Source: Halodesulfovibrio sp. MK-HDV
GTDB taxonomy: Bacteria; Desulfobacterota; Desulfovibrionia; Desulfovibrionales; Desulfovibrionaceae
Assembly: GCF_009914765.1 (NCBI RefSeq)
Contig: NZ_WYDS01000006.1
Span: 124,001-188,000 of the forward strand
DNA length: 64,000 bases
Reading direction: 5' to 3'
Shown here: positions 1 to 64,000 of the stretch, one piece after another
Position numbering within the stretch: the stretch's first letter is position 1
Layout: each line of letters starts with the position of its first letter
Notes under the pieces: model-generated
The model's input: the letters and a program-made list of their open reading frames with translations, nothing else
What the model was told of the DNA's origin: nothing
Databases searched by the model: none
Position numbers and translations under genes: made by a program

Positions 1-973
1 CGCCTACCTCGTCTAAAAAGAGCGTTCCGTTGTGGGCAGCACCAAATTTACCTTCGCGGTGGGTGTGCGCGCCGGTGAAGGCTCCTTTGGCGTGTCCAAA
101 GAATTCACTGGCAAACAGTTCTTTAGGGATCGATGCGCAGTTAACTTTAATAAGCGGTTCTGAGCTTCTATTGCTTCTTCTATGCAATTCTCTGGCTACA
201 AGTTCCTTCCCTGTTCCAGATTCCCCTTGAATGAGTACGTTTGCTTCTGTAGGCGCTACAAGATCAATTTGCTGAACGATTCTTTGCAGTGCTGCGCTAT
301 GTCCGATAAATCCGCCGTGGAGGCTGGATTCAGACAATTCTTCGCGTAAATATTTGTTTTCTTTTTTAAGCTGAGTGGTGAGTTCTTCAATTTTTTCGAA
401 GGCTCTGGCGTTAGCTAGTGCTGTGGCTGAATGGTTTGTTATGATATTCAGCTCATCGAGAATAGGTTGGGTTATTTGAGACTTGGTAAAAACAGCCAAT
501 ACTCCCAGAACCTCACCATGAAACTGCATGGGATGCCCCGCGAAACCATTTATTCCCTCTCGTTTTGTCCATTCCCTGTCAACAATCCACTTGGAATCTT
601 CCGAGACGGATTTAACGATTACTGGCTGGCCGGATGCGGCAATGTGTCCCACCTTTCTAAAGCCCATGGGGAATCTGCTGAATTTTCCGTTCAGGCGCGA
701 CCAGTCTTCATTTTTATTTACGACAGAATGACCCGCACTGGCGACAAGGTGCAGGCAGGTATCCCTTTGCTGACATTCTTTGAGCATGCGGCAAGATGAG
801 CATATGTCGCCTTTTTTAACGAGCCATATGCGTACAAGTGATACATCATCAAACTGGAACAGTCGGTTAACAATAAGACTGAAGAGCGAGCTTGTTGATC
901 GCTGCTCGCCCATTTCCAGAAGAAGTGATTGTAGTTCCATATTTTTTAAGTGGAATGTTTGCTTACCAGTCAT
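1..973 (-). CDS. Sigma-54-dependent transcriptional activator with GAF domain (partial, runs off the window start)
   Basis: Enhancer-binding protein that would activate sigma-54 RNA polymerase; only the first ~324 residues are in the window. In order: a GAF-type sensor (about residues 20-180), a short charged linker, then an AAA+ domain with Walker A GESGTGKE near residue 250, the sigma-54-contacting GAFTGA loop, and Walker B TLFLDEVG at the edge. The sensor carries a compact four-cysteine run, CSSCRMLKECQQRDTC (about residues 58-73), which could hold a metal or sense redox state; that is inference. The ATG at 973 gives the longest reading; a second in-frame ATG lies at 940 and neither has a strong ribosome site. 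The gene follows the CooS-like gene in the same direction, which makes it the natural candidate to control that gene's sigma-54-type promoter. Confidence 0.9.
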   Translation of the reverse strand, partial: MTGKQTFHLKNMELQSLLLEMGEQRSTSSLFSLIVNRLFQFDDVSLVRIWLVKKGDICSSCRMLKECQQRDTCLHLVASAGHSVVNKNEDWSRLNGKFSRFPMGFRKVGHIAASGQPVIVKSVSEDSKWIVDREWTKREGINGFAGHPMQFHGEVLGVLAVFTKSQITQPILDELNIITNHSATALANARAFEKIEELTTQLKKENKYLREELSESSLHGGFIGHSAALQRIVQQIDLVAPTEANVLIQGESGTGKELVARELHRRSNRSSEPLIKVNCASIPKELFASEFFGHAKGAFTGAHTHREGKFGAAHNGTLFLDEVG

Positions 974-1093
974 CCCGTAACGCTAAACCAAAGGGGGCTA
1001 CATAACAACAGTAAGTTAGGTATTGCGGAGGGATTAAAGGTGACGCCTTCATGCACAGAACAGTGACGTACAGTGTGGGTGATGGTGAAATGG

Positions 1094-1132
1094 CACTGCC
1101 CGCCCTTAAGTGGTGGGCAAGGGCAGGCAGTG
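1094..1132 (-). terminator. Strong hairpin between the CooS-like gene and the regulator
   Basis: Two stacked stems of 7 and 6 bp (CACTGCC/GGCAGTG and GCCCTT/AAGGGC, separated by one mismatch) close an 11-nt loop. No T run follows on the minus strand, so it may be an attenuator, a weak terminator or an mRNA-processing structure rather than a classic intrinsic terminator. Confidence 0.45.
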
Positions 1133-1179
1133 CAGAGTCTGCTGACGAAAGGACTATGTGATCGCGTTGCTGGTGGGGA

Positions 1180-2871
1180 CTAACGCCAGCAAAGCGTGGA
1201 TCTCGCGTTGTTAAAGTCAGTAATGATCATGGTTGCAAGTTCCTCAGGAGTAGGAACTACGTGCATGGATGATCCGAGTTGATCCTTTACACCATCGTAC
1301 AGAAAATGCTGAACATTTTCTGCCTGCTCTAATACAGGAGGAGTGAAGTGATAGGTGTCAAAGCCTGACATGCGGAATGCGAGTGTTGCGCCAAGTCCTT
1401 CTTCATGAGGCCATTCTGGAATGACAGCAGCAAAAGGAAGATCTTTCATTTTATGACCGGCATATTTAGCAATCTCTCTAAAGGTTGCCAAAGGCTGTGC
1501 GACATCAGTGCCTTCGCCAAAGTGCCATACCGGCGGCATGGTTGCATCAAGGAAGAGCTGAAGCATATCGCCGCATTTTTCGCGTGCTTTACTGGAGCAG
1601 AAACCCTGAATTGCCATAGAGAAGGCAGGGTCGCCGTTTGCGAAAACCAGCACGTTATTTTCAAGCAAGGTATTCACGAATGTAGCAAGATTTTTTGCAG
1701 ATTCAGCGTCGGCAGGAGAACCGCCTGAAAGGCTGACGATACCTTTAATTTTTCCATTAATTACACCGGAAGCGATAACCTCTATGCACCCAAAATGCTT
1801 ATCGATTGTATCAAGGGTGAAACCTACCTGAGCGGTGATAACTTCCGCAGGAAGGACTCTTTTGATAGCACGACGGTTTTTGAAGCTTTCAATTGCACGT
1901 GTGACAATGGCTTCTGCCAAAACATCGAGTGATTCATTTGGGGCGCCAATGAATTCAGCATTGGAAAAATGACTTGATTCATTGGTTGTTACGATGGCGG
2001 TGGCATGGCAGTCGGCAATGGCTGCAATTTTAGGCTGAACCTTTTGTGTATCAGCAAGCAGCACATCAATTGCACCAGTTTCGAGAGCTATGCTGATACC
2101 GTTTGTTGTCGCGAGGGGCAGTATGACGTCCGAGGTGTCTGTGGATGGTTCATCAGTACTGCGAATTCCGTATGCTTGGATTCCGGTTGCGCCTGCTTCT
2201 TTAGCCATAGCGGTAAATTTCTCGCTTTTGGCTGTTGCGTCTACAGAAGCTGCGAGGGTTGGGATGTGTTCGTACAGAGCAATGTTGACTGTGTCTGCCT
2301 GCAATGATTCAAGATGAATTTTAGTCGTAGTGCGTTCTGCTGGACCGCAAAGACAGTCAGTAGCAAGGGAGTTTCCTGCCATACTGTTGAGTAAAAATGC
2401 ACTACCGAGGCGGAAGGATGCATTCATGCTTTTTTGCCAGTCTTCCTGTTTCTCGTCTGCGGTTTGCTTCGGTGTGGTGGAAACTTCACATGATGAGCTG
2501 ACAGGCAGCAGATCAAGTTTTCGCCACAGCTGAATTCGTTCAGGCGGGGCAACCACACTAAGGGTGGAGCAGGCGCTTGACTCTGTGCAGCTAAGATCAT
2601 TAAGCAGTGCGTCCGCAAGTTCAGCAGCAATGGCGTTTGTTTCTTTACCGTTGGTGCTGATGTCGAACTCGACTGCAATTTTACGCAGTTTTCTTTCACC
2701 GACAATGGAAAGAGTTGTGTCATCTTCCGCAGCTTTTTTCAGGGTAAGAATGATCTCTCGAGTTCGTGCTTCATGGGCAGCAACGTCTTTTGCCGCAGAG
2801 CGGAGTAAATCGCTGGCAGCTTTATTGTTGGCAGAATCACAGTCGTTATGGATATGGCTTTCTGTTTTCAT
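1180..2871 (-). CDS. CO-dehydrogenase (CooS)-like protein lacking the metal-cluster cysteines
   Basis: A 563-residue homologue of the catalytic subunit of anaerobic Ni-CO dehydrogenase. The match is clear over most of its length: an EARTREIILTLKKA helix, AAELADALL, ALYEHIPTLA, EAGATGIQAYGI, ETGAIDVLLADTQ, CGDMLQLFLDA, PPVWHFGE and VIPEWPHEEG all fall in the CooS order. It lacks the N-terminal ~70-80 residues that bind clusters B and D. At the positions of the C-cluster cysteines it shows S238, K277, G384, D414 and G454; only the C-cluster histidine appears kept (H202 in EHIP). It therefore should not bind the NiFeS cluster or oxidise CO. The start has a good ribosome site (AAGGATC). The frame is intact with no stops, so it is not an obvious pseudogene. 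A structural, sensory or regulatory role is inference. Confidence 0.75.
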   Translation of the reverse strand: MKTESHIHNDCDSANNKAASDLLRSAAKDVAAHEARTREIILTLKKAAEDDTTLSIVGERKLRKIAVEFDISTNGKETNAIAAELADALLNDLSCTESSACSTLSVVAPPERIQLWRKLDLLPVSSSCEVSTTPKQTADEKQEDWQKSMNASFRLGSAFLLNSMAGNSLATDCLCGPAERTTTKIHLESLQADTVNIALYEHIPTLAASVDATAKSEKFTAMAKEAGATGIQAYGIRSTDEPSTDTSDVILPLATTNGISIALETGAIDVLLADTQKVQPKIAAIADCHATAIVTTNESSHFSNAEFIGAPNESLDVLAEAIVTRAIESFKNRRAIKRVLPAEVITAQVGFTLDTIDKHFGCIEVIASGVINGKIKGIVSLSGGSPADAESAKNLATFVNTLLENNVLVFANGDPAFSMAIQGFCSSKAREKCGDMLQLFLDATMPPVWHFGEGTDVAQPLATFREIAKYAGHKMKDLPFAAVIPEWPHEEGLGATLAFRMSGFDTYHFTPPVLEQAENVQHFLYDGVKDQLGSSMHVVPTPEELATMIITDFNNARSTLCWR

Positions 2872-2989
2872 GTATAGATCCTTTTAAAACTGAATGGTAG
2901 CAAGCGGCGGTATAGATGGCGCTATGTGGATGATTGCCTGTTACTCCATACACTCCGCGGGAAAAAATTTGATTTGGCGGTTCTTACAA

Positions 2990-3005
2990 AGCAAGAGATG
3001 AACCA
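2990..3005 (-). promoter_or_regulatory. Candidate sigma-54 (-24/-12) promoter of the CooS-like gene
   Basis: Read on the minus strand the site is TGGTTCATCTCTTGCT. It has the invariant GG and GC doublets exactly 10 nt apart and the TTGCT -12 block, but a poor match to the CAC part of the -24 block. It lies about 120 bp upstream of the ATG and fits the presence of a sigma-54 activator downstream. Confidence 0.5.
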
Positions 3006-3069
3006 AAAGTTCTCAGTACCTATCTTCCTAAAATAATGTGATTAAATTTTTTGACATTAACTCTCTCCA

Positions 3070-3122
3070 ACGGGATTCCGTGATTAGAACGGGATTCCGT
3101 TGTTTCGCTAGCGAAATTCCGT
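3070..3122. promoter_or_regulatory. Three repeated ACGG-N4-CCGT-type palindromes, probable activator binding sites
   Basis: ACGGGATTCCGT occurs at 3070-3081 and again at 3089-3100; a third, diverged copy (GCGAAATTCCGT) is at 3111-3122. Start-to-start spacings are 19 and 22 bp, near two helical turns, which would place the copies on one DNA face. They lie 65-130 bp upstream of the candidate -24/-12 promoter, the usual place for enhancer sites of a sigma-54 activator. Confidence 0.5.
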
Positions 3123-3756
3123 TGCTGTTGCGCTGAACGACTCTCGGTTTCCCGTGTTGAAGCATTTTGAAAACGATCACGGTGAAAGGAGCAATGTACA
3201 GAGGAACAAAAAAGCGTTGTCGTCGTTAGCTGTGCTCGTCACCCGTAAAACTACAACATATTCAGAAAAATCTTTCGCGTGGTTTTGTAACTGGGCTGTT
3301 ACATAGTCCATTGCGGCGTTTCTGCTCTATACAATCTGCCAATCAGCGAACGTTGAATGTCGGGTGGGCGAATAACAGATAAGTAAATGCAAATAATGTT
3401 GAGAAGCGAATAAGAATAGGTGGTTATTCACAGATTGTTTGGCTTGAAAGGGCTAAGGCAGGCTGAGGAAGCCTGTGGGACGTACTTGTGTGAGATGGAG
3501 AAGGGAACGGGAAATAAAGTTTTACCAGCAAGCTAGACTGTTGAGGGAATGCCGTATCGTCAGGTAGGGTTGTTGGGCTGTGTAAGTCTGAAAATATACG
3601 TTTTTCTGCAACACTATGCGTGAAAAGTTCAAGGCGAAAATTCTACATGTTGTTTAATGTAATAGAATGTACTTATTGTAAATATATTGACGCCTATGTT
3701 TTTTTGTGATGTTGGAATGGTTTGTATAAATCTTACTAGTCTTCATAGAGGAATGT
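3123..3756. other. Intergenic stretch, no gene recognised
   Basis: About 630 bp between the putative enhancer sites and the next plus-strand gene. I see no convincing coding frame, tRNA or intrinsic terminator. The final ~120 bp before 3757 are AT-rich and probably hold the promoter of the lipoprotein gene. Confidence 0.4.
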
Positions 3757-4701
3757 ATGCGCAAATTTCTTACTCTACTTATTGTTATGCTTTCGTTTTT
3801 GTGGACGGGGTGTAGCGCGGTACATCAAAAAACTTCACCGACACTTTCTGAAACATCACCATCAGTGTCTAAAACATCTCGAATTTCTGAAGAAGCTTCT
3901 AAAACATATGTGGCACGATTTGCAGACGTGTTTTGCGACAAGACGCCAGTGACAGAGCAGCTGATTAATGATGCTATTCTTCGCAGCTTAGAAGTAAAGA
4001 TTAATGCAATGAGCAGGATCGATGACGAAGAGGACTGGTATGTGTTCAGCAATGCCGGTGTTCAATGGAAAAATGATGACACCCTGCAAATTGAAGTAAA
4101 AAAGTCATTACGTGAAAATGGACAGGAAGTGCAGTGGTTGGTGCGTTCCTACATTGCTGAAGTGCAGCGCATTCATGACATGGAAAAGAATGAGTTTGAG
4201 GTGCGTATTACTCCGGACAGCATTGTCTCAGAGAGCACTTCGCCGGAATATTATCAATATATGCCGGATGACATGTATGTACCTTCCAAATGCAATTTGA
4301 GTAACGTATCTCCAGCCCCGTGGGGCAATCATGACTTTGCAGTTGTTTCAGCTTTTAAAAGTACCTTGCAGGATTTTATGGATGAGAATGAAAATGCCAT
4401 TTATTACACCCAGCCTGGTACCTATTCATTTTCAAAAACTGTTTCGGGCAATCCACAAGCCATCCGCAGGGCATTTACTGCCTATCTTGCAGATAAAAAA
4501 GAGAATGCTGTTGTAACCCGCAAAGGCGTCTTTTACGCAGGCAGTCAGCTTGTGCATATCATCGATTCTTCTAATTCCGTGACCTTTATGTGGGACGTAA
4601 AGTTGCAACAAGAGGTCGGGCTTGAAGAGGTAACGCATCGAAATTTCTTTTATGAATGGTCTATTCTCGCTGCAACAAAGAAATATGTAAGCGCACTGTA
4701 G
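3757..4701 (+). CDS. Uncharacterised exported lipoprotein, paralogue of the next gene
   Basis: A 314-residue protein that I cannot assign to a named family. It begins with a lipoprotein-like signal (basic start, hydrophobic stretch, Cys at residue 19 in LWTGC; the lipobox is imperfect because Trp is at -3). A Ser/Thr-rich linker follows, then a globular domain. The ATG is preceded by AGAGGAA. Several blocks align with the downstream protein: a V-T-E-Q-L-I-N-D-A block against V-T-R-E-Q-L-K-N-A, a conserved I-HDM/M-HDA followed by FEVR/YEVR, and RKGVFYAG against ENGVFWGN. The pair therefore probably arose by duplication. It probably acts in the periplasm or at a membrane; the function is unknown. 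Confidence 0.75.
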   Translation: MRKFLTLLIVMLSFLWTGCSAVHQKTSPTLSETSPSVSKTSRISEEASKTYVARFADVFCDKTPVTEQLINDAILRSLEVKINAMSRIDDEEDWYVFSNAGVQWKNDDTLQIEVKKSLRENGQEVQWLVRSYIAEVQRIHDMEKNEFEVRITPDSIVSESTSPEYYQYMPDDMYVPSKCNLSNVSPAPWGNHDFAVVSAFKSTLQDFMDENENAIYYTQPGTYSFSKTVSGNPQAIRRAFTAYLADKKENAVVTRKGVFYAGSQLVHIIDSSNSVTFMWDVKLQQEVGLEEVTHRNFFYEWSILAATKKYVSAL

Positions 4702-4737
4702 TGCGTGTGTAGCTCTCCTTTTTCACGTTAGTAAATA

Positions 4738-5745
4738 ATGAGATTATCCATGAAGAAGATCATATTCAGCCTGTTTTTTCTCGTGCTTACAATCTTCTGT
4801 GTGCGTGTTGTAAACTCGGTTGCCGAGGTGGAACATGTCGCGCAAGACACAACATCGTTTAGAACCTTATTCAATAAGCCACTTGTCACAACATTTGTTT
4901 CTTTGGATGCATATAAAGATGGCTCTCCTGTAACTAGAGAGCAGTTAAAGAATGCGTTTGTCGACATGATGGTGTGGAAGTACAAAAATGGTATTGGGGT
5001 TGTACGTTACAAGGCCTATTCAATATTTAAAGAAATGAAAACCGCATGGGTTGGTGATACCAGTGCCGCAGTCACGCTTGTGCAATCTTTATATAAAAAT
5101 GGTAAAGCAATAGACGAACTGAAAACAACATACTTTTTCACATTCGAATATATGCATGATGCCTCGAAGTCTGTATACGAAGTACGCTGCACTGTTAACG
5201 ACATGGCTGTGGAAGTGAGAGAGAAAGAGCCTAAGAAGGTTTTTAACAGGTACAAGAATGCATCTATGTGGCCTCCTTCTGTAAACGAGCAGGACGAGAA
5301 GGTGTTGTCTCTTTTTGACAAGGAGTATCGCTCCTTCTTCAATAACAGTATCCATTATAAAAAAATAGAAAACTATCATGCTGAGATCGTAACATCACTG
5401 GAGAATTCATATATTCAGCAGATGTTGGGACAGCATGTGCCCGCAAAGCGTTCTGAACTACGCGTGATGGAAAATGGAGTTTTTTGGGGCAACACCCCTT
5501 TAATTACCATTACCCCTGAAAACGGTCAGAATAAAATTACAGCGGATTTTGATTTGCACTACACCGTCTCAATGAACGGGAAGCGGCTGGCAAAAGCTGA
5601 CGTAGTCCCTTACAAGTATCTGCGCGAAACGTTCGGTAGATCGTTAGCACGGTGTGATTCAGATGAAGTGCAGTTACAAACCATCCAAAAATACACTGTC
5701 GAGGAATACTTAAAGAAACTCGGCACCTTTGTTTTTCCAGAATAA
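4738..5745 (+). CDS. Uncharacterised exported protein, paralogue of the preceding lipoprotein
   Basis: A 335-residue protein with an N-terminal signal peptide or anchor (KKIIFSLFFLVLTIFC core) and no lipobox. It shares the domain layout of the upstream lipoprotein (see that entry for shared blocks) and is only 36 bp downstream, so the two are likely co-transcribed. Two start ATGs are possible (4738 and 4750); neither has a strong ribosome site. No catalytic motif is evident. A solute- or envelope-related role is possible but not shown. Confidence 0.7.
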   Translation: MRLSMKKIIFSLFFLVLTIFCVRVVNSVAEVEHVAQDTTSFRTLFNKPLVTTFVSLDAYKDGSPVTREQLKNAFVDMMVWKYKNGIGVVRYKAYSIFKEMKTAWVGDTSAAVTLVQSLYKNGKAIDELKTTYFFTFEYMHDASKSVYEVRCTVNDMAVEVREKEPKKVFNRYKNASMWPPSVNEQDEKVLSLFDKEYRSFFNNSIHYKKIENYHAEIVTSLENSYIQQMLGQHVPAKRSELRVMENGVFWGNTPLITITPENGQNKITADFDLHYTVSMNGKRLAKADVVPYKYLRETFGRSLARCDSDEVQLQTIQKYTVEEYLKKLGTFVFPE

Positions 5746-5918
5746 CATGTTTATAACTTTAACCACCCGTTATTTTTTCGTTAACTAGCCGCTATAGTGC
5801 AATTAATCCTTGGGAAAAAATGAAAGTTGCTCTATTTTAACAGCACCGTCTGAGAATGTGGTGCTTGGTGTGTGTATAACGAAAATAAATGTGGCTTCAA
5901 TAACATCCGGAGATATCG

Positions 5919-6563
5919 ATGAAAAAGTTAGTTTTACTGTGTGTTGCTGTTTTTTGTTTGGCGCTTGTAGGTTGTAATCAGGAAATGAAGGCGGACTCCT
6001 CTCCTAAAGTTGCCGTTGTAGACCCTGCAAAAGTTTTTCAGGATAGCAAGCCAGGTAAAGACGGCATGGCGTACTTGGAAAAAGTAAGCGCAGAAGTACA
6101 GCAGAAATTTAAAGATTTGCAGAAAGAAGCTGCTGAATCAAAAGGTCAGGACACCGCAAGTGTGAATGATCTTCAGGCACAGGTTGCTAAAATTCAGGAA
6201 CGTGTATCAGCAGAACAGCAGATGGTTGTTACCAAGCTGAACGATCTTTTCCAGAAAGTGCTTGAGCAGTACCGTAAAGAAAACGGCGTTGCTTTGGTAA
6301 TTCCTGCTGAACAAGCATTAAGCTTTGACGAATCTGCAGACGCAACTGCAGCTATCGTAGCAATTATGAATAAAGAAAATGTAACTTTTGAATCTCCAGC
6401 AATGGACGATGCTAAACCTGCTGACAAAATCGTTAAGCCGGAAGACAAAGCTGCTGATATGAAAGACGATGCTATGAAACAGGCACAAGAGAAAAAAGAC
6501 GAAGTAGCTCCAGCTGACAAGCCAGCAACTACGCCTGACGCAAAAGACGTTAAAAAGCAGTAA
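5919..6563 (+). CDS. OmpH/Skp-like lipoprotein
   Basis: A 214-residue lipoprotein with a good lipobox (LVGC, Cys19). After the signal come KVAVVDPAKVFQDS, a typical opening of the OmpH/Skp chaperone domain, and a long amphipathic, coiled-coil-prone helical region (about residues 50-115) like the tentacles of Skp. The last ~60 residues are low-complexity and rich in Lys, Asp, Ala and Pro, longer than in ordinary Skp. Skp proteins hold unfolded outer-membrane proteins in the periplasm; a lipid-anchored version would do so from a membrane. It sits downstream of the two paralogous exported proteins but after a 173-bp gap and probably has its own promoter. An intrinsic terminator follows. Confidence 0.75.
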   Translation: MKKLVLLCVAVFCLALVGCNQEMKADSSPKVAVVDPAKVFQDSKPGKDGMAYLEKVSAEVQQKFKDLQKEAAESKGQDTASVNDLQAQVAKIQERVSAEQQMVVTKLNDLFQKVLEQYRKENGVALVIPAEQALSFDESADATAAIVAIMNKENVTFESPAMDDAKPADKIVKPEDKAADMKDDAMKQAQEKKDEVAPADKPATTPDAKDVKKQ

Positions 6564-6614
6564 TATTGTACAAAAACCGTACTGGTATTTACAGTAGGTT
6601 AATAGTATACGACT

Positions 6615-6647
6615 GGGAGATCGCTACAAAGCGGTCTCCCTTTTTTT
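6615..6647 (+). terminator. Intrinsic terminator after the OmpH-like gene
   Basis: GGGAGATCGCT pairs with the complementary GCGGTCTCCC arm (one wobble) and is followed by seven T residues. Confidence 0.85.
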
Positions 6648-6842
6648 ATTCAAGCGGTAAATGCTTGATGGTGTGTGCTACCTAGGGTACACAACCCGCA
6701 GGAAGACTGCTAACCGCAGATATACTGTGTTAGTTTTTTATTTTTTGCAGTTTGAAGTTTTGTGATGTTTCACAGACTTAGCTAATAATCCGCCACACAT
6801 ATATATTATGTGTATCCGCAACTCATATTTGGAGGAGACCCG

Positions 6843-7814
6843 ATGGAAGCCGCCCATAAAAACCTTGCTTTAGACCTTGTTCGCGTTACAGAAGCAGCAG
6901 CATTGGCATCTGGCCGCTGGCTTGGCAAGGGTAAGAAGAACGAGGGCGACGGTGCAGCCGTTGATGCAATGCGTTACGCCTTTAATAACTTGTACCTTTC
7001 CGGCACAGTTATCATCGGCGAGGGTGAAAAAGATGACGCGCCTATGCTCTTCAATGGTGAAAAGCTCGGCATGGGCAAAGGACCGCAGGTTGATGTTGCG
7101 GTTGATCCCGTCGAAGGCACCAACCTTCTTGCATACGGTCGTCCTAACGCTATTTCTGTTGTAGGTACCGCTCCGGCAGGCACCATGTACAACCCTGGCC
7201 CAAGCTACTACATGCAGAAGCTTGTTGTGCCACCAGCAGCGAAAGATGTTGTAGACATCGACGCTCCTGTTAAAGAAAACTTGAATAACATCGCAAAAGC
7301 TCTCGGCAAAGACGTTGATGACCTTGTTGTGTTTGTTCTTGATAAGCCACGCCACGAACAGCTTATTACTAAGATTCGTGAAGCTGGCGCACGCATTCAG
7401 CTGCATACAGATGGTGACGTTGCAGGCGCACTCATGGCAGTTGATCCACGTAGCGAAGTTGACGTAATGATGGGTACCGGCGGTACACCTGAAGGCGTAA
7501 TCGCTGCATGTGCAATTAAAGGTGTCGGCGGCCAGATTTTTGCCCGTCTCGACCCGCAGTCTTACGTGGAAAAAGAAGCGATCCTTGAAGCAGGCATCGA
7601 TCTTCGTGAAATCCACACAGTAAATACTCTCGTACGTAGTGACGAAGTATACTTTGCTGCAACCGGTATTTCCGGCGGCACATTCCTTCGCGGTGTTCAG
7701 TACACCGGAAACGGCGTTGTGACTCACTCCATGGTTATTAAAGGCCATAGTGGATCTATCCGTTACCTCGAAAGCATCCACAACTGGGATCGCGTTCGTC
7801 CAGAAGGCTTATAG
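6843..7814 (+). CDS. glpX: Class II fructose-1,6-bisphosphatase
   Basis: Hydrolyses fructose-1,6-bisphosphate to fructose-6-phosphate in gluconeogenesis; cytoplasmic and metal-dependent. The 323-residue protein shows GlpX signatures: GEGEKDDAPML and DPVEGTNLLAYGR (metal and phosphate binding), LDKPRHEQLI, TDGDVAGAL and MGTGGTPEGVIAA. The ATG at 6843 is chosen because GGAGGAG at 6831 lies at ideal spacing; an upstream in-frame ATG at 6810 has no ribosome site. The gene stands alone between two terminators. Confidence 0.95.
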   Translation: MEAAHKNLALDLVRVTEAAALASGRWLGKGKKNEGDGAAVDAMRYAFNNLYLSGTVIIGEGEKDDAPMLFNGEKLGMGKGPQVDVAVDPVEGTNLLAYGRPNAISVVGTAPAGTMYNPGPSYYMQKLVVPPAAKDVVDIDAPVKENLNNIAKALGKDVDDLVVFVLDKPRHEQLITKIREAGARIQLHTDGDVAGALMAVDPRSEVDVMMGTGGTPEGVIAACAIKGVGGQIFARLDPQSYVEKEAILEAGIDLREIHTVNTLVRSDEVYFAATGISGGTFLRGVQYTGNGVVTHSMVIKGHSGSIRYLESIHNWDRVRPEGL

Positions 7815-7835
7815 TCATATATTTGTTTGTAAAAA

Positions 7836-7863
7836 GGCTGCTCGAAAGAGTAGCCTTTTTTTT
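7836..7863 (+). terminator. Intrinsic terminator after glpX
   Basis: An 8-bp stem (GGCTGCTC/GAGTAGCC, one G-T pair) with a GAAA-type loop, followed by eight T residues. Confidence 0.9.
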
Positions 7864-8048
7864 GTGCCTGAAATTTTAGCGGCGCTGTTTTTCGACAGTA
7901 TTCCTGAAAGAACGGCTACGTAGAAAGTTTGAATTGTCTTAGATTTGTTGCCATAGGTGCGTACAGAACCTATATGCAGTGAGTTGCATAGAGAGCGGTG
8001 TATTCCGTAGGCTCAAGATGCCTAATATTCATTGAAGGAACCGAAATA

Positions 8049-8939
8049 ATGGAAACGTTAAAGGCTCATGGTTTGATTCTGCTTGCAACTTTTTTGATTG
8101 CAGGATCATTCATCGCATCTGCTAATGTGACAGGGCAGGTACATCCTGTCTCATTGAACTTGCTCCGATTTGTGATTGCAAGCGCCTGTTCATTACCGGC
8201 AGTACTTTTGAATAAGCGATACCGTAAGCAAATACCCTCGGTATTTCCGCGTTCATTTATCATCAGCTTTTTTTACTGTGGCTATTTTGTGTGCCTGTTT
8301 GCAGCGCTGCTGACCACCACCGTAATTAACACGGGAACCTTGTATACTCTTACTCCGTTTATTACGGCCTTACTGAGTGTTGTGCTGCTTAAGCAGGCTA
8401 TAGGTCTGAAACGCACGCTGGTATATATTCTGGGTGCCGTGGGAACGTTGTGGGTTGTATTCAAAGGTGATCTGGCAGCATTTAAAAGTCTTTCGCTTAA
8501 CTCTGGTGATATGCTCTTTATGCTGGGTGTTCTTTCCATGTGTGGTTATACGCTTGCGCTGAAGCTTCTGTACAGACAGGACAGCGTGGTCGTTCTTACA
8601 TGCTGCACGTTGATGGGCGGAACGATCTGGATGGCTCTCGCTGCGATAGCCTTCGGCATTCCGCTACAATGGAATTTGCTGACACCTGGCGACTATGTAA
8701 ACTTGCTGTATCTTGCAATAGGTACAACGCTGGTTACGTCTTACCTTTTCCAAAAAGCCTCCATTACACTGACTCCGAACAATGTCACCGCGTACATTTA
8801 TTTAAGTCCGGCATGTGTGGCAGTGCTCGATTATGTTGTTAACGGCATCACACTGTCTAACACCATTTTATTCGGTATTGTGCTTTCTATGGTGGCAACA
8901 TTTCTGCTGCAAGCCATGAGCTATTTAAAGCAAAAATAG
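8049..8939 (+). CDS. EamA/DMT-family inner-membrane transporter
   Basis: A 296-residue protein with about ten hydrophobic helices arranged as two EamA repeats. Repeat 1 contains the typical HPVSLNLLRFVIAS block and repeat 2 ends with YIYLSPACVAVLDYVVNG. Family members export metabolites or amino acids; the substrate cannot be read from sequence. The ATG at 8049 has AAGGAA eight bases upstream; an in-frame ATG at 7998 would add 17 non-hydrophobic residues and lacks such a site. It appears monocistronic, with its own terminator. Confidence 0.85.
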   Translation: METLKAHGLILLATFLIAGSFIASANVTGQVHPVSLNLLRFVIASACSLPAVLLNKRYRKQIPSVFPRSFIISFFYCGYFVCLFAALLTTTVINTGTLYTLTPFITALLSVVLLKQAIGLKRTLVYILGAVGTLWVVFKGDLAAFKSLSLNSGDMLFMLGVLSMCGYTLALKLLYRQDSVVVLTCCTLMGGTIWMALAAIAFGIPLQWNLLTPGDYVNLLYLAIGTTLVTSYLFQKASITLTPNNVTAYIYLSPACVAVLDYVVNGITLSNTILFGIVLSMVATFLLQAMSYLKQK

Positions 8940-8977
8940 CAATTCGGGCGTTTGCCTGATTGTCTAGAATACGAACA

Positions 8978-9010
8978 AAGCCCCCTGTGGAAATTCCAAC
9001 AGGGGGCTTT
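8978..9010. terminator. Intrinsic terminator after the EamA gene
   Basis: A 12-bp arm AAAGCCCCCTGT pairs with ACAGGGGGCTTT around a 9-nt loop, ending in T residues. The A-flanked stem could work in both directions. Confidence 0.85.
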
Positions 9011-9086
9011 TGTAATATCTTATGATGGGATGCGAGGCTTGTGAGGGGGAGAAGTGATGTCAGAAAAAAGCATTGCCCACAAAAAA

Positions 9087-9112
9087 AGCTGCTAGTTAAA
9101 AAACTAGCAGCT
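9087..9112 (-). terminator. Intrinsic terminator of tRNA-Arg copy 1
   Basis: AGCTGCTAGTT pairs with AACTAGCAGCT around four A; on the minus strand the stem is followed by T7. It lies just past the 3' end of the tRNA. The same stem core recurs at 11323-11349 behind the tRNA array. Confidence 0.85.
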
Positions 9113-9122
9113 TGTATAAGCA

Positions 9123-9199
9123 TGGTGGGGATGGGAAGATTCGAACTCCCGACCAACTGGTTCGTAGCCAGCTACTCTATCCAACTGAGCTACATCCCC
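9123..9199 (-). tRNA. tRNA-Arg (ACG), copy 1
   Basis: A 77-nt cloverleaf on the minus strand: acceptor GGGGATG/CATCCCC, D arm, anticodon arm GCTGG-CTACGAA-CCAGT with anticodon ACG, T arm with GTTCGAAT, and an encoded CCA. It should read CGU, CGC and CGA after A34-to-inosine editing. It has its own promoter and terminator. Confidence 0.97.
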
Positions 9200-9213
9200 T
9201 CAGTGCGAAAAAA

Positions 9214-9242
9214 GGTATATGTCTGTAAGCCGTGATCGTCAA
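9214..9242 (-). promoter_or_regulatory. Promoter of tRNA-Arg copy 1
   Basis: Minus-strand TTGACG (-35) and TATACC (-10) with an exact 17-bp spacer, immediately upstream of the tRNA. Confidence 0.8.
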
Positions 9243-9711
9243 GCACTTTATAAAAAAAATGCAGGTAAAGTTCTCCATCAAACAGCTGAGTATTTCTTCA
9301 GTCCTCGAAATGGATCAATCCAGCTAATTAGTCAGCATACAGTATGCCGTTCTCATCGGAATTGGGTAATGATTACCTGTTCAGCGGTTGTACTGCTTGA
9401 TGTCACTGTAAAAAATAATCGGAAAAAGGCTGACGATGAATGTAGTACCTTTTTATTTCTCAAATTGTGTTTCGCACTAGATAAATATTTTGTTTCAGTG
9501 AGATAGCCAGTTGTATTTATTTTCAGAGTGTATCAGCTTGGTAATTACAGGCTGGAAAGATGATTTACAGCGGCGTTAGTCTCATTTCGCATATGCTTTT
9601 ATTGGCTTAAACTGACCTCTATTGTTCTTGCATGGAACCATAGAGGTTGGACAATATGTGCATTTTTAATGCACGCCGTTTTTTAATGAATGCTAACCGT
9701 TGAGGGAAGAT
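9243..9711. other. Intergenic stretch, no gene recognised
   Basis: About 470 bp of AT-rich DNA between the promoter of tRNA copy 1 and the amidinotransferase gene. No convincing coding frame or RNA structure was seen; the promoter of the downstream gene should lie near its end. Confidence 0.4.
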
Positions 9712-10854
9712 ATGAGTAATGCGACAAACAACAATACGATGAGTAACACATATCCGCGCCGCGATTTTTGCAAAAAGACTGTAATTGCCGCGGCAGTAAC
9801 AGCTTCTGGCTATAATTTTGTTAATTCCGGTATAAAAGCTCATGCGGCGACCCCTAGTAAGGTGGGCACAAACAAGGTGTCAGTTCATTACGAATGGGGG
9901 ACATTAAAAGAGGTTGTGTGTGGCATACCTAATTTTCGTATCCCCATAGAGCTACCGGATGCCGTCTACAAATATGCTCCCTCTGAAGGGCTTAAGTTTC
10001 TAGAAGCTAATCTTGGGAAAAACCTCAAAGAAGCTGATCCAGGTGTTCATAAAATTATTTCTGATCAGATGGATGGTGCAGTTAAAATTTTGGAAGAACG
10101 TGGAATAAAGGTGCATCGGCTCAAAGAAGTTACTGATGATGAAAATGCATATTTATCCAGAATTTTTCCGCCAAGTGTTGTGCAGTTTTTTCCGCGAGAT
10201 CCGATGCTTGTCATCGGAAACAAGTTTATTGAAACAGAGCTTTTTTTCCCTTTAAGGCGTCGAGAACGGTTTGGTGTCCGGCGTACCTTAGCTAAGAGAC
10301 TGGCTGATAGTGATGCACAGATTGTTTCCGTTCCCTTAGCTGACCCTGTTCAAGAACAGCAGGATGGTTCATGGGGAGCAGGGCCATTTCTTGAAGGTGG
10401 AGATGTCTTTCTTCTCGGTAAAGATATTTATGTAGGCAACACCGGGAACGCAAGTAACACAGCAGGTGTGCAGTGGTTAGCACAGTATCTCGGCGACAGT
10501 TATAATGTTCACGAAATCAAGTTATCCAACAAATTTCTGCACCTTGACTGCTGTCTTGCAACACCTAGACATGGTTTAGCCATTGTGTGTCGAGAAGCGT
10601 TTATTGATGGCCTGCCCGAATTTTTGAATGGATGGGACCTTATTGATGTTCCAATGAAAGACGCCAAAGAAAAGCTTGCTTGTAACGGGTTGGTTCTCGA
10701 TAAAAAAACTATCCTAATTGCATCAGGACTCGATTATCTTGCAAAGGGGCTTCGTGAAGCAGGGCAGGTGGTTATTGAAACACCGTTCGATGCTGTATAT
10801 CAATATGCCGGTGCATTTAGATGCTGGCATCATCCGCTCATCCGTGAGTCTTAG
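9712..10854 (+). CDS. Tat-exported amidinotransferase-family protein (guanidino-group enzyme)
   Basis: A 380-residue protein of the amidinotransferase/arginine-deiminase fold, resembling glycine amidinotransferase. Family landmarks: FFPRDPMLVIGN (161-164 PRDP), the EGGDVFLLGKDIYVG block (EGGD 228-231, catalytic acid region), HLDCCLATPRHG (catalytic His near 277) and a nucleophile-like Cys371 in AFRCWHHPLIR, matching the HCW motif of amidinotransferases. The N-terminus is a twin-arginine signal: RRDFCKK at residues 16-22, an Ala-rich hydrophobic stretch, then AHA near 45, so the folded enzyme should reach the periplasm. The ATG at 9712 has GAGGGA at good spacing; an in-frame TTG at 9700 is less likely. 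The substrate (an arginine-like guanidine) and its acceptor are unknown. It stands alone beside tRNA genes, which says nothing about its role. Confidence 0.8.
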   Translation: MSNATNNNTMSNTYPRRDFCKKTVIAAAVTASGYNFVNSGIKAHAATPSKVGTNKVSVHYEWGTLKEVVCGIPNFRIPIELPDAVYKYAPSEGLKFLEANLGKNLKEADPGVHKIISDQMDGAVKILEERGIKVHRLKEVTDDENAYLSRIFPPSVVQFFPRDPMLVIGNKFIETELFFPLRRRERFGVRRTLAKRLADSDAQIVSVPLADPVQEQQDGSWGAGPFLEGGDVFLLGKDIYVGNTGNASNTAGVQWLAQYLGDSYNVHEIKLSNKFLHLDCCLATPRHGLAIVCREAFIDGLPEFLNGWDLIDVPMKDAKEKLACNGLVLDKKTILIASGLDYLAKGLREAGQVVIETPFDAVYQYAGAFRCWHHPLIRES

Positions 10855-10872
10855 AATTCGAGTCTTAGAATT
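10846..10872. repeat. Tandem 13-bp repeat at the end of the amidinotransferase gene
   Basis: GAGTCTTAGAATT occurs at 10846-10858 and 10860-10872; the first copy contains the stop codon. It looks like a small local duplication. Confidence 0.7.
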
Positions 10873-11314
10873 TTGGTCGAATGATTGAGTAGGGTACAGG
10901 GGGTCATAACTCAGATGCTAGGCGTTGTTTTTAGCAATTCCTCAACAGTGAAAAAATGCCAATGAGAGTTATCAGCATTTTCAATCTGACTAGAGGTGTT
11001 GTCGAGCTGAGGCACGTCTTTTTAATCTGGTTCATGGCAACATGGCAACATGGCAACATGGCAACACGAATACTGGTAACTGAGTGTAGGGTTGCATAGA
11101 GAAATGCAGCCGTGTTTTTGCTGGAAAAAGTCAATTCCCAATTGATGGGTAATAAGGCAGCGTTTCGTGCAAAAAGTACGTTAGCGCTTGGTTAGTGTTC
11201 GATTTATTTTTTTATTTGCTTAAATAAAACGTTCAGACAAGGGCTCAAAGTGGATTTTTTGGTGCGGATTGGTGACGAGGTCTTTTTAGACTTGGTGAGT
11301 AGGGGATTTTGCAT
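10873..11314. other. Intergenic stretch, no gene recognised
   Basis: Apart from the 8-bp tandem repeat listed separately, this ~440-bp stretch shows no convincing gene. A 67-codon minus-strand frame crosses the repeat but has no family resemblance. Confidence 0.4.
11033..11064. repeat. Four perfect tandem copies of an 8-bp unit
   Basis: CATGGCAA repeated four times without change. The unit length is not a multiple of three and the array is in non-coding DNA, so it is a simple-sequence tract prone to slippage. Confidence 0.9.
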
Positions 11315-11349
11315 AAAAAAAAGGCTGCTAGTTAAAAAAACTAGCAGCC
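11315..11349 (-). terminator. Intrinsic terminator of the tRNA-Arg array
   Basis: GGCTGCTAGTT pairs with AACTAGCAGCC around a five-A loop; on the minus strand it is followed by T8. It ends transcription coming through copies 6 to 2. Confidence 0.85.
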
Positions 11350-11360
11350 TATATTCTCAA

Positions 11361-11437
11361 TGGTGGGGATGGGAAGATTCGAACTCCCGACCAACTGGTT
11401 CGTAGCCAGCTACTCTATCCAACTGAGCTACATCCCC
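11361..11437 (-). tRNA. tRNA-Arg (ACG), copy 2
   Basis: Same 77-nt sequence as copy 1, with anticodon ACG and encoded CCA. It is the last gene of the tandem array and lies directly before the array terminator. Confidence 0.97.
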
Positions 11438-11717
11438 ACTTGTATTGATGCCAACCTTGCACATCGCTGCGCACCCCTAGGGCACTTGCATCCGTACGGT
11501 TCGTTACCTTACCTACGGCTTGCTGGCGTTACTTCGCAGTTCTCAAATCCTCACATATGGTTAGATATGCTTCGGTCTTGATCACTGCTCGTGCCTTGCG
11601 CTGCACAAACTTGTCTCAATCCAAATGTATATGTGTGATGAAATAAATCATCACTTGGTGAGAGCTTGGATAACTCTCATATAAAGCGTCTGCATAAACA
11701 GTCGCATATAATCAAAG

Positions 11718-11794
11718 TGGTGGGGATGGGAAGATTCGAACTCCCGACCAACTGGTTCGTAGCCAGCTACTCTATCCAACTGAGCTACATCCCC
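11718..11794 (-). tRNA. tRNA-Arg (ACG), copy 3
   Basis: Same 77-nt sequence as copy 1, within the tandem array. Confidence 0.97.
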
Positions 11795-12071
11795 ACTTCG
11801 ATTTGCTATTTTCGCGTATTGTGGCGCACCCCTAGGGCACTTGCATCCGTACGGTTCGTTACCTTACCTACGGCTTGCTGGCGTTACTTCAAAAACGTCA
11901 AACTCTCGCATATGTTAGATATGCTTCGACCTTGTCGTTTTTTCGTGCCTTGCATTACGCAAAACTATCAAAATCTCAATGTATATGTGTGATGAAATAA
12001 ATCATCACTTGCTGAGAGCTTGGATAACTCTCATATAAAGCGTCTGCATAAACAGCCGCATATAATCAAAG

Positions 12072-12148
12072 TGGTGGGGATGGGAAGATTCGAACTCCCG
12101 ACCAACTGGTTCGTAGCCAGCTACTCTATCCAACTGAGCTACATCCCC
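12072..12148 (-). tRNA. tRNA-Arg (ACG), copy 4
   Basis: Same 77-nt sequence as copy 1, within the tandem array. Confidence 0.97.
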
Positions 12149-12427
12149 ACTTCGACTTGCTATTTTTGCGTATTGCGGCGCACCCCTAGGGCACTTGCAT
12201 CCGTACGGTTCGTTACCTTACCTACGGCTTGCTGGCGTTACTTCAAAAACGTCAACCTCTCGCATATGTTAGATATGCTTCGACCTTGTCGTTTTTTCGT
12301 GCCTTGCACTACGCAAAACTATCAAAATCTCTATGTATATATGTGTGATGAATTGAACCATCACTTGGTGAGAGCTTGGATAACTCTCGTATAAAGCGTC
12401 TGCGTAAACAGCCGCATATAATCAAAG

Positions 12428-12504
12428 TGGTGGGGATGGGAAGATTCGAACTCCCGACCAACTGGTTCGTAGCCAGCTACTCTATCCAACTGAGCTACAT
12501 CCCC
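12428..12504 (-). tRNA. tRNA-Arg (ACG), copy 5
   Basis: Same 77-nt sequence as copy 1, within the tandem array. Confidence 0.97.
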
Positions 12505-12781
12505 ACTTCGATTTGCTATTTTTGCGTATTGCTGCGCACCCCTAGGGCACTTGCATCCGTACGGTTCGTTACCTCACCTACGGCTTGCTGGCGTTACTTC
12601 AAAAACGTCAAACTCTCGCATATGTTAGATATGCTTCAACCTTGTCGTTTTTTCGTGCCTTGCACTACGCAAAACTATCAAAATCTCAATGTATATGTGT
12701 GATGAAATAAACCATCACTTGGTGAAAGCTTGGATAACTCTCGTATAAAGCGTCTGCATAAACAGCCGCATATAATCAAAG

Positions 12782-12858
12782 TGGTGGGGATGGGAAGATT
12801 CGAACTCCCGACCAACTGGTTCGTAGCCAGCTACTCTATCCAACTGAGCTACATCCCC
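12782..12858 (-). tRNA. tRNA-Arg (ACG), copy 6
   Basis: Same 77-nt sequence as copy 1. It is the first gene of the array in transcription order, following the array promoter. Confidence 0.97.
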
Positions 12859-12950
12859 ACTAGATATTGATGCCTGATTTCTTCACCTCTAGGTGCTTCA
12901 ATCCGACTCAATCAAAATTTTGTGAAGTGACATTTGTCACAGCGAGAGGG

Positions 12951-12979
12951 GGTATATGTTCAACCCTCTGCAAGGTCAA
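12951..12979 (-). promoter_or_regulatory. Promoter of the tRNA-Arg array
   Basis: Minus-strand TTGACC (-35) and TATACC (-10) with a 17-bp spacer, followed by a C-rich discriminator of the kind seen at growth-rate-controlled stable-RNA promoters. Confidence 0.8.
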
Positions 12980-13062
12980 GTGCTTTTTAAAAAAAAGTTT
13001 TTTTTCTAAAAACGGCTGACTCTGTGTTGTTAGCTTTGCTTGTTTTTCTTTGGAAGAAAAAG

Positions 13063-13087
13063 GCCTGTCAGAAAAAAACTGACAGGC
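13063..13087 (-). terminator. Intrinsic terminator of tRNA-Arg copy 7
   Basis: GCCTGTCAG pairs with CTGACAGGC around an A-rich loop; on the minus strand a T-rich stretch follows. Confidence 0.85.
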
Positions 13088-13099
13088 TTTATAAGCAAA

Positions 13100-13176
13100 T
13101 GGTGGGGATGGGAAGATTCGAACTCCCGACCAACTGGTTCGTAGCCAGCTACTCTATCCAACTGAGCTACATCCCC
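13100..13176 (-). tRNA. tRNA-Arg (ACG), copy 7
   Basis: Same 77-nt sequence as copy 1, but outside the array, with a different spacer and its own promoter and terminator. Confidence 0.97.
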
Positions 13177-13207
13177 ACAACAAAGCGTTGCTAACAACGT
13201 GAGGAGG

Positions 13208-13236
13208 GTTATATGCAGCATTGTTCAGCCAGTCAA
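13208..13236 (-). promoter_or_regulatory. Promoter of tRNA-Arg copy 7
   Basis: Minus-strand TTGACT (-35) and TATAAC (-10), 17-bp spacer, C-rich discriminator. Confidence 0.8.
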
Positions 13237-13637
13237 GACGAAATTTAAAAAAAATTGAATGTTCTCTGAAGAGTGAGTGACACTAAAAGCCGTATATAAG
13301 GATACAGAATCGGAGGCGTGAAGAAGGAGTACTACATTTTTTGTGTGTACGGTTCTTTTTTTACGTTTTTTGTCTATTGCCTACTGCGGCAGAAGTGGGT
13401 AGGGGAACAATGCTTTTGTTGTGTCTATCGTAGAAACTATCTTTGTATCGGCTCTGTTGCCGATAATTATAATGCAGCAAATTGCTTTGTGCATATACTA
13501 AAGCACGCAGACGGCACTAATTACATAGTGCTTAAAAAGAAACAGCCCGCATTATAATGCCGGTTTGTTAGCAATCAAATATCACATCTTGATTGTATGA
13601 TTACTTGTGTTACAGTGTAGCGCGACATTCAATCACT
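13237..13637. other. Intergenic stretch, no gene accepted
   Basis: About 400 bp. A 79-codon plus-strand frame from a GTG at 13318 follows a GGAGG, but its composition (runs of Phe, Cys and Tyr) and lack of any recognisable motif make it doubtful. The promoter of the next gene should lie here. Confidence 0.4.
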
Positions 13638-14339
13638 ATGGGATATCAACTAGAGAAAAATATGCTCGAGAGAAAAATAGAAGCAGCTCGGAATGAGCTG
13701 AGACAAATAGCTGCCGAATACGGCGCAGATAACATTTCCGTGGCATGGACAGGCGGTAAAGATTCTACCGTTACCCTCCATATATGGAAGGACATTTTGG
13801 CCGAAATGGGTGTGGAGCGCGTAACGGCTCTGAACATCGATACAGGCTGTAAATTTCCGGAAGTGCTGGACCAGCGTGATACGTTGGCTCAGGATTGGGG
13901 TATTGACCTTACCATCGTGCGACCGGAAGTGGATATGTCACAATATCCAGTGGCGCAGAATAAGGTCACTTGTTGTGCAGATTTGAAGGTTGAACCGCTA
14001 AGCCGCGGTGTCAAACAGCAGGATATTGAAGTTTTACTGACCGGTATCCGTAAAGATGAGCATCCGGACAGGGACCGCCCTATGCGCGAGCAAAGAGATC
14101 GGCCCAACTGCCTTATGATGCATCCAGTACTGGATTTTAGTGAGATGGATATCTGGGCGTACACAATGCAGCACAATCTACCGTACTGCCCGCTGTACGA
14201 TTCCGGCTACCGTTCATTAGGGTGTGTGCCATGTACCAAACCGTGTGACGGTTTTGGTAGTCAAACTGGCGAACGTGCCGGACGTGATGGTGAAAAAGAA
14301 GCTAAAATGGATATGCTGCGAAGCCTCGGATACTTTTAG
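13638..14339 (+). CDS. Phosphoadenosine-phosphosulfate reductase-family protein (APS-reductase-like, Fe-S type)
   Basis: A 233-residue member of the PP-loop nucleotide-binding family that includes assimilatory APS/PAPS reductases and CysD. It shows the PP-loop TGGKDST (38-44), IDTGCKFPE, LTGIRKDEHPDRDRP and MHPVLDFSEMDIW. Two cysteine pairs, Cys112-Cys113 and Cys196-x2-Cys199 in YRSLGCVPCTKPC, match the CC...CxxC arrangement that binds a 4Fe-4S cluster in APS reductases of the assimilatory type. It lacks an obvious C-terminal catalytic Cys tail, so the exact reaction is uncertain. The ATG at 13638 is chosen; an in-frame TTG (13593) and an ATG at 13662 are alternatives and none has a strong ribosome site. 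Its stop overlaps that of the convergent gene by 4 bp. Confidence 0.8.
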   Translation: MGYQLEKNMLERKIEAARNELRQIAAEYGADNISVAWTGGKDSTVTLHIWKDILAEMGVERVTALNIDTGCKFPEVLDQRDTLAQDWGIDLTIVRPEVDMSQYPVAQNKVTCCADLKVEPLSRGVKQQDIEVLLTGIRKDEHPDRDRPMREQRDRPNCLMMHPVLDFSEMDIWAYTMQHNLPYCPLYDSGYRSLGCVPCTKPCDGFGSQTGERAGRDGEKEAKMDMLRSLGYF

Positions 14340-14542
14340 ATCCGGTCGCAGTAAACACCTTCCATAAAGGCTTCCAAAGCGTCATCCATTTCACGCAGGT
14401 AAGCTGCAATGTCACTCTTATCACCGCAATGGGTGCATTCCATATACACCTGATGACAGCTGCGTTTTACGGTAAGCGGTTTTTTGCATTTTTTGCATGG
14501 AATAGTTGTCTCAGCGCTTCGCTTCCAGCTAGATCCCCACAT
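14336..14542 (-). CDS. Small dual-CxxC zinc-ribbon-like protein
   Basis: A 68-residue cytoplasmic protein with two CxxC knuckles (CKKC and CTHC, 22 residues apart) that probably bind zinc, followed by an acidic helix and a C-terminal VYCDRI. I recall a small dual-CxxC family in sulfate reducers some members of which are selenoproteins; here the C-terminal residue is an ordinary Cys codon. The ATG at 14542 has AGGAGT upstream; a longer frame to 14632 has no support. It is convergent with the APS-reductase-like gene and overlaps its stop. Confidence 0.75.
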   Translation of the reverse strand: MWGSSWKRSAETTIPCKKCKKPLTVKRSCHQVYMECTHCGDKSDIAAYLREMDDALEAFMEGVYCDRI

Positions 14543-14819
14543 ATGTAAACTCCTGATTAGACCCAGAGTACGCCTTGGTCTAAATATTTGATAGTTGTTT
14601 GCGAAACACGCTGATACCGCATAATTTTTCACACTGCAATTGACTTATGTGATGAATTATTGCTCACACCATCACAATATTCCTCACTTGTTGCTTTTTA
14701 CATAGCAACATGCCAAAAAGTTCGTCTAACCGTTTTGATGATTAACCTGCTTTGCACAACAAGACTGGTTTATCAAAAAATGATATTTTGCACTTCCAGT
14801 TACCATAAGGAGAATTCTA

Positions 14820-15326
14820 ATGTTGTCTGAAAAAATGAACCAAGCTTTGAATGACCAAGTGAAATGGGAAATGTTCTCCAGCTACCTGTACCTCTCCATG
14901 TCCGCTTACTTTGCTGATAAAGGCATGGGCGGCTTTGCAAAATGGATGCGCGCACAGGCTCAGGAAGAGCTTTTCCATGCAACAAAAATTTATGACTACA
15001 TTAATGAACGCGGTGGTCGTGTTATTCTTCAGCCAATCGAAGCTCCTCAGAACGAATGGGCAGGCACCATCGACGTGTTTGAAGAAACTCTTAAGCACGA
15101 ACAGAGCGTTACTTCCCTCATCAATAATCTCGTAAACCTTGCTATCGATGAGCGTGACCACGCAACCAACATCTTCCTTCAGTGGTTCGTTTCCGAACAG
15201 GTTGAAGAAGAAGATACTGTGAACGATGTTCTCGGTCAGCTTAAAATGATTGGTGGTGAAGGTCAGGGCATGCTTATGCTCGATAGAGAGCTTGGACAGC
15301 GCGTGTTTACTCCGCCTGTAAAATAA
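14820..15326 (+). CDS. Ferritin
   Basis: Iron-storage ferritin of 168 residues, normal for bacterial FtnA; 24 subunits form a shell that oxidises and stores iron. Ferroxidase residues are visible: a Glu and Tyr in the first helix (KWEMFSSYLYLSM), QEELFHATKIYDYI (Glu, His), then EHEQ/ERDH-type residues in later helices (KHEQSVTSLINN, IDERDHATNIFLQWF). No haem-binding Met pattern of bacterioferritin was noted. The ATG has AAGGAG at ideal distance. It is monocistronic with a terminator; the 280-bp upstream region may contain an iron- or redox-responsive operator, but none was identified. Confidence 0.95.
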   Translation: MLSEKMNQALNDQVKWEMFSSYLYLSMSAYFADKGMGGFAKWMRAQAQEELFHATKIYDYINERGGRVILQPIEAPQNEWAGTIDVFEETLKHEQSVTSLINNLVNLAIDERDHATNIFLQWFVSEQVEEEDTVNDVLGQLKMIGGEGQGMLMLDRELGQRVFTPPVK

Positions 15327-15360
15327 GCGCCTTCTCTTTCAAAAAATAGTTATTAAAAAA

Positions 15361-15387
15361 TCCCCGCATACAGACTGTATGCGGGGA
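15361..15387. terminator. Bidirectional terminator between ferritin and the ribbon-helix-helix gene
   Basis: TCCCCGCATACAG pairs with CTGTATGCGGGGA; flanked by A on the left and T7 on the right, so it can serve both convergent genes. Confidence 0.9.
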
Positions 15388-15392
15388 TTTTT

Positions 15393-15674
15393 TTATGCGG
15401 TCGCTTGCTCTGCAAGCAGTGGCTCAAGGGATGTAGTACAAACAACACGAAGTAATGAGGCAAAGTTGTCAATTTCCCCATGGATAGACGTGGCTTCATT
15501 ATGCAAGGTCGATAAGAACCGACCAATCGTGGTGTTTTCCTGTTGTGAAATGCGTTCAAGGATGCTCCAAAAGCGCATTTCTAGGCGTATGCTTGTAACA
15601 GCTCCGTTTAGGCGTATGGAGCGGGTTTGTTGCATGTATTCTTGCGGTGGAGTAGACGCATAAATTAGGCACAT
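15393..15674 (-). CDS. Ribbon-helix-helix domain protein
   Basis: A 93-residue protein with a beta-strand SIRLNGAVTSIRLEMRFWSILERIS followed by two helices (reported here only as the residue range ~18-65). It resembles the RHH_4 family of small ribbon-helix-helix proteins, presumed DNA-binding regulators acting as dimers. The start at 15674 has GAGGAA upstream; a longer frame to 15704 adds ten residues without support. No linked target is apparent: it lies alone between ferritin and the PfpI gene. Confidence 0.65.
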   Translation of the reverse strand: MCLIYASTPPQEYMQQTRSIRLNGAVTSIRLEMRFWSILERISQQENTTIGRFLSTLHNEATSIHGEIDNFASLLRVVCTTSLEPLLAEQATA

Positions 15675-15771
15675 ATGTTTTTCCTCATCTAGGGATGTGA
15701 ACATATTGTATCGCTTTTTATGTGGATTATCTACCCCGATTGGGTCGTCTATCTGTCTGTAAAAACGTTTG

Positions 15772-16335
15772 TTAGCTAAGAAGCGCTACAAACTGCTTGA
15801 GCCATGCTGGGTGTGCAGGCCATGCAGGCGCAGTTACGAGGTTGCCGTCAGTAAGCGCGGAGTCGAGCGCTATTTCGCAGTATTCACCACCAGCGGCTGC
15901 TACTTCAGGGGCACAAGCAGGGTATGCTGAAATTTTATGGCCTTTGAGAATATCCGCAGCGACAAGAATCTGCGGGCCGTGGCAGATAGCTGCAATCGGC
16001 TTTTTAGTGCTGTCAAAGTGGTGTACCATGGCGAGCACTTCAGGATTAAGGCGCAGATACTCAGGTGCGCGGCCACCAGGGACCACTAAGCCGGCATATT
16101 CTTCAACAACAACAGAAGAAAAATCCTTGTTCAACATAAAGTTGTGACCGGGCTTTTCGGTGTATGTCTGATGCCCTTCAAAGTCGTGAATAGCGGTTGC
16201 AATAAAGTCGCCGGATTTTTTATCAGGACAAACAGCATCTACCTGAAAACCCATAGCCTGCAATGCCTGAAAAGGAACCATCAATTCGTAGTCTTCAACA
16301 AAATCACCGCAAATAAGAAGTAATTTCTTTTCCAT
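15772..16335 (-). CDS. DJ-1/PfpI-family protein
   Basis: A 187-residue class-I glutamine-amidotransferase-like fold. It has Glu15, the [12 protein letters not shown] strand, and the nucleophile elbow AAICHGPQ (Cys118, His119). This Cys-His-Glu arrangement is typical of PfpI proteins, which include general stress proteins, glyoxalase-III- or deglycase-like enzymes and hydrolases; the activity here cannot be told. The start has AGGAGA upstream. Cytoplasmic, no signal peptide. It is monocistronic and transcribed toward the ribbon-helix-helix gene. Confidence 0.85.
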
Positions 16336-16671
16336 ATATATCTCCTAGTTTCCATGTTCTGGTGCGTGCTTAGTTCTTGTGATTTGCAACATGTATATAG
16401 TGTTTTGGGGATACGGTGGTAATATTCCAGTACTACACAGATAAGAAATCTTAGGGACACAGTGTGAAAAGTGTTGCTGAGATTTTTGTATTTCTGAAGG
16501 GCGGGGATACTTCTATTTGGTTTGAGTTGTTTAAGATACGTATGATGGTGAAGAGCTCACAACAGATAGACAGCTAAAAGGGAAAGAGCTAATCTGCTCA
16601 ATAGCCTTTACTACTAGCCATCCCATAGTGTCTGTACAACATAGATAATACTGTATGGGGTAAGATAAACA
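16336..16671. other. Intergenic stretch, no gene recognised
   Basis: About 335 bp between divergent genes (PfpI leftward, GNAT rightward). Both promoters should be here; no clear operator or RNA was identified. Confidence 0.4.
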
Positions 16672-17109
16672 ATGCAGGTAAGGACAATGATAAGAGCATT
16701 CCAACAAGCTGATATGGATCAGGTTATAGCAATATGGCTTGATGCTTCAATCCAAGCTCATGACTTTATAGCGCGTACATTCTGGGAATCTAAGATTAAC
16801 GATATGCGTGAAATATATATTCCATCTGCTGAAACCTATGTTTATGAGGAAAATGGAACAATCAAAGGCTTTGTTGCGTTGTATGAAAATACGATTGCAT
16901 CGATCTTTGTTTCCCCCGATCATCAAAGACTAGGTATTGGCAAGCAACTTATTGCCAAATCTAAGGACGTTCGTTCCCAATTATCTCTTTCAGTCTACAA
17001 ACAAAACCACAGCAGCATTGTTTTTTATAAGGAATGCGGTTTTAAAATTATACGCGAACAAGTTGATACTCATACCGGAGCTCCTGAATTTTTAATGAGT
17101 TTTCCATAA
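16672..17109 (+). CDS. GNAT-family N-acetyltransferase
   Basis: A 145-residue acetyl-CoA-dependent acyltransferase. It has the GNAT core: TYVYEENGTIKGFVAL (motif D), IASIFVSPDHQRLGIGKQLI (motif A with the R-x2-G-x-G/A acetyl-CoA loop; QRLGIG here) and LSVYKQNHSSIVFYKECGF (motif B with N and Y-F-Y-K-x-C-G-F). The IWLDASIQAHDFI opening resembles the YjaB-type subgroup. Possible starts are the ATG at 16672 and one at 16687; homologues of this type usually begin MIR, which favours 16687. Substrate unknown. Confidence 0.85.
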   Translation: MQVRTMIRAFQQADMDQVIAIWLDASIQAHDFIARTFWESKINDMREIYIPSAETYVYEENGTIKGFVALYENTIASIFVSPDHQRLGIGKQLIAKSKDVRSQLSLSVYKQNHSSIVFYKECGFKIIREQVDTHTGAPEFLMSFP

Positions 17110-17562
17110 CCTCCTTGCTAGCTCCCCTCAGCGCTTCGCAATACCTCAGCACAATAAACTGAGGGTGACTTCAGATACCTTGCGGGACATAAATTTTGAA
17201 AACCGGTCAGACACATTTAACGTGTTCGTCCGGTTATTTTAGATGCTCGTAGAAATATGAATTCGAGTTGTTAAGTCGATAAACTTAGGCTGAGAATTGT
17301 TTCCGGCAATGCTAGAGAGCTTAACAGCCAGCATGAAAGCAAGTTTGAAGAATAGGTTTGAAGCTTTGCTAACAGCTCGGATATGCAATGAAACTATTCC
17401 GAATCATAGCTGAAAAATTTTTCGTTAAAAGAAAGCCCCTGTTATCAGTTGATAGCAGGGGCTTTCTTTTAATTGATCTCAAAATCAGCATTTATGTCCC
17501 GCAGTTTGATACGAACTATGCAGGGTCTTTTTTTTATGCGTTTTGGAAACTACGTATGTTGC
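17110..17562. other. Intergenic stretch with hairpins
   Basis: No gene seen in ~450 bp. It contains a 6-bp stem (CCTCAG/CTGAGG, 17144-17164), a two-part stem (AACCGG/CCGGTT with inner ACAC/GTGT, 17201-17235, then ATTTT) that may terminate the GNAT gene, and a strong terminator listed separately. Confidence 0.5.
17429..17470. terminator. Strong bidirectional terminator near the alcohol dehydrogenase gene
   Basis: GAAAGCCCCTGTTATC pairs with GATAGCAGGGGCTTTC (one wobble) around AGTT, with A-rich and T-rich flanks. It lies ~95 bp past the stop of the minus-strand dehydrogenase. Confidence 0.85.
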
Positions 17563-18718
17563 TTATTCGCCGTAGTATGCTGTTTTGAAGAGTTCTTTCA
17601 TCTGCTCAACAGAAATTTCTCTTGGGTTGGTGCTGGTGCAAGGGTCACCTACAGCGCCTTCAGAGATAACATCAAGGCTTGCAAGGAAAGCTTCTTCCGG
17701 CACGCCGAATTCTTTTAAAGAAGTTGGAATATGGAGTGCGTTGTTCAAGTATTCTACAAAGCCGATGAGAGCGTTAACACGTTCTTCAGTTGTGTTGCCT
17801 TCAAGGCCAAGGCGCTTCGCAATGTCTGCGTATTTTTCACCAGCAACTTCTGCGTTGAAGCGAATAGCAGCCGGAAGGTAAATTGCGTTAGCGCAGCCGT
17901 GAGGAATGCTGAACATTTTACCGGTTTTGTGCGCCATACTGTGAACGATCCCCAGAATTGCATTGGAGAAAGACATACCAGCAAGGCACTGTGAAAGGTG
18001 CATTTTAGCGCGTGCGTTCTCGTCACCTTCGTATGACTCTACAAGATGATCCTGAACCATCTCGATGGATTTCATAGCAAGGGCATCAGTCAATTCGTTT
18101 GCCATAATGGAAACGTAGGCTTCCAGTGAATGGGTCAATGCGTCCATGCCGGTGTGGGCAACCAGTTGGCCAGGCATTGTCTGTGCGAGATTGGAATCTA
18201 CAATCGCCATGTCAGGGGTGATGTTGAAATCCGCAATAGGGTATTTCAACTCAGTTTCTTTACTTGTTATGATCGAAAACGCAGTAACTTCTGTACCGGT
18301 TCCGCTAGTGGTAGGAATAGCCACAAAGCGGGCTTTGCGGCGTAACTGCGGCAGGTTGAAAGGAATTGCTGCTTCCTCAAAAGTGAAATTAGGGTTTTCG
18401 TAGAAAATCCACATTGCTTTAGCAGCATCAATAGGTGAGCCGCCACCGACGCCGAGAATGAGGTCCGGCTGGAATTCGTTCATCACGGCAACGCCGCGCA
18501 TAACTGTTTCGTCAGAAGGATCAGCTTCTACGCCTTCAAAAAGACGCGTCTCAATGCCGGCTTCTTTAAGGTAGCTTTCGATTTTTTCTAACGCACCATT
18601 TTTTTTTGATGGAGCCACCGCTGATAACAATAACAGCTTTATTACCATCAAGTGTTTTAAGTTCTTCAATAGTATTTTCACCAAAGTAAACATCTCTAGG
18701 AATAGTAAAACGAGCCAT
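17563..18718 (-). CDS. Iron-containing alcohol dehydrogenase, interrupted by a frameshift in a run of nine A
   Basis: Family III NAD(P)-dependent alcohol dehydrogenase. The main frame (to 18693) carries GVGGGSPIDAAKAM (nucleotide binding), IPTTSGTGTEVT, GMDALTHSLEAY, HSMAHKTG and IPHGCANAIYLP (iron ligands). Its apparent N-terminus is not family-like. The correct N-terminus, MARFTIPRDVYFGENTIEEL, starts at the ATG at 18718 with GGGAGA upstream, but lies in another frame; the frames meet in A9 on the coding strand (T9 at 18599-18607). Eight A would give one continuous ~385-residue protein. So this is either a real frameshift mutation, a base-call error in the homopolymer, or a site of polymerase slippage. 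It is divergent from an HxlR regulator. Confidence 0.85.
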
Positions 18719-19164
18719 GTGTAAGTCTCCCTATTGTATAAATAGTATTGTAAATTTAGTTATGTTTTTCTTTGTGCCAATTGCATTGTCGACGCGCTTA
18801 GTGAATCACATTATCTTGCTGCTTGCAGGGGGAAAGAGTGGGCAATACAAAAACAATGCACAAAGAGAAATAGGCGCTGCACCCACCTTGGATACACAGC
18901 CAAGTTGTATAAACAGTATTTCGATTTTTCTGTAAAGTACGCACTTTTCGGTGCAGTAGTGTGCATTTTGATACTGGTTTACAAAAGGTAACTACCCAGA
19001 AATACATTCGTGGGGGTGTCCAATACTTGGCGAATATGCTATTGATATCCCGATAAGCATGTGGATGTAGAACGTCATGTGCGTAGTAAAATAAACTTGC
19101 AATCAATGAATGATCAGAATCTGTTGCGATTGCTGATTACGATATTTATGTAAAGGTTGGTTTA
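18719..19164. other. Divergent intergenic region between alcohol dehydrogenase and HxlR genes
   Basis: About 445 bp without a convincing gene. It should hold the two divergent promoters and, by the usual HxlR arrangement, possibly the operator through which the regulator controls the dehydrogenase. I found no clear palindrome. Confidence 0.4.
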
Positions 19165-19521
19165 ATGCCTGAAGATAGAACGAATAAGATTAGTTGCAGC
19201 AGCTATGCGTACGAACTTGAAATTGCTTTTGAAATTCTTTCAGGCAAATGGGTGCCTCAAATTATTTGGCATTTGGCTAAAGGAGAGCAGCGTTTTGGAC
19301 AGCTACGAAAGTTGATGCCGAAAGTGACGCAAAAAATGCTCACCCAGCAGCTTCGCAGTTTGGAAAAGAATGGCATAATCAACAGAAAAGCCTATCCGGA
19401 AGTTCCTCCCGTGGTGGAGTATTCACTTACGGAGATTGGAAAAAAGTTAATCCCTTCGTTTGATAGCCTTGATGCATGGGCTGTGGAGTATTTGAAAAAT
19501 AGAGATGAGCAGGCTGAATAA
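19165..19521 (+). CDS. HxlR-family winged-helix regulator
   Basis: A 118-residue protein typical of HxlR/MarR-like single-domain regulators: ILSGKWVPQIIWHLAKGEQRF, RKLMPKVTQKMLTQQLRSLE (recognition helix) and a VEYSLTEIGKKL wing. A Cys at residue 10, before the winged helix, is where many HxlR proteins sense electrophiles or oxidants. It is divergent from the alcohol dehydrogenase and 165 bp upstream of korA; either could be its target. Confidence 0.9.
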   Translation: MPEDRTNKISCSSYAYELEIAFEILSGKWVPQIIWHLAKGEQRFGQLRKLMPKVTQKMLTQQLRSLEKNGIINRKAYPEVPPVVEYSLTEIGKKLIPSFDSLDAWAVEYLKNRDEQAE

Positions 19522-19686
19522 AAAGAGTATTATAATTCCGCAAGTTGCACACTGAACAGTTTTTTACGAGCTGGCTGAATGTTACGGAAATATGTCTTTT
19601 CATAATATCTTTTGCCAAGTTGACTTATCTGCTATCGTGGAGACTACATTTTCTACAACCTCAGTTTTTCCTGTATTGGAGGTTTT

Positions 19687-21375
19687 GTGCCCACATTCGA
19701 CAGAACAATCATAATCGCCGGAGCGGCTGGTCAGGGACTGGTCACTGTTGGTGAGTTGCTCAGTAAGCTTTTGACCCGCGCAGGGTATGAAGTATTTGCA
19801 ACACAGTATTACATGTCGCGTATTCGTGGAGGTCAGAACTCCTTTCGAATCCGTATAAGCGATATGCCGCAGTTTGCTTCAGCAGATGAATGCGATATTT
19901 TGTTTGCATTCGATCAGGATGCAGTCGCACAACATTTTGAAATGCTGCACGAAAGCGGAACCGTTATTTTAAGCGATAAGCTTAATGCTATGAACAAGCA
20001 GTGCGTAAGCATCCCTTTTGATACGCTCGCTTCTAAGCCCCTATATGAAAACGTGGTGGCTTTAGGTGTGTTGTGTGCATTGCTCGGACTGGATCGTTCG
20101 TTGCCGGAACAATTGTTGTCTGAACGCTTTACTCCTAAGGGGGAAAAGGTTGTTACAGATAATATTGAAACACTAGGCGGCGCGTACGATTGGAGTTTAA
20201 ATTTCACAGACAAATGTTCACAGTTACCTAAAATGCACATGCATCCGGAACGTATCCTTATCAACGGCAATACCAGCATTGCCTTGGGTGCTATGGCGGC
20301 AGGCGTAAAATTTTGTTCGTTTTACCCTATGACACCGGGATCTTCTGTCGCACAAACGCTCATTAACCACTCCCAAGAAATGGGTATAGTGGTTGAGCAG
20401 GTGGAAGATGAAATTGCAGCGTTGAATATGGCACTCGGTGCTTCATACGCTGGCGCAGCCTCGATTGTTCCTACATCGGGTGGTGGATTTGCACTTATGA
20501 CGGAAGCTGTGAGTCTTTCGGGGATCATGGAGCAGCCAATTGTGGTTGTTATTGCACAACGACCGGGCCCCGCAACAGGTATGCCGACTCGTACAGAGCA
20601 AGGTGACCTGCTGTTTGCCATGTTCGGCGGACACGGTGAATTCCCGCGTATAATTTTGACCCCAAGCACAGTCGAAGAATGTTTCGAAATGGGGCATCGC
20701 GCCATCAGGTGCGCAGAACAATACCAAAGTCCGGTAATTATTCTTACAGACCAATTCCTCGCAGATGGTTTGCAGAGTCTAGAAACATACGACCTGCACG
20801 ATCTGCCTGAAGTGGCACAACCGGACTATTCTGATACTCATTCAGAAGGCTACAAACGTTATTTACTGACGGATGATGGAATTTCACCGCGCCGCATTCC
20901 AGGCTATGGTAAATCCATTGTTCTGGCAGACAGCCATGCACACAACGAACGCGGTAATATTACGGAAGATAGGCAGCTCCGTAATGTGATGGTGGAAAAA
21001 ATGCTGCTGAAAGAGTCCTGTATCCGTAAAGATGTGCTTCCTCCGCGGTATTTCGGAAACGAAAATGCGGACAAGTTGCTTATCTGTTGGGGCTCAGTAG
21101 AAGGCGCCGTGCGTGAGGCAGCAGCAGAGATGACAGAACGTGGCGAAAACGTCGCAGTGCTCAGCTTCTCACAAGTTTGGCCGTTGAATGTGGAGCAGTT
21201 CCTGCCGTATCTGGAAAACGCCAAAGAACGTGTGTGCATTGAAGGAAACTCCAATGCACAGTTTGCATGGCTGTTGAAAGGGCTCACCTGTGTTCCTATT
21301 CAGAAAATAGTCAGCAGATACGACGGACGTCCGCTAACCGCTGGCTACATTATCCGTAAGATGTACGAGGAGTAG
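19687..21375 (+). CDS. korA: 2-oxoacid:ferredoxin oxidoreductase, fused gamma-alpha subunit
   Basis: With the next gene it forms an enzyme that oxidatively decarboxylates a 2-oxoacid (2-oxoglutarate type likely) to an acyl-CoA with ferredoxin as electron acceptor. The 562 residues comprise an N-terminal gamma domain (about 1-180; IIIAGAAGQGLVTVGELLSK, MSRIRGGQNSFRIR) and the alpha domain (about 190-560; GNTSIALGAMAAGVKF, YPMTPGSSVAQTL, VEQVEDEIAALNMALGASYAGA, TSGGGFALM). The start is GTG at 19687 with GGAGG nine bases upstream. The stop is 5 bp before korB. No separate ferredoxin-like delta subunit is present, as in two-gene Kor systems. Confidence 0.9.
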   Translation: MPTFDRTIIIAGAAGQGLVTVGELLSKLLTRAGYEVFATQYYMSRIRGGQNSFRIRISDMPQFASADECDILFAFDQDAVAQHFEMLHESGTVILSDKLNAMNKQCVSIPFDTLASKPLYENVVALGVLCALLGLDRSLPEQLLSERFTPKGEKVVTDNIETLGGAYDWSLNFTDKCSQLPKMHMHPERILINGNTSIALGAMAAGVKFCSFYPMTPGSSVAQTLINHSQEMGIVVEQVEDEIAALNMALGASYAGAASIVPTSGGGFALMTEAVSLSGIMEQPIVVVIAQRPGPATGMPTRTEQGDLLFAMFGGHGEFPRIILTPSTVEECFEMGHRAIRCAEQYQSPVIILTDQFLADGLQSLETYDLHDLPEVAQPDYSDTHSEGYKRYLLTDDGISPRRIPGYGKSIVLADSHAHNERGNITEDRQLRNVMVEKMLLKESCIRKDVLPPRYFGNENADKLLICWGSVEGAVREAAAEMTERGENVAVLSFSQVWPLNVEQFLPYLENAKERVCIEGNSNAQFAWLLKGLTCVPIQKIVSRYDGRPLTAGYIIRKMYEE

Positions 21376-21380
21376 GCACT

Positions 21381-22232
21381 ATGCGCGATATCAACGAATA
21401 TGGTCATTACAACGAAGCTTGGTGCCCCGGCTGTGGTAACTTTGATATTTTGAAAGCATTAAAGCAAACGCTTGCTGAACTGGATATTGCACCGCATCAA
21501 GCGGCGATTATTTCAGGAATCGGGCAGGCTGCCAAAGTGCCGCATTACATAACTGCCAACGGATTTAACGGGCTGCACGGCAGAGCGTTACCACCGGCAC
21601 AGGCGGTAAAGATTGTTAATCCGGAGCTTACAGTTATTGCCGCCAGTGGTGACGGCTGTACCTACGGTGAGGGCGGAAACCATTTTCTTGCCGCCATCAG
21701 GCGCAATGTGGATATGGTAGCACTCGTGCACGATAATCAGGTGTATGGACTCACCAAGGGGCAGGCAAGCCCGACAACTTTAGAAGGGCAGATAACAAAG
21801 ACGCAGCCGTTTGGTGTAACAAATTCGCCGTTTAATCCAGTGGAAGTAGCCATTGCCATGCGCGCAAACTTTGTTGCCCGTTCTTTCTCCGGTAATGTGC
21901 CGCATCTGGTGGAAACATTAAAGGCCGCTATTGCACACCCGGGATTCGCTCTTGTGGACGTGTTCCAACCATGTGTTACCTTTAACAAGGTGAACACCTT
22001 TGGTTGGTATAAAAAGCGTTGTTACGAGCTAGGTGAAGAGTACGACTCAACAAACTGGCATGCTGCTATTGAAAAAGCAAACGAGTTTGATGAGCAGATT
22101 CCTATAGGTGTGCTCTACACTAATGATCGTCCTGCCTACGGTGGGCATCTTCCTAAAGATCTTGAGTATCCGCTTGGCTCTGGGGATGTTAATCATGAAA
22201 TGTTTGATAACATCGTGAAAAAGTATTCCTAA
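21381..22232 (+). CDS. korB: 2-oxoacid:ferredoxin oxidoreductase, beta (thiamine pyrophosphate) subunit
   Basis: A 283-residue TPP-binding subunit and partner of the upstream alpha-gamma chain. It shows WCPGCGNFDIL (Fe-S cysteines), ISGIGQAAKVPHY, LHGRALPPAQAVK, the TPP-Mg motif ASGDGCTYGEGGNHFLAA with HDNQVYGLTKGQASPT, and a third cluster cysteine in VDVFQPCVTFNK. The specificity (2-oxoglutarate, 2-oxoisovalerate or pyruvate) cannot be settled by eye. Translationally coupled to korA and closed by a terminator. Confidence 0.92.
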   Translation: MRDINEYGHYNEAWCPGCGNFDILKALKQTLAELDIAPHQAAIISGIGQAAKVPHYITANGFNGLHGRALPPAQAVKIVNPELTVIAASGDGCTYGEGGNHFLAAIRRNVDMVALVHDNQVYGLTKGQASPTTLEGQITKTQPFGVTNSPFNPVEVAIAMRANFVARSFSGNVPHLVETLKAAIAHPGFALVDVFQPCVTFNKVNTFGWYKKRCYELGEEYDSTNWHAAIEKANEFDEQIPIGVLYTNDRPAYGGHLPKDLEYPLGSGDVNHEMFDNIVKKYS

Positions 22233-22251
22233 AATCAGATAAAATACATAC

Positions 22252-22286
22252 AGGCTGCTTCCCATATAGGGAGGCAGCCTTTTTTG
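22252..22286 (+). terminator. Intrinsic terminator after korB
   Basis: AGGCTGCTTCCC pairs with GGGAGGCAGCCT (one wobble), loop ATATA, followed by six T. Confidence 0.9.
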
Positions 22287-22626
22287 TTTTCAGCTTTTCT
22301 TCGACGAGATACTCGTTGGTCTTCGATAAAACATTCGCATGTCTCCGACGGATAGGAGAGCTCACCCCACGGCACTTGCTTCCGTAACGCTCCTAGACTC
22401 GCGAACGGTTGACTGGCGCAGCCTAAACGCTTCGTAGATGGACACTGTCCCTTTAACCCCGTCCATATTTTTTAGTAATTCGGTTATTGTTAAAAAATAG
22501 TGGGATGCGCGTTTTGTCTCTTTGGAAGGGCAATATATCCATTCTTTCCCTCTTCATTTTGGATATACTGAATGTACTTTTTATAGTGCGGGAAGTTGAA
22601 AGACATAAACGAAAGGACGGGTGTGT
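22287..22626. other. Intergenic stretch with an element related to the tRNA-array spacer
   Basis: No gene seen in ~340 bp. Around 22376-22404 the sequence CACCCCACGGCACTTGCTTC and the following CGTAA closely resemble the CACCCCTAGGGCACTTGCAT-CCGTA block found in every tRNA-Arg array spacer (e.g. 11826 onward), and a TGGCG element follows in both. It is probably a diverged copy of a dispersed intergenic repeat. Confidence 0.45.
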
Positions 22627-23118
22627 ATGCTTACCTATATAGAGCGCAGAGAAAAAACGGACATTGCACTTATCGAAACCCTTGTGCAAAGCATGGCTGT
22701 GTTACCGGATTTACGGTTATTCAGCGTGCTTGAAACATTGCTTACAGATGAAGTTGTTGTTGATTACACATCGCTGGTCGGTGGAGAACCACACGAGGAG
22801 ACGCCAAAGGGTGTAATCCGTCGCTGGAAAGAATCTTTGTGCGGGTTTGATGCTACACAGCATAAACTAGAGAATATTGTTGTTGAACTAAAAGGGCAGG
22901 AAGCCACAGTAAAGGCTAATGCTACCGCCACATATTTTTTGAATGAACACATATGGGAAGGCAAAGGTCGCTATGTGTTCGGATGTCGCTTTACTGCAGA
23001 TGGTTGGAAGATTAACAAACTTCAATTTAATTTCGAGAGCGAAAAAGGCAAACGGGATATTCTTCAAAAAGCTCGGGAGCTGGTAGATAAAAAAGGAAAA
23101 TGCAATATGAACGAGTGA
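22627..23118 (+). CDS. NTF2/SnoaL-like domain protein
   Basis: A 163-residue cytoplasmic protein with the cone-like NTF2 pattern: an N-terminal helix pair, VVVDYTSLVGG, a KGVIRRWKESLCGFDATQHKL stretch (positions ~58-80) and beta strands VELKGQEATVKANATATYFL and WEGKGRYVFGCRFTADGWKI. Families of this fold include small polyketide cyclases, dehydratases and binding proteins; no catalytic pair can be assigned. The ATG at 22627 has AAGGA nine bases upstream; a GTG at 22621 is too close to it. Confidence 0.75.
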   Translation: MLTYIERREKTDIALIETLVQSMAVLPDLRLFSVLETLLTDEVVVDYTSLVGGEPHEETPKGVIRRWKESLCGFDATQHKLENIVVELKGQEATVKANATATYFLNEHIWEGKGRYVFGCRFTADGWKINKLQFNFESEKGKRDILQKARELVDKKGKCNMNE

Positions 23119-23162
23119 GCCACACCTGCTTTGATTGACCAACATTCCTCGACAAAAAATGA

Positions 23163-23200
23163 AAAAGGCTTCTGCATACAAAATGCGGAAGCCTTTTTTT
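23163..23200 (+). terminator. Intrinsic terminator after the NTF2-like gene
   Basis: AAAGGCTTCTGCAT pairs with ATGCGGAAGCCTTT (one wobble), loop ACAAA, then T7. Confidence 0.9.
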
Positions 23201-23264
23201 GTGCTTTCTGAGACACAATGTCTTTGTCGAAAGAGTGTTGACGAAATGTTGAAATCAATCTAAC

Positions 23265-23303
23265 CAAATGAATAAATCAAATGAATGAATCAAGTGAATG
23301 AAT
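23265..23303. repeat. Three tandem 13-bp repeats upstream of the TetR gene
   Basis: CAAATGAATAAAT, CAAATGAATGAAT and CAAGTGAATGAAT lie end to end. They start just after a possible promoter (TTGACG at 23238, 17-bp spacer, TAACCA at 23261) and end 20 bp before the TetR start codon. They could be an iteron-like operator or a slippage-prone tract. Confidence 0.8.
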
Positions 23304-23322
23304 TAATTTTAAGGATGAAGAT

Positions 23323-24015
23323 ATGTCTGCAAAAGTGTGGAAGGAACGAAAAGTTCGAAAAACACCAGAAGAAACTCGCCAGTCTCTACTGGGTGCAGGG
23401 CTTATGCTGTTTGGTCGGGATGGATATAAAAATGTGACAACTAGAGCTTTGGCTGAAGAAGCCGGAGTGAATCAGGCTGCCATTCCGTATCATTTTGGCG
23501 GCAAGAAAGAACTCTACATCGCTGTGGCAGAAAGCATTGTGGAAGATGTTTCGAAGCAGTTTGGTTCCATGGTGGAAATGTTGAATAAAGATCTACACAC
23601 AGCAAATGGCGACAAGAAGGCAATTGCAGAAACACTTACTGCCTTTATTAATATCTTTTTGAATACGGTTCTGGGCAACGATGTGAATGAGCTGCGGTTC
23701 CAGTTTATCAATCAGGAATATCTGCGCCCGAGTGATGGGTTCACTATCATTTATGAACGAGTGATTCAGCATGTGCATAAATTTCTCACAGCATTGGTAT
23801 CTACATGCTTCTCGCTGCCGGAAGAATCCGAAGAAGCCAAGCTGCGGGCAAACTCCCTAGCGGGTCTGATGCTCATTTATCTGTTTGGTCGTCCTGTAGT
23901 GCTGAAACGAACAGGGTGGGATGAATACACCCCGCAAAATATTGCTAAGATAAACACAGCGGTAACAGAAATGGCGTTGAACATGCTGTGTCTGAACAGT
24001 GCTCTGAAGGATTAA
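23323..24015 (+). CDS. TetR-family regulator of the RND efflux operon
   Basis: A 230-residue repressor-type protein: an N-terminal helix-turn-helix (RQSLLGAGLMLFGRDGYKNV, TRALAEEAGVNQAAIPYHFG, KKELYIAV; about residues 18-70) and a C-terminal ligand-binding domain like the CerR subgroup (F-x-N-Q-E-Y-L-R-P block at ~130-140). The start has AAGGATGAAG upstream. It is the first gene of a three-gene operon, 4 bp before the adaptor gene, so it probably autoregulates and controls the pump. Confidence 0.9.
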   Translation: MSAKVWKERKVRKTPEETRQSLLGAGLMLFGRDGYKNVTTRALAEEAGVNQAAIPYHFGGKKELYIAVAESIVEDVSKQFGSMVEMLNKDLHTANGDKKAIAETLTAFINIFLNTVLGNDVNELRFQFINQEYLRPSDGFTIIYERVIQHVHKFLTALVSTCFSLPEESEEAKLRANSLAGLMLIYLFGRPVVLKRTGWDEYTPQNIAKINTAVTEMALNMLCLNSALKD

Positions 24016-24019
24016 TATC

Positions 24020-25393
24020 ATGCGGTTGCTCGACATTGTGAAGACGAGAAAGCTGGTAGTGGTGCCAGTTCTGCTCATTGGTGTACTGGTTTTTGTGGGC
24101 ATGGTTAAGACAAAAAAAGCACCACAAAGAGTGCCGCCGCAGGAGCGAGTGCAGGTTGTACGCACTCTTACTGTTCCGGCGGTGAGTGTTGTGCCGCGTG
24201 CTCTGGGCTATGGCTATGTGCAGCCGGGGCAGGTGTGGGACGCTGTTGCTGAAACGAGTGGCAAGATTGTAGCTGTGCATCCGGCGCTGAAGAAAGGTAA
24301 CATTATCGGCAAGGGTGAAGTGCTGTTACGTATAGATCCTGTTGAACAAGGAAATGCGCGGCAGCGTGACGAAGCCAATGTACAGGATGTTCTCGCGCAG
24401 ATTCGCAGACTGGATCAAACCGAAAAAGATACCCAACGCAAGTTGAAAATTGAGCAAGACAAGCTGAAACTGAGTCGTAGTGAGCTTGATCGTAATTCTA
24501 TCTTGTTTGCAAACAATGTAATTTCTAAATCAGAACAGGACACGGTCGAACACAATTACCTGACACAGAGTAATGCTGTGCAGAATTACTCTTCTACCTT
24601 GAACACTATTCCTGCGGAACGCCAACAGTTACGTGCGCGTCTTTCATCAGCTCGTTCGCAGGTGGCAGATGCAAAACACGACGAAGCAAAGACTGTTATT
24701 CGTGCTCCGTTTGACTGCCGTGTTGCGGACGAGAAAGTGGAAATTGGTCAAGCAGTAAAAACAGGGGAGCTGCTGGCAACGCTGGATAGCATGGGACGCT
24801 CTGAAGCTCTTGCGCAGGTTCCGTTGTATCTTTTCAAAAACGTAGTGCCCCGCGGAGAACGGCCAAATTTCGATGACGGGAAATCTACAGAAGTTGTGCG
24901 CGATTTTGTTAAGCTGGATGCTATCATTCGTCTAAAATTACCGGATAGCATTGTGGAATGGACAGGCAAAGTTGTGCGCTTGAGTGATGCCGTGGATACT
25001 GCAACTCGCACCATAGGTATTTATGTTGCGGTGGATGATCCGTACCTAAAAGCAGAAGGCGGCAAGCGACCTCCTTTGCTTAAAAATATTTATGCAGAAG
25101 TAGAGCTGCGCGGTGCTCCGCGTCCGAATACTGTTATTGTTCCCCGCTCTGCCGTGCACGACAAAACTGTGTATGTGGTAGATACACAGAACCGTTTGCG
25201 TTTGCGCACAGTGGTAACGCATTCTCCGCAGTCCGGATTTGTTTCTATTTCAAGCGGCATCAAAGCTGGCGATGTAATCGTGCTGAGTGACGTAGTGCCA
25301 GCCATCGACGGTATGCTTTTAAAAACAGTGGACGATGCTAAAGCTCTCCAGCGTCTTGTTGCCGAGGCAACTGGTGAAGGGAGCGTAAAATGA
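24020..25393 (+). CDS. RND efflux periplasmic adaptor (HlyD/MFP family)
   Basis: A 457-residue adaptor linking an inner-membrane RND pump to an outer-membrane channel. It has one N-terminal membrane anchor (VVPVLLIGVLVFVGMV), a barrel-sandwich hybrid (GYVQPGQVWDAVAETSGKI and VIRAPFDCRVADEKVEIGQ), a long coiled-coil hairpin (about 115-225) and C-terminal beta-barrel and membrane-proximal domains (NTVIVPRSAVHDKTVYVVD). Its end overlaps the permease start by 4 bp (ATGA), indicating coupled translation. No outer-membrane factor is encoded nearby. Confidence 0.9.
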   Translation: MRLLDIVKTRKLVVVPVLLIGVLVFVGMVKTKKAPQRVPPQERVQVVRTLTVPAVSVVPRALGYGYVQPGQVWDAVAETSGKIVAVHPALKKGNIIGKGEVLLRIDPVEQGNARQRDEANVQDVLAQIRRLDQTEKDTQRKLKIEQDKLKLSRSELDRNSILFANNVISKSEQDTVEHNYLTQSNAVQNYSSTLNTIPAERQQLRARLSSARSQVADAKHDEAKTVIRAPFDCRVADEKVEIGQAVKTGELLATLDSMGRSEALAQVPLYLFKNVVPRGERPNFDDGKSTEVVRDFVKLDAIIRLKLPDSIVEWTGKVVRLSDAVDTATRTIGIYVAVDDPYLKAEGGKRPPLLKNIYAEVELRGAPRPNTVIVPRSAVHDKTVYVVDTQNRLRLRTVVTHSPQSGFVSISSGIKAGDVIVLSDVVPAIDGMLLKTVDDAKALQRLVAEATGEGSVK

Positions 25394-28300
25394 GTCGGCA
25401 GATAGGATTTATCCGGTATTTTGCAGGGCATCCTACTGCGTCGAATCTGCTTATGCTGATCTTGTTGGTACTTGGTATTGTCACTGCGCCAAAATTGGTG
25501 CGCGAAACGTTTCCAGACTTTTCCCCTTCAGAAGTGGAAATTGTAGTTACGTATTCCGGTGCTACTGCGGAAGATGTGGAAGAATCTATTTGTCAGCGAA
25601 TTGAAGATGCAGTGGATGGCGTTGCCAACGTGGAGGAAGTGCGAAGCGAAGCCCGCGAAAACAGGGGCAGAGTTGTTGTAAAAATGCTCGAAGGCGGCGA
25701 CGTAAAACAGTTTGTTGATGATGTAAAAACAGAGATCGACGCTATTGATGACTTTCCAACGGAAGCGGATGAGCCTGTTGTGCAGCGGCTTGGTCGTAAA
25801 CATAGTGTGGTATCCATTGCTGTCAGTGGTCCTATGTCGTTGCCGCATTTGAAGTTGTACTGCGAGCAGTTGAAAGACCGCATGTTGAAAGATCCGCTCA
25901 TTACGCTTGTGGATGTTGAAGGCTTTTCGGAGCATCAAATTCGTATTGAAGTGCCAGCGGCAACGTTAATGCAATTCGGGCTTTCCATGTCGGATATTAC
26001 CGATGTCATCAGCCGTCAGAGTATTGATTTACCAGCGGGTACAGTACAAACACACGACGCAGACATTCTAATCCGTTTCGCTGATCAACGTAGAAAAATT
26101 TATGAGTTCGAAGACCTGATTGTCGCATCCGGTAAAACCGGAGCAGAGATTCGACTCGGTGATATTGCACACATTAGCGATACCTTTGAGCTCGACGAGG
26201 ATAAGTACATCTTCAACGGCAATCGTGCAGGCAAGCTGGTTATTAAAAAGACTGTAGAACAGGATTCGTTGCGAATTCTCGATTCTGTTCAAAAAATTAT
26301 GAACGCAGAACTGTCAGTGGTTCCGCAGGGTGTGTCTTTAGCCTTAACAGACAACACAACAACCATTGTGCGCGATCGTCTGCAAATGCTTGTTATCAAC
26401 GGCATAGAAGGGCTTATTTTGGTATTTTTGGTCATGTGGCTTTTCTTTTCCATCCGGCTTTCATTCTGGGTTGTTATGGGGCTGCCTGTGTCCTTTCTTG
26501 GCGCTGTGTTTGCCATAGATGCAGCGGGGCTGACGCTGAATATGATCACCATGGTCGGTATGCTGCTGTCTCTCGGGTTGGTGATGGATGATGCCATTGT
26601 TATCGCCGAGAACGTTGCGGCGCATATGGCACGAGGGAAAAGTGCGTTGCGCGCTGCTGTGGATGGCACAAGCGAAGTGGCAATGGGCGTACTTTCTTCC
26701 TTCGCCACCACTGTGCTTATCTTCGGTGCCATTGCAATGCAGGTGAGCGGTAATATCGGCAGAGTGCTATGGGTAATGCCCGCTGTGCTTATCTTAACCC
26801 TTTTTGTAAGCCTGGTTGAAGCCTTCCTTATACTGCCGAGTCACCTTGTGCATTCCTTGGAGCATGCACCGGAAACCAAAACTCGCTTTCGTGTATGGTT
26901 CGATACAAAATTTGAACACATTCGCGAAGATGTTTTGGGACGTGCTGTAGATACCGTCATTAAATGGCGTTATCTGTTTGTAAGTAGCGTATTCTGCTTG
27001 CTCCTTATCTCTGTAGCTATGCTTGCGGGCGGCGTGCTTAAAACAAGTGCATTCCCCGATGTGGAAGGCGATGTGCTGCAAGCTCGTGTGCTGTTGCCGC
27101 AGGGAACTCCGCTAGAGCGTACAGAATCTGTTGTAGAAAAACTCATCAGCAGTCTAGACGTCATAAATAGTAATTACAGCCCACAGCAACCGGATGGACA
27201 GCCATTGGTGCAGAATATTGCGGTTCAATACAATAAGAATACGGATGCCAACGAAGTGGGGGCGCATGTAGTGACGCTTACGCTCGACTTGCTGAGTGCA
27301 GAGCTGCGAACAACATCTATCGATGAACTCACACAAGAATGGCGCAAGACGGCAAAAAATATTCCGGATGTAGTCACCATCACATATAAGGAACCGGCGC
27401 TGGGTCCAGCGGGGCTTCCTATTGATATCCGTATTAAAGGAAACGATCTGCCGCAGCTCAAAGCCGCATCGCGCGAGCTTCAAATCTGGCTTGCTAGCTT
27501 TGAGGGCGTGTTTGATCTGACAGATGACCTGCGACCGGGGAAACCTGAAATTTTGGTGCATTTGAAATCAGGTGCTACTGTTTTGGGAATGAGTGCAGGA
27601 ACTATTGCACAGCAGCTTCGTGCTGCATTTAATGGCAAGGAAGCGGCGCAGATTCAAAATGGCGCAGAAGCATATGACGTGAGCGTTCGTTTAGCAGATG
27701 CAGATAGGAACAGCCTTGGCGATTTGGAATACTTCCATGTAACCACGCCTTCTGGTGCACAGATTCCGCTAGGCACTGTGGCAGTATTGGAAAATGGCAG
27801 GGGCTATGCCCGTATCGCTCGTATTGATTCTGTTCGCACTGTAACAATACAGGGTGACATAGATACGGCTGTGGCGAACTCCAACGAAATTCTTGCAGAA
27901 ACAAAGGCATCATTCTTCCCTGCTCTTATGCAGAAATATCCCGCAATTGAGTTCGCTCTGGAAGGGCAGGCAAAAGAAGGTGCCAAAACAGGCGAATCCA
28001 TGCGTGACGCGTTGCTGTTTGGCATTTTCGGTATTTTTATTCTACTTAGTTTCCAGTTTCGCAGTTACATAGAACCACTTGTAGTCATTAGTACCATCCC
28101 GCTGGCATTTATCGGCGTGATATGGGGACATTTGCTTATGGGGCTGGAGCTCTCAATGGTCAGCATAATGGGCTTTGCATCCTTAGCAGGGGTAGTGGTG
28201 AATGATTCCATCTTATTGGTGGAGTTTGTGAAAATACGCCTGCGTGAAGGGGCATCTGCATCTCAGGCTGCCACATCTGCAAGTAGAAGTAGATTTAGAG

Positions 28301-28512
28301 CCGTGTTGCTTACATCGCTTACCACCATAGTGGGGCTGGTGCCGTTGCTCAGCGAGCGAAGCTTGCAAGCACAGGTGCTTATTCCACTGGCAACAAGCCT
28401 TGTATTCGGGCTTCTCGCGTCTACTTTGCTCGTTTTGTTCGTCGTACCGTCGCTGTATACGATACTCGATGATCTAGGACTTACCGCACGGCAAAACACT
28501 TCAGTAAACTAG
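25390..28512 (+). CDS. RND-family efflux permease
   Basis: A 1040-residue inner-membrane proton-driven exporter. It has the RND plan of 12 membrane helices with two large periplasmic loops (about 35-330 and 560-860). Motifs include ETFPDFSPSEVEIVVTY, GATAEDVEESICQRIEDA and the helix-4 proton-relay segment LSLGLVMDDAIVIAENV with paired Asp, then VVVNDSILLVEFV in the second half. It resembles the heavy-branch RND pumps of proteobacteria that often sit with a TetR regulator; drug or solvent substrates cannot be read. It ends with a terminator. Confidence 0.92.
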   Translation: MSRQIGFIRYFAGHPTASNLLMLILLVLGIVTAPKLVRETFPDFSPSEVEIVVTYSGATAEDVEESICQRIEDAVDGVANVEEVRSEARENRGRVVVKMLEGGDVKQFVDDVKTEIDAIDDFPTEADEPVVQRLGRKHSVVSIAVSGPMSLPHLKLYCEQLKDRMLKDPLITLVDVEGFSEHQIRIEVPAATLMQFGLSMSDITDVISRQSIDLPAGTVQTHDADILIRFADQRRKIYEFEDLIVASGKTGAEIRLGDIAHISDTFELDEDKYIFNGNRAGKLVIKKTVEQDSLRILDSVQKIMNAELSVVPQGVSLALTDNTTTIVRDRLQMLVINGIEGLILVFLVMWLFFSIRLSFWVVMGLPVSFLGAVFAIDAAGLTLNMITMVGMLLSLGLVMDDAIVIAENVAAHMARGKSALRAAVDGTSEVAMGVLSSFATTVLIFGAIAMQVSGNIGRVLWVMPAVLILTLFVSLVEAFLILPSHLVHSLEHAPETKTRFRVWFDTKFEHIREDVLGRAVDTVIKWRYLFVSSVFCLLLISVAMLAGGVLKTSAFPDVEGDVLQARVLLPQGTPLERTESVVEKLISSLDVINSNYSPQQPDGQPLVQNIAVQYNKNTDANEVGAHVVTLTLDLLSAELRTTSIDELTQEWRKTAKNIPDVVTITYKEPALGPAGLPIDIRIKGNDLPQLKAASRELQIWLASFEGVFDLTDDLRPGKPEILVHLKSGATVLGMSAGTIAQQLRAAFNGKEAAQIQNGAEAYDVSVRLADADRNSLGDLEYFHVTTPSGAQIPLGTVAVLENGRGYARIARIDSVRTVTIQGDIDTAVANSNEILAETKASFFPALMQKYPAIEFALEGQAKEGAKTGESMRDALLFGIFGIFILLSFQFRSYIEPLVVISTIPLAFIGVIWGHLLMGLELSMVSIMGFASLAGVVVNDSILLVEFVKIRLREGASASQAATSASRSRFRAVLLTSLTTIVGLVPLLSERSLQAQVLIPLATSLVFGLLASTLLVLFVVPSLYTILDDLGLTARQNTSVN

Positions 28513-28629
28513 CTGATATCATTAATTAGGTGGTCAAAAAGTCTGGTAAGTATCTTATGTTGAAAAATAGTAAGATGGTAAACAGTTGGCTTTCACCTTA
28601 GAATAAATACTCTTTTAACATATAATAAG

Positions 28630-28667
28630 AAAAGGTCTGTTCCAGAATAACTGGAACAGACCTTTTT
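28630..28667 (+). terminator. Intrinsic terminator of the RND operon
   Basis: AAAAGGTCTGTTCCAG pairs perfectly with CTGGAACAGACCTTTT, loop AATAA, then T residues. Confidence 0.95.
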
Positions 28668-29123
28668 TATTCAAGCAATACCTAATATTGCAAAGAGAGT
28701 CGCAATTAAACGCGTAAGATCGGCATGTTGCCATCAGCAATAAGAATGTCAGGCTATTTCATGCAAGGTATATGGGATAGCCTGATTTTTTGTGCTCTTG
28801 TTCTGGTTCTAAGGAGAACAAGGGCATGGTCATAAAGAAGATCAAGTTGCTGTAGACGAGATTGATATTTCTAAATGTAGAAAATTAAAAATAGGATGAC
28901 GCGTGTTTTTAATTATAAGTGAAATTTTCACGAGAGATTGTCTACGGCAGCGGTTATGTAGTGTGGTTCTATGTCTCTAAAATATAGAGATAAAATATAA
29001 ATATAAAGAACGTATTAATAAAGGTTTCTGCAATATTGACGATTCAATAAGTAGGGAGCAGGTATGTTCCATTTATTGAGAATAGCTGCGTAGAGTTTCA
29101 AAAAATTAGGGAGGACACTTCAT
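28668..29123. other. Intergenic stretch with two adjacent hairpins
   Basis: No coding frame in ~455 bp. Hairpin 1 (28750-28784, CAGGCTAT/ATAGCCTG with a 19-nt loop) is followed by ATTTTTT, like a terminator. Hairpin 2 (about 28794-28823, CTTGTTCT/AGAACAAG) follows directly. The region up to 29123 is very AT-rich and should hold the promoter of the RTX-like gene. Confidence 0.5.
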
Positions 29124-30452
29124 ATGTCAGGTATGGGCATTGCTGAACTTCAAAGGGGAATGGATGCACGGTACGCAAAGGATCGTGTACTGGCATCGCG
29201 CGGGGCTGGTTCGCCAGTTGCTTCTGCAAGTTCCAGTAGTAACTCTGCATCGACATCGGCTCCTGCGTATGTCGTAGAAATTTCGTCTGAAGCAAAAGAG
29301 CTGTCAAAGCAGGCATTGGAAAAAAGCCTTACAGAACAAGCGAGTAGAGGGATCGAACGCACTGTTGTGGATATCGATTCATCGTCTACGTCAGATGTTG
29401 CATCACTGGTTACCAAGCTGGGAAGTAAGCTTACTTTTAAGCATGGAATGGACAGGGCAAACAGCCCGTTTGTATTGATCGAGGTAACTGATTCAAATGG
29501 GAATCACTTTCATGCAAAAGTCGCTGAGAATACCATAATTAATGAAAATAAAGATGGCACACTATCGTTCCAGAAGTTTTCAGGACTTAGCGGAAATGAA
29601 GATGACATCATTATCGATTTTTCAGGTGATGTAGATTCTGGCGCGGGCGACGACTTTATTGTGTCCGTTGCGAATGAGGGCACACTGCGGCGAAAAGGCC
29701 GTGTGTCCATAGATGGTGGTGCTGGTAACGATATTATCTATTCGACCACTGATGCTGGGTTTGTTACCCTGAAGGGTGGCGCCGGTAATGACTATATTAA
29801 TGTTAATGCTGGTAATGCATCTTTAGATGTAAATTCAGGCGCAGGTCATGATTTCGTAAAAATTGATGATGTTGGCGCCAGAGGTGTTGTTGATTCCGGT
29901 GCAGGTGATGACATTGTCTCTGTAACAACTGATAGTGGTGCTGCCTTAAAGATTCGTACCGGGGACGGGGATGATTCTGTTAATGTGGACAGAACAGAAT
30001 CTTTCGATACGACTATAGGCTATACAGACATATCTACAGGTGCTGGCAAGGACCAGATTTATGTAAGCCGTGTCGGCTCAGAGTCGAATATTCCGATAGA
30101 TGAAGTTGGCGGCACAATTGATACTGGTACTGGCGCGGATTCTGTTGTCGTAGGGAAGGCCTATAATCTCGAATTAAAGGGCAATGAGGACGGTGCAGAT
30201 AATGTTACTATTGTGGAAGAATATGAGACTCCTCCAGAACTAAAAAAGAAAGGGTATGTGCAACCTGATTTCAAAGGTGAAATAGCAGAAAAAGGCGATC
30301 ATCGAGCAGAATTTACTAAGGCTGTTCGAGAGGCTATGTTGCATAATGCAGATGAGAATACCACTAAGCTGGTTGCAGCCGGTAGCACTGTGAAAAAACA
30401 GCAAGAAGCAGCTGCAAAGGCTATCTATAAGGATGCTGCCACGGATGCCTAA
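29124..30452 (+). CDS. RTX-like repeat protein of unknown function
   Basis: A 442-residue acidic protein. Residues 1-60 are Ser/Ala-rich without a Sec signal. The centre (about 165-350) holds degenerate glycine/aspartate nonapeptide-like repeats such as GGAGNDIIY, GGAGNDYIN, SGAGHDFVK, SGAGDDIVS and TGDGDDSVN, which in RTX proteins form calcium-binding beta-rolls. The C-terminus (about 375-442) is Lys/Glu/Ala-rich and helical, unlike a typical type-I secretion tail. Such repeats usually mark secreted or cell-surface proteins, but no type-I secretion genes are near, so export is uncertain. The start has GGGAGG upstream. Single gene with its own terminator. Confidence 0.75.
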   Translation: MSGMGIAELQRGMDARYAKDRVLASRGAGSPVASASSSSNSASTSAPAYVVEISSEAKELSKQALEKSLTEQASRGIERTVVDIDSSSTSDVASLVTKLGSKLTFKHGMDRANSPFVLIEVTDSNGNHFHAKVAENTIINENKDGTLSFQKFSGLSGNEDDIIIDFSGDVDSGAGDDFIVSVANEGTLRRKGRVSIDGGAGNDIIYSTTDAGFVTLKGGAGNDYINVNAGNASLDVNSGAGHDFVKIDDVGARGVVDSGAGDDIVSVTTDSGAALKIRTGDGDDSVNVDRTESFDTTIGYTDISTGAGKDQIYVSRVGSESNIPIDEVGGTIDTGTGADSVVVGKAYNLELKGNEDGADNVTIVEEYETPPELKKKGYVQPDFKGEIAEKGDHRAEFTKAVREAMLHNADENTTKLVAAGSTVKKQQEAAAKAIYKDAATDA

Positions 30453-30498
30453 CGTCTTAACAAACTTTTTGATATCTTTTCCCGAAGGTTGATCAAAC

Positions 30499-30532
30499 AA
30501 AAAAGCGTGAGCCATAAGCCCACGCTTTTTTG
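30499..30532. terminator. Terminator after the RTX-like gene
   Basis: AAAAAGCGTG pairs with CACGCTTTTT, with T residues following; the A-rich left side may let it work in both directions. Confidence 0.85.
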
Positions 30533-30590
30533 TTTAGTATCGAAACCCAGATAAGTCGAAGCCTGCGCAAGGCCTGATGACTGACTCGTT

Positions 30591-30670
30591 AATCGCAGTC
30601 AAGAGGACGTTCCTCTTGCGGGGATGCAAGGGGGAGAACCCTTGCCCGTCGGAGACCCGCCGGAGGCAAT
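30591..30670 (+). repeat. Structured dispersed intergenic repeat, copy A
   Basis: Shares AATCGC-GTCAAG, a first stem (AAGAGGA/TCCTCTT), a second stem (GCAAGGG/CCCTTGC) and the ending CCGCCGGAGGCAA with copy B at 63516-63591. The stem sequences differ between copies but pairing is kept, which points to selection on structure. Confidence 0.75.
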
Positions 30671-30714
30671 AGCTACATATCACTCTCCAACGTCTTGCTT
30701 TCGCAAAATCTTAT

Positions 30715-31608
30715 CTACTTATTACCGAGAATCTGTGTACCAATGCCGCTGTTTGTAAACAACTCCAGCAGTACGGAGTTTTCTACACGACCATCGAGAA
30801 TAGTAGCGCGTGAGACGCCATCATTGATGGCATCGAGGCAGCATTTCACTTTCGGGATCATGCCACCTTGCAGCGTTCCGTCCTCGAAAAGTTCGAGAGT
30901 TTCTTTTATGGTCAGCTCTTCGAGCAAGTTTTTGTCTGCATCAAGGATACCGGCAACGTCTGTAAGTAACAGAAGTCTTTTAGCGGGCAATGCGCCTGCT
31001 ATTGCACCGGCTACGGAGTCTGCGTTGATGTTGTAGGTGTTACCTTCTGCATCTACGCCTACTGGTGCGATAACTGGTGTGTATCCTTCTGAGAGCAGAC
31101 TGGTTAGCAGACCTGACTCTACACCTATTACTTCGCCGACTTTACCAAGATCGATGATCTCAGGTGGCTTGTCTACGCCACTTGCAACCATACGAAGCTT
31201 GCGGGCGCGAAGAAGTGTACCGTCTTTGCCGGAAAGCCCTACAGCTTTGCAGTCTGACATATTGAGCTTGTTAACAATCTCTTTGTTTACTTTGCCTACG
31301 AGCACCATTTCTACAACATCCATGGTTGCTTCGTCGGTTACTCGCTGTCCCTCGCGGAACTGGCAGGTAATATTAAGAGCATCAAGCATTTGACCAATCT
31401 GTGGGCCGCCGCCGTGTACGATTACCGGCTTTAAGCCTACGTACTTTAAAAGAGCAATGTTCTGAGCAAATGCACGACCAAGCTCTTCGTCTTTCATTGC
31501 GTGACCACCATATTTGATGACCACAATTTCACCATGGAACTTCTTAATATACGGAAGAGATTCAATGAGAATGCGTGATGTAAGCTGTGCTTTAGCGTAG
31601 TCTTTCAT
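30715..31608 (-). CDS. argB: Acetylglutamate kinase
   Basis: Phosphorylates N-acetyl-L-glutamate, the second step of arginine synthesis. The 297-residue protein shows [15 protein letters not shown] (ATP lysine), [14 protein letters not shown] (substrate loop), [37 protein letters not shown] and [14 protein letters not shown]. The length is normal for the family. It is 40 bp downstream of hslU on the same strand, so probably co-transcribed. The N-terminal helix is of the type seen in arginine-inhibited hexameric kinases, suggesting feedback control. Confidence 0.95.
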
Positions 31609-31647
31609 TTACGTAGTTCCTGCTGCGGGGGTTGCCCCGCAAGTCTA

Positions 31648-33003
31648 TTAGAGGATGTAGCGACTTAAGTCTCTATCCTCGCGAACATCTTCTAAGTGCT
31701 TTTCTACAAATGCGCGGTCGATAACAATTTCTTCACCGGAACGATCTGGAGCTTCAAAAGAGATGTCGCTCAGAATCTTTTCCATAATAGTGTAGAGACG
31801 ACGCGCGCCAATGTTTTCAGTTTCCTGGTTGGTCATTTCTGCAAAGGCTGCAATTTCTTCCAGCCCGTCGTCTGCGAAGGTAATAGTTACACCTTCTGTT
31901 GCAAGGAGTGCAGAGTATTGAATGGTAAGGGCGTTGTGAGGCTCTTTAAGAATACGTAAGAACTCGTCTTTGCCCAAAGCAGTCAATTCTGCACGGAGCG
32001 GGAAACGACCCTGTAATTCCGGAATAAGGTCAGACGGCTTGGAGTGATGGAAAGCACCCGCTGCGATAAACAGAATGTGATCTGTTTTGATCATGCCGTA
32101 TTTAGTATTAACAACGCTGCCTTCAACGATTGGAAGCAAGTCTCGCTGAACACCTTCGCGTGAGATGTCTGAAGATTTGCCGCCTTGCTGGGAGCTGGCA
32201 ACTTTGTCTATTTCGTCGATAAAGATAATACCGGACTCTTCAACACGTTCTTTTGCCAGTTCGGTGACTTTTTCTTCATCAACAAGGCGTGCTGCTTCTT
32301 CTTCAACCAGAAGCGGCAAGGCATCGCCAATTTTCATGCGCTTTTTCTTTTTCTTAGAAGGAAAAGCTTTGCTGAAAAGGTCGCTAAACTGGCTGCCCAT
32401 GGTTTCCATGCCCGGAACTGCCATGACTTCGATGCCCTGTGGAGCGATTTCAAGCTCCATTTCTACTTCGCGGTCATCAAGTCTACCTTCACGGAACATT
32501 TTACGCATTTTCTCACGGGTGGAGTTTGCTTTGTCCGCGTCAGCTGCTGGCGTATCAAATGTTGTAACAGGTTCCTGCATCGGTTTTGGGGCAGAACCCG
32601 GAAGAAGCAAGTCGAGAAGACGTTCTTCTGCGTTGGTTTCTGCCTGTGCACGAACACGAGTTGTTTCTTCGTTACGTACAAGGGCAACGCTCAGTTCCAT
32701 CAGGTCACGAACCATAGACTCAACGTCACGGCCAACGTACCCGACTTCTGTGAACTTAGTTGCCTCTACTTTTACAAACGGAGAAGCAGAAAGCTTGGCA
32801 AGACGGCGGGCAATTTCTGTTTTACCAACGCCGGTAGGACCCATCATAATAATATTTTTAGGTGCGATCTCGTCGCGTAATAACGGCTCGATCTGCTGGC
32901 GTCGCCAGCGGTTACGCATAGCAACTGCTACCATGCGTTTGGCACCATTCTGTCCAATAACGTATTTATCCAGTTCGGATACAATCTCACGTGGTGTAAG
33001 CAC
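31648..33003 (-). CDS. hslU: ATP-dependent protease ATPase subunit HslU
   Basis: AAA+ unfoldase that feeds proteins to the HslV peptidase. In the 451-residue protein are [17 protein letters not shown], Walker [18 protein letters not shown], the pore region [16 protein letters not shown], the I domain (about 125-240), Walker [13 protein letters not shown], sensor [20 protein letters not shown] and sensor-2 [12 protein letters not shown]. The GTG at 33003 has AGGAG at proper spacing; an upstream TTG (33033) would add ten unfamiliar residues. hslV is not adjacent, so it must be elsewhere if the protease is functional. Lies between htrA and argB on the same strand. Confidence 0.95.
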
Positions 33004-33143
33004 GTTATAATCTCCTGATAAGTATGTGTACAATAACGGGCTATATTAACAAGCTGCAGGTAGATTGCCAATCGCAAATTAGGTGCTGCCATATTTAGCT
33101 GTAGCAATCGATGCGATGGGCGGATAGCTAAACTTCAAAATAG

Positions 33144-33169
33144 AAAAGGGCACCTTCCGGTGCCCTTTT
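33144..33169 (-). terminator. Terminator downstream of the HtrA gene
   Basis: AAAAGGGCACC pairs with GGTGCCCTTTT, loop TTCC; U-rich on both sides. It separates htrA from hslU-argB transcription. Confidence 0.85.
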
Positions 33170-33181
33170 AGTCATCGGGGT

Positions 33182-34627
33182 TTATTTATCCAGAGTCATA
33201 GTCCTGAACATAACCTGCTGCTGTCGAACGATTTTGAGGAGCACAGCTCCGCGTTTTTCGCCTTGAGTCTTCAGGATGTTTTTGAACTCTTTGACTGAGT
33301 TGACCGGAGTCAGGTTTGCTTCGAGGATAACATCACCAGCGCGCAGTTCTGCGCGTGCAGCAATGCTTCCTTCAATAATATTAGTAATAAGTAGACCTTT
33401 GATCTCTTTAAGACCAAGTGCCTGTGCTGATTTCACGTCGAGCGGGCCGAGAGTAAGTCCAAGCCCTTTTATGTCACTGTCTTTGCCGCGTGGGCCTTTC
33501 TGTGAAGGCTTTTTCTGGTCTTTAGCTCCGCGTTCGCCAAGCTTTACCTTAACGGTAATATTCTTGTCTTTGCGGTACACGGTAAACTTAGCAGTGCTGC
33601 CCGGTTCGAGTGCGGATACAGCGCGAATAAGTTCTGCTGCGTCTGCAACGGCTTCACCGTTTACTTTTAAGATGATGTCACCTTCGAGGAGACCTGCCGC
33701 TGCGGCGGGCTCTCCCGGTACCACCTGCGCGATGAATGCGCCTTCTGCTTCTTTAAGTCCGAGAGCTTTCGCCATGTTCGGGTCTACGTTGGTAATGGAA
33801 ACACCAAGCCAACCGCGACGGATTTTTTTGTCGGTTTTCAGTCTGGTGATGATGTCTTTAATAGTAGAACTAGGAATAGCAAAACCAATACCCTGACCAC
33901 GTGCGATGATGGCGGTATTGATGGCGATTACTTCACCCTTGAGGTTAAGAAGAGGGCCACCGGAGTTACCGGGGTTGATGGATGCATCTGTCTGAAGGAA
34001 GTTGTCATACGGGTTGTTGCTGATGTTACGGCCAAGCGCGCTGACAATGCCGCTGGTGACAGTATGATCCAGCCCGAACGGGTTACCGATAGCGAGAACC
34101 CATTGGCCTACTTCAACTTCAGAGAACTCGGCGAGTTCAAGGGTAGGAAGCTCTCGTTTTGCTTTAATTTTTAAAAGAGCGAGGTCGGTTAACGGATCGG
34201 TACCGATAATTTTTGCGTCGTATGACTCGTAGTCTCCCTTTTCATCCAGAATGTTAACTTTGATTTCATCTGCACCCTCAACAACGTGGTTGTTGGTTGC
34301 GATGAAACCGTCTGAAGAAAGGATAAATCCGGAGCCGAGTGAACGTTCTGTTTCGGCGCGAGGGCGGCCACCACCGAAGTACCGCTCAAACTGTTTAAAA
34401 AAGTCATCGAACGGTGTGCTTGGGTTATCTTTAAAGAATTCCTGCATGCCCGGCTGGTTTTGCTGCGGGGCTGCAACTTTTTTTTGTGTGCTGATGTTAA
34501 CAACAGCTGGGCCTGCTTTTTTTGCTAACTCGGTAAAGTTAGGTAAATCCGCCATGGCAGGGAGAGTTGTTAGCGTAACCGCTAATACAAAAATAGGGAG
34601 TAAAAGTAGCTTTTTACGAATTGTCAT
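33182..34627 (-). CDS. DegP/DegQ (HtrA)-family periplasmic serine protease
   Basis: A 481-residue envelope quality-control protease/chaperone. It has a cleavable signal peptide (cut after AMA, ~26), a trypsin-like domain with catalytic His114 (TNNHVVEGAD), Asp148 (DPLTDLALLKI) and Ser222 (INPGNSGGPLLN), then two PDZ domains (about 265-365 and 385-475). The region after the first PDZ contains a Lys/Gly-rich linker. The order S1-domain gene, htrA, hslU, argB on one strand is one I recall from Desulfovibrio genomes. The upstream promoter may be stress-controlled; none was identified. Confidence 0.95.
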   Translation of the reverse strand: MTIRKKLLLLPIFVLAVTLTTLPAMADLPNFTELAKKAGPAVVNISTQKKVAAPQQNQPGMQEFFKDNPSTPFDDFFKQFERYFGGGRPRAETERSLGSGFILSSDGFIATNNHVVEGADEIKVNILDEKGDYESYDAKIIGTDPLTDLALLKIKAKRELPTLELAEFSEVEVGQWVLAIGNPFGLDHTVTSGIVSALGRNISNNPYDNFLQTDASINPGNSGGPLLNLKGEVIAINTAIIARGQGIGFAIPSSTIKDIITRLKTDKKIRRGWLGVSITNVDPNMAKALGLKEAEGAFIAQVVPGEPAAAAGLLEGDIILKVNGEAVADAAELIRAVSALEPGSTAKFTVYRKDKNITVKVKLGERGAKDQKKPSQKGPRGKDSDIKGLGLTLGPLDVKSAQALGLKEIKGLLITNIIEGSIAARAELRAGDVILEANLTPVNSVKEFKNILKTQGEKRGAVLLKIVRQQQVMFRTMTLDK

Positions 34628-34794
34628 TATTCAAAATCTCCTAAGGGCTCAGGTGGGAACTCTATCCGTGCGGTATAATAAGATCATACGTCCATCTACA
34701 TAATATTTATTTCATCATTGTAAACGAAAAAAAGTATAAGGGATGGTTATTTTTTACGGAGGAGAAAGTTGAATGCGGTAATTTTTGGACAAAA

Positions 34795-34820
34795 AAAAGG
34801 ATCAGTTACCTGATCCTTTT
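34795..34820 (-). terminator. Terminator of the S1-domain gene
   Basis: AAAAGGATCA pairs with TGATCCTTTT; on the minus strand followed by a run of T. Confidence 0.9.
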
Positions 34821-34843
34821 CAATTAGCGTGTGCATCAACAGA

Positions 34844-36310
34844 TTATTTTTTCTTGTTGAGCGCGTCCTGCAGTAAGGAACCCAAAGAACCGAAGTTGCT
34901 CTGTGGCTCTGCTTTTGCAGTTTGTGTTTTACGATGCGCTTTCCAGGAAGTGTCTTCAGAGGCTGCTACGCCTTTAGGAGCGAGAGTAACTTTACGCTCA
35001 GCAGTGCGGAGCTGAGAAATAGTTACTTCAACCTTGTCGCCTGCTTTGAGAGCATCAAGGTTTGCTGCTTTATCAGCTTTAGCCATCAAAGACTTCGGCA
35101 TAAGACCGGTAACGCCCGGAGCAAGGTTGATAAACAGACCGAAATCAGAGGAAGACTCAATTGTGCCTTCAACTTCAGCGCCTGCTGGGAAGCGTTCTTC
35201 AACGTCTGCCCAAGGATCACCTTCAGCATCACGCATGCTGAGGGAGATGCGACGGGAACTTAAGTCGATGGACTTAATTTTAACAGAAACGGTGTCGCCA
35301 ACGGAAACAACGTCTTCTGCTTTGTGGATACGTTTGGTGTAGGACATTTCAGAAATGTGTACCAAACCGTCAATGCCAGGAAGCACTTCAACAAATGCAC
35401 CGAATGGTGTGATACGAACAACTTTACCGTTGCGTACTTCACCAGCAGTGATTTCAGACTCAACACGGTTCCAAGGGTTTTCCTGAACCTGTTTAGCTGA
35501 AAGAGAAATGCGGAGCTGACCTTTTTTGTCGGTTTCTACGCCAAGCAGTTTAACGCGCAGTTTATCACCAACGGATACAGCTTCGTCTGACTGGGCAATA
35601 CGTGTCCAAGACAGTTCTGAAACGTGGATGAGACCTTCAACGCCAGCAGTAAGTTCTGCAAATGCGCCAAAGTTAGTAAGGCGAGTGATGGTTACATCAA
35701 TAAGATCGCCTTCGTTAACGTCTTTGAGGAACTCATCACGAGCTGCCTGCTGTTCCTGCTCGAGCAGAGCACGACGGGAAACAACAATGTTGCGGCCGCG
35801 CTGTTCGAATTTGATGATAGCAAAGGAGAATGTTTGACCAACATACTCTTCTGCATTTTCAACAAAACGTGTATCAATCTGGCTAACTGGACAGAATACG
35901 CGACGTTTAGAAACTTCAACATCAAAGCCACCCTTACGGGTAGCAAGAACTTTACCTTCAACAGGAAGTTTTGCGTTGAATGCTTCTTCGAGCATAGCTG
36001 CACCAGCAGGGCCACTGATAGCTTTTGAGAGATGGATTGCGTCAGCTTTGACAGCAGTAACGTAGAGTTCTACGGTGTCGCCTTCAGCAACTGTGAGTTC
36101 ACCTGCGTCATCGAGGAATTCAGAACGGTCGGCAATGCCGTCGATCTTCGCTCCAGCGTCGACAAAAAGGTTATCACCGGACATACCAATGATTGGGCCA
36201 GAAACTTTGTCGCCAACAGAAAGCGCCTTATCAGCGCCAGTGTAGGCTTCCAGCATTTCTTCAAAATTTTCCATGGTGCCGTTTGGACGGCTATCTTCGG
36301 AACCGGTCAT
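34844..36310 (-). CDS. 30S ribosomal protein S1-like protein (five S1 domains)
   Basis: RNA-binding protein of 488 residues with five recognisable OB-fold S1 repeats. Repeats 1-2 are diverged, as in ribosomal S1 where they bind the ribosome. Repeats 3-4 are canonical (GDLIDVTITRLTNFGAFAEL, EGLIHVSELSW; GAFVEVLPGIDGLVHISEMS). Repeat 5 is GLFINLAPGVTGLMPKSL. Enterobacterial S1 has six repeats and ~557 residues, so this is either the short S1 used in this lineage or an S1 paralogue. The start at 36310 has AAGGAG upstream. The tail is Lys-rich. Confidence 0.85.
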   Translation of the reverse strand: MTGSEDSRPNGTMENFEEMLEAYTGADKALSVGDKVSGPIIGMSGDNLFVDAGAKIDGIADRSEFLDDAGELTVAEGDTVELYVTAVKADAIHLSKAISGPAGAAMLEEAFNAKLPVEGKVLATRKGGFDVEVSKRRVFCPVSQIDTRFVENAEEYVGQTFSFAIIKFEQRGRNIVVSRRALLEQEQQAARDEFLKDVNEGDLIDVTITRLTNFGAFAELTAGVEGLIHVSELSWTRIAQSDEAVSVGDKLRVKLLGVETDKKGQLRISLSAKQVQENPWNRVESEITAGEVRNGKVVRITPFGAFVEVLPGIDGLVHISEMSYTKRIHKAEDVVSVGDTVSVKIKSIDLSSRRISLSMRDAEGDPWADVEERFPAGAEVEGTIESSSDFGLFINLAPGVTGLMPKSLMAKADKAANLDALKAGDKVEVTISQLRTAERKVTLAPKGVAASEDTSWKAHRKTQTAKAEPQSNFGSLGSLLQDALNKKK

Positions 36311-36624
36311 CCAGTTCTCCTTGAGAGAGGGGGTTAGATGATTGATGCACATACGCTTTGGGCGCTATATCTTTCATTTGTCTTATATACAAGTGCGAAA
36401 ACGTAAAGAGCGCCACCAAAAAATGGGCGCTGAAACTCCCGCACGTTGCTTTAACCTTGAAAACACTGACCTTCTGCGTATAAAATCGATTTTCGACAAG
36501 TCCGCAGATAATTTAATTTTTTTGTGTAACACTGTACAGTTTGGCAGTGTGAATTTACTAAGTTGATTCATTTTGTATCATCTGGCATGATATGCCTCTT
36601 ATATCATACATTAGGAGTTTTACC

Positions 36625-36906
36625 ATGGCAAAAGCTAAAGCACGTCATATCCTCGTTGATTCTGAGGATACTTGTAACGAACTTAAGGCACGCATTGTTG
36701 GCGGAGAAGATTTCGCTGCGATTGCAAAAGAGTACTCTAAGTGCCCATCTGGCCGCCGTGGCGGAGAACTCGGTGAATTCTTCCCGGGTCAAATGGTACC
36801 AGAATTTGATACTGTTTGTTTCCACGAAGAAGTAGGCGTTGTGCACGGCCCTGTTCAGACTCAGTTCGGCTACCACCTCGTGGAAGTTACTGAGCGTCAG
36901 GACTAG
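36625..36906 (+). CDS. Parvulin-type peptidyl-prolyl isomerase (PpiC-like)
   Basis: A 93-residue single-domain parvulin that catalyses cis-trans isomerisation of prolyl bonds; no signal peptide, so cytoplasmic. It shows KARHILVDSEDTCNEL, DFAAIAKEYSKCPSGRRGGEL, GEFFPGQMVPEFD and GPVQTQFGYHLVEV, all standard parvulin blocks with the two active-site His and the Cys/Asp position. The ATG at 36625 has TAGGAG upstream; the longer frame from 36592 lacks one. Divergent from the S1-like gene. Confidence 0.95.
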   Translation: MAKAKARHILVDSEDTCNELKARIVGGEDFAAIAKEYSKCPSGRRGGELGEFFPGQMVPEFDTVCFHEEVGVVHGPVQTQFGYHLVEVTERQD

Positions 36907-36985
36907 CAGCCTAGACTAAAAAAGTAAGTGATACTTGTGTATCGCACTGTGCAAGATACTCTTTTTGGGTATCTTGTGAATTTTT

Positions 36986-37023
36986 GCCCCGTTAGTTGTT
37001 GCAACAACTAGACGGGGCTTTTT
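36986..37023 (+). terminator. Intrinsic terminator after the parvulin gene
   Basis: GCCCCGT plus AGTTGTTG pair with CAACAACT plus ACGGGGC (one unpaired base per side), followed by T5. Confidence 0.85.
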
Positions 37024-37158
37024 GCTGGGCAAGTTTTAACAGGCGGGGGAATACTTGGTGTAAGGGAAGTTATCGCACTGCGTGAAGTCAAAACAAGAAA
37101 ACTCCCTGTAGGGCATTTTACAGGGAATCTTCTTATTAAAGGTTGTAGAAAGAGAATG

Positions 37159-38760
37159 CTAGGAAGAGCTATCAGACATATAGACGATTTCTCCACCGAC
37201 AATTGTCATCAGTACCTCTGTGTCAGCTATTTCAGCAGGTGGGACAGTGGTAATATCTTTTGAAAGCAGTGTCATATCTGCAAGCTTTCCGGCAGTGAGC
37301 GTACCACGATGTTTTTCTGACCGACTGCATAATGCCGCATGGCTTGTGTAAGCGGCAACAGCTCCATATTGAGTGGTGCATTGTTCCGCTCCGAGAACAT
37401 GGCCGTCTCTTGTTTTTCGTGTAACTGCTGTCTGGATGGATTCTAAAACCTGTACTGGAAGAACTGGCGTATCAACGTGCATTGTAAATGGCAGTCCCAT
37501 TGACTCAGCTTCACCTGCCGGATTCATACGTGCAGCTCTTTCCGGCCCTACAAAGAGCTCTTTATGACGGTCACCCCAGTTGTAGACGTGCATGCAAAAG
37601 AAGCTCGGGATGATGCCGCAGGTGCGCATGCGTTGCAGATGACCTGTGTGAGCCATTTGCGAGTGAATGAGCATATGGCGATTATCGTGTTGCGGTGAGG
37701 CGGCTTGCGTTTTTTCTATAGCCGAAATGATAGTTTCAATTGCCGCGTCACCGTTGCCATGAATGGATATATGATGACCCGCCGCATGATATTTTTGTAC
37801 AAGAGCTTCAAACTCTTCTACCTGCATGACAAGCTCACCTTTCCAATCGTCGTGTCTCGCATAAGGGCTTAGCAAAGCAGCTGTTTCTGCTTGGATTGAG
37901 CCGTCAATAAAGAGCTTCACTCCACCGATAATGACTCGCGTGTCGCCCATTTCTGTTAGCGGAGCGGGCTGTATAGTGTCAAACGCATCAGGCATTGCAG
38001 AAAGAAAGACTCGTAAGGGCAGTCTGTTTTCTGCTTCAAGGGTTGCATAGCTGTCGTAAACAACATCGGGCATTCCCTCGATACCAAGTCCTGCATCGTG
38101 TACGCCGGTGATTCCTCTCTGGTTAAATTCCTTAACCGTTTCTTCGAGTAAACTTAGATACGTTTCGGGATCAGGTGTTTCTAGTTTTGAAACAATATTG
38201 AACCATACCGTCTCATCAAGTCGCCCTGTAGGATTGCCTTGGGAATCCTTATGAATGACTCCGCCTTCAGGGCATGGTGTATTTTTAGTAATCGAAAATT
38301 GCGCCATTGCACGTGTATCTAAAAAACCAAGGTGTGCTGATATGTGAATAACTACGACTGGTTTATCTGTGGTTACTCGGTTCAGATCTTCACATGTAAT
38401 CTGGCGGTTGTCTGTAAGGAGAGTATCATCATAACTGTAGCCAACAATAATAGGGGCATCAGTATTTGCAGCATGGTCACTCAGGGTTTGAATGAGTTCA
38501 TCAATTGTCATACAGGCACCTAGGTATGCATACTGTCTAAAGATAGCGTACATAGAAAGATGGTTATGAGTTTCGTTGAACCCCGGGAAAAGTGCTGCTC
38601 CTTCTAGGTCTATTGTTTTAGACTCCGACCCTGCAAGGTTAAGCATGGCAGCCGTACTACCTACTCCAAGAATTCTGCCTTTTTCTGTTACAAGCGCTTG
38701 TGCTTGGGGAAGAGCTGGGTCCATGGTGACAATTGTGCCATTTCGGTAAAGTGTTTTCAT
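37159..38760 (-). CDS. Amidohydrolase-family protein (YtcJ-like)
   Basis: A 533-residue metal-dependent hydrolase of the amidohydrolase superfamily. It has the N-terminal beta-sandwich TLYRNGTIVTMDP, the metal motif FPGFNETHNHLSMY, a GVKLFIDGSIQAETAAL block typical of the YtcJ/exoenzyme-regulatory type, further metal-ligand regions HISIHGNGDAAIE and LIHSQMAHTG, and the C-terminal LTAGKLADMTLLSKD. No signal peptide. The substrate is likely an amide or N-acyl compound but is not determined. It follows the GltS-type symporter by 8 bp and would be co-transcribed, suggesting that it acts on an imported substrate. Confidence 0.88.
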   Translation of the reverse strand: MKTLYRNGTIVTMDPALPQAQALVTEKGRILGVGSTAAMLNLAGSESKTIDLEGAALFPGFNETHNHLSMYAIFRQYAYLGACMTIDELIQTLSDHAANTDAPIIVGYSYDDTLLTDNRQITCEDLNRVTTDKPVVVIHISAHLGFLDTRAMAQFSITKNTPCPEGGVIHKDSQGNPTGRLDETVWFNIVSKLETPDPETYLSLLEETVKEFNQRGITGVHDAGLGIEGMPDVVYDSYATLEAENRLPLRVFLSAMPDAFDTIQPAPLTEMGDTRVIIGGVKLFIDGSIQAETAALLSPYARHDDWKGELVMQVEEFEALVQKYHAAGHHISIHGNGDAAIETIISAIEKTQAASPQHDNRHMLIHSQMAHTGHLQRMRTCGIIPSFFCMHVYNWGDRHKELFVGPERAARMNPAGEAESMGLPFTMHVDTPVLPVQVLESIQTAVTRKTRDGHVLGAEQCTTQYGAVAAYTSHAALCSRSEKHRGTLTAGKLADMTLLSKDITTVPPAEIADTEVLMTIVGGEIVYMSDSSS

Positions 38761-38768
38761 GGTTATCC

Positions 38769-40163
38769 CTACGCTTCTACTTTTGCGTCTGGCAGCAGTG
38801 CTGTTTTCTCTTTTCCGAAACTTAATCCACCCAGGAAGTGAATGCCGATAATGGCAGCCACACCGTAAAGAAGGTAGCAGCCCATAACCGTCAGGGCGGA
38901 CATGCTAGGAATTATAGGGGCAAGCAGACAAAGCATAGGGAACGTTGCGACAACAATTGCTACGTTGAAGAAGGCCAGTTCCATTGAAACACTTGTTGAA
39001 TAGTCCGGATCAACAATACGGAGTAAGAGAAGGCCGTTTGCGGTGGCTCCGCAGCAGCAACCGAACTGGGTAATCATACGTTCAGGGCCAAGGTGTTTCA
39101 GTTTGCGTCCGCATGTCCATATAAGGATAAAAGTGACGGTTGTGGCAGCAATGCAAACCAGAAGAATAGGCACGATATACGCGGTAAGGATTGAGAGTTT
39201 CACGCTCATGAAGCTGGCAACAAGCATGACATCAACGGACAGGCTTGTAATATGTTTCTGGACTCCACTGTCGAGGAGATGAACGCATCCGAGTTTGGTC
39301 ATAATGAATCGGATAATTAGGCATACAACTAAGCCATGCAGAAAGAAGAAGCCCCAGCTGCACATGGTGCCGATTCCCGGAACATCTTTAAGGTTCGGAA
39401 CAGCCCATGAAAGCCAATGATAGGTTATGAAATAGGCAACTCCAAGAATTGCAACATGTACTGCCAATGTGTCGATGTTAGAAGGGTGGGTTGTTTCATG
39501 GCCAATGGCATGTTTCTTTTTATCTGTGTAAATGCCGCGCAGAAATTCTTCAGTAATTTTTGCTTTTTTGTTTGTGTTAAAGTTTTTACCTACGACCCAG
39601 CGGGCAACAGGAACGCCCATAATAAATGCTACAATGAAACCTATGTTGGCATAGATGAGACCCAATACACGAGTGTCTGCAAGTCCGAAGTTGTTTTCCC
39701 ACATGCCGCCGATGGCTAAACCCTGACCGGGGCCTTGTGTGAATCCGTGTGTGACCAGAAATCCGTATGCAGGATCAAGGAAATTTGGACTGAAGAGGTT
39801 GTAACCCCATATGGCTGCGGCACCGGCAGCGGCCTGTAGTGCAAAGCTGGCAGTCCAGATAAGTGTCATCCACATACTGCCGCGCAGGTATTCTTTACGT
39901 GAAGATTTAGAAGAAGTTGAGGTGGTCAGACAGAGCGACATAAAGCTGATGTTGAATGCGTGCATGGTAAAGGGGAGGAAGCTCTCAGAGGAGAGATCCC
40001 CCATACCTGAATTTACAAGGATAAAGCCTGCTATCCCGCCAAGAATTGCTGCCGGAACAAGATATTGCTGGAAAATTTTAATGTTTGCTCGAATGAAAAT
40101 GCCCACAAGCAGCATTGCTCCGATGACACCAAGCGTCATAAATCCTTGATATGTTCCTAGCAT
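38769..40163 (-). CDS. Sodium:glutamate symporter (GltS)-family membrane protein
   Basis: A 464-residue membrane protein with about 11-12 helices in two inverted halves. Family-like signals are FLVTHGFTQGPGQGLAIGGMWE and, in the second half, TQFGCCCGATANGLLLLRIVDP, the two Gly-rich re-entrant loops of GltS carriers (each given here in part by position: ~134-156 and ~379-400). GltS carriers import glutamate with sodium; the unusual CCCG loop and coupling to an amidohydrolase make a different acidic substrate possible. Upstream (40200-40230) is an inverted repeat that could bind the regulator encoded nearby. Confidence 0.8.
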   Translation of the reverse strand: MLGTYQGFMTLGVIGAMLLVGIFIRANIKIFQQYLVPAAILGGIAGFILVNSGMGDLSSESFLPFTMHAFNISFMSLCLTTSTSSKSSRKEYLRGSMWMTLIWTASFALQAAAGAAAIWGYNLFSPNFLDPAYGFLVTHGFTQGPGQGLAIGGMWENNFGLADTRVLGLIYANIGFIVAFIMGVPVARWVVGKNFNTNKKAKITEEFLRGIYTDKKKHAIGHETTHPSNIDTLAVHVAILGVAYFITYHWLSWAVPNLKDVPGIGTMCSWGFFFLHGLVVCLIIRFIMTKLGCVHLLDSGVQKHITSLSVDVMLVASFMSVKLSILTAYIVPILLVCIAATTVTFILIWTCGRKLKHLGPERMITQFGCCCGATANGLLLLRIVDPDYSTSVSMELAFFNVAIVVATFPMLCLLAPIIPSMSALTVMGCYLLYGVAAIIGIHFLGGLSFGKEKTALLPDAKVEA

Positions 40164-40199
40164 GTGACCTCCTCAGGTTGCTAAAATAATCAGTGAGGA

Positions 40200-40230
40200 A
40201 ACGGTATCTCGGGGTGTTAGGAATACCGTT
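40200..40230. promoter_or_regulatory. Inverted repeat upstream of the GltS-type gene
   Basis: AACGGTAT and ATACCGTT are perfect 8-bp arms separated by 15 bp, 37 bp upstream of the start codon. A possible operator for the neighbouring LuxR-type response regulator; this link is inference. Confidence 0.45.
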
Positions 40231-40321
40231 TGCTTACCTTCTTTTTAACAGTCTGTTCGGAGAGTTGAATGAGGTGCATACCTTAGATGACAGAAGACAT
40301 TACCTTATTTTAAGACGGGAA

Positions 40322-40341
40322 TTCCCAGAGAGTCTCGGGAA
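40322..40341. promoter_or_regulatory. Short inverted repeat between the GltS-type gene and the kinase gene
   Basis: TTCCCAGAGAGTCTCGGGAA is an almost perfect palindrome next to the kinase-operon terminator. It could be an operator. Confidence 0.35.
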
Positions 40342-40347
40342 ATAGAA

Positions 40348-40369
40348 AAGCACCCCGAACGGGGTGCTT
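40348..40369 (-). terminator. Terminator of the regulator-binding protein-kinase operon
   Basis: AAGCACCCC pairs with GGGGTGCTT around GAAC, followed by T-rich sequence on the minus strand. Confidence 0.85.
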
Positions 40370-40375
40370 GGTGTT

Positions 40376-42745
40376 TTATGCTATGTTTTCCAAAGATGCG
40401 TCATCAGGAGGGGAAGTAGACTGAAGCAGTGGGTCAAAGGTCCATTGTGCTTCGATACGAGTCCCTTGATTCGGAGCTGTGCGAAGCGAATAAATACCCT
40501 CAGAAAGTTCAATTCGTTCTCGCATACTTACTAGCCCGAGACAGCTGCAATTGCGGGTGCGTCGTGTATCAATAAACTTATCCAGATCAAATCCTTTGCC
40601 ATTGTCTTCAATACTGAGCTGCAGGGTATCGTCTTCGGATTTAAGAATGAGTGTTACTTCGCTTGCTTCACTGTGTTTAGCGATGTTGTTCAATGACTCT
40701 TGAACAACACGGTAAATAATAATGCCGAGCTGCTCGGGGATTAACTCTTCTGTTGTATGGATGCACTTGGTAACCGTTATGTGACGGAAAACTCGCTTGT
40801 ATTCCTGACAGTACCAGTCCACGGCTTCCAGAACTCCAAAGTCGTCAAGGATGGATGGTCGAAGCTCCATTTGGATTTTCCCGATATGTCGGACAATTTT
40901 CTTTACGATATCAATCACAGTGTGAAGGATTTCTTTTTGAGCCGATTGGTTTTCGTGCAGATTCTGAACAACATTCTCTACTCCAAATTTAACTGTTCCC
41001 AGAGCAGGGCCAATATCATCATGAAGTTCTGCGGCCAGACGTCTACGTTCTTCTTCAAGTGCATCAAGAAGCTGTGTAGAAAGGTATTTTAATCGCGTTT
41101 CAGATTCGGAAATACGCTTCTCATTATTCTTACGATTCGTAATATCTTCTGCCATAACAGCTGCTCGAATTTTGTGACCAGCTTCATCACGGAGATGAAT
41201 AATTCTTGAGAAGAGCCAACGGATACTATTGTCCGGCGATATCATGCGATATTCAAATGCATTGTTTTCAATATTATCTGTTCCCCATTGGGAGGTGAGC
41301 ACTTCACGCACCATGTTCTTATCTTCTGGATGGATTTGATCCAAGAGGAGGGAAGGGCTTTGGATCAGGGAGTCGGTATCAGCTTCAAAAGCTGTACGAA
41401 ATGCTCTGTTAACATAGCTGACAGTGTTTGTGTCCATCTCTACAATGCATAACATTTCTTTTAAATTTTCTGCGAGTAAACGGAAGCGGCTTTCACTTTC
41501 GCGTAACGCTGTTTCAGCTTCCAGCCTTTCAAGAATTTCCCGCTGCAATAACTCACTTCGCTGTTTAATTTCTTTTGTGCGTTTCAGAACACGTGCTTCA
41601 AGTTCATCGTGTGAGTTTTGTAATCGTTCTTCACGCTTTTTGATTTCATTAATAAAGAAATTAGTAGCCTGTCCCATTGCGGACAATTCATCATTTCCCG
41701 CAATGCAAATTATAGCATTACCGCCGTTAACATGGTTTACCATGGCATTTTTAAGCGAGAGCATACGCGCAATGACGGATCGTTTCAGATACAGAATAAT
41801 GAAAAAAGAACAAAGCAGACAAATAATAGGGAGCATAATAGCTAAATAGTTTGCCGTAGCGAGCTGTGTTGCAAGTTTTTCTGCCTTGTTTTTTATGCGC
41901 AGGATGATGTGGGCGTTGACTGCGTTTGTTGAGGTAACAATACCGTTGGAAAGAAATTTGTTTCCAACCAAACGATCTTCCAATTTCTTTTTGAAGTGTA
42001 CGTTTTGTTTAGACAAAGTAAAAACGCCGTCTTTTTCCTGCCCGAAGCGTCTTATTTCATTAAAGATGGGAGTAAGAAGACTTTTCAGTTTATCCGGAGC
42101 GGCGGCTAGCAATGTAGTTATTCTTTCATTGCTGTTCCTGTAATCGTCTTCAAGTCCGGCAATTTCCATCGGGCTGCTTGCTGTATTAGCTACAAGTAAG
42201 AGAATTATGGACTGATTAAGAGATTGGAGGAGTGTGCGCGTTAAGCCTGTTTGTGGAAGCTTTTGAATGGCGTTGAGCCTTTCACCAATGCGCCGGATGC
42301 GGCGTACGGATTGCGCCATCTGATTTGTATTACACATTTCAAGGTTGATGATGTCAGAAATTTTCGTGATGTTTTGGTGCAGGCTCAGGGATTTTGAAAT
42401 AAGCTGATCCACTTCTGGGGGTGCTTCGCTTTCCTGTATCTTTGCTACTAACGTATTCCAACGCTCAGCAGCATCTTCAAAATCTTGCGTCAGGGATTCT
42501 CGAACAAACTCGTTTGGTGCAGCAAGGATATCTGGGGTAATAGCCTCCATATCCTGTGACTCACGAACGAGAAGAAACGTGTTCATGAGCGAAGGCATGT
42601 CTTGCATTGTAATGCTGTTTATTGAATCTGTGACGTTTCTAAACGTGAAGGCAATGACAGTTGCTGAAAGCACGATGCTGACAATAATAACCATGAGTCC
42701 TGCTGTGACTCGTGTGGAGATACTTATTTCTGAATGTGAGATCAT
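40376..42745 (-). CDS. Membrane histidine kinase with periplasmic helical sensor and PAS domain
   Basis: A 789-residue NarX/DegS-type (HisKA_3) sensor kinase. Order: TM1 (15-34); a ~265-residue, mainly helical periplasmic domain resembling the TorS sensor bundle; TM2 (300-320); HAMP (~321-373); coiled coil (~374-418); PAS (~420-540); phosphoacceptor His575 in LAAELHDDIGPALG; and an ATPase domain with VVQESLNNIAKHSEA and IEDNGKGFD. It is the last gene of a unit in which it overlaps the upstream binding-protein gene by 4 bp (ATGA). By analogy with TorS/TorT, the binding protein probably presents a ligand to its periplasmic domain. Confidence 0.9.
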   Translation of the reverse strand: MISHSEISISTRVTAGLMVIIVSIVLSATVIAFTFRNVTDSINSITMQDMPSLMNTFLLVRESQDMEAITPDILAAPNEFVRESLTQDFEDAAERWNTLVAKIQESEAPPEVDQLISKSLSLHQNITKISDIINLEMCNTNQMAQSVRRIRRIGERLNAIQKLPQTGLTRTLLQSLNQSIILLLVANTASSPMEIAGLEDDYRNSNERITTLLAAAPDKLKSLLTPIFNEIRRFGQEKDGVFTLSKQNVHFKKKLEDRLVGNKFLSNGIVTSTNAVNAHIILRIKNKAEKLATQLATANYLAIMLPIICLLCSFFIILYLKRSVIARMLSLKNAMVNHVNGGNAIICIAGNDELSAMGQATNFFINEIKKREERLQNSHDELEARVLKRTKEIKQRSELLQREILERLEAETALRESESRFRLLAENLKEMLCIVEMDTNTVSYVNRAFRTAFEADTDSLIQSPSLLLDQIHPEDKNMVREVLTSQWGTDNIENNAFEYRMISPDNSIRWLFSRIIHLRDEAGHKIRAAVMAEDITNRKNNEKRISESETRLKYLSTQLLDALEEERRRLAAELHDDIGPALGTVKFGVENVVQNLHENQSAQKEILHTVIDIVKKIVRHIGKIQMELRPSILDDFGVLEAVDWYCQEYKRVFRHITVTKCIHTTEELIPEQLGIIIYRVVQESLNNIAKHSEASEVTLILKSEDDTLQLSIEDNGKGFDLDKFIDTRRTRNCSCLGLVSMRERIELSEGIYSLRTAPNQGTRIEAQWTFDPLLQSTSPPDDASLENIA

Positions 42746-44376
42746 TGCTGTTTCACCCAGTAGGTAGTGTCCATTGGAGAGAGCAGGCCCCAGCGGGAGT
42801 TGTTTATGCCACGTAGTCTACCGTCAATAATAGAGGTGTAAGGCATTGTACCCAGCCAGATAATGGGTTGGTCTTCACGTACTATTTGTTGGAATTGAGC
42901 ATAAATTTCTTTTCGGCGTGCTGTGTCTGGTTCTTTTGCCGCAGCATCTAAGAGTTCATCCACTTTCGGATTGCTGTATCCTAATGTGTTCGACCAAAGC
43001 ACATTTCGATGTGCGTTTGTAGAGTGGTAGGTGCGGTGGACTCCGATAACCGGATCTTCCCATGAAAATACAATATCAAAGGTCATATTAAATTTGCCGC
43101 TCGCAATCTGCTTTGACCAGACGAGAAAGTCGTAATTTTCTTCTATGATTAAGTCGATTCCGACCGTCCGGCTTAAACGGTGACGCAGGTACTTAAGTAA
43201 AGGGATTGCAAGTGCGCTTGCGTTTGGTGGGTATGTCACTTGAAGTGTCATACGTTTGCCTGTTGCGTTGCGTTTGAAGCCTGCTTCATCAAGGAGTTTG
43301 TTTGCTTGTTCTATATTAAGAAGATGTGGTTTCTCTGATGGAGCGTAGAAAGGGTTGTCCGCAGGAAGGGGGCCATCCATTGTTCGTGAATTTCCGCGAA
43401 AAATCTTATGGGTAATAAAGTTTTTATCAATTGTAAGTGCCAGTGCCTGCCGGACTCGGCTGTCGTTGAAAGGCGGACTTTGTAAGTTTAATCCCAGCCA
43501 TGCCATTGCTCTGATTCCGTCCAACCCTTCTGTGGTCACCAATAAATGTTTTTGTTTTTTAAGCTGGTTATGATGTTCTTCCAAAGGAGAAAAGCCGGTC
43601 ACATGAACTTCACCGTTTTCCATGGCCATCGGGATTTCATCCGGTCCTTGAAAAAGTTTGAAGTCGATGGTGTCTAAATAGGGGCGATTTGGAATGAAGA
43701 AATTTTTGAAGCGAGTAAGCAGGATGTGATTCTTAGGTTGATTGGCAGCAAGTTGAAATGGACCGGAGCCGACAACGTTCCAATTGGCTGGATGGGTTCG
43801 TATGTTTTGTCCGTCGCCATAGATGTGCTTAGGTAAGATAGGTGTGAGCACTGGCGTAAGAATTCGTAGCAATGCAGGATGGTAAGTCTTGAGCTTTAGA
43901 ATAACTGTGTATGCATCAGGTGTTTCGATTTTTTGTAGCGCAGCGAGCATAGGGAAAAATGGATGGTATTTGCTGACCGTTTCTATGGAAAAGGCAACAT
44001 CTGAAGAGGTGATCGGCGTGTCATCATGAAAGGTCGCATTCTTTCGTAGGTGGAGTGTGAGTGTGTGATTGTTGTTTGACCATTCCCAGCTTTTAGCGAG
44101 ATATGGATAGATGATCCCGTCTTTGCCATATCGAACAAGTCCCGCAAACAGCTGTGTCCCGACGAGTCCTGTGAGTGTCCCGGAATGCACAGCAGGATTT
44201 AGATGAGCCGGAGTGCTGTTAAGGGCAACCACAAGTGTGCCGCCTTTCTGTGGGGATGCGTTTGACTGTTCCGAGGAGTAGGGGGGCGATGCATATGCCG
44301 TTTGCACGATAGAGCAGATTGAAAGAACGAAACAGGCCACGGAAGTAAGAAATAAGTACTGCACAAACTGTTTCAT
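42742..44376 (-). CDS. Peptide/nickel-type periplasmic substrate-binding protein, probable sensor partner
   Basis: A 544-residue SBP_bac_5-family binding protein with a Sec signal (hydrophobic 7-28, cut near AYA). Family blocks: GGTLVVALNSTPAHLNPAV, YPYLAKSWEWSNNNHTLTLH, LRKNATFHDDTPITSSDVAF, VRQALALTIDKNFI, NPKVDELLDAA and an IYAQFQQIVREDQPIIWLG tail. Normally such proteins feed an ABC importer, but no permease or ATPase gene is here. Its start overlaps the response-regulator stop (TAATG) and its end overlaps the kinase start (ATGA). This suggests it delivers a signal ligand to the kinase; that role is inference. Confidence 0.88.
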   Translation of the reverse strand: MKQFVQYLFLTSVACFVLSICSIVQTAYASPPYSSEQSNASPQKGGTLVVALNSTPAHLNPAVHSGTLTGLVGTQLFAGLVRYGKDGIIYPYLAKSWEWSNNNHTLTLHLRKNATFHDDTPITSSDVAFSIETVSKYHPFFPMLAALQKIETPDAYTVILKLKTYHPALLRILTPVLTPILPKHIYGDGQNIRTHPANWNVVGSGPFQLAANQPKNHILLTRFKNFFIPNRPYLDTIDFKLFQGPDEIPMAMENGEVHVTGFSPLEEHHNQLKKQKHLLVTTEGLDGIRAMAWLGLNLQSPPFNDSRVRQALALTIDKNFITHKIFRGNSRTMDGPLPADNPFYAPSEKPHLLNIEQANKLLDEAGFKRNATGKRMTLQVTYPPNASALAIPLLKYLRHRLSRTVGIDLIIEENYDFLVWSKQIASGKFNMTFDIVFSWEDPVIGVHRTYHSTNAHRNVLWSNTLGYSNPKVDELLDAAAKEPDTARRKEIYAQFQQIVREDQPIIWLGTMPYTSIIDGRLRGINNSRWGLLSPMDTTYWVKQQ

Positions 44377-45026
44377 TAGTCCTCCACGAGCAGACCGTAC
44401 TGGCGGGCATAGTGTGTCAGTTCCACAACGTTGTGCAGTTCCAACTTTCGCATGATGTTAGAGCGATGGTTGTCCACAGTCTTGGGAGAGATGGTAAGCA
44501 GGTTTGCAATATCTTTATTTGCATTGCCTTCTGCCACTAATTTCAGAATCTCTCGCTCTCTGTTGGTCAGTGTGTCAAATGACGAATGGTCTTCCGGCTC
44601 CTGAGAACGATAGACATCCAGAACAAGACTAGCGAGATCGGAGCTCACATATGATCTGCCACCAAGAATAGCTTGTATAGCGACGTAAAACTCATCCTGA
44701 TCCGCCATTTTAAGCAAGTAACCGTCGGCGCCTGCTTTAAGAGCTGCCCGTAGGTGCTTCTCAGTGACATGCATGGAAACAACAAGGATTTTTGTATCCG
44801 GCGCGATTTGTTTAATTTGTCGTATAGCCTCAATGCCGCCTAATTTGGGCATGGAAAGGTCTATCAGTATTAGAGTGGGCTGGTTATCGCGTACGAGTTG
44901 AATGGCTTCTAACCCGTCTCCTGCCTCCCCGATGACTTCAAGGTCTGGCTTGGAAGAGATCAGTGAACATAGCCCTGCTCTAAAAAGTGCGTGGTCCTCG
45001 ATAATAGCAATGCGATGTTTTGTCAT
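44376..45026 (-). CDS. NarL/FixJ-family response regulator
   Basis: A 216-residue two-domain regulator: a receiver domain (IAIIEDHALFRAGL, phospho-acceptor Asp56 in LILIDLSMPKLGG, then K in YLLKMADQ) and a LuxR-type DNA-binding domain (LTNREREILKLVAEGNANKD, TISPKTVDNHRSNIMRKLEL). It is cognate to the HisKA_3 kinase two genes downstream. The ATG at 45026 is chosen because the receiver starts there; the frame extends 84 residues further upstream without receiver-like sequence. The GltS-type and amidohydrolase genes beyond the kinase are plausible targets. Confidence 0.92.
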   Translation of the reverse strand: MTKHRIAIIEDHALFRAGLCSLISSKPDLEVIGEAGDGLEAIQLVRDNQPTLILIDLSMPKLGGIEAIRQIKQIAPDTKILVVSMHVTEKHLRAALKAGADGYLLKMADQDEFYVAIQAILGGRSYVSSDLASLVLDVYRSQEPEDHSSFDTLTNREREILKLVAEGNANKDIANLLTISPKTVDNHRSNIMRKLELHNVVELTHYARQYGLLVED

Positions 45027-45640
45027 AAAATTCACTCTGTATGGCAGTTGTGAGATGTGTTGTGAAAAACAGCTTTGTATTGAAGTGGTTATCGGTAGTT
45101 GTAATATAGTGAGAGAGCCGTTGCGGCGGCACGCGGTTGATTTAGTAACAACGAATCGTGTGTTTTTTAACCGACTGATAGGTTTCGTAAATGTTGTCTG
45201 GTTGTGCGAGGTATGTTCAAAAAAAAGATACGATTCTTTGATGTAGTTTCCTACATAGCTTTCTGTCGTAGGTAGCAAATAATTTATTGAATTCCAATGG
45301 AAGAGTGCTTTTTTAAAACTGTGTTATGTGAAATGACGCAGATATTTTTATGGCAATTTCTAATGACCATGGTCGCTCTGAAGTCGAAAAGTTTATACGG
45401 CAGGGTGCAGTAGTGGGTAAAACTTTGATAGTGTAATTATTTTACTATCTAACAGATCATTATACGATTAAAAAAAGTGAATTAGCAAAATATAGTGAAT
45501 TTATTTTTGAGTAATCTTTTTCTATCTTTTTTTTTATAAAGCTGTTTTTTTTTAAAATGGTTAACACGAACAACTTTCTTTTTTTGAGTTCATTTTAACT
45601 GTTCTGAATAGATGAATCTGAAAAAATTCAAAAGATATGT
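45027..45640. other. Intergenic stretch, no gene recognised
   Basis: About 610 bp, very AT-rich toward the right. It should hold the promoter of the leftward regulator operon. An 84-codon extension of the regulator frame runs through its left part but looks non-coding. Confidence 0.4.
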
Positions 45641-45700
45641 TTGACAAGATCTGCAATAAATCCTTAATAAAAATCCACGGCATTTGAAATGTCGACATTT
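45641..45700 (+). promoter_or_regulatory. Promoter and palindromic operator of the first dcyD copy
   Basis: TTGACA at 45641, 17-bp spacer, TTAATA at 45664, then a perfect 14-bp palindrome AAATGTCGACATTT at 45687-45700. The same arrangement stands before the intact ridA at 48983-49041, with the operator offset differing by one base. The linked GntR regulator is the likely binder. Confidence 0.7.
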
Positions 45701-45743
45701 AACATCTGTACCAAAATAGCAACTGCTCGATGGGATTTGTAAG

Positions 45744-46115
45744 ATGTCGGCAAAAAAATCAGTTTTTTAAAGAGTAAGTGCTTACGTATAAAGTTTTATT
45801 CTCAAACAATATGCCGATGACTTTGTGTGAACACTAGAAGCTTAGTTGTTTTTGTTCCGCTGGTATTCGTGAAAACACTACTACTGATAAAGTGTGTGTG
45901 ATTTTGGCGAAGTGTACGGCTGTCGCAAGAATTGTTGAATGCTTTGGGTGTACCGCATAACGTCACTGAATTTTTTATCGATATTAGCGACCATAAAGAA
46001 GTTGATATCGTTGCTGGGTCCTTTCGGAAACCAGCTTTGACCCTTGATGATTTCGATTCAGCTTGCATTGTGGGAGCGGATATCGAAATCAAAGTTATTT
46101 TTTTACTAAAATTTA
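45744..46115 (+). pseudogene. Decayed ridA copy
   Basis: A remnant of the Rid-family gene that is intact at 49092. The start (ATG TCG GCA AAA) aligns with the intact start but meets a stop at codon 9. TTATTCTCAAACAAT matches TTATTCTCAAGCAAT of the intact gene. Further on, one frame gives VPHNVTEFFIDISDHKEVD and GADIEIKVIF against the intact gene's DIVKTTVFLTDVNDSKDVN and GADIEIEVIF. Several frame changes and the loss of the stop rule out function. Its promoter, operator and downstream dcyD remain intact. Confidence 0.85.
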
Positions 46116-46142
46116 ACTATCTTTTTTTTAAGAGAAAACATC

Positions 46143-47144
46143 ATGAATCTCGCTAAATTTGCACGTCGTGGCTATGTTTCTTCCGCAACTCCACTCGAAG
46201 CTGCTCCTGCTTTTTCAAAAGCATTGGGCGGTAAAGTAAACGTATTTATCAAACGTGATGACCTCCTCCCAGGTACATCCGGTGGTAACAAAACACGTAA
46301 GCTTGATTTTAGCATGGCCGATGCTATCGAAAAAGGCGCTGACACTATCATTACTTGTGGTGCTGTTCAGTCTAACCATTGCCGTCTTACACTCGCTTGG
46401 GCTGTTAAAGAAGGCATGGATTGTCACCTTATTCTCGAAGAACGCGTAAAAGGCAGCTACAAACCAGAAGGTTCCGGTAACAACTTCCTCTTCAACATCC
46501 TTGGTGTTAAGAGCACAACCGTTGTTTCCGGTGGCTCTGACATGATGGGCGAAATGGAAAAACTTGCTGCAACTCTTACTGCAGAAGGCAAAAAGCCGTA
46601 CATCATTCCTGGTGGCGCTTCTAACTCCATCGGCGCACTCGGCTACGTTTCTTGTGCTGAAGAAATGCTTCAGCAGTTCTTCGAAATGAAACTTAAAGTT
46701 GATCACGTTGTTGTTCCTTCCGGTAGCGCTGGTACCCACGCAGGTATGGCTATTGGTATGTACGCAAACAACTCCGGTATCCCAGTTTCCGGTATCAACG
46801 TAAGCCGTCCAAAAGATGTTCAGGAAGCACACGTTTACAAGCTTGTTGAAGAAACCGTAGCACTTATTGGCGACATCAAGTGTGACGTTCCTAGCTCCGT
46901 AATCGAATGTTTCGATTCTTATGTTGGACCAGGCTACTCCCTCCCTACTGATTCCATGATCGAAGCTGTTAAATTGCTTGCTCAGACTGAAGGTATCCTT
47001 CTTGATCCAGTTTACTCTGGTAAAGCAATGGCTGGCCTCATTGACCTCGTTCGTAAAGGTCATTTCCCAGAAGGTTCTAACGTAGTATTCCTGCACACTG
47101 GTGGCTCACCAGCTTTGTACGCGTACCTCGATACCTTCAAATAG
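46143..47144 (+). CDS. dcyD: D-cysteine desulfhydrase / cysteate sulfo-lyase-like PLP enzyme, copy 1
   Basis: A 333-residue fold-type II PLP enzyme of the ACC-deaminase/D-cysteine desulfhydrase family. It carries FIKRDDLLPGTSGGNKTRKL (PLP lysine in GGNKTRKL), GAVQSNHCRLT, PYIIPGGASNSIGALGYV, PSGSAGTHAGMAIGM and LDPVYSGKAMAGLIDLVRKG, then FLHTGGSPALYAY. The reaction would eliminate the sulfur group (sulfide from D-cysteine, or sulfite from L-cysteate) to give pyruvate and ammonia via 2-aminoacrylate. I cannot separate the two by eye. It is nearly identical to copy 2 (four differences seen). It follows a dead ridA behind a conserved promoter. Confidence 0.88.
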   Translation: MNLAKFARRGYVSSATPLEAAPAFSKALGGKVNVFIKRDDLLPGTSGGNKTRKLDFSMADAIEKGADTIITCGAVQSNHCRLTLAWAVKEGMDCHLILEERVKGSYKPEGSGNNFLFNILGVKSTTVVSGGSDMMGEMEKLAATLTAEGKKPYIIPGGASNSIGALGYVSCAEEMLQQFFEMKLKVDHVVVPSGSAGTHAGMAIGMYANNSGIPVSGINVSRPKDVQEAHVYKLVEETVALIGDIKCDVPSSVIECFDSYVGPGYSLPTDSMIEAVKLLAQTEGILLDPVYSGKAMAGLIDLVRKGHFPEGSNVVFLHTGGSPALYAYLDTFK

Positions 47145-47162
47145 AAAGTACCGTCTCTTTTA

Positions 47163-47197
47163 GCCGTGCGAAGCTTGTAGCTTTGCACGGCTTTTTT
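47163..47197 (+). terminator. Terminator after dcyD copy 1
   Basis: GCCGTGC-AAGC pairs with GCTT-GCACGGC, then T6. The equivalent hairpin follows copy 2, so it is part of the duplicated segment. Confidence 0.88.
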
Positions 47198-47262
47198 AAT
47201 ATCCAATTCACTATGAACACACTATCGCAACGCTGTATGATGGTGTTGCAAAGGCAGGATCT

Positions 47263-48705
47263 ATGGAAGATTTGACAAAAAAGAAGCTTGATCTGTATGG
47301 CGGCGTGTGGGGTGGTCTTGTTCCATTAATGGTACTGATTGTAGGGCTTGTGTGGCTTTCTGTAGCAGAACGTGGCGGAACAAAACCTTTTTGGGCGTGT
47401 GCGTGGATGGCTCTTGTTGCGGGACTTTTCTTTGCAAAAAACAAACACGAATATTGTCAGGCAGCAATGCGTGGCATCGGTGATTCCACAGGCATCGTTA
47501 TCATTACTGCTTGGTTGTTTGCTGGTGTGTTCGGCAAGCTGATGGTTGGTGGCGGTCTTGTAAAAGGTCTTCTTTGGCTTGGTATGACCACCGGCGCACA
47601 GGGCGGCCTGTTTACACTGGTAGTATTCATTGCAGCAATGCTTTTTGCACTTGGTACAGGCACAAGTACTGGTACCTGTATTGCGCTGACTCCCGTGCTT
47701 TATCCAGCAGGGTACTTCTTAGGTGCAGATCCGGCTCTTCTTGCCACTGCAATCCTTTCTGGTGCTGCCTTTGGTGACAACCTTGCACCTATTTCTGACA
47801 CAACAATTGTATCCGCTTACACTCAGGGTGCGACTATGAGTGATGTTGTGCGGAGTCGATTCCCGCTCGCAATAGCTGCTGCTACAATTGCAGGTACTAT
47901 CTTCTTGGTTTTTGGTGGTGGCGGAACCGTACAGTCCCTTCCACAGGTTCAGGCACAGATGAATCCTACCGGCGCGTTCATGCTCATCGCTCTTTTAGTA
48001 GTTGTGGTCTCTGCATTGAAAGGACGCCATATTATCGAATCTTTGATCTACGGTAACATTACAGCTGCGATCATCGGCGTTTCCATCGGCAACATGACGT
48101 TGGCAGATATTTTCCACGTTCCGGCTGAACGAGGTCTGTCTACAGGTATCATTCAGAATGGTATCAACAGTGTTGTCGGCGCAGCGTTCTTCGCAATTCT
48201 GATTCTTGCCGTAACTCAGATTCTTGTTGAAAGCGGCATCATGGAAAACATCTTAGTTTTCGCAGAAAAATTCATGATCGGCACTGTTCGACAGGCAGAG
48301 TTGTCAATTATCGGCGTAACCATTCTTGCTTCTATTCCAATTTCCGCAAACGCACCGGCAGAACTTCTTGTAGGTCCAAGTCTTGTGAAACCGATTGGTA
48401 AGCGATTTAAGCTGGCACCTGCTCGAAGAGCTAACTTGATGGACTGCGCTGTATGTACAGTCTTCTTCATTCTTCCTTGGCACATCGTAGTGGCAGGTTG
48501 GTACGCAGCGGTTATTTCCTCCTCAGAGGCTTTCGGCATTTCAGCACCTCCGATTACTGCTGCTCTTTGTAACCCATATTCTTGGGCTCTCTTTGCGGTA
48601 CTTATGTTCTCTGCCATCACCGGCTGGAACAGAGCATATGAAGAAAACGAAGAGGGTGACGATACAGATATGGATAACGTTCAATCTGTTAGCGAAGCTG
48701 CGTAA
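47263..48705 (+). CDS. NhaC-family Na+/H+ antiporter-like carrier
   Basis: A 480-residue inner-membrane protein with about 11-12 helices. It shows the NhaC-type blocks ALGTGTSTGTCIALTPVLYP, AILSGAAFGDNLAPISDTTI and ANAPAELLVGPSLVKPIGKR. Members exchange sodium for protons or for amino- and organic acids. Its place between two dcyD copies in the presumed sulfur-amino-acid island suggests that it moves the substrate or a product. It has no terminator-linked partner and starts 66 bp after the copy-1 terminator. Confidence 0.85.
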   Translation: MEDLTKKKLDLYGGVWGGLVPLMVLIVGLVWLSVAERGGTKPFWACAWMALVAGLFFAKNKHEYCQAAMRGIGDSTGIVIITAWLFAGVFGKLMVGGGLVKGLLWLGMTTGAQGGLFTLVVFIAAMLFALGTGTSTGTCIALTPVLYPAGYFLGADPALLATAILSGAAFGDNLAPISDTTIVSAYTQGATMSDVVRSRFPLAIAAATIAGTIFLVFGGGGTVQSLPQVQAQMNPTGAFMLIALLVVVVSALKGRHIIESLIYGNITAAIIGVSIGNMTLADIFHVPAERGLSTGIIQNGINSVVGAAFFAILILAVTQILVESGIMENILVFAEKFMIGTVRQAELSIIGVTILASIPISANAPAELLVGPSLVKPIGKRFKLAPARRANLMDCAVCTVFFILPWHIVVAGWYAAVISSSEAFGISAPPITAALCNPYSWALFAVLMFSAITGWNRAYEENEEGDDTDMDNVQSVSEAA

Positions 48706-48982
48706 CAAGCTGCTATTTTAAACAGGATTCATAATAAGCCAGTGCTTCTATAGTGAACCTGTTAGTATGATCGTTTTATTAGGATTACATTGATGTGAGC
48801 AGAAGTGGTTCAACGTCCTATAAATATGCAAAATTCGTTGAAGTTTCTGTAAACAAATATTGTCTGTTTCTACCCTGATAAAAAGCTTTTATTGTTAACA
48901 AGTTAAGAGTGCCACTTCATTTTCTGAGTGACAAATCTTTGGCATGCATTAGAGCAAAACTACGAAAGTTCGCAAAATGTAT

Positions 48983-49041
48983 TTGACAAGCTTTGTAAAT
49001 TCTTTTTAAGACAAAACACGCCGTGTGAAATGTCGACATTT
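48983..49041 (+). promoter_or_regulatory. Promoter and palindromic operator of ridA-dcyD copy 2
   Basis: TTGACA at 48983, 17-bp spacer, TTAAGA at 49006, then AAATGTCGACATTT at 49028-49041. The operator would lie just downstream of the transcription start, a position suited to repression. Its copy lies at 45641-45700. Confidence 0.75.
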
Positions 49042-49091
49042 TACATGTCGCAATACGGCACTTAAAATAAACCAGTGAGACTGGAGACAAC

Positions 49092-49481
49092 ATGTCTACA
49101 AAAAATCCAATATTTACCGAGAAATTGCCTGCTGCTGTAGGTCCTTATTCTCAAGCAATTGAGTCTGACGGCTTTGTATTCGCATCCGGCATGCTGCCGA
49201 TCGACCCTGCAACCGGTAACATGCGCGAAGGCACAATTACTGACAGAGCACATCAGGCTCTCACAAACATCAAAGCGTTAGCCGAAGCTGCTGGCTGCAC
49301 TCTTGATGATATTGTGAAGACAACTGTATTTCTTACCGACGTTAACGACTCTAAAGACGTTAATGCCGTTTACGCACAGTTCTTTAACGAGCCTTTCCCA
49401 GCTCGTAGCGCGTTTCAGGTAGCTGCTCTTCCACTTGGAGCAGATATCGAAATTGAAGTTATTTTCCGTAAAAAAAACTAA
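49092..49481 (+). CDS. ridA: RidA-family enamine/imine deaminase
   Basis: A 129-residue trimeric hydrolase that removes reactive 2-aminoacrylate and related imines by speeding their conversion to oxoacids. Family signals: AAVGPYSQAIESDGFVFASG, IDPATGNMREG, TVFLTDVNDSKDVN, and the active-site Arg in PFPARSAFQVAALPLGADIE followed by IEVIF. It lies 24 bp before dcyD copy 2. The pairing fits, because the PLP lyase makes 2-aminoacrylate as its first product. The upstream operator should place both genes under one regulator. Confidence 0.95.
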   Translation: MSTKNPIFTEKLPAAVGPYSQAIESDGFVFASGMLPIDPATGNMREGTITDRAHQALTNIKALAEAAGCTLDDIVKTTVFLTDVNDSKDVNAVYAQFFNEPFPARSAFQVAALPLGADIEIEVIFRKKN

Positions 49482-49505
49482 CTGTCTTTTAAAAGAGAAA
49501 AAATT

Positions 49506-50507
49506 ATGAACCTCGCAAAATTTGCTCGTCGTGGCTATGTTTCTTCCGCAACTCCGCTCGAAGCTGTTCCTGCTTTTTCAAAAGCACTCGGCGGTAAAGT
49601 AAACGTATTTATCAAACGTGATGACCTCCTCCCAGGTACATCCGGTGGTAACAAAACACGTAAGCTTGACTTTAGCATGGCTGATGCTATCGAACAGGGC
49701 GCTGACACTATCATTACTTGTGGTGCTGTTCAGTCTAACCATTGCCGTCTTACCCTCGCTTGGGCTGTTAAAGAAGGCATGGATTGTCACCTTATTCTCG
49801 AAGAACGCGTAAAAGGCAGCTACAAACCAGAAGGTTCCGGTAACAACTTCCTCTTCAACATCCTTGGTGTTAAGAGCACAACCGTTGTTTCCGGTGGCTC
49901 TGATATGATGCGCGAAATGGAAAAACTCGCTGCAACTCTTACTGCAGAAGGTAAAAAGCCGTACATCATTCCTGGTGGCGCATCTAACTCCATCGGCGCA
50001 CTCGGCTACGTTTCTTGTGCTGAAGAACTCCTTCAGCAGTTCTTCGAAATGAAACTTAAAGTTGATCACGTTGTTGTTCCTTCCGGTAGCGCTGGTACCC
50101 ATGCAGGTATGGCTATTGGTATGTACGCAAACAACTCCGGTATCCCAGTTTCCGGTATCAACGTAAGCCGTCCAAAAGACGTTCAGGAAGCACACGTTTA
50201 CAAGCTTGTTGAAGAAACCGTAGCACTTATTGGTGACATCAAGTGTGACGTGCCTAGCTCTGTAATCGAATGCTTTGATTCTTATGTTGGACCTGGCTAC
50301 TCCCTCCCAACAGATTCTATGATCGAAGCTGTTAAATTGCTTGCACAGACAGAAGGTATCCTTCTTGACCCTGTATACTCCGGTAAAGCAATGGCTGGTC
50401 TCATCGACCTCGTTCGTAAAGGCCATTTCCCTGAAGGTTCAAACGTAGTATTCTTGCACACTGGTGGCTCACCAGCGCTGTACGCTTACCTCGATACCTT
50501 CAAATAG
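49506..50507 (+). CDS. dcyD: D-cysteine desulfhydrase / cysteate sulfo-lyase-like PLP enzyme, copy 2
   Basis: A 333-residue near-twin of copy 1. Reading the two translations, I see only four differences: Ala/Val in EA-APAF against EA-VPAF, Lys/Gln in AIEKG/AIEQG, Gly/Arg in MMGEM/MMREM and Met/Leu in EEMLQ/EELLQ. None lies in a PLP motif. It is expressed with an intact ridA and lies directly before the TRAP transporter genes, so it is probably the main catabolic copy. Function as for copy 1. Confidence 0.88.
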   Translation: MNLAKFARRGYVSSATPLEAVPAFSKALGGKVNVFIKRDDLLPGTSGGNKTRKLDFSMADAIEQGADTIITCGAVQSNHCRLTLAWAVKEGMDCHLILEERVKGSYKPEGSGNNFLFNILGVKSTTVVSGGSDMMREMEKLAATLTAEGKKPYIIPGGASNSIGALGYVSCAEELLQQFFEMKLKVDHVVVPSGSAGTHAGMAIGMYANNSGIPVSGINVSRPKDVQEAHVYKLVEETVALIGDIKCDVPSSVIECFDSYVGPGYSLPTDSMIEAVKLLAQTEGILLDPVYSGKAMAGLIDLVRKGHFPEGSNVVFLHTGGSPALYAYLDTFK

Positions 50508-50523
50508 AAAGTATTGTCCCTAC

Positions 50524-50558
50524 GCCGTGCGAAGCTCGTGGACTTTGCACGGCTTTTT
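50524..50558 (+). terminator. Terminator after dcyD copy 2
   Basis: GCCGTGC-AAG pairs with CTT-GCACGGC, then T5; a diverged copy of the hairpin at 47163. Confidence 0.85.
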
Positions 50559-50591
50559 GTAAGAAAATAACACCTAGTGAAGGAGAGAAGT

Positions 50592-51584
50592 ATGAGAAAT
50601 GTTAGAGTGATCATTCTTGCGCTTGTTGCTGTTCTTTTGATTGGCGCAACTTCAGCTTTAGCTGCACCGAAAGTTATTAAACTTGCACACCCGAACGTGC
50701 CTCAGCACCCAATGGGCATGGCTTTTGAAAAATTCAAAGACCTTGTTGAAGAACGTTCAAATGGTAAATACAAAGTTGATATTTACGATAGCTCAAAGTT
50801 TGGTAACTTTGACAGCGTAGTACAGGGCTTGCAGCTTAACATGCTGCAGATGGGTTCTGCTGCTACACCGAACCTTGCTCCGTTTTCTGATGAGTTCCTT
50901 ATCTTTGACCTTCCGTTCCTGTTCCCTTCTTACGAAGCAGCAGACAAAATTACCGATGGTCCTATCGGTATGCACGCTACCAAAGCTCTTGAAGCTTCCG
51001 GTATCGTAGGTCTTGGTTACATTGAAATTGGTTTCCGTAACCTTTGGAACAACCAGAAGCCTGTAAGAACTCTTGAGGACGCTAAAAACCTCAAAATTCG
51101 TTCAACTCCATCTAAAGCACACATCGCAACTTTGCGTGCTCTTGGTATGAACCCAACTCCAGTATCTTGGGGTGAAGTTTACACAGCGCTTCAGCAGAAA
51201 ACTGTTGATGGTATCGATATCGATCTCAACCTCGCTTGGCACAACAACTTCCCAGAAGTTAACAACAACGTAACTATTGTTAACAGCCTTTACAGCCCGC
51301 ATCTCGTAATGATCTCTAAACGTTTCCTCGACAGCCTCAACGCTGCTGATAAAGAACTGATTCTCACCGCATTTGAAGAATCTAAACTTTACGAACGTAA
51401 GCTCATTCGTGATGGCGAAAAAGAAATTCTTTCTAAACTCGCTGCTAAAGGCGTTACAGTTGTAAAACTCACTCCTGAAGAACGCGCTCGTTGGGCTGCT
51501 GCTTCTGCAGGCGTATACAAAGAGTTTGAAGACCGTATCGGTAAAGAACTTATCGAAAAAGCAAAAGCAACTATAGCTGAATAA
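50592..51584 (+). CDS. TRAP transporter solute-binding protein (DctP family)
   Basis: A 330-residue periplasmic binding protein with a Sec signal (hydrophobic 6-20, cut after ALA). Typical DctP features are KLAHPNVPQHPMGMAFEKFK, DIYDSSKFGNFDSVVQGLQL, GFRNLWNNQKPVRTLEDAKN, KIRSTPSKAHIATLRALGMN and PTPVSWGEVYTALQQKTVDG; the Arg in the KIRST segment normally pairs with the ligand carboxylate. The ATG at 50592 has AAGGAGAG upstream. With the two membrane genes that follow it forms a complete sodium-driven importer. A sulfur amino or organic acid is the likely ligand from context. Confidence 0.93.
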   Translation: MRNVRVIILALVAVLLIGATSALAAPKVIKLAHPNVPQHPMGMAFEKFKDLVEERSNGKYKVDIYDSSKFGNFDSVVQGLQLNMLQMGSAATPNLAPFSDEFLIFDLPFLFPSYEAADKITDGPIGMHATKALEASGIVGLGYIEIGFRNLWNNQKPVRTLEDAKNLKIRSTPSKAHIATLRALGMNPTPVSWGEVYTALQQKTVDGIDIDLNLAWHNNFPEVNNNVTIVNSLYSPHLVMISKRFLDSLNAADKELILTAFEESKLYERKLIRDGEKEILSKLAAKGVTVVKLTPEERARWAAASAGVYKEFEDRIGKELIEKAKATIAE

Positions 51585-51596
51585 CAGTACTTAGTT

Positions 51597-51623
51597 CTGT
51601 CGGCCGAGTTATTCGGCCGACAG
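51597..51623 (+). other. Strong intra-operon hairpin between dctP and dctQ genes
   Basis: CTGTCGGCCGA pairs perfectly with TCGGCCGACAG, loop GTTAT, with no T run. It likely stabilises the binding-protein mRNA or lowers read-through, giving more binding protein than membrane subunits. Confidence 0.75.
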
Positions 51624-51638
51624 GCTTAAGGAGAGTGC

Positions 51639-52139
51639 ATGTCTTGTAATGGAAAATCGTATCTTGCTCGTTTTGAAGAAATCTTCTCAGCATCCTGCCT
51701 CGTTGTGATGACCTTGCTCATCGCAGTACAGGTTTTTTCACGATACGTTCTTGAATATTCTTTCGAATGGTCAGAAGAATTAGCCCGTTATTTATTTATC
51801 TGGGCTGTATATGTTGGCTGTAGTTATGCAACTAAAGAAGATAAGCACCTTGAAGTGACTATCTTCCGTACTGTTGCAGGCGGTCGCCTTGCAAAGCCTT
51901 TCACATTGATGGCGTATGTGTGCACAGCTGTTTTCTGTTTTGCATGCACATGGTGGGGCGCGGAAATGGTTCTATTTCTTATGACCACAGGTCAGAAAAC
52001 CCCTGCATTGGAAATCAAAATGTACTGGGTTTTCCTTAGCCTTCCATTCGGCATGTTCCTTATGGGATTGCGCACCGTTGAAAGAATTATTGGCGTAGCA
52101 ACTGGTAAAATCGATCCAGTTCCTTCAGCAGAAGTATAG
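51639..52139 (+). CDS. TRAP transporter small membrane subunit (DctQ family)
   Basis: A 166-residue membrane protein with four helices: CLVVMTLLIAVQVFSRYVL, ELARYLFIWAVYVGCSYA (the EELARYLFIW motif is typical), LMAYVCTAVFCFACTWWG and YWVFLSLPFGMFLMGLRTV. It is the small subunit that anchors the large one. AAGGAG lies upstream of the ATG. It is 11 bp before the DctM gene. Confidence 0.92.
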   Translation: MSCNGKSYLARFEEIFSASCLVVMTLLIAVQVFSRYVLEYSFEWSEELARYLFIWAVYVGCSYATKEDKHLEVTIFRTVAGGRLAKPFTLMAYVCTAVFCFACTWWGAEMVLFLMTTGQKTPALEIKMYWVFLSLPFGMFLMGLRTVERIIGVATGKIDPVPSAEV

Positions 52140-52150
52140 AGGCCTATCTC

Positions 52151-53422
52151 ATGGAATTTACAATCGTTATTATTTTTGCATCGCTTGCATTCTTTCTGTT
52201 ACTTAGTGTGCCAATCGGCATTGCTATCGGGCTTTGCGTTGCGGTAGGTATCGTTTTTGGCGATATGCTACCACCAGCATTCCTTGTTCAAAAGATGATT
52301 ACTTCTCTTGATGTTTTCCCCCTTATGGCTGTTCCATTCTTTATTATGGCAGGGGAGATTATGCAGAAGGGGAGTATGGCACAGCGGTTACTTAAAGTTT
52401 CCCACAGCTTTGTAGGGCACGTAACCGGCGGTATGGCTCATATCTCCGTTTTAACAAGCATGTTCTACGGCGCTCTTTCCGGTTCTTCCCCGGCAACCGT
52501 TGCTGCTGTTGGCGGCATCATGGTTCCTGCCATGGTAAAAGAAGGCTACAGCCGTAGTTTTGCAGCGGCAGTAAACACATCAGCAGGTTGTCTTGGTGTT
52601 ATGATTCCACCTAGTGTGCCTCTCATCATTTACGGCACAACCGCTGGCGTATCTGTTGGTGACTTGTTTATTGCAGGCGTTATTCCTGGTATTTTTGTAG
52701 GCATATGTCTCATGGCTTGTAGCTACGTTATTGCTCGCCGTCATGGTTACGGTGGGGGCAAACGTGCTACCTTCATGGAACGCATCACTGCATTGCGTGA
52801 AGCTCTTGTTGCTCTTATGGTTCCGCTTATTGTACTTGGCGGTATCTACGGTGGTCTTACTACCCCGACAGAAGCAGGCGTTATCGCTGTTGTGTATGCC
52901 TTTATCGCAGAGGGCATTGTCCTTCGTACGCTTAGCTGGCAGAAAGTGTGGGAGATTTTCCGCGGCACTGCCATCACATCTGCATCTATCTTTATTGTAG
53001 TAGCAACCGCTACCGCATTGGGTCAGATTCTGTTATTCTACAATGTACCTGACATGCTTGTAGAAATTCTTGTTGGTATTTCTGACAACAAATATGTTCT
53101 GATTCCTATCATTCTGGTATTCCTCCTTGTTATGGGTACCTTTATGGACGCACTGGCAAACATTCTTATTCTTACTCCGCTTCTTTTGCCAGTTATGAAG
53201 CACCTCGGTATGGATCCAATCCACTTTGGTATCGTTATGATTGTAGCAGCTTCAATGGGCTTCCTTACTCCACCGGTTGGTGTAAACCTCTTTGTTGGCT
53301 GTAGTATTAGTAATTTGAGCATCGAACGACTCAGCGTAGCTGTTCTTCCGTTCTTGTTCACTATGTGTATTGCACTCTTAGCAATCACATTTATTCCGGC
53401 TCTGTCTCTGGGACTTCTCTAG
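52151..53422 (+). CDS. TRAP transporter large membrane subunit (DctM family)
   Basis: A 423-residue membrane protein with about 12 helices, the translocation subunit of the TRAP importer. Family blocks: FPLMAVPFFIMAGEIMQKG, MFYGALSGSSPATVAAVGGI, VNTSAGCLGVMIPPSVPLII, GGLTTPTEAGVIAVVYAF and MGFLTPPVGVNLFVGCSIS. The length is normal. It ends 58 bp before the unknown 407-residue protein, which is probably part of the same transcript. Confidence 0.94.
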   Translation: MEFTIVIIFASLAFFLLLSVPIGIAIGLCVAVGIVFGDMLPPAFLVQKMITSLDVFPLMAVPFFIMAGEIMQKGSMAQRLLKVSHSFVGHVTGGMAHISVLTSMFYGALSGSSPATVAAVGGIMVPAMVKEGYSRSFAAAVNTSAGCLGVMIPPSVPLIIYGTTAGVSVGDLFIAGVIPGIFVGICLMACSYVIARRHGYGGGKRATFMERITALREALVALMVPLIVLGGIYGGLTTPTEAGVIAVVYAFIAEGIVLRTLSWQKVWEIFRGTAITSASIFIVVATATALGQILLFYNVPDMLVEILVGISDNKYVLIPIILVFLLVMGTFMDALANILILTPLLLPVMKHLGMDPIHFGIVMIVAASMGFLTPPVGVNLFVGCSISNLSIERLSVAVLPFLFTMCIALLAITFIPALSLGLL

Positions 53423-53480
53423 TAGACGCCGAACTGCATATGTACGGGGAGGATACTGTCCTCCCCGTTAAAAGAGGACT

Positions 53481-54704
53481 ATGCAAGAATATTCAATATC
53501 CACATGCTCCGAAGCCACAGGTTGCTTTGGAATTATGGGACACGCAGGCGCGGGTCACGTCCACAGCCATTCCGGTTTTATTCAGGACGATACCGCAGGT
53601 TTTGCTGTTACTGTAACTCTTATGGCGCAAGCCTATCCGGTTAATACAACTGTTAAGACTGTTACAGTAGAAGGCGACTGGTTTACCGTAACCACAGAAG
53701 ACGGCGGCGCAGGCAAAGCACATGCTCGCAGGGGAATTACTCCCTACGAGGCAGAGCTTGCTCTCCGTACAGTGGGGGCGGATGCCATATTCAACCAGCA
53801 GATAGTGCTGGAAGCCTTTGGTCGAATCTACGGGCAGGGCGTAAGCGAAGTGCCGGTAGCACTCCAGACGGCGTTGTGCCATGCGGTCATGAATACCTTT
53901 CTTGCAAAATATCCAGAAAATTTTGTGTACGAAGATGAAAGCCTCGCAGGAACCTGCGGTGGCTGTCTTGGTACAGTTCTTACCATCGACGGGCATCCTG
54001 TTTCTGTTATGGCAACGCTGAATGCCGCAACAGGTGGAACAGGCCCCATTGAAGATGCTGAAGGGAACCTTGCATACGGTGGCAAAGGTGTTGCAATGCA
54101 GCGCCTTGGGCTAGACAAGCTGCCAACCATTGTTCTTGAAAGCAAAGCCTACGTACCTGCCGCATGCAGTGAACTGAGTGCGGATGTATTGTGGGTTCGG
54201 TATAATGAAGAGGCTGACAACCCTGTTGTGGGTAAAGCCTTATGTTGCGGGGCACATGATGCGAGTGTGGTAACTATGTGCTCCAACACCGCGTATCCAC
54301 GTGGTGGAAAAGAATTGGAAACGATGACTCATCAACTAGGTGAGCGCATCGCAGAGCTAGGAGTTGCGCTTTCTGCTGCGCAGTCTTCTGTCGAGAAGGT
54401 TTCCCTTATTGGCGAGCTAGCCGTGCTTGTCAGCCAGGACGCTGGCGGGGTTACTTTTATGAGTTCAGCTCTGAATACGCTTGTCGGTGGTGGAGGGTTG
54501 CAGCCCGGCATGGCTGCAGTTCTCTCCATGGCTGTTTCAGGCGTAAACATTAGACGATGGCACATCCCGGCAGTATCCCCGATGGATGTAAGGCAATATC
54601 TGCGGGTAGTTACCGCAGCAACCCCCCATTTGGTCGCCAACATTGATGAAGCAACGCAGCTAGTGCGGGCGCGGCAGATTTTAATGCCGCCGGACACATT
54701 TTAA
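53481..54704 (+). CDS. Uncharacterised protein in the dcyD-TRAP cluster
   Basis: A 407-residue soluble protein with no signal peptide that I do not recognise. Visible features: a His/Gly-rich loop GHAGAGHVHSHSG (residues 20-32), a cysteine pair TCGGCLGTV (158-166), an Asn/Gly-rich NAATGGTGPIEDAEGN (181-196), a vicinal pair ALCCGAHDAS (253-262), and a long helix around 275-315. The two Cys-Gly motifs recall the paired active-site thiols of cofactor-independent racemases, but that is only a resemblance. It follows the TRAP genes by 58 bp with AGAGGAC before the ATG and precedes the GntR gene. A role in substrate activation, such as racemisation, is a guess. Confidence 0.7.
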   Translation: MQEYSISTCSEATGCFGIMGHAGAGHVHSHSGFIQDDTAGFAVTVTLMAQAYPVNTTVKTVTVEGDWFTVTTEDGGAGKAHARRGITPYEAELALRTVGADAIFNQQIVLEAFGRIYGQGVSEVPVALQTALCHAVMNTFLAKYPENFVYEDESLAGTCGGCLGTVLTIDGHPVSVMATLNAATGGTGPIEDAEGNLAYGGKGVAMQRLGLDKLPTIVLESKAYVPAACSELSADVLWVRYNEEADNPVVGKALCCGAHDASVVTMCSNTAYPRGGKELETMTHQLGERIAELGVALSAAQSSVEKVSLIGELAVLVSQDAGGVTFMSSALNTLVGGGGLQPGMAAVLSMAVSGVNIRRWHIPAVSPMDVRQYLRVVTAATPHLVANIDEATQLVRARQILMPPDTF

Positions 54705-54971
54705 AAAATGATGTTTTGCGATACAGTTAACGCCTCTTTGTCACATGGGCAGCTTTTGTCCGTTTGCACAATGCGCCAATAGAAGGGTTAACTGATCATC
54801 AATAAAGATATTTGCCTATGTATTGTATCTTTATTATAAGTACCAAGTCCTTATAATGGGCAAAACCATTTGCATGTTCGTGTCGAAGGTCAGAGAGAAG
54901 CGTTGTGGGTTTAAGGCGTTTTCGACACAGAGCATAAAATCTCTTAATCAGAGCTTGGTAGAAGGAAAAAC

Positions 54972-55643
54972 ATGTCCGCCGTAAAAACTTATAGCGAACA
55001 AATAATAGTTCATATTAAAGATGCCATTCTTACCGGGAAATTGCACCCGGGAGATAAGGTTAATGAAGTTGTAGTGGCGACTGAGCTCTCCATTAGCAGG
55101 GCACCTGTGCGCGAAGCGTTACAGATGCTTGTTAAAGAAGGGCTTATTACCTCCATTCCCCAGCGTGGTAAGTTTATCACAGCTCTTACTTCTAAGCAGA
55201 TCCGAGACAGCTATTTTACTGGCGGTGTTTTGGAAGGTGCTGCTGTATCCTCAACCATTTCAAAGTTTACAGAAAACGATTTCGCGCAGTTGCAGCAAGT
55301 TGTTGAAGACATGAAAAAAGTTGCCGAGCGTGGAGAGAATGGAACCTCCATGGCTGAACTTGATGACCGTTTTCACGATATTCTGTTCTCCAAAAATACC
55401 AATGAGCTTATTGGTGAATTGGCACGCCGTTCTTGTCAGGGCATTTCTAAATTTCTCCTCTTCCGTTACTGGAAAGAACTGTTCACCTTAGATGCCGTAT
55501 ATGAACGCCATAAGACCTTATTAGAGGTACTGCGAACTAAAGACGTTGTTGCCATAGAAAATAATCTCCGAGAACACTACATAGAGTCCGGACGACGCAT
55601 GGAGCGTTACGGCGTAGATGTTTTGGAGGATGATGAGGCGTAA
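54972..55643 (+). CDS. GntR-family regulator (FadR/FCD type)
   Basis: A 223-residue regulator: an N-terminal winged helix (YSEQIIVHIKDAILTGKLHP, TELSISRAPVREALQMLVKE, IPQRGKFI) and a C-terminal all-helical FCD ligand domain (about 80-215) with the usual Asp/His metal positions (MAELDDRFHDILFSKN). FCD proteins respond to small carboxylates or amino acids. It closes the dcyD-TRAP island. The AAATGTCGACATTT palindromes before both ridA/dcyD segments are plausible operators. Confidence 0.93.
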   Translation: MSAVKTYSEQIIVHIKDAILTGKLHPGDKVNEVVVATELSISRAPVREALQMLVKEGLITSIPQRGKFITALTSKQIRDSYFTGGVLEGAAVSSTISKFTENDFAQLQQVVEDMKKVAERGENGTSMAELDDRFHDILFSKNTNELIGELARRSCQGISKFLLFRYWKELFTLDAVYERHKTLLEVLRTKDVVAIENNLREHYIESGRRMERYGVDVLEDDEA

Positions 55644-55768
55644 ATCGCCCATACTACTTTCATATTTAGTCACATCTACACAGTATTGTTTGAAAAAATA
55701 GACACAGTTGTTTGTGTCGATTAATTTCAGTGTCCACCCGTATGTTCATTACGTGTGATGTGACGTAT

Positions 55769-55792
55769 CAAGCCCCTCTTTTGAGGGGCTTG
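55769..55792 (+). terminator. Intrinsic terminator after the GntR gene
   Basis: CAAGCCCCTC pairs with GAGGGGCTTG around TTTT, then a T-rich tail. Confidence 0.9.
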
Positions 55793-55935
55793 TTTATTTT
55801 GTAATGGTCTTGTTTATTTTACGTTTATTATGTCGTATAGCTTGCTAGAATCATATCTACAAAATGGCAGGTGCGATACAAACTTAAGGAGCGATTAGTA
55901 ATTGATGAACGCGCATAGGCGCAGGAGGTCTGTCA

Positions 55936-56367
55936 ATGTCCAATCTAAAATCATGGAGAAACCAGCAACTGCAGCAGCTGAAACTCGATAGCGATCGAAT
56001 GTTTAATCAGATTTGTTCTGAGTTCGGATTACCTTCTGTATGCCAGCCGCTGATGGATACAGAATTACGACTGGTTGAAACTGATGAAGGGTACCGCATC
56101 GAGGCAGAGCTTCCCGGTGTGACTGAGGACAATTTAGAGTTAAGTATTGATGGTGCATATATAACTTTACGATGTGCTTTTTCTGAAAAGTCTGAGGGTG
56201 CAGAGTCTGTAGGCTCTTTTGAAACTCAGATGCGTTTACCCTGCAAAATCAGATTAGAAGATGTGGAAGCCCGTTTGGAAGATGGTCATTTAACCGTCTC
56301 ACTGCCGAGCTGTAATATCCCCGAGAGACGTACAATCCCAATCACCCGCGGCGACAAAAATGAATAG
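55936..56367 (+). CDS. Hsp20/alpha-crystallin small heat-shock protein
   Basis: A 143-residue ATP-independent holdase. It has an alpha-crystallin domain (about 45-135): ETDEGYRIEAELPGVTEDNL, LSIDGAYITLRCAF, FETQMRLPCKIRLEDVEARL and DGHLTVSLPSC. The final IPI matches the I-x-I tail used for oligomer contacts. AGGAGG lies before the ATG. It is 9 bp upstream of a Lon-family protease gene, so chaperone and protease are co-expressed. Confidence 0.93.
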   Translation: MSNLKSWRNQQLQQLKLDSDRMFNQICSEFGLPSVCQPLMDTELRLVETDEGYRIEAELPGVTEDNLELSIDGAYITLRCAFSEKSEGAESVGSFETQMRLPCKIRLEDVEARLEDGHLTVSLPSCNIPERRTIPITRGDKNE

Positions 56368-56376
56368 GAGGCTCAC

Positions 56377-58845
56377 ATGGCAGAGATTGTAGAACGCAAT
56401 TTGGTTCCTATTGATAAGCTGCGGTGGAAAGTTGATCCGGCAACGCTCCCGTTTTCTAAAACCACAGACTTGGAAGAACTCACAGACATTATTGGCCAGC
56501 ACCGCGGCGTGGAAGCATTCCGCTTTGGTATGGGCATTGATGCGAAAGGGTACAATATTTTTGTAACCGGCGCGGCGGATGTAGGAACATTAGGTATGGC
56601 GCGGCAGTTGCTGGAAAAATCAGCACGTAAGCAATGTACGCCTAATGACCTATGTTACGTGAATAATTTTAAAATTCCGGAAGAGCCTATCCTGCTCACG
56701 TTTGAAGCGGGGAAAGGGCAGACTTTTAAAAAAGATATTGAAGCCTTTTTAGAAGATATTAAGCGTGAAATTCCTCAGCTTTTTGAAAGTCAGGAATACA
56801 TAAACAGTAAGAACGCTTTATTAGAAGAACACGACAAAAAAACTCGTGATTTCTTTAAGGGGTTGGAAGAGCGCGTTAAAGAAGCTGGTTTTGTGCTTGT
56901 AAACATGCAGATGGGACAAGTGCAGCGTCCGGATATTGTTCCTGTAGTCGATGGCGAACCTACACACTTGCTCAAGTTGGAAGAGCTTGTAAATAAAGGT
57001 CGTTTCCCTAAGGAAGAGTATGAAGCGCTTCAGAATAAGTACAAAGAACTGAAAGATGAAATTGATACCATTTTTATGGATGTGCGTCGCTTACAGAAAG
57101 ATGTGAAGACAAAGAGCGAAGAAGTTGATCGCTTGATGTTTATGAATACTGCCAAGGATCTTGCTGTGGGGCTGGTTGCTGCGTGGAAAGATCACGAAAA
57201 AGCAACTAAGCATATAACAGATATGCTGGAAAATATGTCTGAGCAGCTCGATATCATTAAAATGATTGGTCAGCCGCAGATGGGGCCAATGCCCGGTATG
57301 CAGCTTCCTACCATTAATGCAGAGGCAGTTCTGCATCCGTACGGCGTAAATCTGCTGGTTGATAATGCAGAAAGTGACGGTCCGCCGGTTATTGTTGAAT
57401 CCTTCCCTAACTACCGTAACCTGTTTGGTTCCATCGAACGTGCAATGGACCGATCGGGTCTGTGGCGTACTGACTTCCAAAAAATTACCGCTGGTTCTTT
57501 CATTAAAGCCAATGGCGGGTTCCTTGTTATCAACCTGCTTGATGCTATCGCAGAGCCGGGTGTCTGGCAGACTCTTAAGCGAGCCCTGAAGACTTCCGAA
57601 CTGGAAATCCAGACTTTTGATCCGTACTCATTTATGGCCTCAACCGGTATTAAGCCGGAATCCATATCAATGGACGTAAAGGTCGTTGTTCTTGCAACTA
57701 CACAGCTGTACCACATGCTTAAACATTATGATCCGGAAGTGGAGATGATCTTTAAGGTACGGGCAGATTTTGATTCAAGTATGGACAACACGAGTGATGG
57801 CGTTACTGAAGTGTGTCGCCTTGTCGCCACCTATGCAGAAAAACGTAAGTTGAAAGCATTCAGCAATAGCGCTGTAGCGGCATTGTTGGAACACAGCGTT
57901 CGCAAAAGCGGCAGACAGGAAAAATTGAGTACCTCTTTCCCAGCCCTTGGTGATGTTATGGCAGAGGCTAACTATTTTGCAGAAAGTGCTTCGTCCGATA
58001 TCGTTGATGTAAAGCACGTTCAGGAAGCTTTGGATGCCCGCATCTACCGTTACGGTCTTGTGGAAGAGAAAATTCAAGAAATGATCGACCGTGGCAGCAT
58101 ATTTATCGATACAGAAGGCGGAGTCGTCGGGCAGATTAACGGCCTTGCGGTGTATTCTACGGGCGATATTATGTTTGGCAAGCCATCGCGTATTACGTGT
58201 ACTACCTCTATGGGTAAAGAAGGCATTATCAACATTGAACGCGATGCAAAGATGTCCGGCCCTACCCATAACAAAGGTATGCTTATTCTAAGCGGCTATC
58301 TGCGTAAGAACTTTGCGCAGAGTAAACCGCTCACACTTGCAGCTTCCATTGCTTTTGAACAGTCTTACGGCGGTGTGGACGGTGACTCCGCATCTACAAC
58401 AGAACTGTATGCGCTCTTATCTAGTTTGTCTCAGGTGCCTATTAAACAGTCTATAGCTGTTACAGGCTCTGTAAACCAGAATGGTGAAGTGCAGCCAATA
58501 GGCGGCGCGAATGAAAAGATTGAAGGCTTCTATACTGTTTGTAAGGCAAAAGGACTCACTGGTGATCAGGGTGTTATGATTCCTGAATCTAACGTAAAAG
58601 ACCTGATGCTGAAACAGGAAGTGGTTGACGCCGTGACCGAGGGTAAGTTCTCCATTTGGGCAGTTAAAGATGTTAATCAGGGTATTGAAATCCTGACAGG
58701 AATGCCGGCAGGTGAGCGTGATGCTGACGGCGTATATCCTAAGAATTCAGTATACGGCCTTGTGGATGAACGACTTATATCCCTTGCTGAAGGACTTCGT
58801 GACTTTGGTAAAGGCAATAAGGATAGTGAAAACAACGACGATTAG
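56377..58845 (+). CDS. Lon-family protease with degenerate ATPase region
   Basis: An 822-residue cytoplasmic protein. The C-terminal ~220 residues are a Lon protease domain with Ser671 (DGDSASTTELYALLSSLSQV) and Lys714 (GGANEKIEG), 43 residues apart as in Lon, so the peptidase dyad is present. The N-terminal part resembles the AAA_32-type ATPase region, but where a P-loop is expected, after KGYNIFV, it reads TGAADVGTLGMARQ (64-77) without the usual GK[ST], and the Walker-B-like strand FLVINLLDA lacks the acidic pair. A coiled-coil insertion spans about 120-290. It is translated with Hsp20. ATP-independent or regulated proteolysis is possible. Confidence 0.85.
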   Translation: MAEIVERNLVPIDKLRWKVDPATLPFSKTTDLEELTDIIGQHRGVEAFRFGMGIDAKGYNIFVTGAADVGTLGMARQLLEKSARKQCTPNDLCYVNNFKIPEEPILLTFEAGKGQTFKKDIEAFLEDIKREIPQLFESQEYINSKNALLEEHDKKTRDFFKGLEERVKEAGFVLVNMQMGQVQRPDIVPVVDGEPTHLLKLEELVNKGRFPKEEYEALQNKYKELKDEIDTIFMDVRRLQKDVKTKSEEVDRLMFMNTAKDLAVGLVAAWKDHEKATKHITDMLENMSEQLDIIKMIGQPQMGPMPGMQLPTINAEAVLHPYGVNLLVDNAESDGPPVIVESFPNYRNLFGSIERAMDRSGLWRTDFQKITAGSFIKANGGFLVINLLDAIAEPGVWQTLKRALKTSELEIQTFDPYSFMASTGIKPESISMDVKVVVLATTQLYHMLKHYDPEVEMIFKVRADFDSSMDNTSDGVTEVCRLVATYAEKRKLKAFSNSAVAALLEHSVRKSGRQEKLSTSFPALGDVMAEANYFAESASSDIVDVKHVQEALDARIYRYGLVEEKIQEMIDRGSIFIDTEGGVVGQINGLAVYSTGDIMFGKPSRITCTTSMGKEGIINIERDAKMSGPTHNKGMLILSGYLRKNFAQSKPLTLAASIAFEQSYGGVDGDSASTTELYALLSSLSQVPIKQSIAVTGSVNQNGEVQPIGGANEKIEGFYTVCKAKGLTGDQGVMIPESNVKDLMLKQEVVDAVTEGKFSIWAVKDVNQGIEILTGMPAGERDADGVYPKNSVYGLVDERLISLAEGLRDFGKGNKDSENNDD

Positions 58846-58862
58846 TTTCGCTCCTGAAATAG

Positions 58863-59014
58863 GGGCTGTTTCAACATGCATAGTTGTATGACTGGCTCTC
58901 TTTGTGACTGATGGTGCTGTTAGTGAAGAGTAACAAATCTTGTCGTAGAGCTATGGATTGCGAAACAGCCCTAGAAAAAAGGTGTCATGTGAAATTGAAC
59001 ATGACACCTTTTTT
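58863..59014 (+). ncRNA. Candidate small RNA or structured 3' region with terminator
   Basis: GGGCTGTTTC (58863-58872) and GAAACAGCCC (58962-58971) are perfect 10-bp arms enclosing ~90 nt, directly followed by a strong terminator stem (AAAAAAGGTGTCATGT/ACATGACACCTTTTTT, 58975-59014). It may be an independent small RNA or the 3' end of the Hsp20-Lon transcript. No promoter was identified. Confidence 0.35.
58975..59014. terminator. Strong terminator after the Hsp20-Lon operon
   Basis: A 16-bp perfect stem with an 8-nt loop (GAAATTGA), A6 on one side and T6 on the other, so bidirectional. Confidence 0.95.
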
Positions 59015-59232
59015 CTTGTGCCATTTTTTTGCACATTCCATCGTTCTAATGCTGTGAATACGGAGTTTTTTGAAATTGCTTGCTGAAAAAATAATACTGG
59101 TTGAATAGGCAATGCATTTTTTTGTTTTGCAAAGAGCCTGTCAGTTGTGCAAGTAGAGAAAAGATAGATCATATTTTAAGCGTTACTTACTAACCGGATG
59201 AATTCGGGCAAATCAAACGGAGCGAGTGAGTC
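59015..59232. other. Intergenic stretch, no gene accepted
   Basis: AT-rich, about 215 bp; a 73-codon minus-strand frame overlaps the terminator and is not credible. It should contain the promoter of the small gene at 59233. Confidence 0.4.
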
Positions 59233-59481
59233 ATGGGCAACGATGGCAAGGTTGTTGAAGCGATTGATCGTGTAGAAATTGTATTAACTAAAGCATGCGG
59301 GGAACGGATAGAGGTTAATGTAGACCAAGATGGTTTGCTTTACATTGACGTTGAATCTGACAAGCGATGCACATTAAACTATGCAGAAGCGTGGAAAGAG
59401 ATTCCTAGAGATCAGAAAGAGTGTCTTAAAAAGATGCTTGAAGGGTTAGTTCAGAATCTCGATAAGCTCGTAGAACAATAG
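59233..59481 (+). CDS. Small acidic protein of unknown function
   Basis: An 82-residue soluble protein, unrecognised. The pattern is a beta-rich first half (VEAIDRVEIVLTKACGERIE, VNVDQDGLLYIDVESDKRC) and a helical C-terminus (NYAEAWKEIPRDQKECLKKM). Three Cys are present without a CxxC motif. The ATG has CGGAG upstream at slightly long spacing. It is followed at some distance by a strong terminator. Confidence 0.6.
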   Translation: MGNDGKVVEAIDRVEIVLTKACGERIEVNVDQDGLLYIDVESDKRCTLNYAEAWKEIPRDQKECLKKMLEGLVQNLDKLVEQ

Positions 59482-59680
59482 AAAGGGCACTGTTGTGCAT
59501 TGTCTGAGCGTCCTATTTCTACCTGTGTGGTAGAGTATCAGGGTGTCAGACATCGGCGAAAGGCTTGGTTGTATGATGCTTAGCCTCTCCACTTCTATTT
59601 ATACATCTATGCATTCCATGAGCTTTTGGGTGTCGATATACGGCACAAAATTGTCTTATCTGCATACAGATTTCGGGTTT

Positions 59681-59720
59681 AAAAAAAGAGCCGTCTAAGT
59701 AATTAGACGGCTCTTTTTTT
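59681..59720. terminator. Bidirectional terminator
   Basis: AAAAAAAGAGCCGTCTAA pairs perfectly with TTAGACGGCTCTTTTTTT. It serves the convergent small genes on each side. Confidence 0.95.
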
Positions 59721-59728
59721 ATGGATTG

Positions 59729-60013
59729 TTACTGATCGGGTATTTTTATGAGCTTATCTCGATGGGGTGAAGAGTCATCCCATACACATCCGTACATATG
59801 ATTTCCCAGTTCCCTATCCTGATATTCTGCGTTCTTTAGATCATTGAATGGGCGCAGAGTGCAGGTCGGACAAAACGAATCAGGATATGGGCATGAAACA
59901 CAGAGCGGAAGGTAGTTGCTACACCTCTTTCGTGACTTTGTTGTAATACCGATTGTGCAAGTGCCTCTATGATATACACAACAGTTACAATCGTTGTTGT
60001 TTGAACGTGCCAT
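59729..60013 (-). CDS. Small cysteine-rich protein of unknown function
   Basis: A 94-residue protein with eleven Cys, mostly in the first half: CNCC, then single Cys, then CVSCPYPDSFCPTC, and a late Cys in YGCVWDD. The spacing suggests binding of zinc or an iron-sulfur cluster. No signal peptide. The start has CGGAGGAA upstream at good distance and a terminator follows closely, which supports a real gene. No family is recognised. Confidence 0.65.
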   Translation of the reverse strand: MARSNNNDCNCCVYHRGTCTIGITTKSRKRCSNYLPLCVSCPYPDSFCPTCTLRPFNDLKNAEYQDRELGNHMYGCVWDDSSPHRDKLIKIPDQ

Positions 60014-60186
60014 TATTCCTCCGAGAACAAATTGCCACTTATTAAAGTAGCAGGTGTATACGAATTCTCAAGGTGAAAAATAAGAATATATATTTGCTCA
60101 AAAGGCTCACAGTCTAATTGAATAGGAACGTTGGAAAAATTTATTGTTGATTAAAATAGTCTGAAAAATTCATTAGTTGTTAGAAA

Positions 60187-60241
60187 CCCTCCGGTAGGGT
60201 ATAGGGAGTAATGAAGTTACTTAGCCGACTGATATTGTCGG
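60187..60241. promoter_or_regulatory. Two inverted repeats upstream of the Rrf2 gene
   Basis: ACCCT-ccggt-AGGGT (60187-60201) and CCGAC-tgatattg-GTCGG (60224-60241). Either could be the binding site of the Rrf2 regulator, which often represses itself. Confidence 0.4.
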
Positions 60242-60296
60242 AATTAGTAATGCGTATATATTTTTTTTTATAGGGTATTATCATAAGGAGTTTGCT

Positions 60297-60833
60297 ATGC
60301 GACTATTAACCAATAGCAGATATGGCACGAGATTATTGCTCGATATTGCCACCCATAGTCAGGAAAAACCGGTTCTCATGAAGGAATCATCTGCCCGTCT
60401 TGGTATTTCTCAGAAGTACTTAGAAAAAATTGCCAGACAATTACGTGCTGGCGGGTATTTGAAAACTCGACGTGGTCCCAGTGGTGGGCACAGGATGGCG
60501 GTTGATCCGGCGACTATTACTGTTGGTGAAGTTGTTAGATTGTTAGAAGGGGGAACCGACATAGTAGGTTGTGGACAGGATGCGGCAACATGTTGCGATG
60601 CGCCGGGCTGTCTTACAAGGCTGCTATGGAAAGAAGCGAGCGGTGCCATGTATTCTCATCTGGACAAATTTACCTTTGCTGAGCTTGTAAGCTATTCAGA
60701 AAAAGGCGTTAAATTTGGTGACTACTGTGTGCGTACTGTACAAAATGCAGCTACTGCTCCAATGGACGAAGAGCAAAAACGGCTCAATTTACTACGTGAA
60801 TACTCACTGACTGGCCTTGAGGATTCTTTCTAA
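60297..60833 (+). CDS. Rrf2-family regulator with cluster-binding cysteines
   Basis: A 178-residue regulator. The N-terminal winged helix (LTNSRYGTRLLLDIATHSQE, SARLGISQKYLEKIARQLRA, YLKTRRGPSGGHRM) is typical of Rrf2/IscR proteins. A cysteine cluster follows (GCGQDAATCCDAPGC, about residues 91-105), longer than in IscR but suited to a 2Fe-2S or 4Fe-4S cluster, so redox or iron sensing is likely. The C-terminal ~40 residues extend past the usual Rrf2 length. AAGGAG lies before the ATG. It precedes the haem-containing kinase by 224 bp; whether they are linked is unknown. Confidence 0.9.
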   Translation: MRLLTNSRYGTRLLLDIATHSQEKPVLMKESSARLGISQKYLEKIARQLRAGGYLKTRRGPSGGHRMAVDPATITVGEVVRLLEGGTDIVGCGQDAATCCDAPGCLTRLLWKEASGAMYSHLDKFTFAELVSYSEKGVKFGDYCVRTVQNAATAPMDEEQKRLNLLREYSLTGLEDSF

Positions 60834-61057
60834 CTCGTAGGGCTAAATCCTACAGTGCACTTTCTTTCTAAGTTTAGATTTTTAAAAAATTTGAATGGTT
60901 AGAAAGAAGGGGGGCTTGTGTAGCGCTCGAAGAGGAGCTGCTGCTTAGTGTGCATTGTATAAATTGCCTATGCAAAGTGTATCGTTAACAAACTGATCTT
61001 TGTAATGTTCCTGTAGTATATTTCATTTTGTGTGTACCGCCTTACAGGGGGTTGAGC

Positions 61058-63334
61058 ATGTATTTCTGGCTTTCCCGTTTTCGCAATTCGTTGGCTGTTA
61101 GAGTCCTTCTGCTTACCGCGGTAGTACTTATTCTTTGTCTTGGACTGCATTCATGGGGAACCATGCATTTTCTTAATAAGGATAACGCTTCAAAGCTTTC
61201 TATTGAAGCAGACAGACTTAGTAAGACTATATTGCTTTCCGCCCGTTATGCCATGATGGCAAATTCACGTAGTGAGATAGATCAGATTGTTTCTGATATC
61301 GCTAAACATCCGGATATCACCTCTGTTAGGATTTATGACAAACAAGGTGTTATCCGGTTTTCTAATGTTCAGAAGGAGGTAGGAACGCAAGTTGCTATGG
61401 ATACTCCTGCCTGTTCAGCCTGTCATGTCACTGTTCCGCCTAAGTCTGCGCTTACGCTCGAAGAACGTACCAGAACTTTTGTTGTGAACGATACTGAGCT
61501 GCTTGGAACCATTACCCCGATTATGAATGAACCAAGCTGTTCGGTTGCTCCGTGTCATGCGCACAGTACCGATCATACAGTTCTGGGTGAGCTGGAACTT
61601 ATTCTACAAACAGGGCAGGCTGCTGTTGGGCTTGCCGCTGTGCAGAAAAAACTTCTCGGTCTTACCGGACTTATCTATATCCTGTCTGTATCTCTACTTG
61701 TCTTTGGGCTGCGGCGGTATATCACGACTCCAATCAAGCAGATTATTAATTCTACGAAACGCATAAGCGAAGGTAAGCCTTCAGGGCTGGAAGAACTGCC
61801 GCGTACGGATGAGCTTGGATATCTTGTTGACGCCGTTGTTGCTATGGAGCAGGCGGTCGCGAAAAAGCAAGTAGAGCTGGATAAAAAGCGTCAGGAGTAC
61901 CAGTATCTGTTTGAACAGGTTCCGTGCAGTATTACTGTTCAGGACAAAGACATGCGTATTCTGAAGTATAATAAAGAGTTTGCGGAGCGTTTCAGCCCAC
62001 AGCCTGGTGCATTTTGTTATGAGGCGTACAAGGGGCTGTCAGAGAAATGCCCGAATTGTCCGTTGGATAAAACATTCGAGACGGGGCTTCCGTATTGCTC
62101 AGAAGAAAGTCGCACTAATCCAGACGGAAGCAAAGCACATTGGCTTGTGCATGTTACCCCTGTGTTTGGTGAAAATGGTGAAGTTGTCGCAGCCATGGAA
62201 ATGGGAATAGATATTTCTGCCCGTAAGCGTGTAGAAGAACGCCTTCTTACTTCCGAGGCAAAATACCACGCAATTTTTAACCATATTCCTAACGCGGTTT
62301 TTGTTCTGGATGTGGAAGAGTACGTTATTCTTGATTGCAACGACATGGCAGAGCACAGCTACGGTTTTGAACCGGGTGAAATGCATAATACGTCGTTTAT
62401 TCACCTGTTCCCGACAGAAGAGCAGGATAAAGCCAGATCATATATTAAAGCATTCACTGCTTTGAATCGTGTACGTCAGAAACGCAAAGATTCTAGCGCA
62501 TTCTATGTCGATTTTAGACTTTCTCCAGCTGTGTACAATGATCGCAATGTGCTTCTTGTTTCCGCTACAGACGTAACAGATCGTCTTGAAACAGAGCAGA
62601 AACTCATTCAGGCCGGTAAAATGGCAACGCTGGGTGAAATGGCAACCGGAGTGGCGCACGAACTTAATCAGCCCTTAACCGTTATTAAGGCGGCGAGTGG
62701 GTTTATTATGCGTAAGATCAAACGATCACAGCCAATTGATCCGGATATTTTGAGCACAATGGCGGAAGAGATAGACTCGCATGTAGATAGAGCTAGTCAG
62801 ATCATCGATCACATGCGTGCATTCGGTAGACAATCTGATCATGCGCTCGAGCGAGTCAATGTGAATACTGTCATTGAAAGTTCAGTGAATATGTTCATAT
62901 CGCAGCTAACGCTTCGCGGTATTACTGTTACTCTAAACTTCAAAGAGAATTTACCGGAGATTCTGGGGGTCGCGAATCGTCTTGAGCAAGTTTTTATTAA
63001 CTTATTGCTTAATGCCCGCGATGCTATTGAAGAAGCTGAAGCTGAGGGTAAAACCGAAGAGAAAAATATTACTCTTCGAACATATTCAACCCCAAGAGCA
63101 GTCGTTGCGGTGGTGGAAGATTCAGGTGCTGGTGTACCCGCGGGATTGAGCGACAAAATTTTCGAGCCGTTCTTTACTACCAAAAAAGTTGGCAAAGGAA
63201 CTGGGCTTGGTTTGTCCATCACTTATGGTCTGATAAAAGATTTCGGTGGCACTATCCGTGTCAGAAACAAAAAAGAGGGCAACGGCGCGCAGTTTACACT
63301 TACATTCCCTCGTAGCAGCAGTCGACGTGTGTAG
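61058..63334 (+). CDS. Sensor histidine kinase with periplasmic c-type haem motifs
   Basis: A 758-residue membrane kinase. Order: TM1 (~12-31); a periplasmic domain with CxxCH (Cys119-Cys122-His123, CSACH) and CX4CH (Cys161-Cys166-His167, CSVAPCH), both patterns that can bind haem c; TM2 (~200-218); HAMP (~219-272); PAS 1 (~283-390) with extra Cys (CPNCPLDKTFETG); PAS 2 (~400-510); HisKA with His534 in GVAHELNQPL; and HATPase with NLLLNARDAIEEAE, VEDSGAGVP, and GTGLGLSITYGLIKDFGG. It is probably a redox or gas sensor of the respiratory periplasm. The ATG at 61058 has AGGGGG upstream; a GTG at 61028 is less likely. Its partner is probably the response regulator 262 bp downstream. Confidence 0.92.
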   Translation: MYFWLSRFRNSLAVRVLLLTAVVLILCLGLHSWGTMHFLNKDNASKLSIEADRLSKTILLSARYAMMANSRSEIDQIVSDIAKHPDITSVRIYDKQGVIRFSNVQKEVGTQVAMDTPACSACHVTVPPKSALTLEERTRTFVVNDTELLGTITPIMNEPSCSVAPCHAHSTDHTVLGELELILQTGQAAVGLAAVQKKLLGLTGLIYILSVSLLVFGLRRYITTPIKQIINSTKRISEGKPSGLEELPRTDELGYLVDAVVAMEQAVAKKQVELDKKRQEYQYLFEQVPCSITVQDKDMRILKYNKEFAERFSPQPGAFCYEAYKGLSEKCPNCPLDKTFETGLPYCSEESRTNPDGSKAHWLVHVTPVFGENGEVVAAMEMGIDISARKRVEERLLTSEAKYHAIFNHIPNAVFVLDVEEYVILDCNDMAEHSYGFEPGEMHNTSFIHLFPTEEQDKARSYIKAFTALNRVRQKRKDSSAFYVDFRLSPAVYNDRNVLLVSATDVTDRLETEQKLIQAGKMATLGEMATGVAHELNQPLTVIKAASGFIMRKIKRSQPIDPDILSTMAEEIDSHVDRASQIIDHMRAFGRQSDHALERVNVNTVIESSVNMFISQLTLRGITVTLNFKENLPEILGVANRLEQVFINLLLNARDAIEEAEAEGKTEEKNITLRTYSTPRAVVAVVEDSGAGVPAGLSDKIFEPFFTTKKVGKGTGLGLSITYGLIKDFGGTIRVRNKKEGNGAQFTLTFPRSSSRRV

Positions 63335-63515
63335 TCTGTAGGTCGCTGTTATTGATTGTAATATAGAGTGCTTATAGTTTTTAGTATGAAATAGGTTCGT
63401 TAAAGGAACTAGCTTGCTCGCTGGTATGCACATTCTTTAATTGACCGTTATGTTTTGTCTTAAAAATACGGCTGGACACAGTCGAAGTTACTATTCAAAA
63501 AATTACTACTCGCAC

Positions 63516-63591
63516 AATCGCGGTCAAGGGGGCGTCCCCCTTGCGGGTGCAGGGCAGAGCCCTTGCCTCTCAGAGAGCCGCCGGAGGCAAA
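63516..63591 (+). repeat. Structured dispersed intergenic repeat, copy B
   Basis: Same element as 30591-30670. Stems here are AAGGGGG/CCCCCTT and GCAGGGC/GCCCTTGC (one wobble), replacing different but equally paired bases in copy A. It ends in CCGCCGGAGGCAA, whose GGAGG at 63583-63587 is the ribosome site of the next gene. Confidence 0.75.
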
Positions 63592-63596
63592 TACAG

Positions 63597-64000
63597 ATGA
63601 ACATCGCATCTAGATCATCAGTACTGTTGGTAGACGACGAAAAGGGCATCACAGTTGTCCTTGGCGCGTATATTACAGACTTAGGGTACGTGGTCGACAC
63701 AGCTCTTAGCGGCGAAGAGGCCATTGAGAAGCTTCAGAAGAAGTCTTACGAAGTGGTCGTTTCGGACGTGCGTATGCCCGGTATGGACGGTGTTGCGTTA
63801 CTGAAAGAAATTAAAAAACAGTGGCCGGAGACTGCGGTGATTATCACCACAGGCCATGCAGATGTTTCCATTGCCGTAGACTGTTTGCGCCTTGGCGCGA
63901 CTGATTTCATCACTAAGCCGGTGAATGTAGAAGTTTTGGAGTTTGCGTTGCGGCGGTCTGTGGAGCGCGTTGTTATGCGCAGACAGCTTGTTGACCACAC
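63597..64000 (+). CDS. Response regulator (partial, runs off the window end)
   Basis: The first 134 residues are a complete receiver domain: SVLLVDDEKGIT, phospho-acceptor Asp57 in VVVSDVRMPGMDG, a conserved Thr in VIITTGHADVS and Lys in DFITKPVNVEVLEFALRRSV. The sequence continues past a linker typical of NtrC-type regulators or receiver-kinase hybrids, but the output domain lies outside. The ATG at 63597 is set by GGAGG at 63583-63587, which lies in the intergenic repeat. It is the likely partner of the haem-motif kinase upstream. Confidence 0.88.
   Translation, partial: MNIASRSSVLLVDDEKGITVVLGAYITDLGYVVDTALSGEEAIEKLQKKSYEVVVSDVRMPGMDGVALLKEIKKQWPETAVIITTGHADVSIAVDCLRLGATDFITKPVNVEVLEFALRRSVERVVMRRQLVDH

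Follow-up and report, generated by a model that had tools for sequence, protein, structure and literature searches.

A carbon monoxide dehydrogenase-like protein of clade B-1 descent that has lost nearly all its metal-cluster ligands in Halodesulfovibrio, possibly a maintained pseudoenzyme

Introduction

Within clade B of the carbon monoxide dehydrogenases (CODHs), group B-1 is characterized, in the available part of the survey, by a His-rich N-terminus and an Asp or Glu at the second C-cluster Cys, the other ligands being kept (PMC6344411). The accessible passages of two further papers present clade B as being without biochemistry and call its function unknown (PMC13056359, PMC13240472). In group D-1 one C-cluster Cys is changed to Glu and the others are kept, as far as the excerpted survey text goes (PMC6344411). 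The clade D protein ChCODH-V is reported, in the passages at hand, not to interconvert CO and CO2 (PMC13056359). Mini-CooS, of clade G, is described in part of its report as a small and divergent CODH-like protein (PMC8776680), and the hybrid cluster proteins (HCPs) have a related fold (PMC10502027).

The present analysis concerns a gene for a CODH-like protein in the window, the whole 64-kb stretch of Halodesulfovibrio DNA that was studied. In sequence and in the tree the window protein is nearest to the intact proteins of group B-1 (PMC6344411), with 49–51% identity to the best intact rows, and it has the C-terminal CWR, C425 and C433 in common with the near intact B-1 rows. Unlike these, it has no His-rich N-terminus and no B/D-cluster or C-cluster cysteines, and the position of the catalytic Lys is taken by Glu (E491). 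It is also comparable to ChCODH-V, as a protein of apparently CODH-like fold, and to mini-CooS, in being small and divergent, but ChCODH-V retains an active site with iron, sulfur and oxygen (PMC13056359) and mini-CooS is described with a complete metal-cluster motif (PMC8776680), in both cases in the portions of text available. The HCPs hold Fe-S-O clusters, whereas the window protein gives no match to the HCP profile TIGR01703 at E≤1. Proteins of the window type would be left out of the two surveys by their filters, since one excluded any sequence with a deletion in a cluster region (PMC6344411) and the other also those with altered cysteines of the B-cluster and of the C-terminal part of the C-cluster (PMC8776680), as stated in the accessible parts of both. 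In the literature covered (titles, beginnings of abstracts and passages, with few subscription papers) no description of cluster-free CODH-fold proteins was found.

Reading frame and metal-site residues

The gene (Table 1) is uninterrupted over 563 codons from its ATG start to its stop and is preceded by a putative ribosome-binding site, as originally predicted. The protein belongs to the Pfam Prismane family (PF03063; 237.2 bits, gathering cut-off 27). Its score of 245.4 bits against NCBIfam TIGR01702, the anaerobic CODH catalytic subunit, lies below the equivalog cut-off of 478; two intact B-1 proteins score 480 and 483, the CooS of the same genome 681, and the five other eroded proteins described below 184–337.

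Table 1. Positions of the features discussed, in window coordinates
Feature	Position	Strand	Remarks
GAF and AAA sigma-54-dependent activator	2–973	−	cut by window edge; whole protein 537 aa, L041:5361–6974
Eroded clade-B CODH-like gene, 563 aa	1180–2871	−	profile and phmmer matches, alignment, model
Putative ribosome-binding site AAAAGGA	2879–2885	−	read off sequence, 7 bases upstream of ATG
Sigma-54-like −24/−12 site, TGGTTCATCTCTTGCT	2990–3005	−	134 bases before start codon
UAS-like palindrome copy 1, AACGGAATTCCGTT type	3069–3082		
UAS-like palindrome copy 2	3088–3101		
UAS-like palindrome copy 3	3109–3122		half degenerate
Seven tRNA-Arg (ACG) genes	9123–13176	−	
333-aa gene, first copy	46143–47144	+	
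333-aa gene, second copy	49506–50507	+	

A phmmer alignment pairs residues 14–562 of the window protein with residues 81–630 of the Thermococcus CODH 6t7j (193 bits). Because the alignment begins only at CODH residue 81, the D- and B-cluster segment, with its cysteines, is absent; the alignment of rows agrees, and the loss of this region, which had been proposed from the sequence, is borne out. When the window protein is aligned with 27 intact rows, of which 25 are distinct (two pairs being identical over the tree columns), its C-cluster columns read H202, S238, K277, G384, D414 and G454, in place of the His and four to five Cys of the TIGR01702 type. The CODH ligand numbering behind these columns is the one we take to apply. 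The original prediction had named the same six residues, with H202 as the one kept, and had considered the other five as former cysteines. That is correct for S238, G384, D414 and G454. K277 replaced an acid and not a Cys, since the second C-cluster Cys was already Asp or Glu in the B-1 lineage; in the near intact relatives the residue at this position is Glu. The acid-base His is retained (H33). Cysteines at shifted positions were also considered and rejected, as none fills a C-cluster Cys column of the 33-row alignment.

Homologues in which some or all of these ligands are gone do exist, and the loss is graded. In the order His, Cys1, site 2, Cys3, Cys4, Cys5, the six eroded proteins read H,S,K,G,D,G in the window genome (G000), H,S,K,S,Y,C in G001, H,S,K,D,K,A in G006, E,K,H,C,C,C in G009, V,P,L,C,C,C in G131 and C,S,N,C,C,C in G039. 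The B-cluster motif is partly left in G131 and gone in G000, G001, G006 and G009, and the N-terminus of G039 is scrambled. None of the four Halodesulfovibrio rows retains the B/D region, Cys1 or the acid at site 2. Beyond this, G009 has lost the His and retained three Cys, whereas the window group has retained the His and lost Cys; the loss of opposite ligands points to differing routes after common first steps. Seventy-five positions are identical across all six eroded proteins. These rows suggest that the frame continued to matter after the ligands had ceased to. The ligand alignment was made without G318, G331, G315 and the second G022 copy, and G068, with an in-frame TGA, was left out of both the ligand comparison and the tree.

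Descent from group B-1 and distribution

The intact relatives, with their His-rich N-terminus, B/D cysteines and C-cluster of the form H,C,(D/E),C,C,C, fit group B-1. In the 33-row tree, the six eroded and eight intact B-1 rows form a set of 14 with support 100/100, so that the window protein branches with B-1 without showing the motif of that group (His-rich N-terminus, Asp or Glu at site 2, remaining ligands). Support for a single clade of the four Halodesulfovibrio rows is 100/98. A further branch (77/98), within B-1 near G022 and G317, has all six eroded rows on the same side. The exact joins are unsure because four of the eroded rows are long branches, with end branches of 0.9–1.9 in G131, G039, G006 and G009 against about 0.01–0.04 in near intact rows, and G131 and G039 may have arisen separately.

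A clade-B-type gene occurs in five of the ten genomes of the genus and is eroded in four of these; identities to the window protein are 73% (G001), 47% (G006), 44% (G007, intact) and 41% (G009). In the order or class, 21 of 348 genomes carry such a gene at E≤1e-65, 11 of them intact, six eroded, one interrupted by a TGA (G068) and one a 440-residue fragment (G315), with G318 and G331 outside the reading; a profile search at E≤1e-120 gives 22 (the extra one is G208). The best 80 of 430 confirmed relatives in named genomes comprise 76 with the complete ligand set, three short or split frames and a single eroded entry, L066, from Halodesulfovibrio sp. N3. No relative was confirmed among the viral contigs, and the two plasmid records reach 26–36% identity only.

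The entries G068 (L050:236–2296, minus strand) and L072 hold an otherwise complete clade-B gene with one in-frame TGA, which is either a real interruption or a sequencing error. G022 (L046), G317 and G318 each have two clade-B frames, approximately 3.5 kb apart. The ligands are intact in both G317 copies and in the G022 copy that was read, and the eroded lineage is nearest to one copy type.

Predicted structure

The structure of the window protein was predicted with AlphaFold2 from an input of 41 rows, i.e. 40 of 77 listed frames and the window protein itself, giving a pLDDT of 85.8 and a pTM of 0.87. For the control, the intact B-1 protein L065, modelling with the same 41 rows gave 84.8 and 0.88. 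All 50 PDB matches listed by Foldseek for the window model are CODHs at probability 1.00, and the structure of ChCODH-V, which presumably belongs to group D-1, is among them (PDB entry 7b7q). The superpositions of the window model have query TM-scores of 0.69–0.74 and RMSDs of 8.2–8.6 Å, against 0.87–0.90 and 2.0–2.9 Å for the control. The eroded model thus appears to consist of CODH domains in an altered relative placement, which may be real or an effect of modelling. A real displacement would be understandable, as the domains have lost the clusters and the N-terminal region by which they are tied together.

Selective constraint

Between the window gene and its counterpart in G001, dN/dS is 0.195 by the NG86 method (dS 0.87) and omega is 0.191 by maximum likelihood, with 2ΔlnL of 172 against an omega of 1. 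The gene is clearly maintained by selection in this pair, at a constraint roughly five to eight times below that of CooS and of intact B-1 proteins, for which control omegas of 0.036 (CooS of G000 and G001) and 0.024 (G132 and G142) were obtained; the adjacent activator gives 0.085 between G000 and G001, over its first 414 codons only. The dS values of the gene (0.87), the activator (0.91) and CooS (0.69) in G000 and G001 are similar, as expected if all three were inherited together. Three of the eight pairwise likelihood fits stopped at parameter bounds and were discarded (window–G006, window–G009, G022–G039); the fit of G022 and G131 (0.052) was saturated and is not relied on, and branch-wise omegas for three taxa were unstable at high divergence and were not used. 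All six eroded rows, the window frame included, are free of stops, whereas simulated neutral drift at 0.435 substitutions per site produced a mean of 13 stops per lineage, with a minimum of 3 in 300 runs. These results speak for the maintained pseudoenzyme of the original prediction. Its B-1 descent, the graded series of erosion and a fall in constraint over the whole protein had not been foreseen.

The G006 copy is a special case: it shares 47% identity with the window protein at a pS of 0.73, whereas the CooS proteins of these genomes reach 96% at a pS of 0.55. Since the copy is more diverged at synonymous sites than CooS, either faster evolution or a transfer would account for it.

The window protein retains 101 of the 152 positions that do not vary among the intact rows, i.e. 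12 of 24 within three residues of a ligand and 89 of 128 elsewhere (one-sided p=0.054). The bias of its losses towards the ligands has unadjusted one-sided p values of 0.044–0.058, the lowest being for the ligands themselves, and that of G039 an unadjusted p of 0.027. In G001, G006, G009 and G131 the losses among the same 152 positions show no clustering around ligands. Selective loss at the active site is at best marginal, in the window protein and G039; constraint fell over the whole protein, mostly without a focus on the pocket.

Activator, promoter-like site and neighbourhood

Downstream of the eroded gene, on the same strand, lies a gene for a sigma-54-dependent activator (Table 1), which may be FhlA/NorR/NifA-like, to judge from NCBIfam scores far below the cut-off and from likeness of motifs. 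The activator stands beside five of the six eroded loci, G006 being the exception, and at five of eight other loci with flanks examined (seven intact and the interrupted G068; G014, G068 and G101 are near contig ends). Relatives with 60% identity or more occur within the genus in G000, G001, G007 and G009 but not in G006, i.e. in four of the five genomes with a clade-B gene and in none of the five without one. In G001 the activator (L042:9853–11465, plus strand) is read as two overlapping frames of 414 and 123 residues, the second of which covers a portion of the AAA lid and matches an HTH weakly.

The claim that the gene has its own sigma-54 promoter and activator is right in kind, as a −24/−12-like site, palindromes and a downstream activator are all found; the score of the site itself is within chance. 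At 18.5, measured against the sigma-54 consensus, it is reached by 37 of 300 random stretches, and its −24 element deviates from that consensus. Support for the site comes instead from its conserved position, which is the same in G001 and near −138/−139 in G132, G142 and G099. Scores of at least 20 occur in seven of 300 random stretches, and sites of this strength are present in G001, G007, G022, G039, G068, G099, G131, G132 and G142. UAS-like palindromes together with a −24/−12-like site precede four of the six eroded genes (window, G001, G131 and G039), and a similar arrangement is seen in the intact G007, G022, G099, G132 and G142; at some of these loci the palindromes are weaker or different, and the start codons of G131 and G039 are uncertain. 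The upstream regions of G006 and G009 do not have the arrangement. Single palindromes number 72 in the window's own genome against 75 in the control (both strands), an equality which means that a wider regulon cannot be claimed. Among the own-genome matches listed, the only closely spaced pair is the one at the window gene.

An HPP-family membrane gene adjoins the intact gene in G007, G099, G132 and G142, and none of the six eroded loci in the stretches examined. Within the genus such a gene adjoins a clade-B gene only in G007; stronger HPP matches in G004, G005 and G009 lie elsewhere. Among the best 80 of 430 named loci, seven are flanked by relatives of both the activator and the HPP gene (Desulforhopalus L067, Desulfosporosinus L068–L071, Desulfovibrio L065 and Salidesulfovibrio L081, where the gene is split), and 62 have a relative of an NMT1-type transporter. 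Among G000 (L041), G001 (L042), G006 (L043) and G009 (L044) the chromosomal surroundings of the eroded gene, taken together with the activator where this is present, differ from species to species.

Possible roles of the protein

The analysis shows the origin of the CODH-like window protein, its ligand loss, purifying selection relative to its nearest relative and a conserved regulatory neighbourhood. A new role for the protein is possible. The explanation that we prefer, tentatively, is that of a maintained, cluster-free pseudoenzyme which, after stepwise loss of its metal sites, would now bind or regulate within its own module. A clade B-1 CODH-like gene under its own GAF/sigma-54 activator would have lost its metal sites step by step; in the Halodesulfovibrio lineage the loss probably began with the B/D region, Cys1 and the acid at site 2, and the remaining ligands would have followed by species-specific routes. 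As most of the sequence length is kept and still under selection, the selected property would need none of the clusters C, B and D. The most plausible present roles would be feedback or sensing together with the adjacent activator, or binding of the signal of the module, rather than redox catalysis. The more specific proposal, that a CODH-fold protein without clusters now serves the adjacent sigma-54 activator as a dedicated partner in feedback or sensing, with intermediates alive in sister species, is itself unlikely; if true, it would mean that a redox enzyme was turned into a regulator by stepwise ligand loss. The graded losses allow one to ask which part of a large metalloenzyme serves without metals, and they offer a handle on clade B, since eroded proteins that remain linked to this activator could help to tell the signal of the module apart from its redox chemistry.

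Several observations weigh against a maintained pseudoenzyme. The losses in G001, G006, G009 and G131 are not ligand-focused, G006 has neither activator nor promoter and its copy is strongly diverged, the G001 activator is split, the window −24 element departs from consensus and the domains of the model are displaced. The strongest rival is slow decay, in which the clade-B function is no longer needed and the gene drifts, weakly constrained, towards loss. It is a serious alternative on account of the whole-protein fall in constraint and the displaced domains (8.2 against 2.0 Å in the intact control), and it would also account for the long end branches, the presence of the gene in only half of the genus genomes, mostly in eroded form, the state of the regulatory parts in G006 and G001 and the missing HPP neighbour at the eroded loci examined. 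The omega of 0.191, with its likelihood support, speaks against it, as do six stop-free frames where about 13 stops per lineage are expected, and we consider decay a real though doubtful possibility.

Rather improbable is a repurposed pocket, in which the C-cluster cavity would have been rebuilt for another ligand, metal ion or reaction. H202 is kept, and S238, D240, K277 and H301 are common to the window protein, G001 and G006, despite the 46–47% identity of the G006 protein to the other two, and are absent from seven near intact relatives. G009, however, has none of these four residues, and other pocket positions vary (Asp, Tyr or Lys at 414; Gly, Ser or Asp at 384).

The original prediction had also suggested a partner of an active CooS. 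The window genome (4.17 Mb in 54 contigs) has two CODH-like matches, the window gene and a 629-residue CooS followed by a CooC-like gene, so that the intact cooS which had been looked for is present, and CODHs of this type are homodimers according to the available survey text (PMC6344411). A scaffold or heterodimer partner is nevertheless very improbable. All ten genus genomes have a match at the level of canonical CooS (E 1e-44 to 1e-47; read as CooS in G000, G001, G006, G007 and G009, judged by score in the other five), yet five of them are without a clade-B-type gene; the genome of the eroded G039 has no other CODH match at E≤1e-30. The N-terminal region bearing the D-cluster cysteines is also lost in the window protein. 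That the protein is still an active CODH or an HCP-like enzyme by means of cysteines elsewhere is hardly credible, for although it has 11 Cys, of which C425, C433 and C561 are present in all six eroded rows, these three are found also in the intact near relatives besides their cluster cysteines, and the C-cluster Cys columns hold no Cys.

Other features of the window

The seven tRNA-Arg (ACG) genes of the window are identical, and four of them begin successive tandem units of 354–357 bp, three of which are about 96–97% alike and the fourth 85–88% (matching-block ratio). The two 333-residue genes, 3.4 kb apart, differ at two places in their first 70 residues, and look like a recent duplication.
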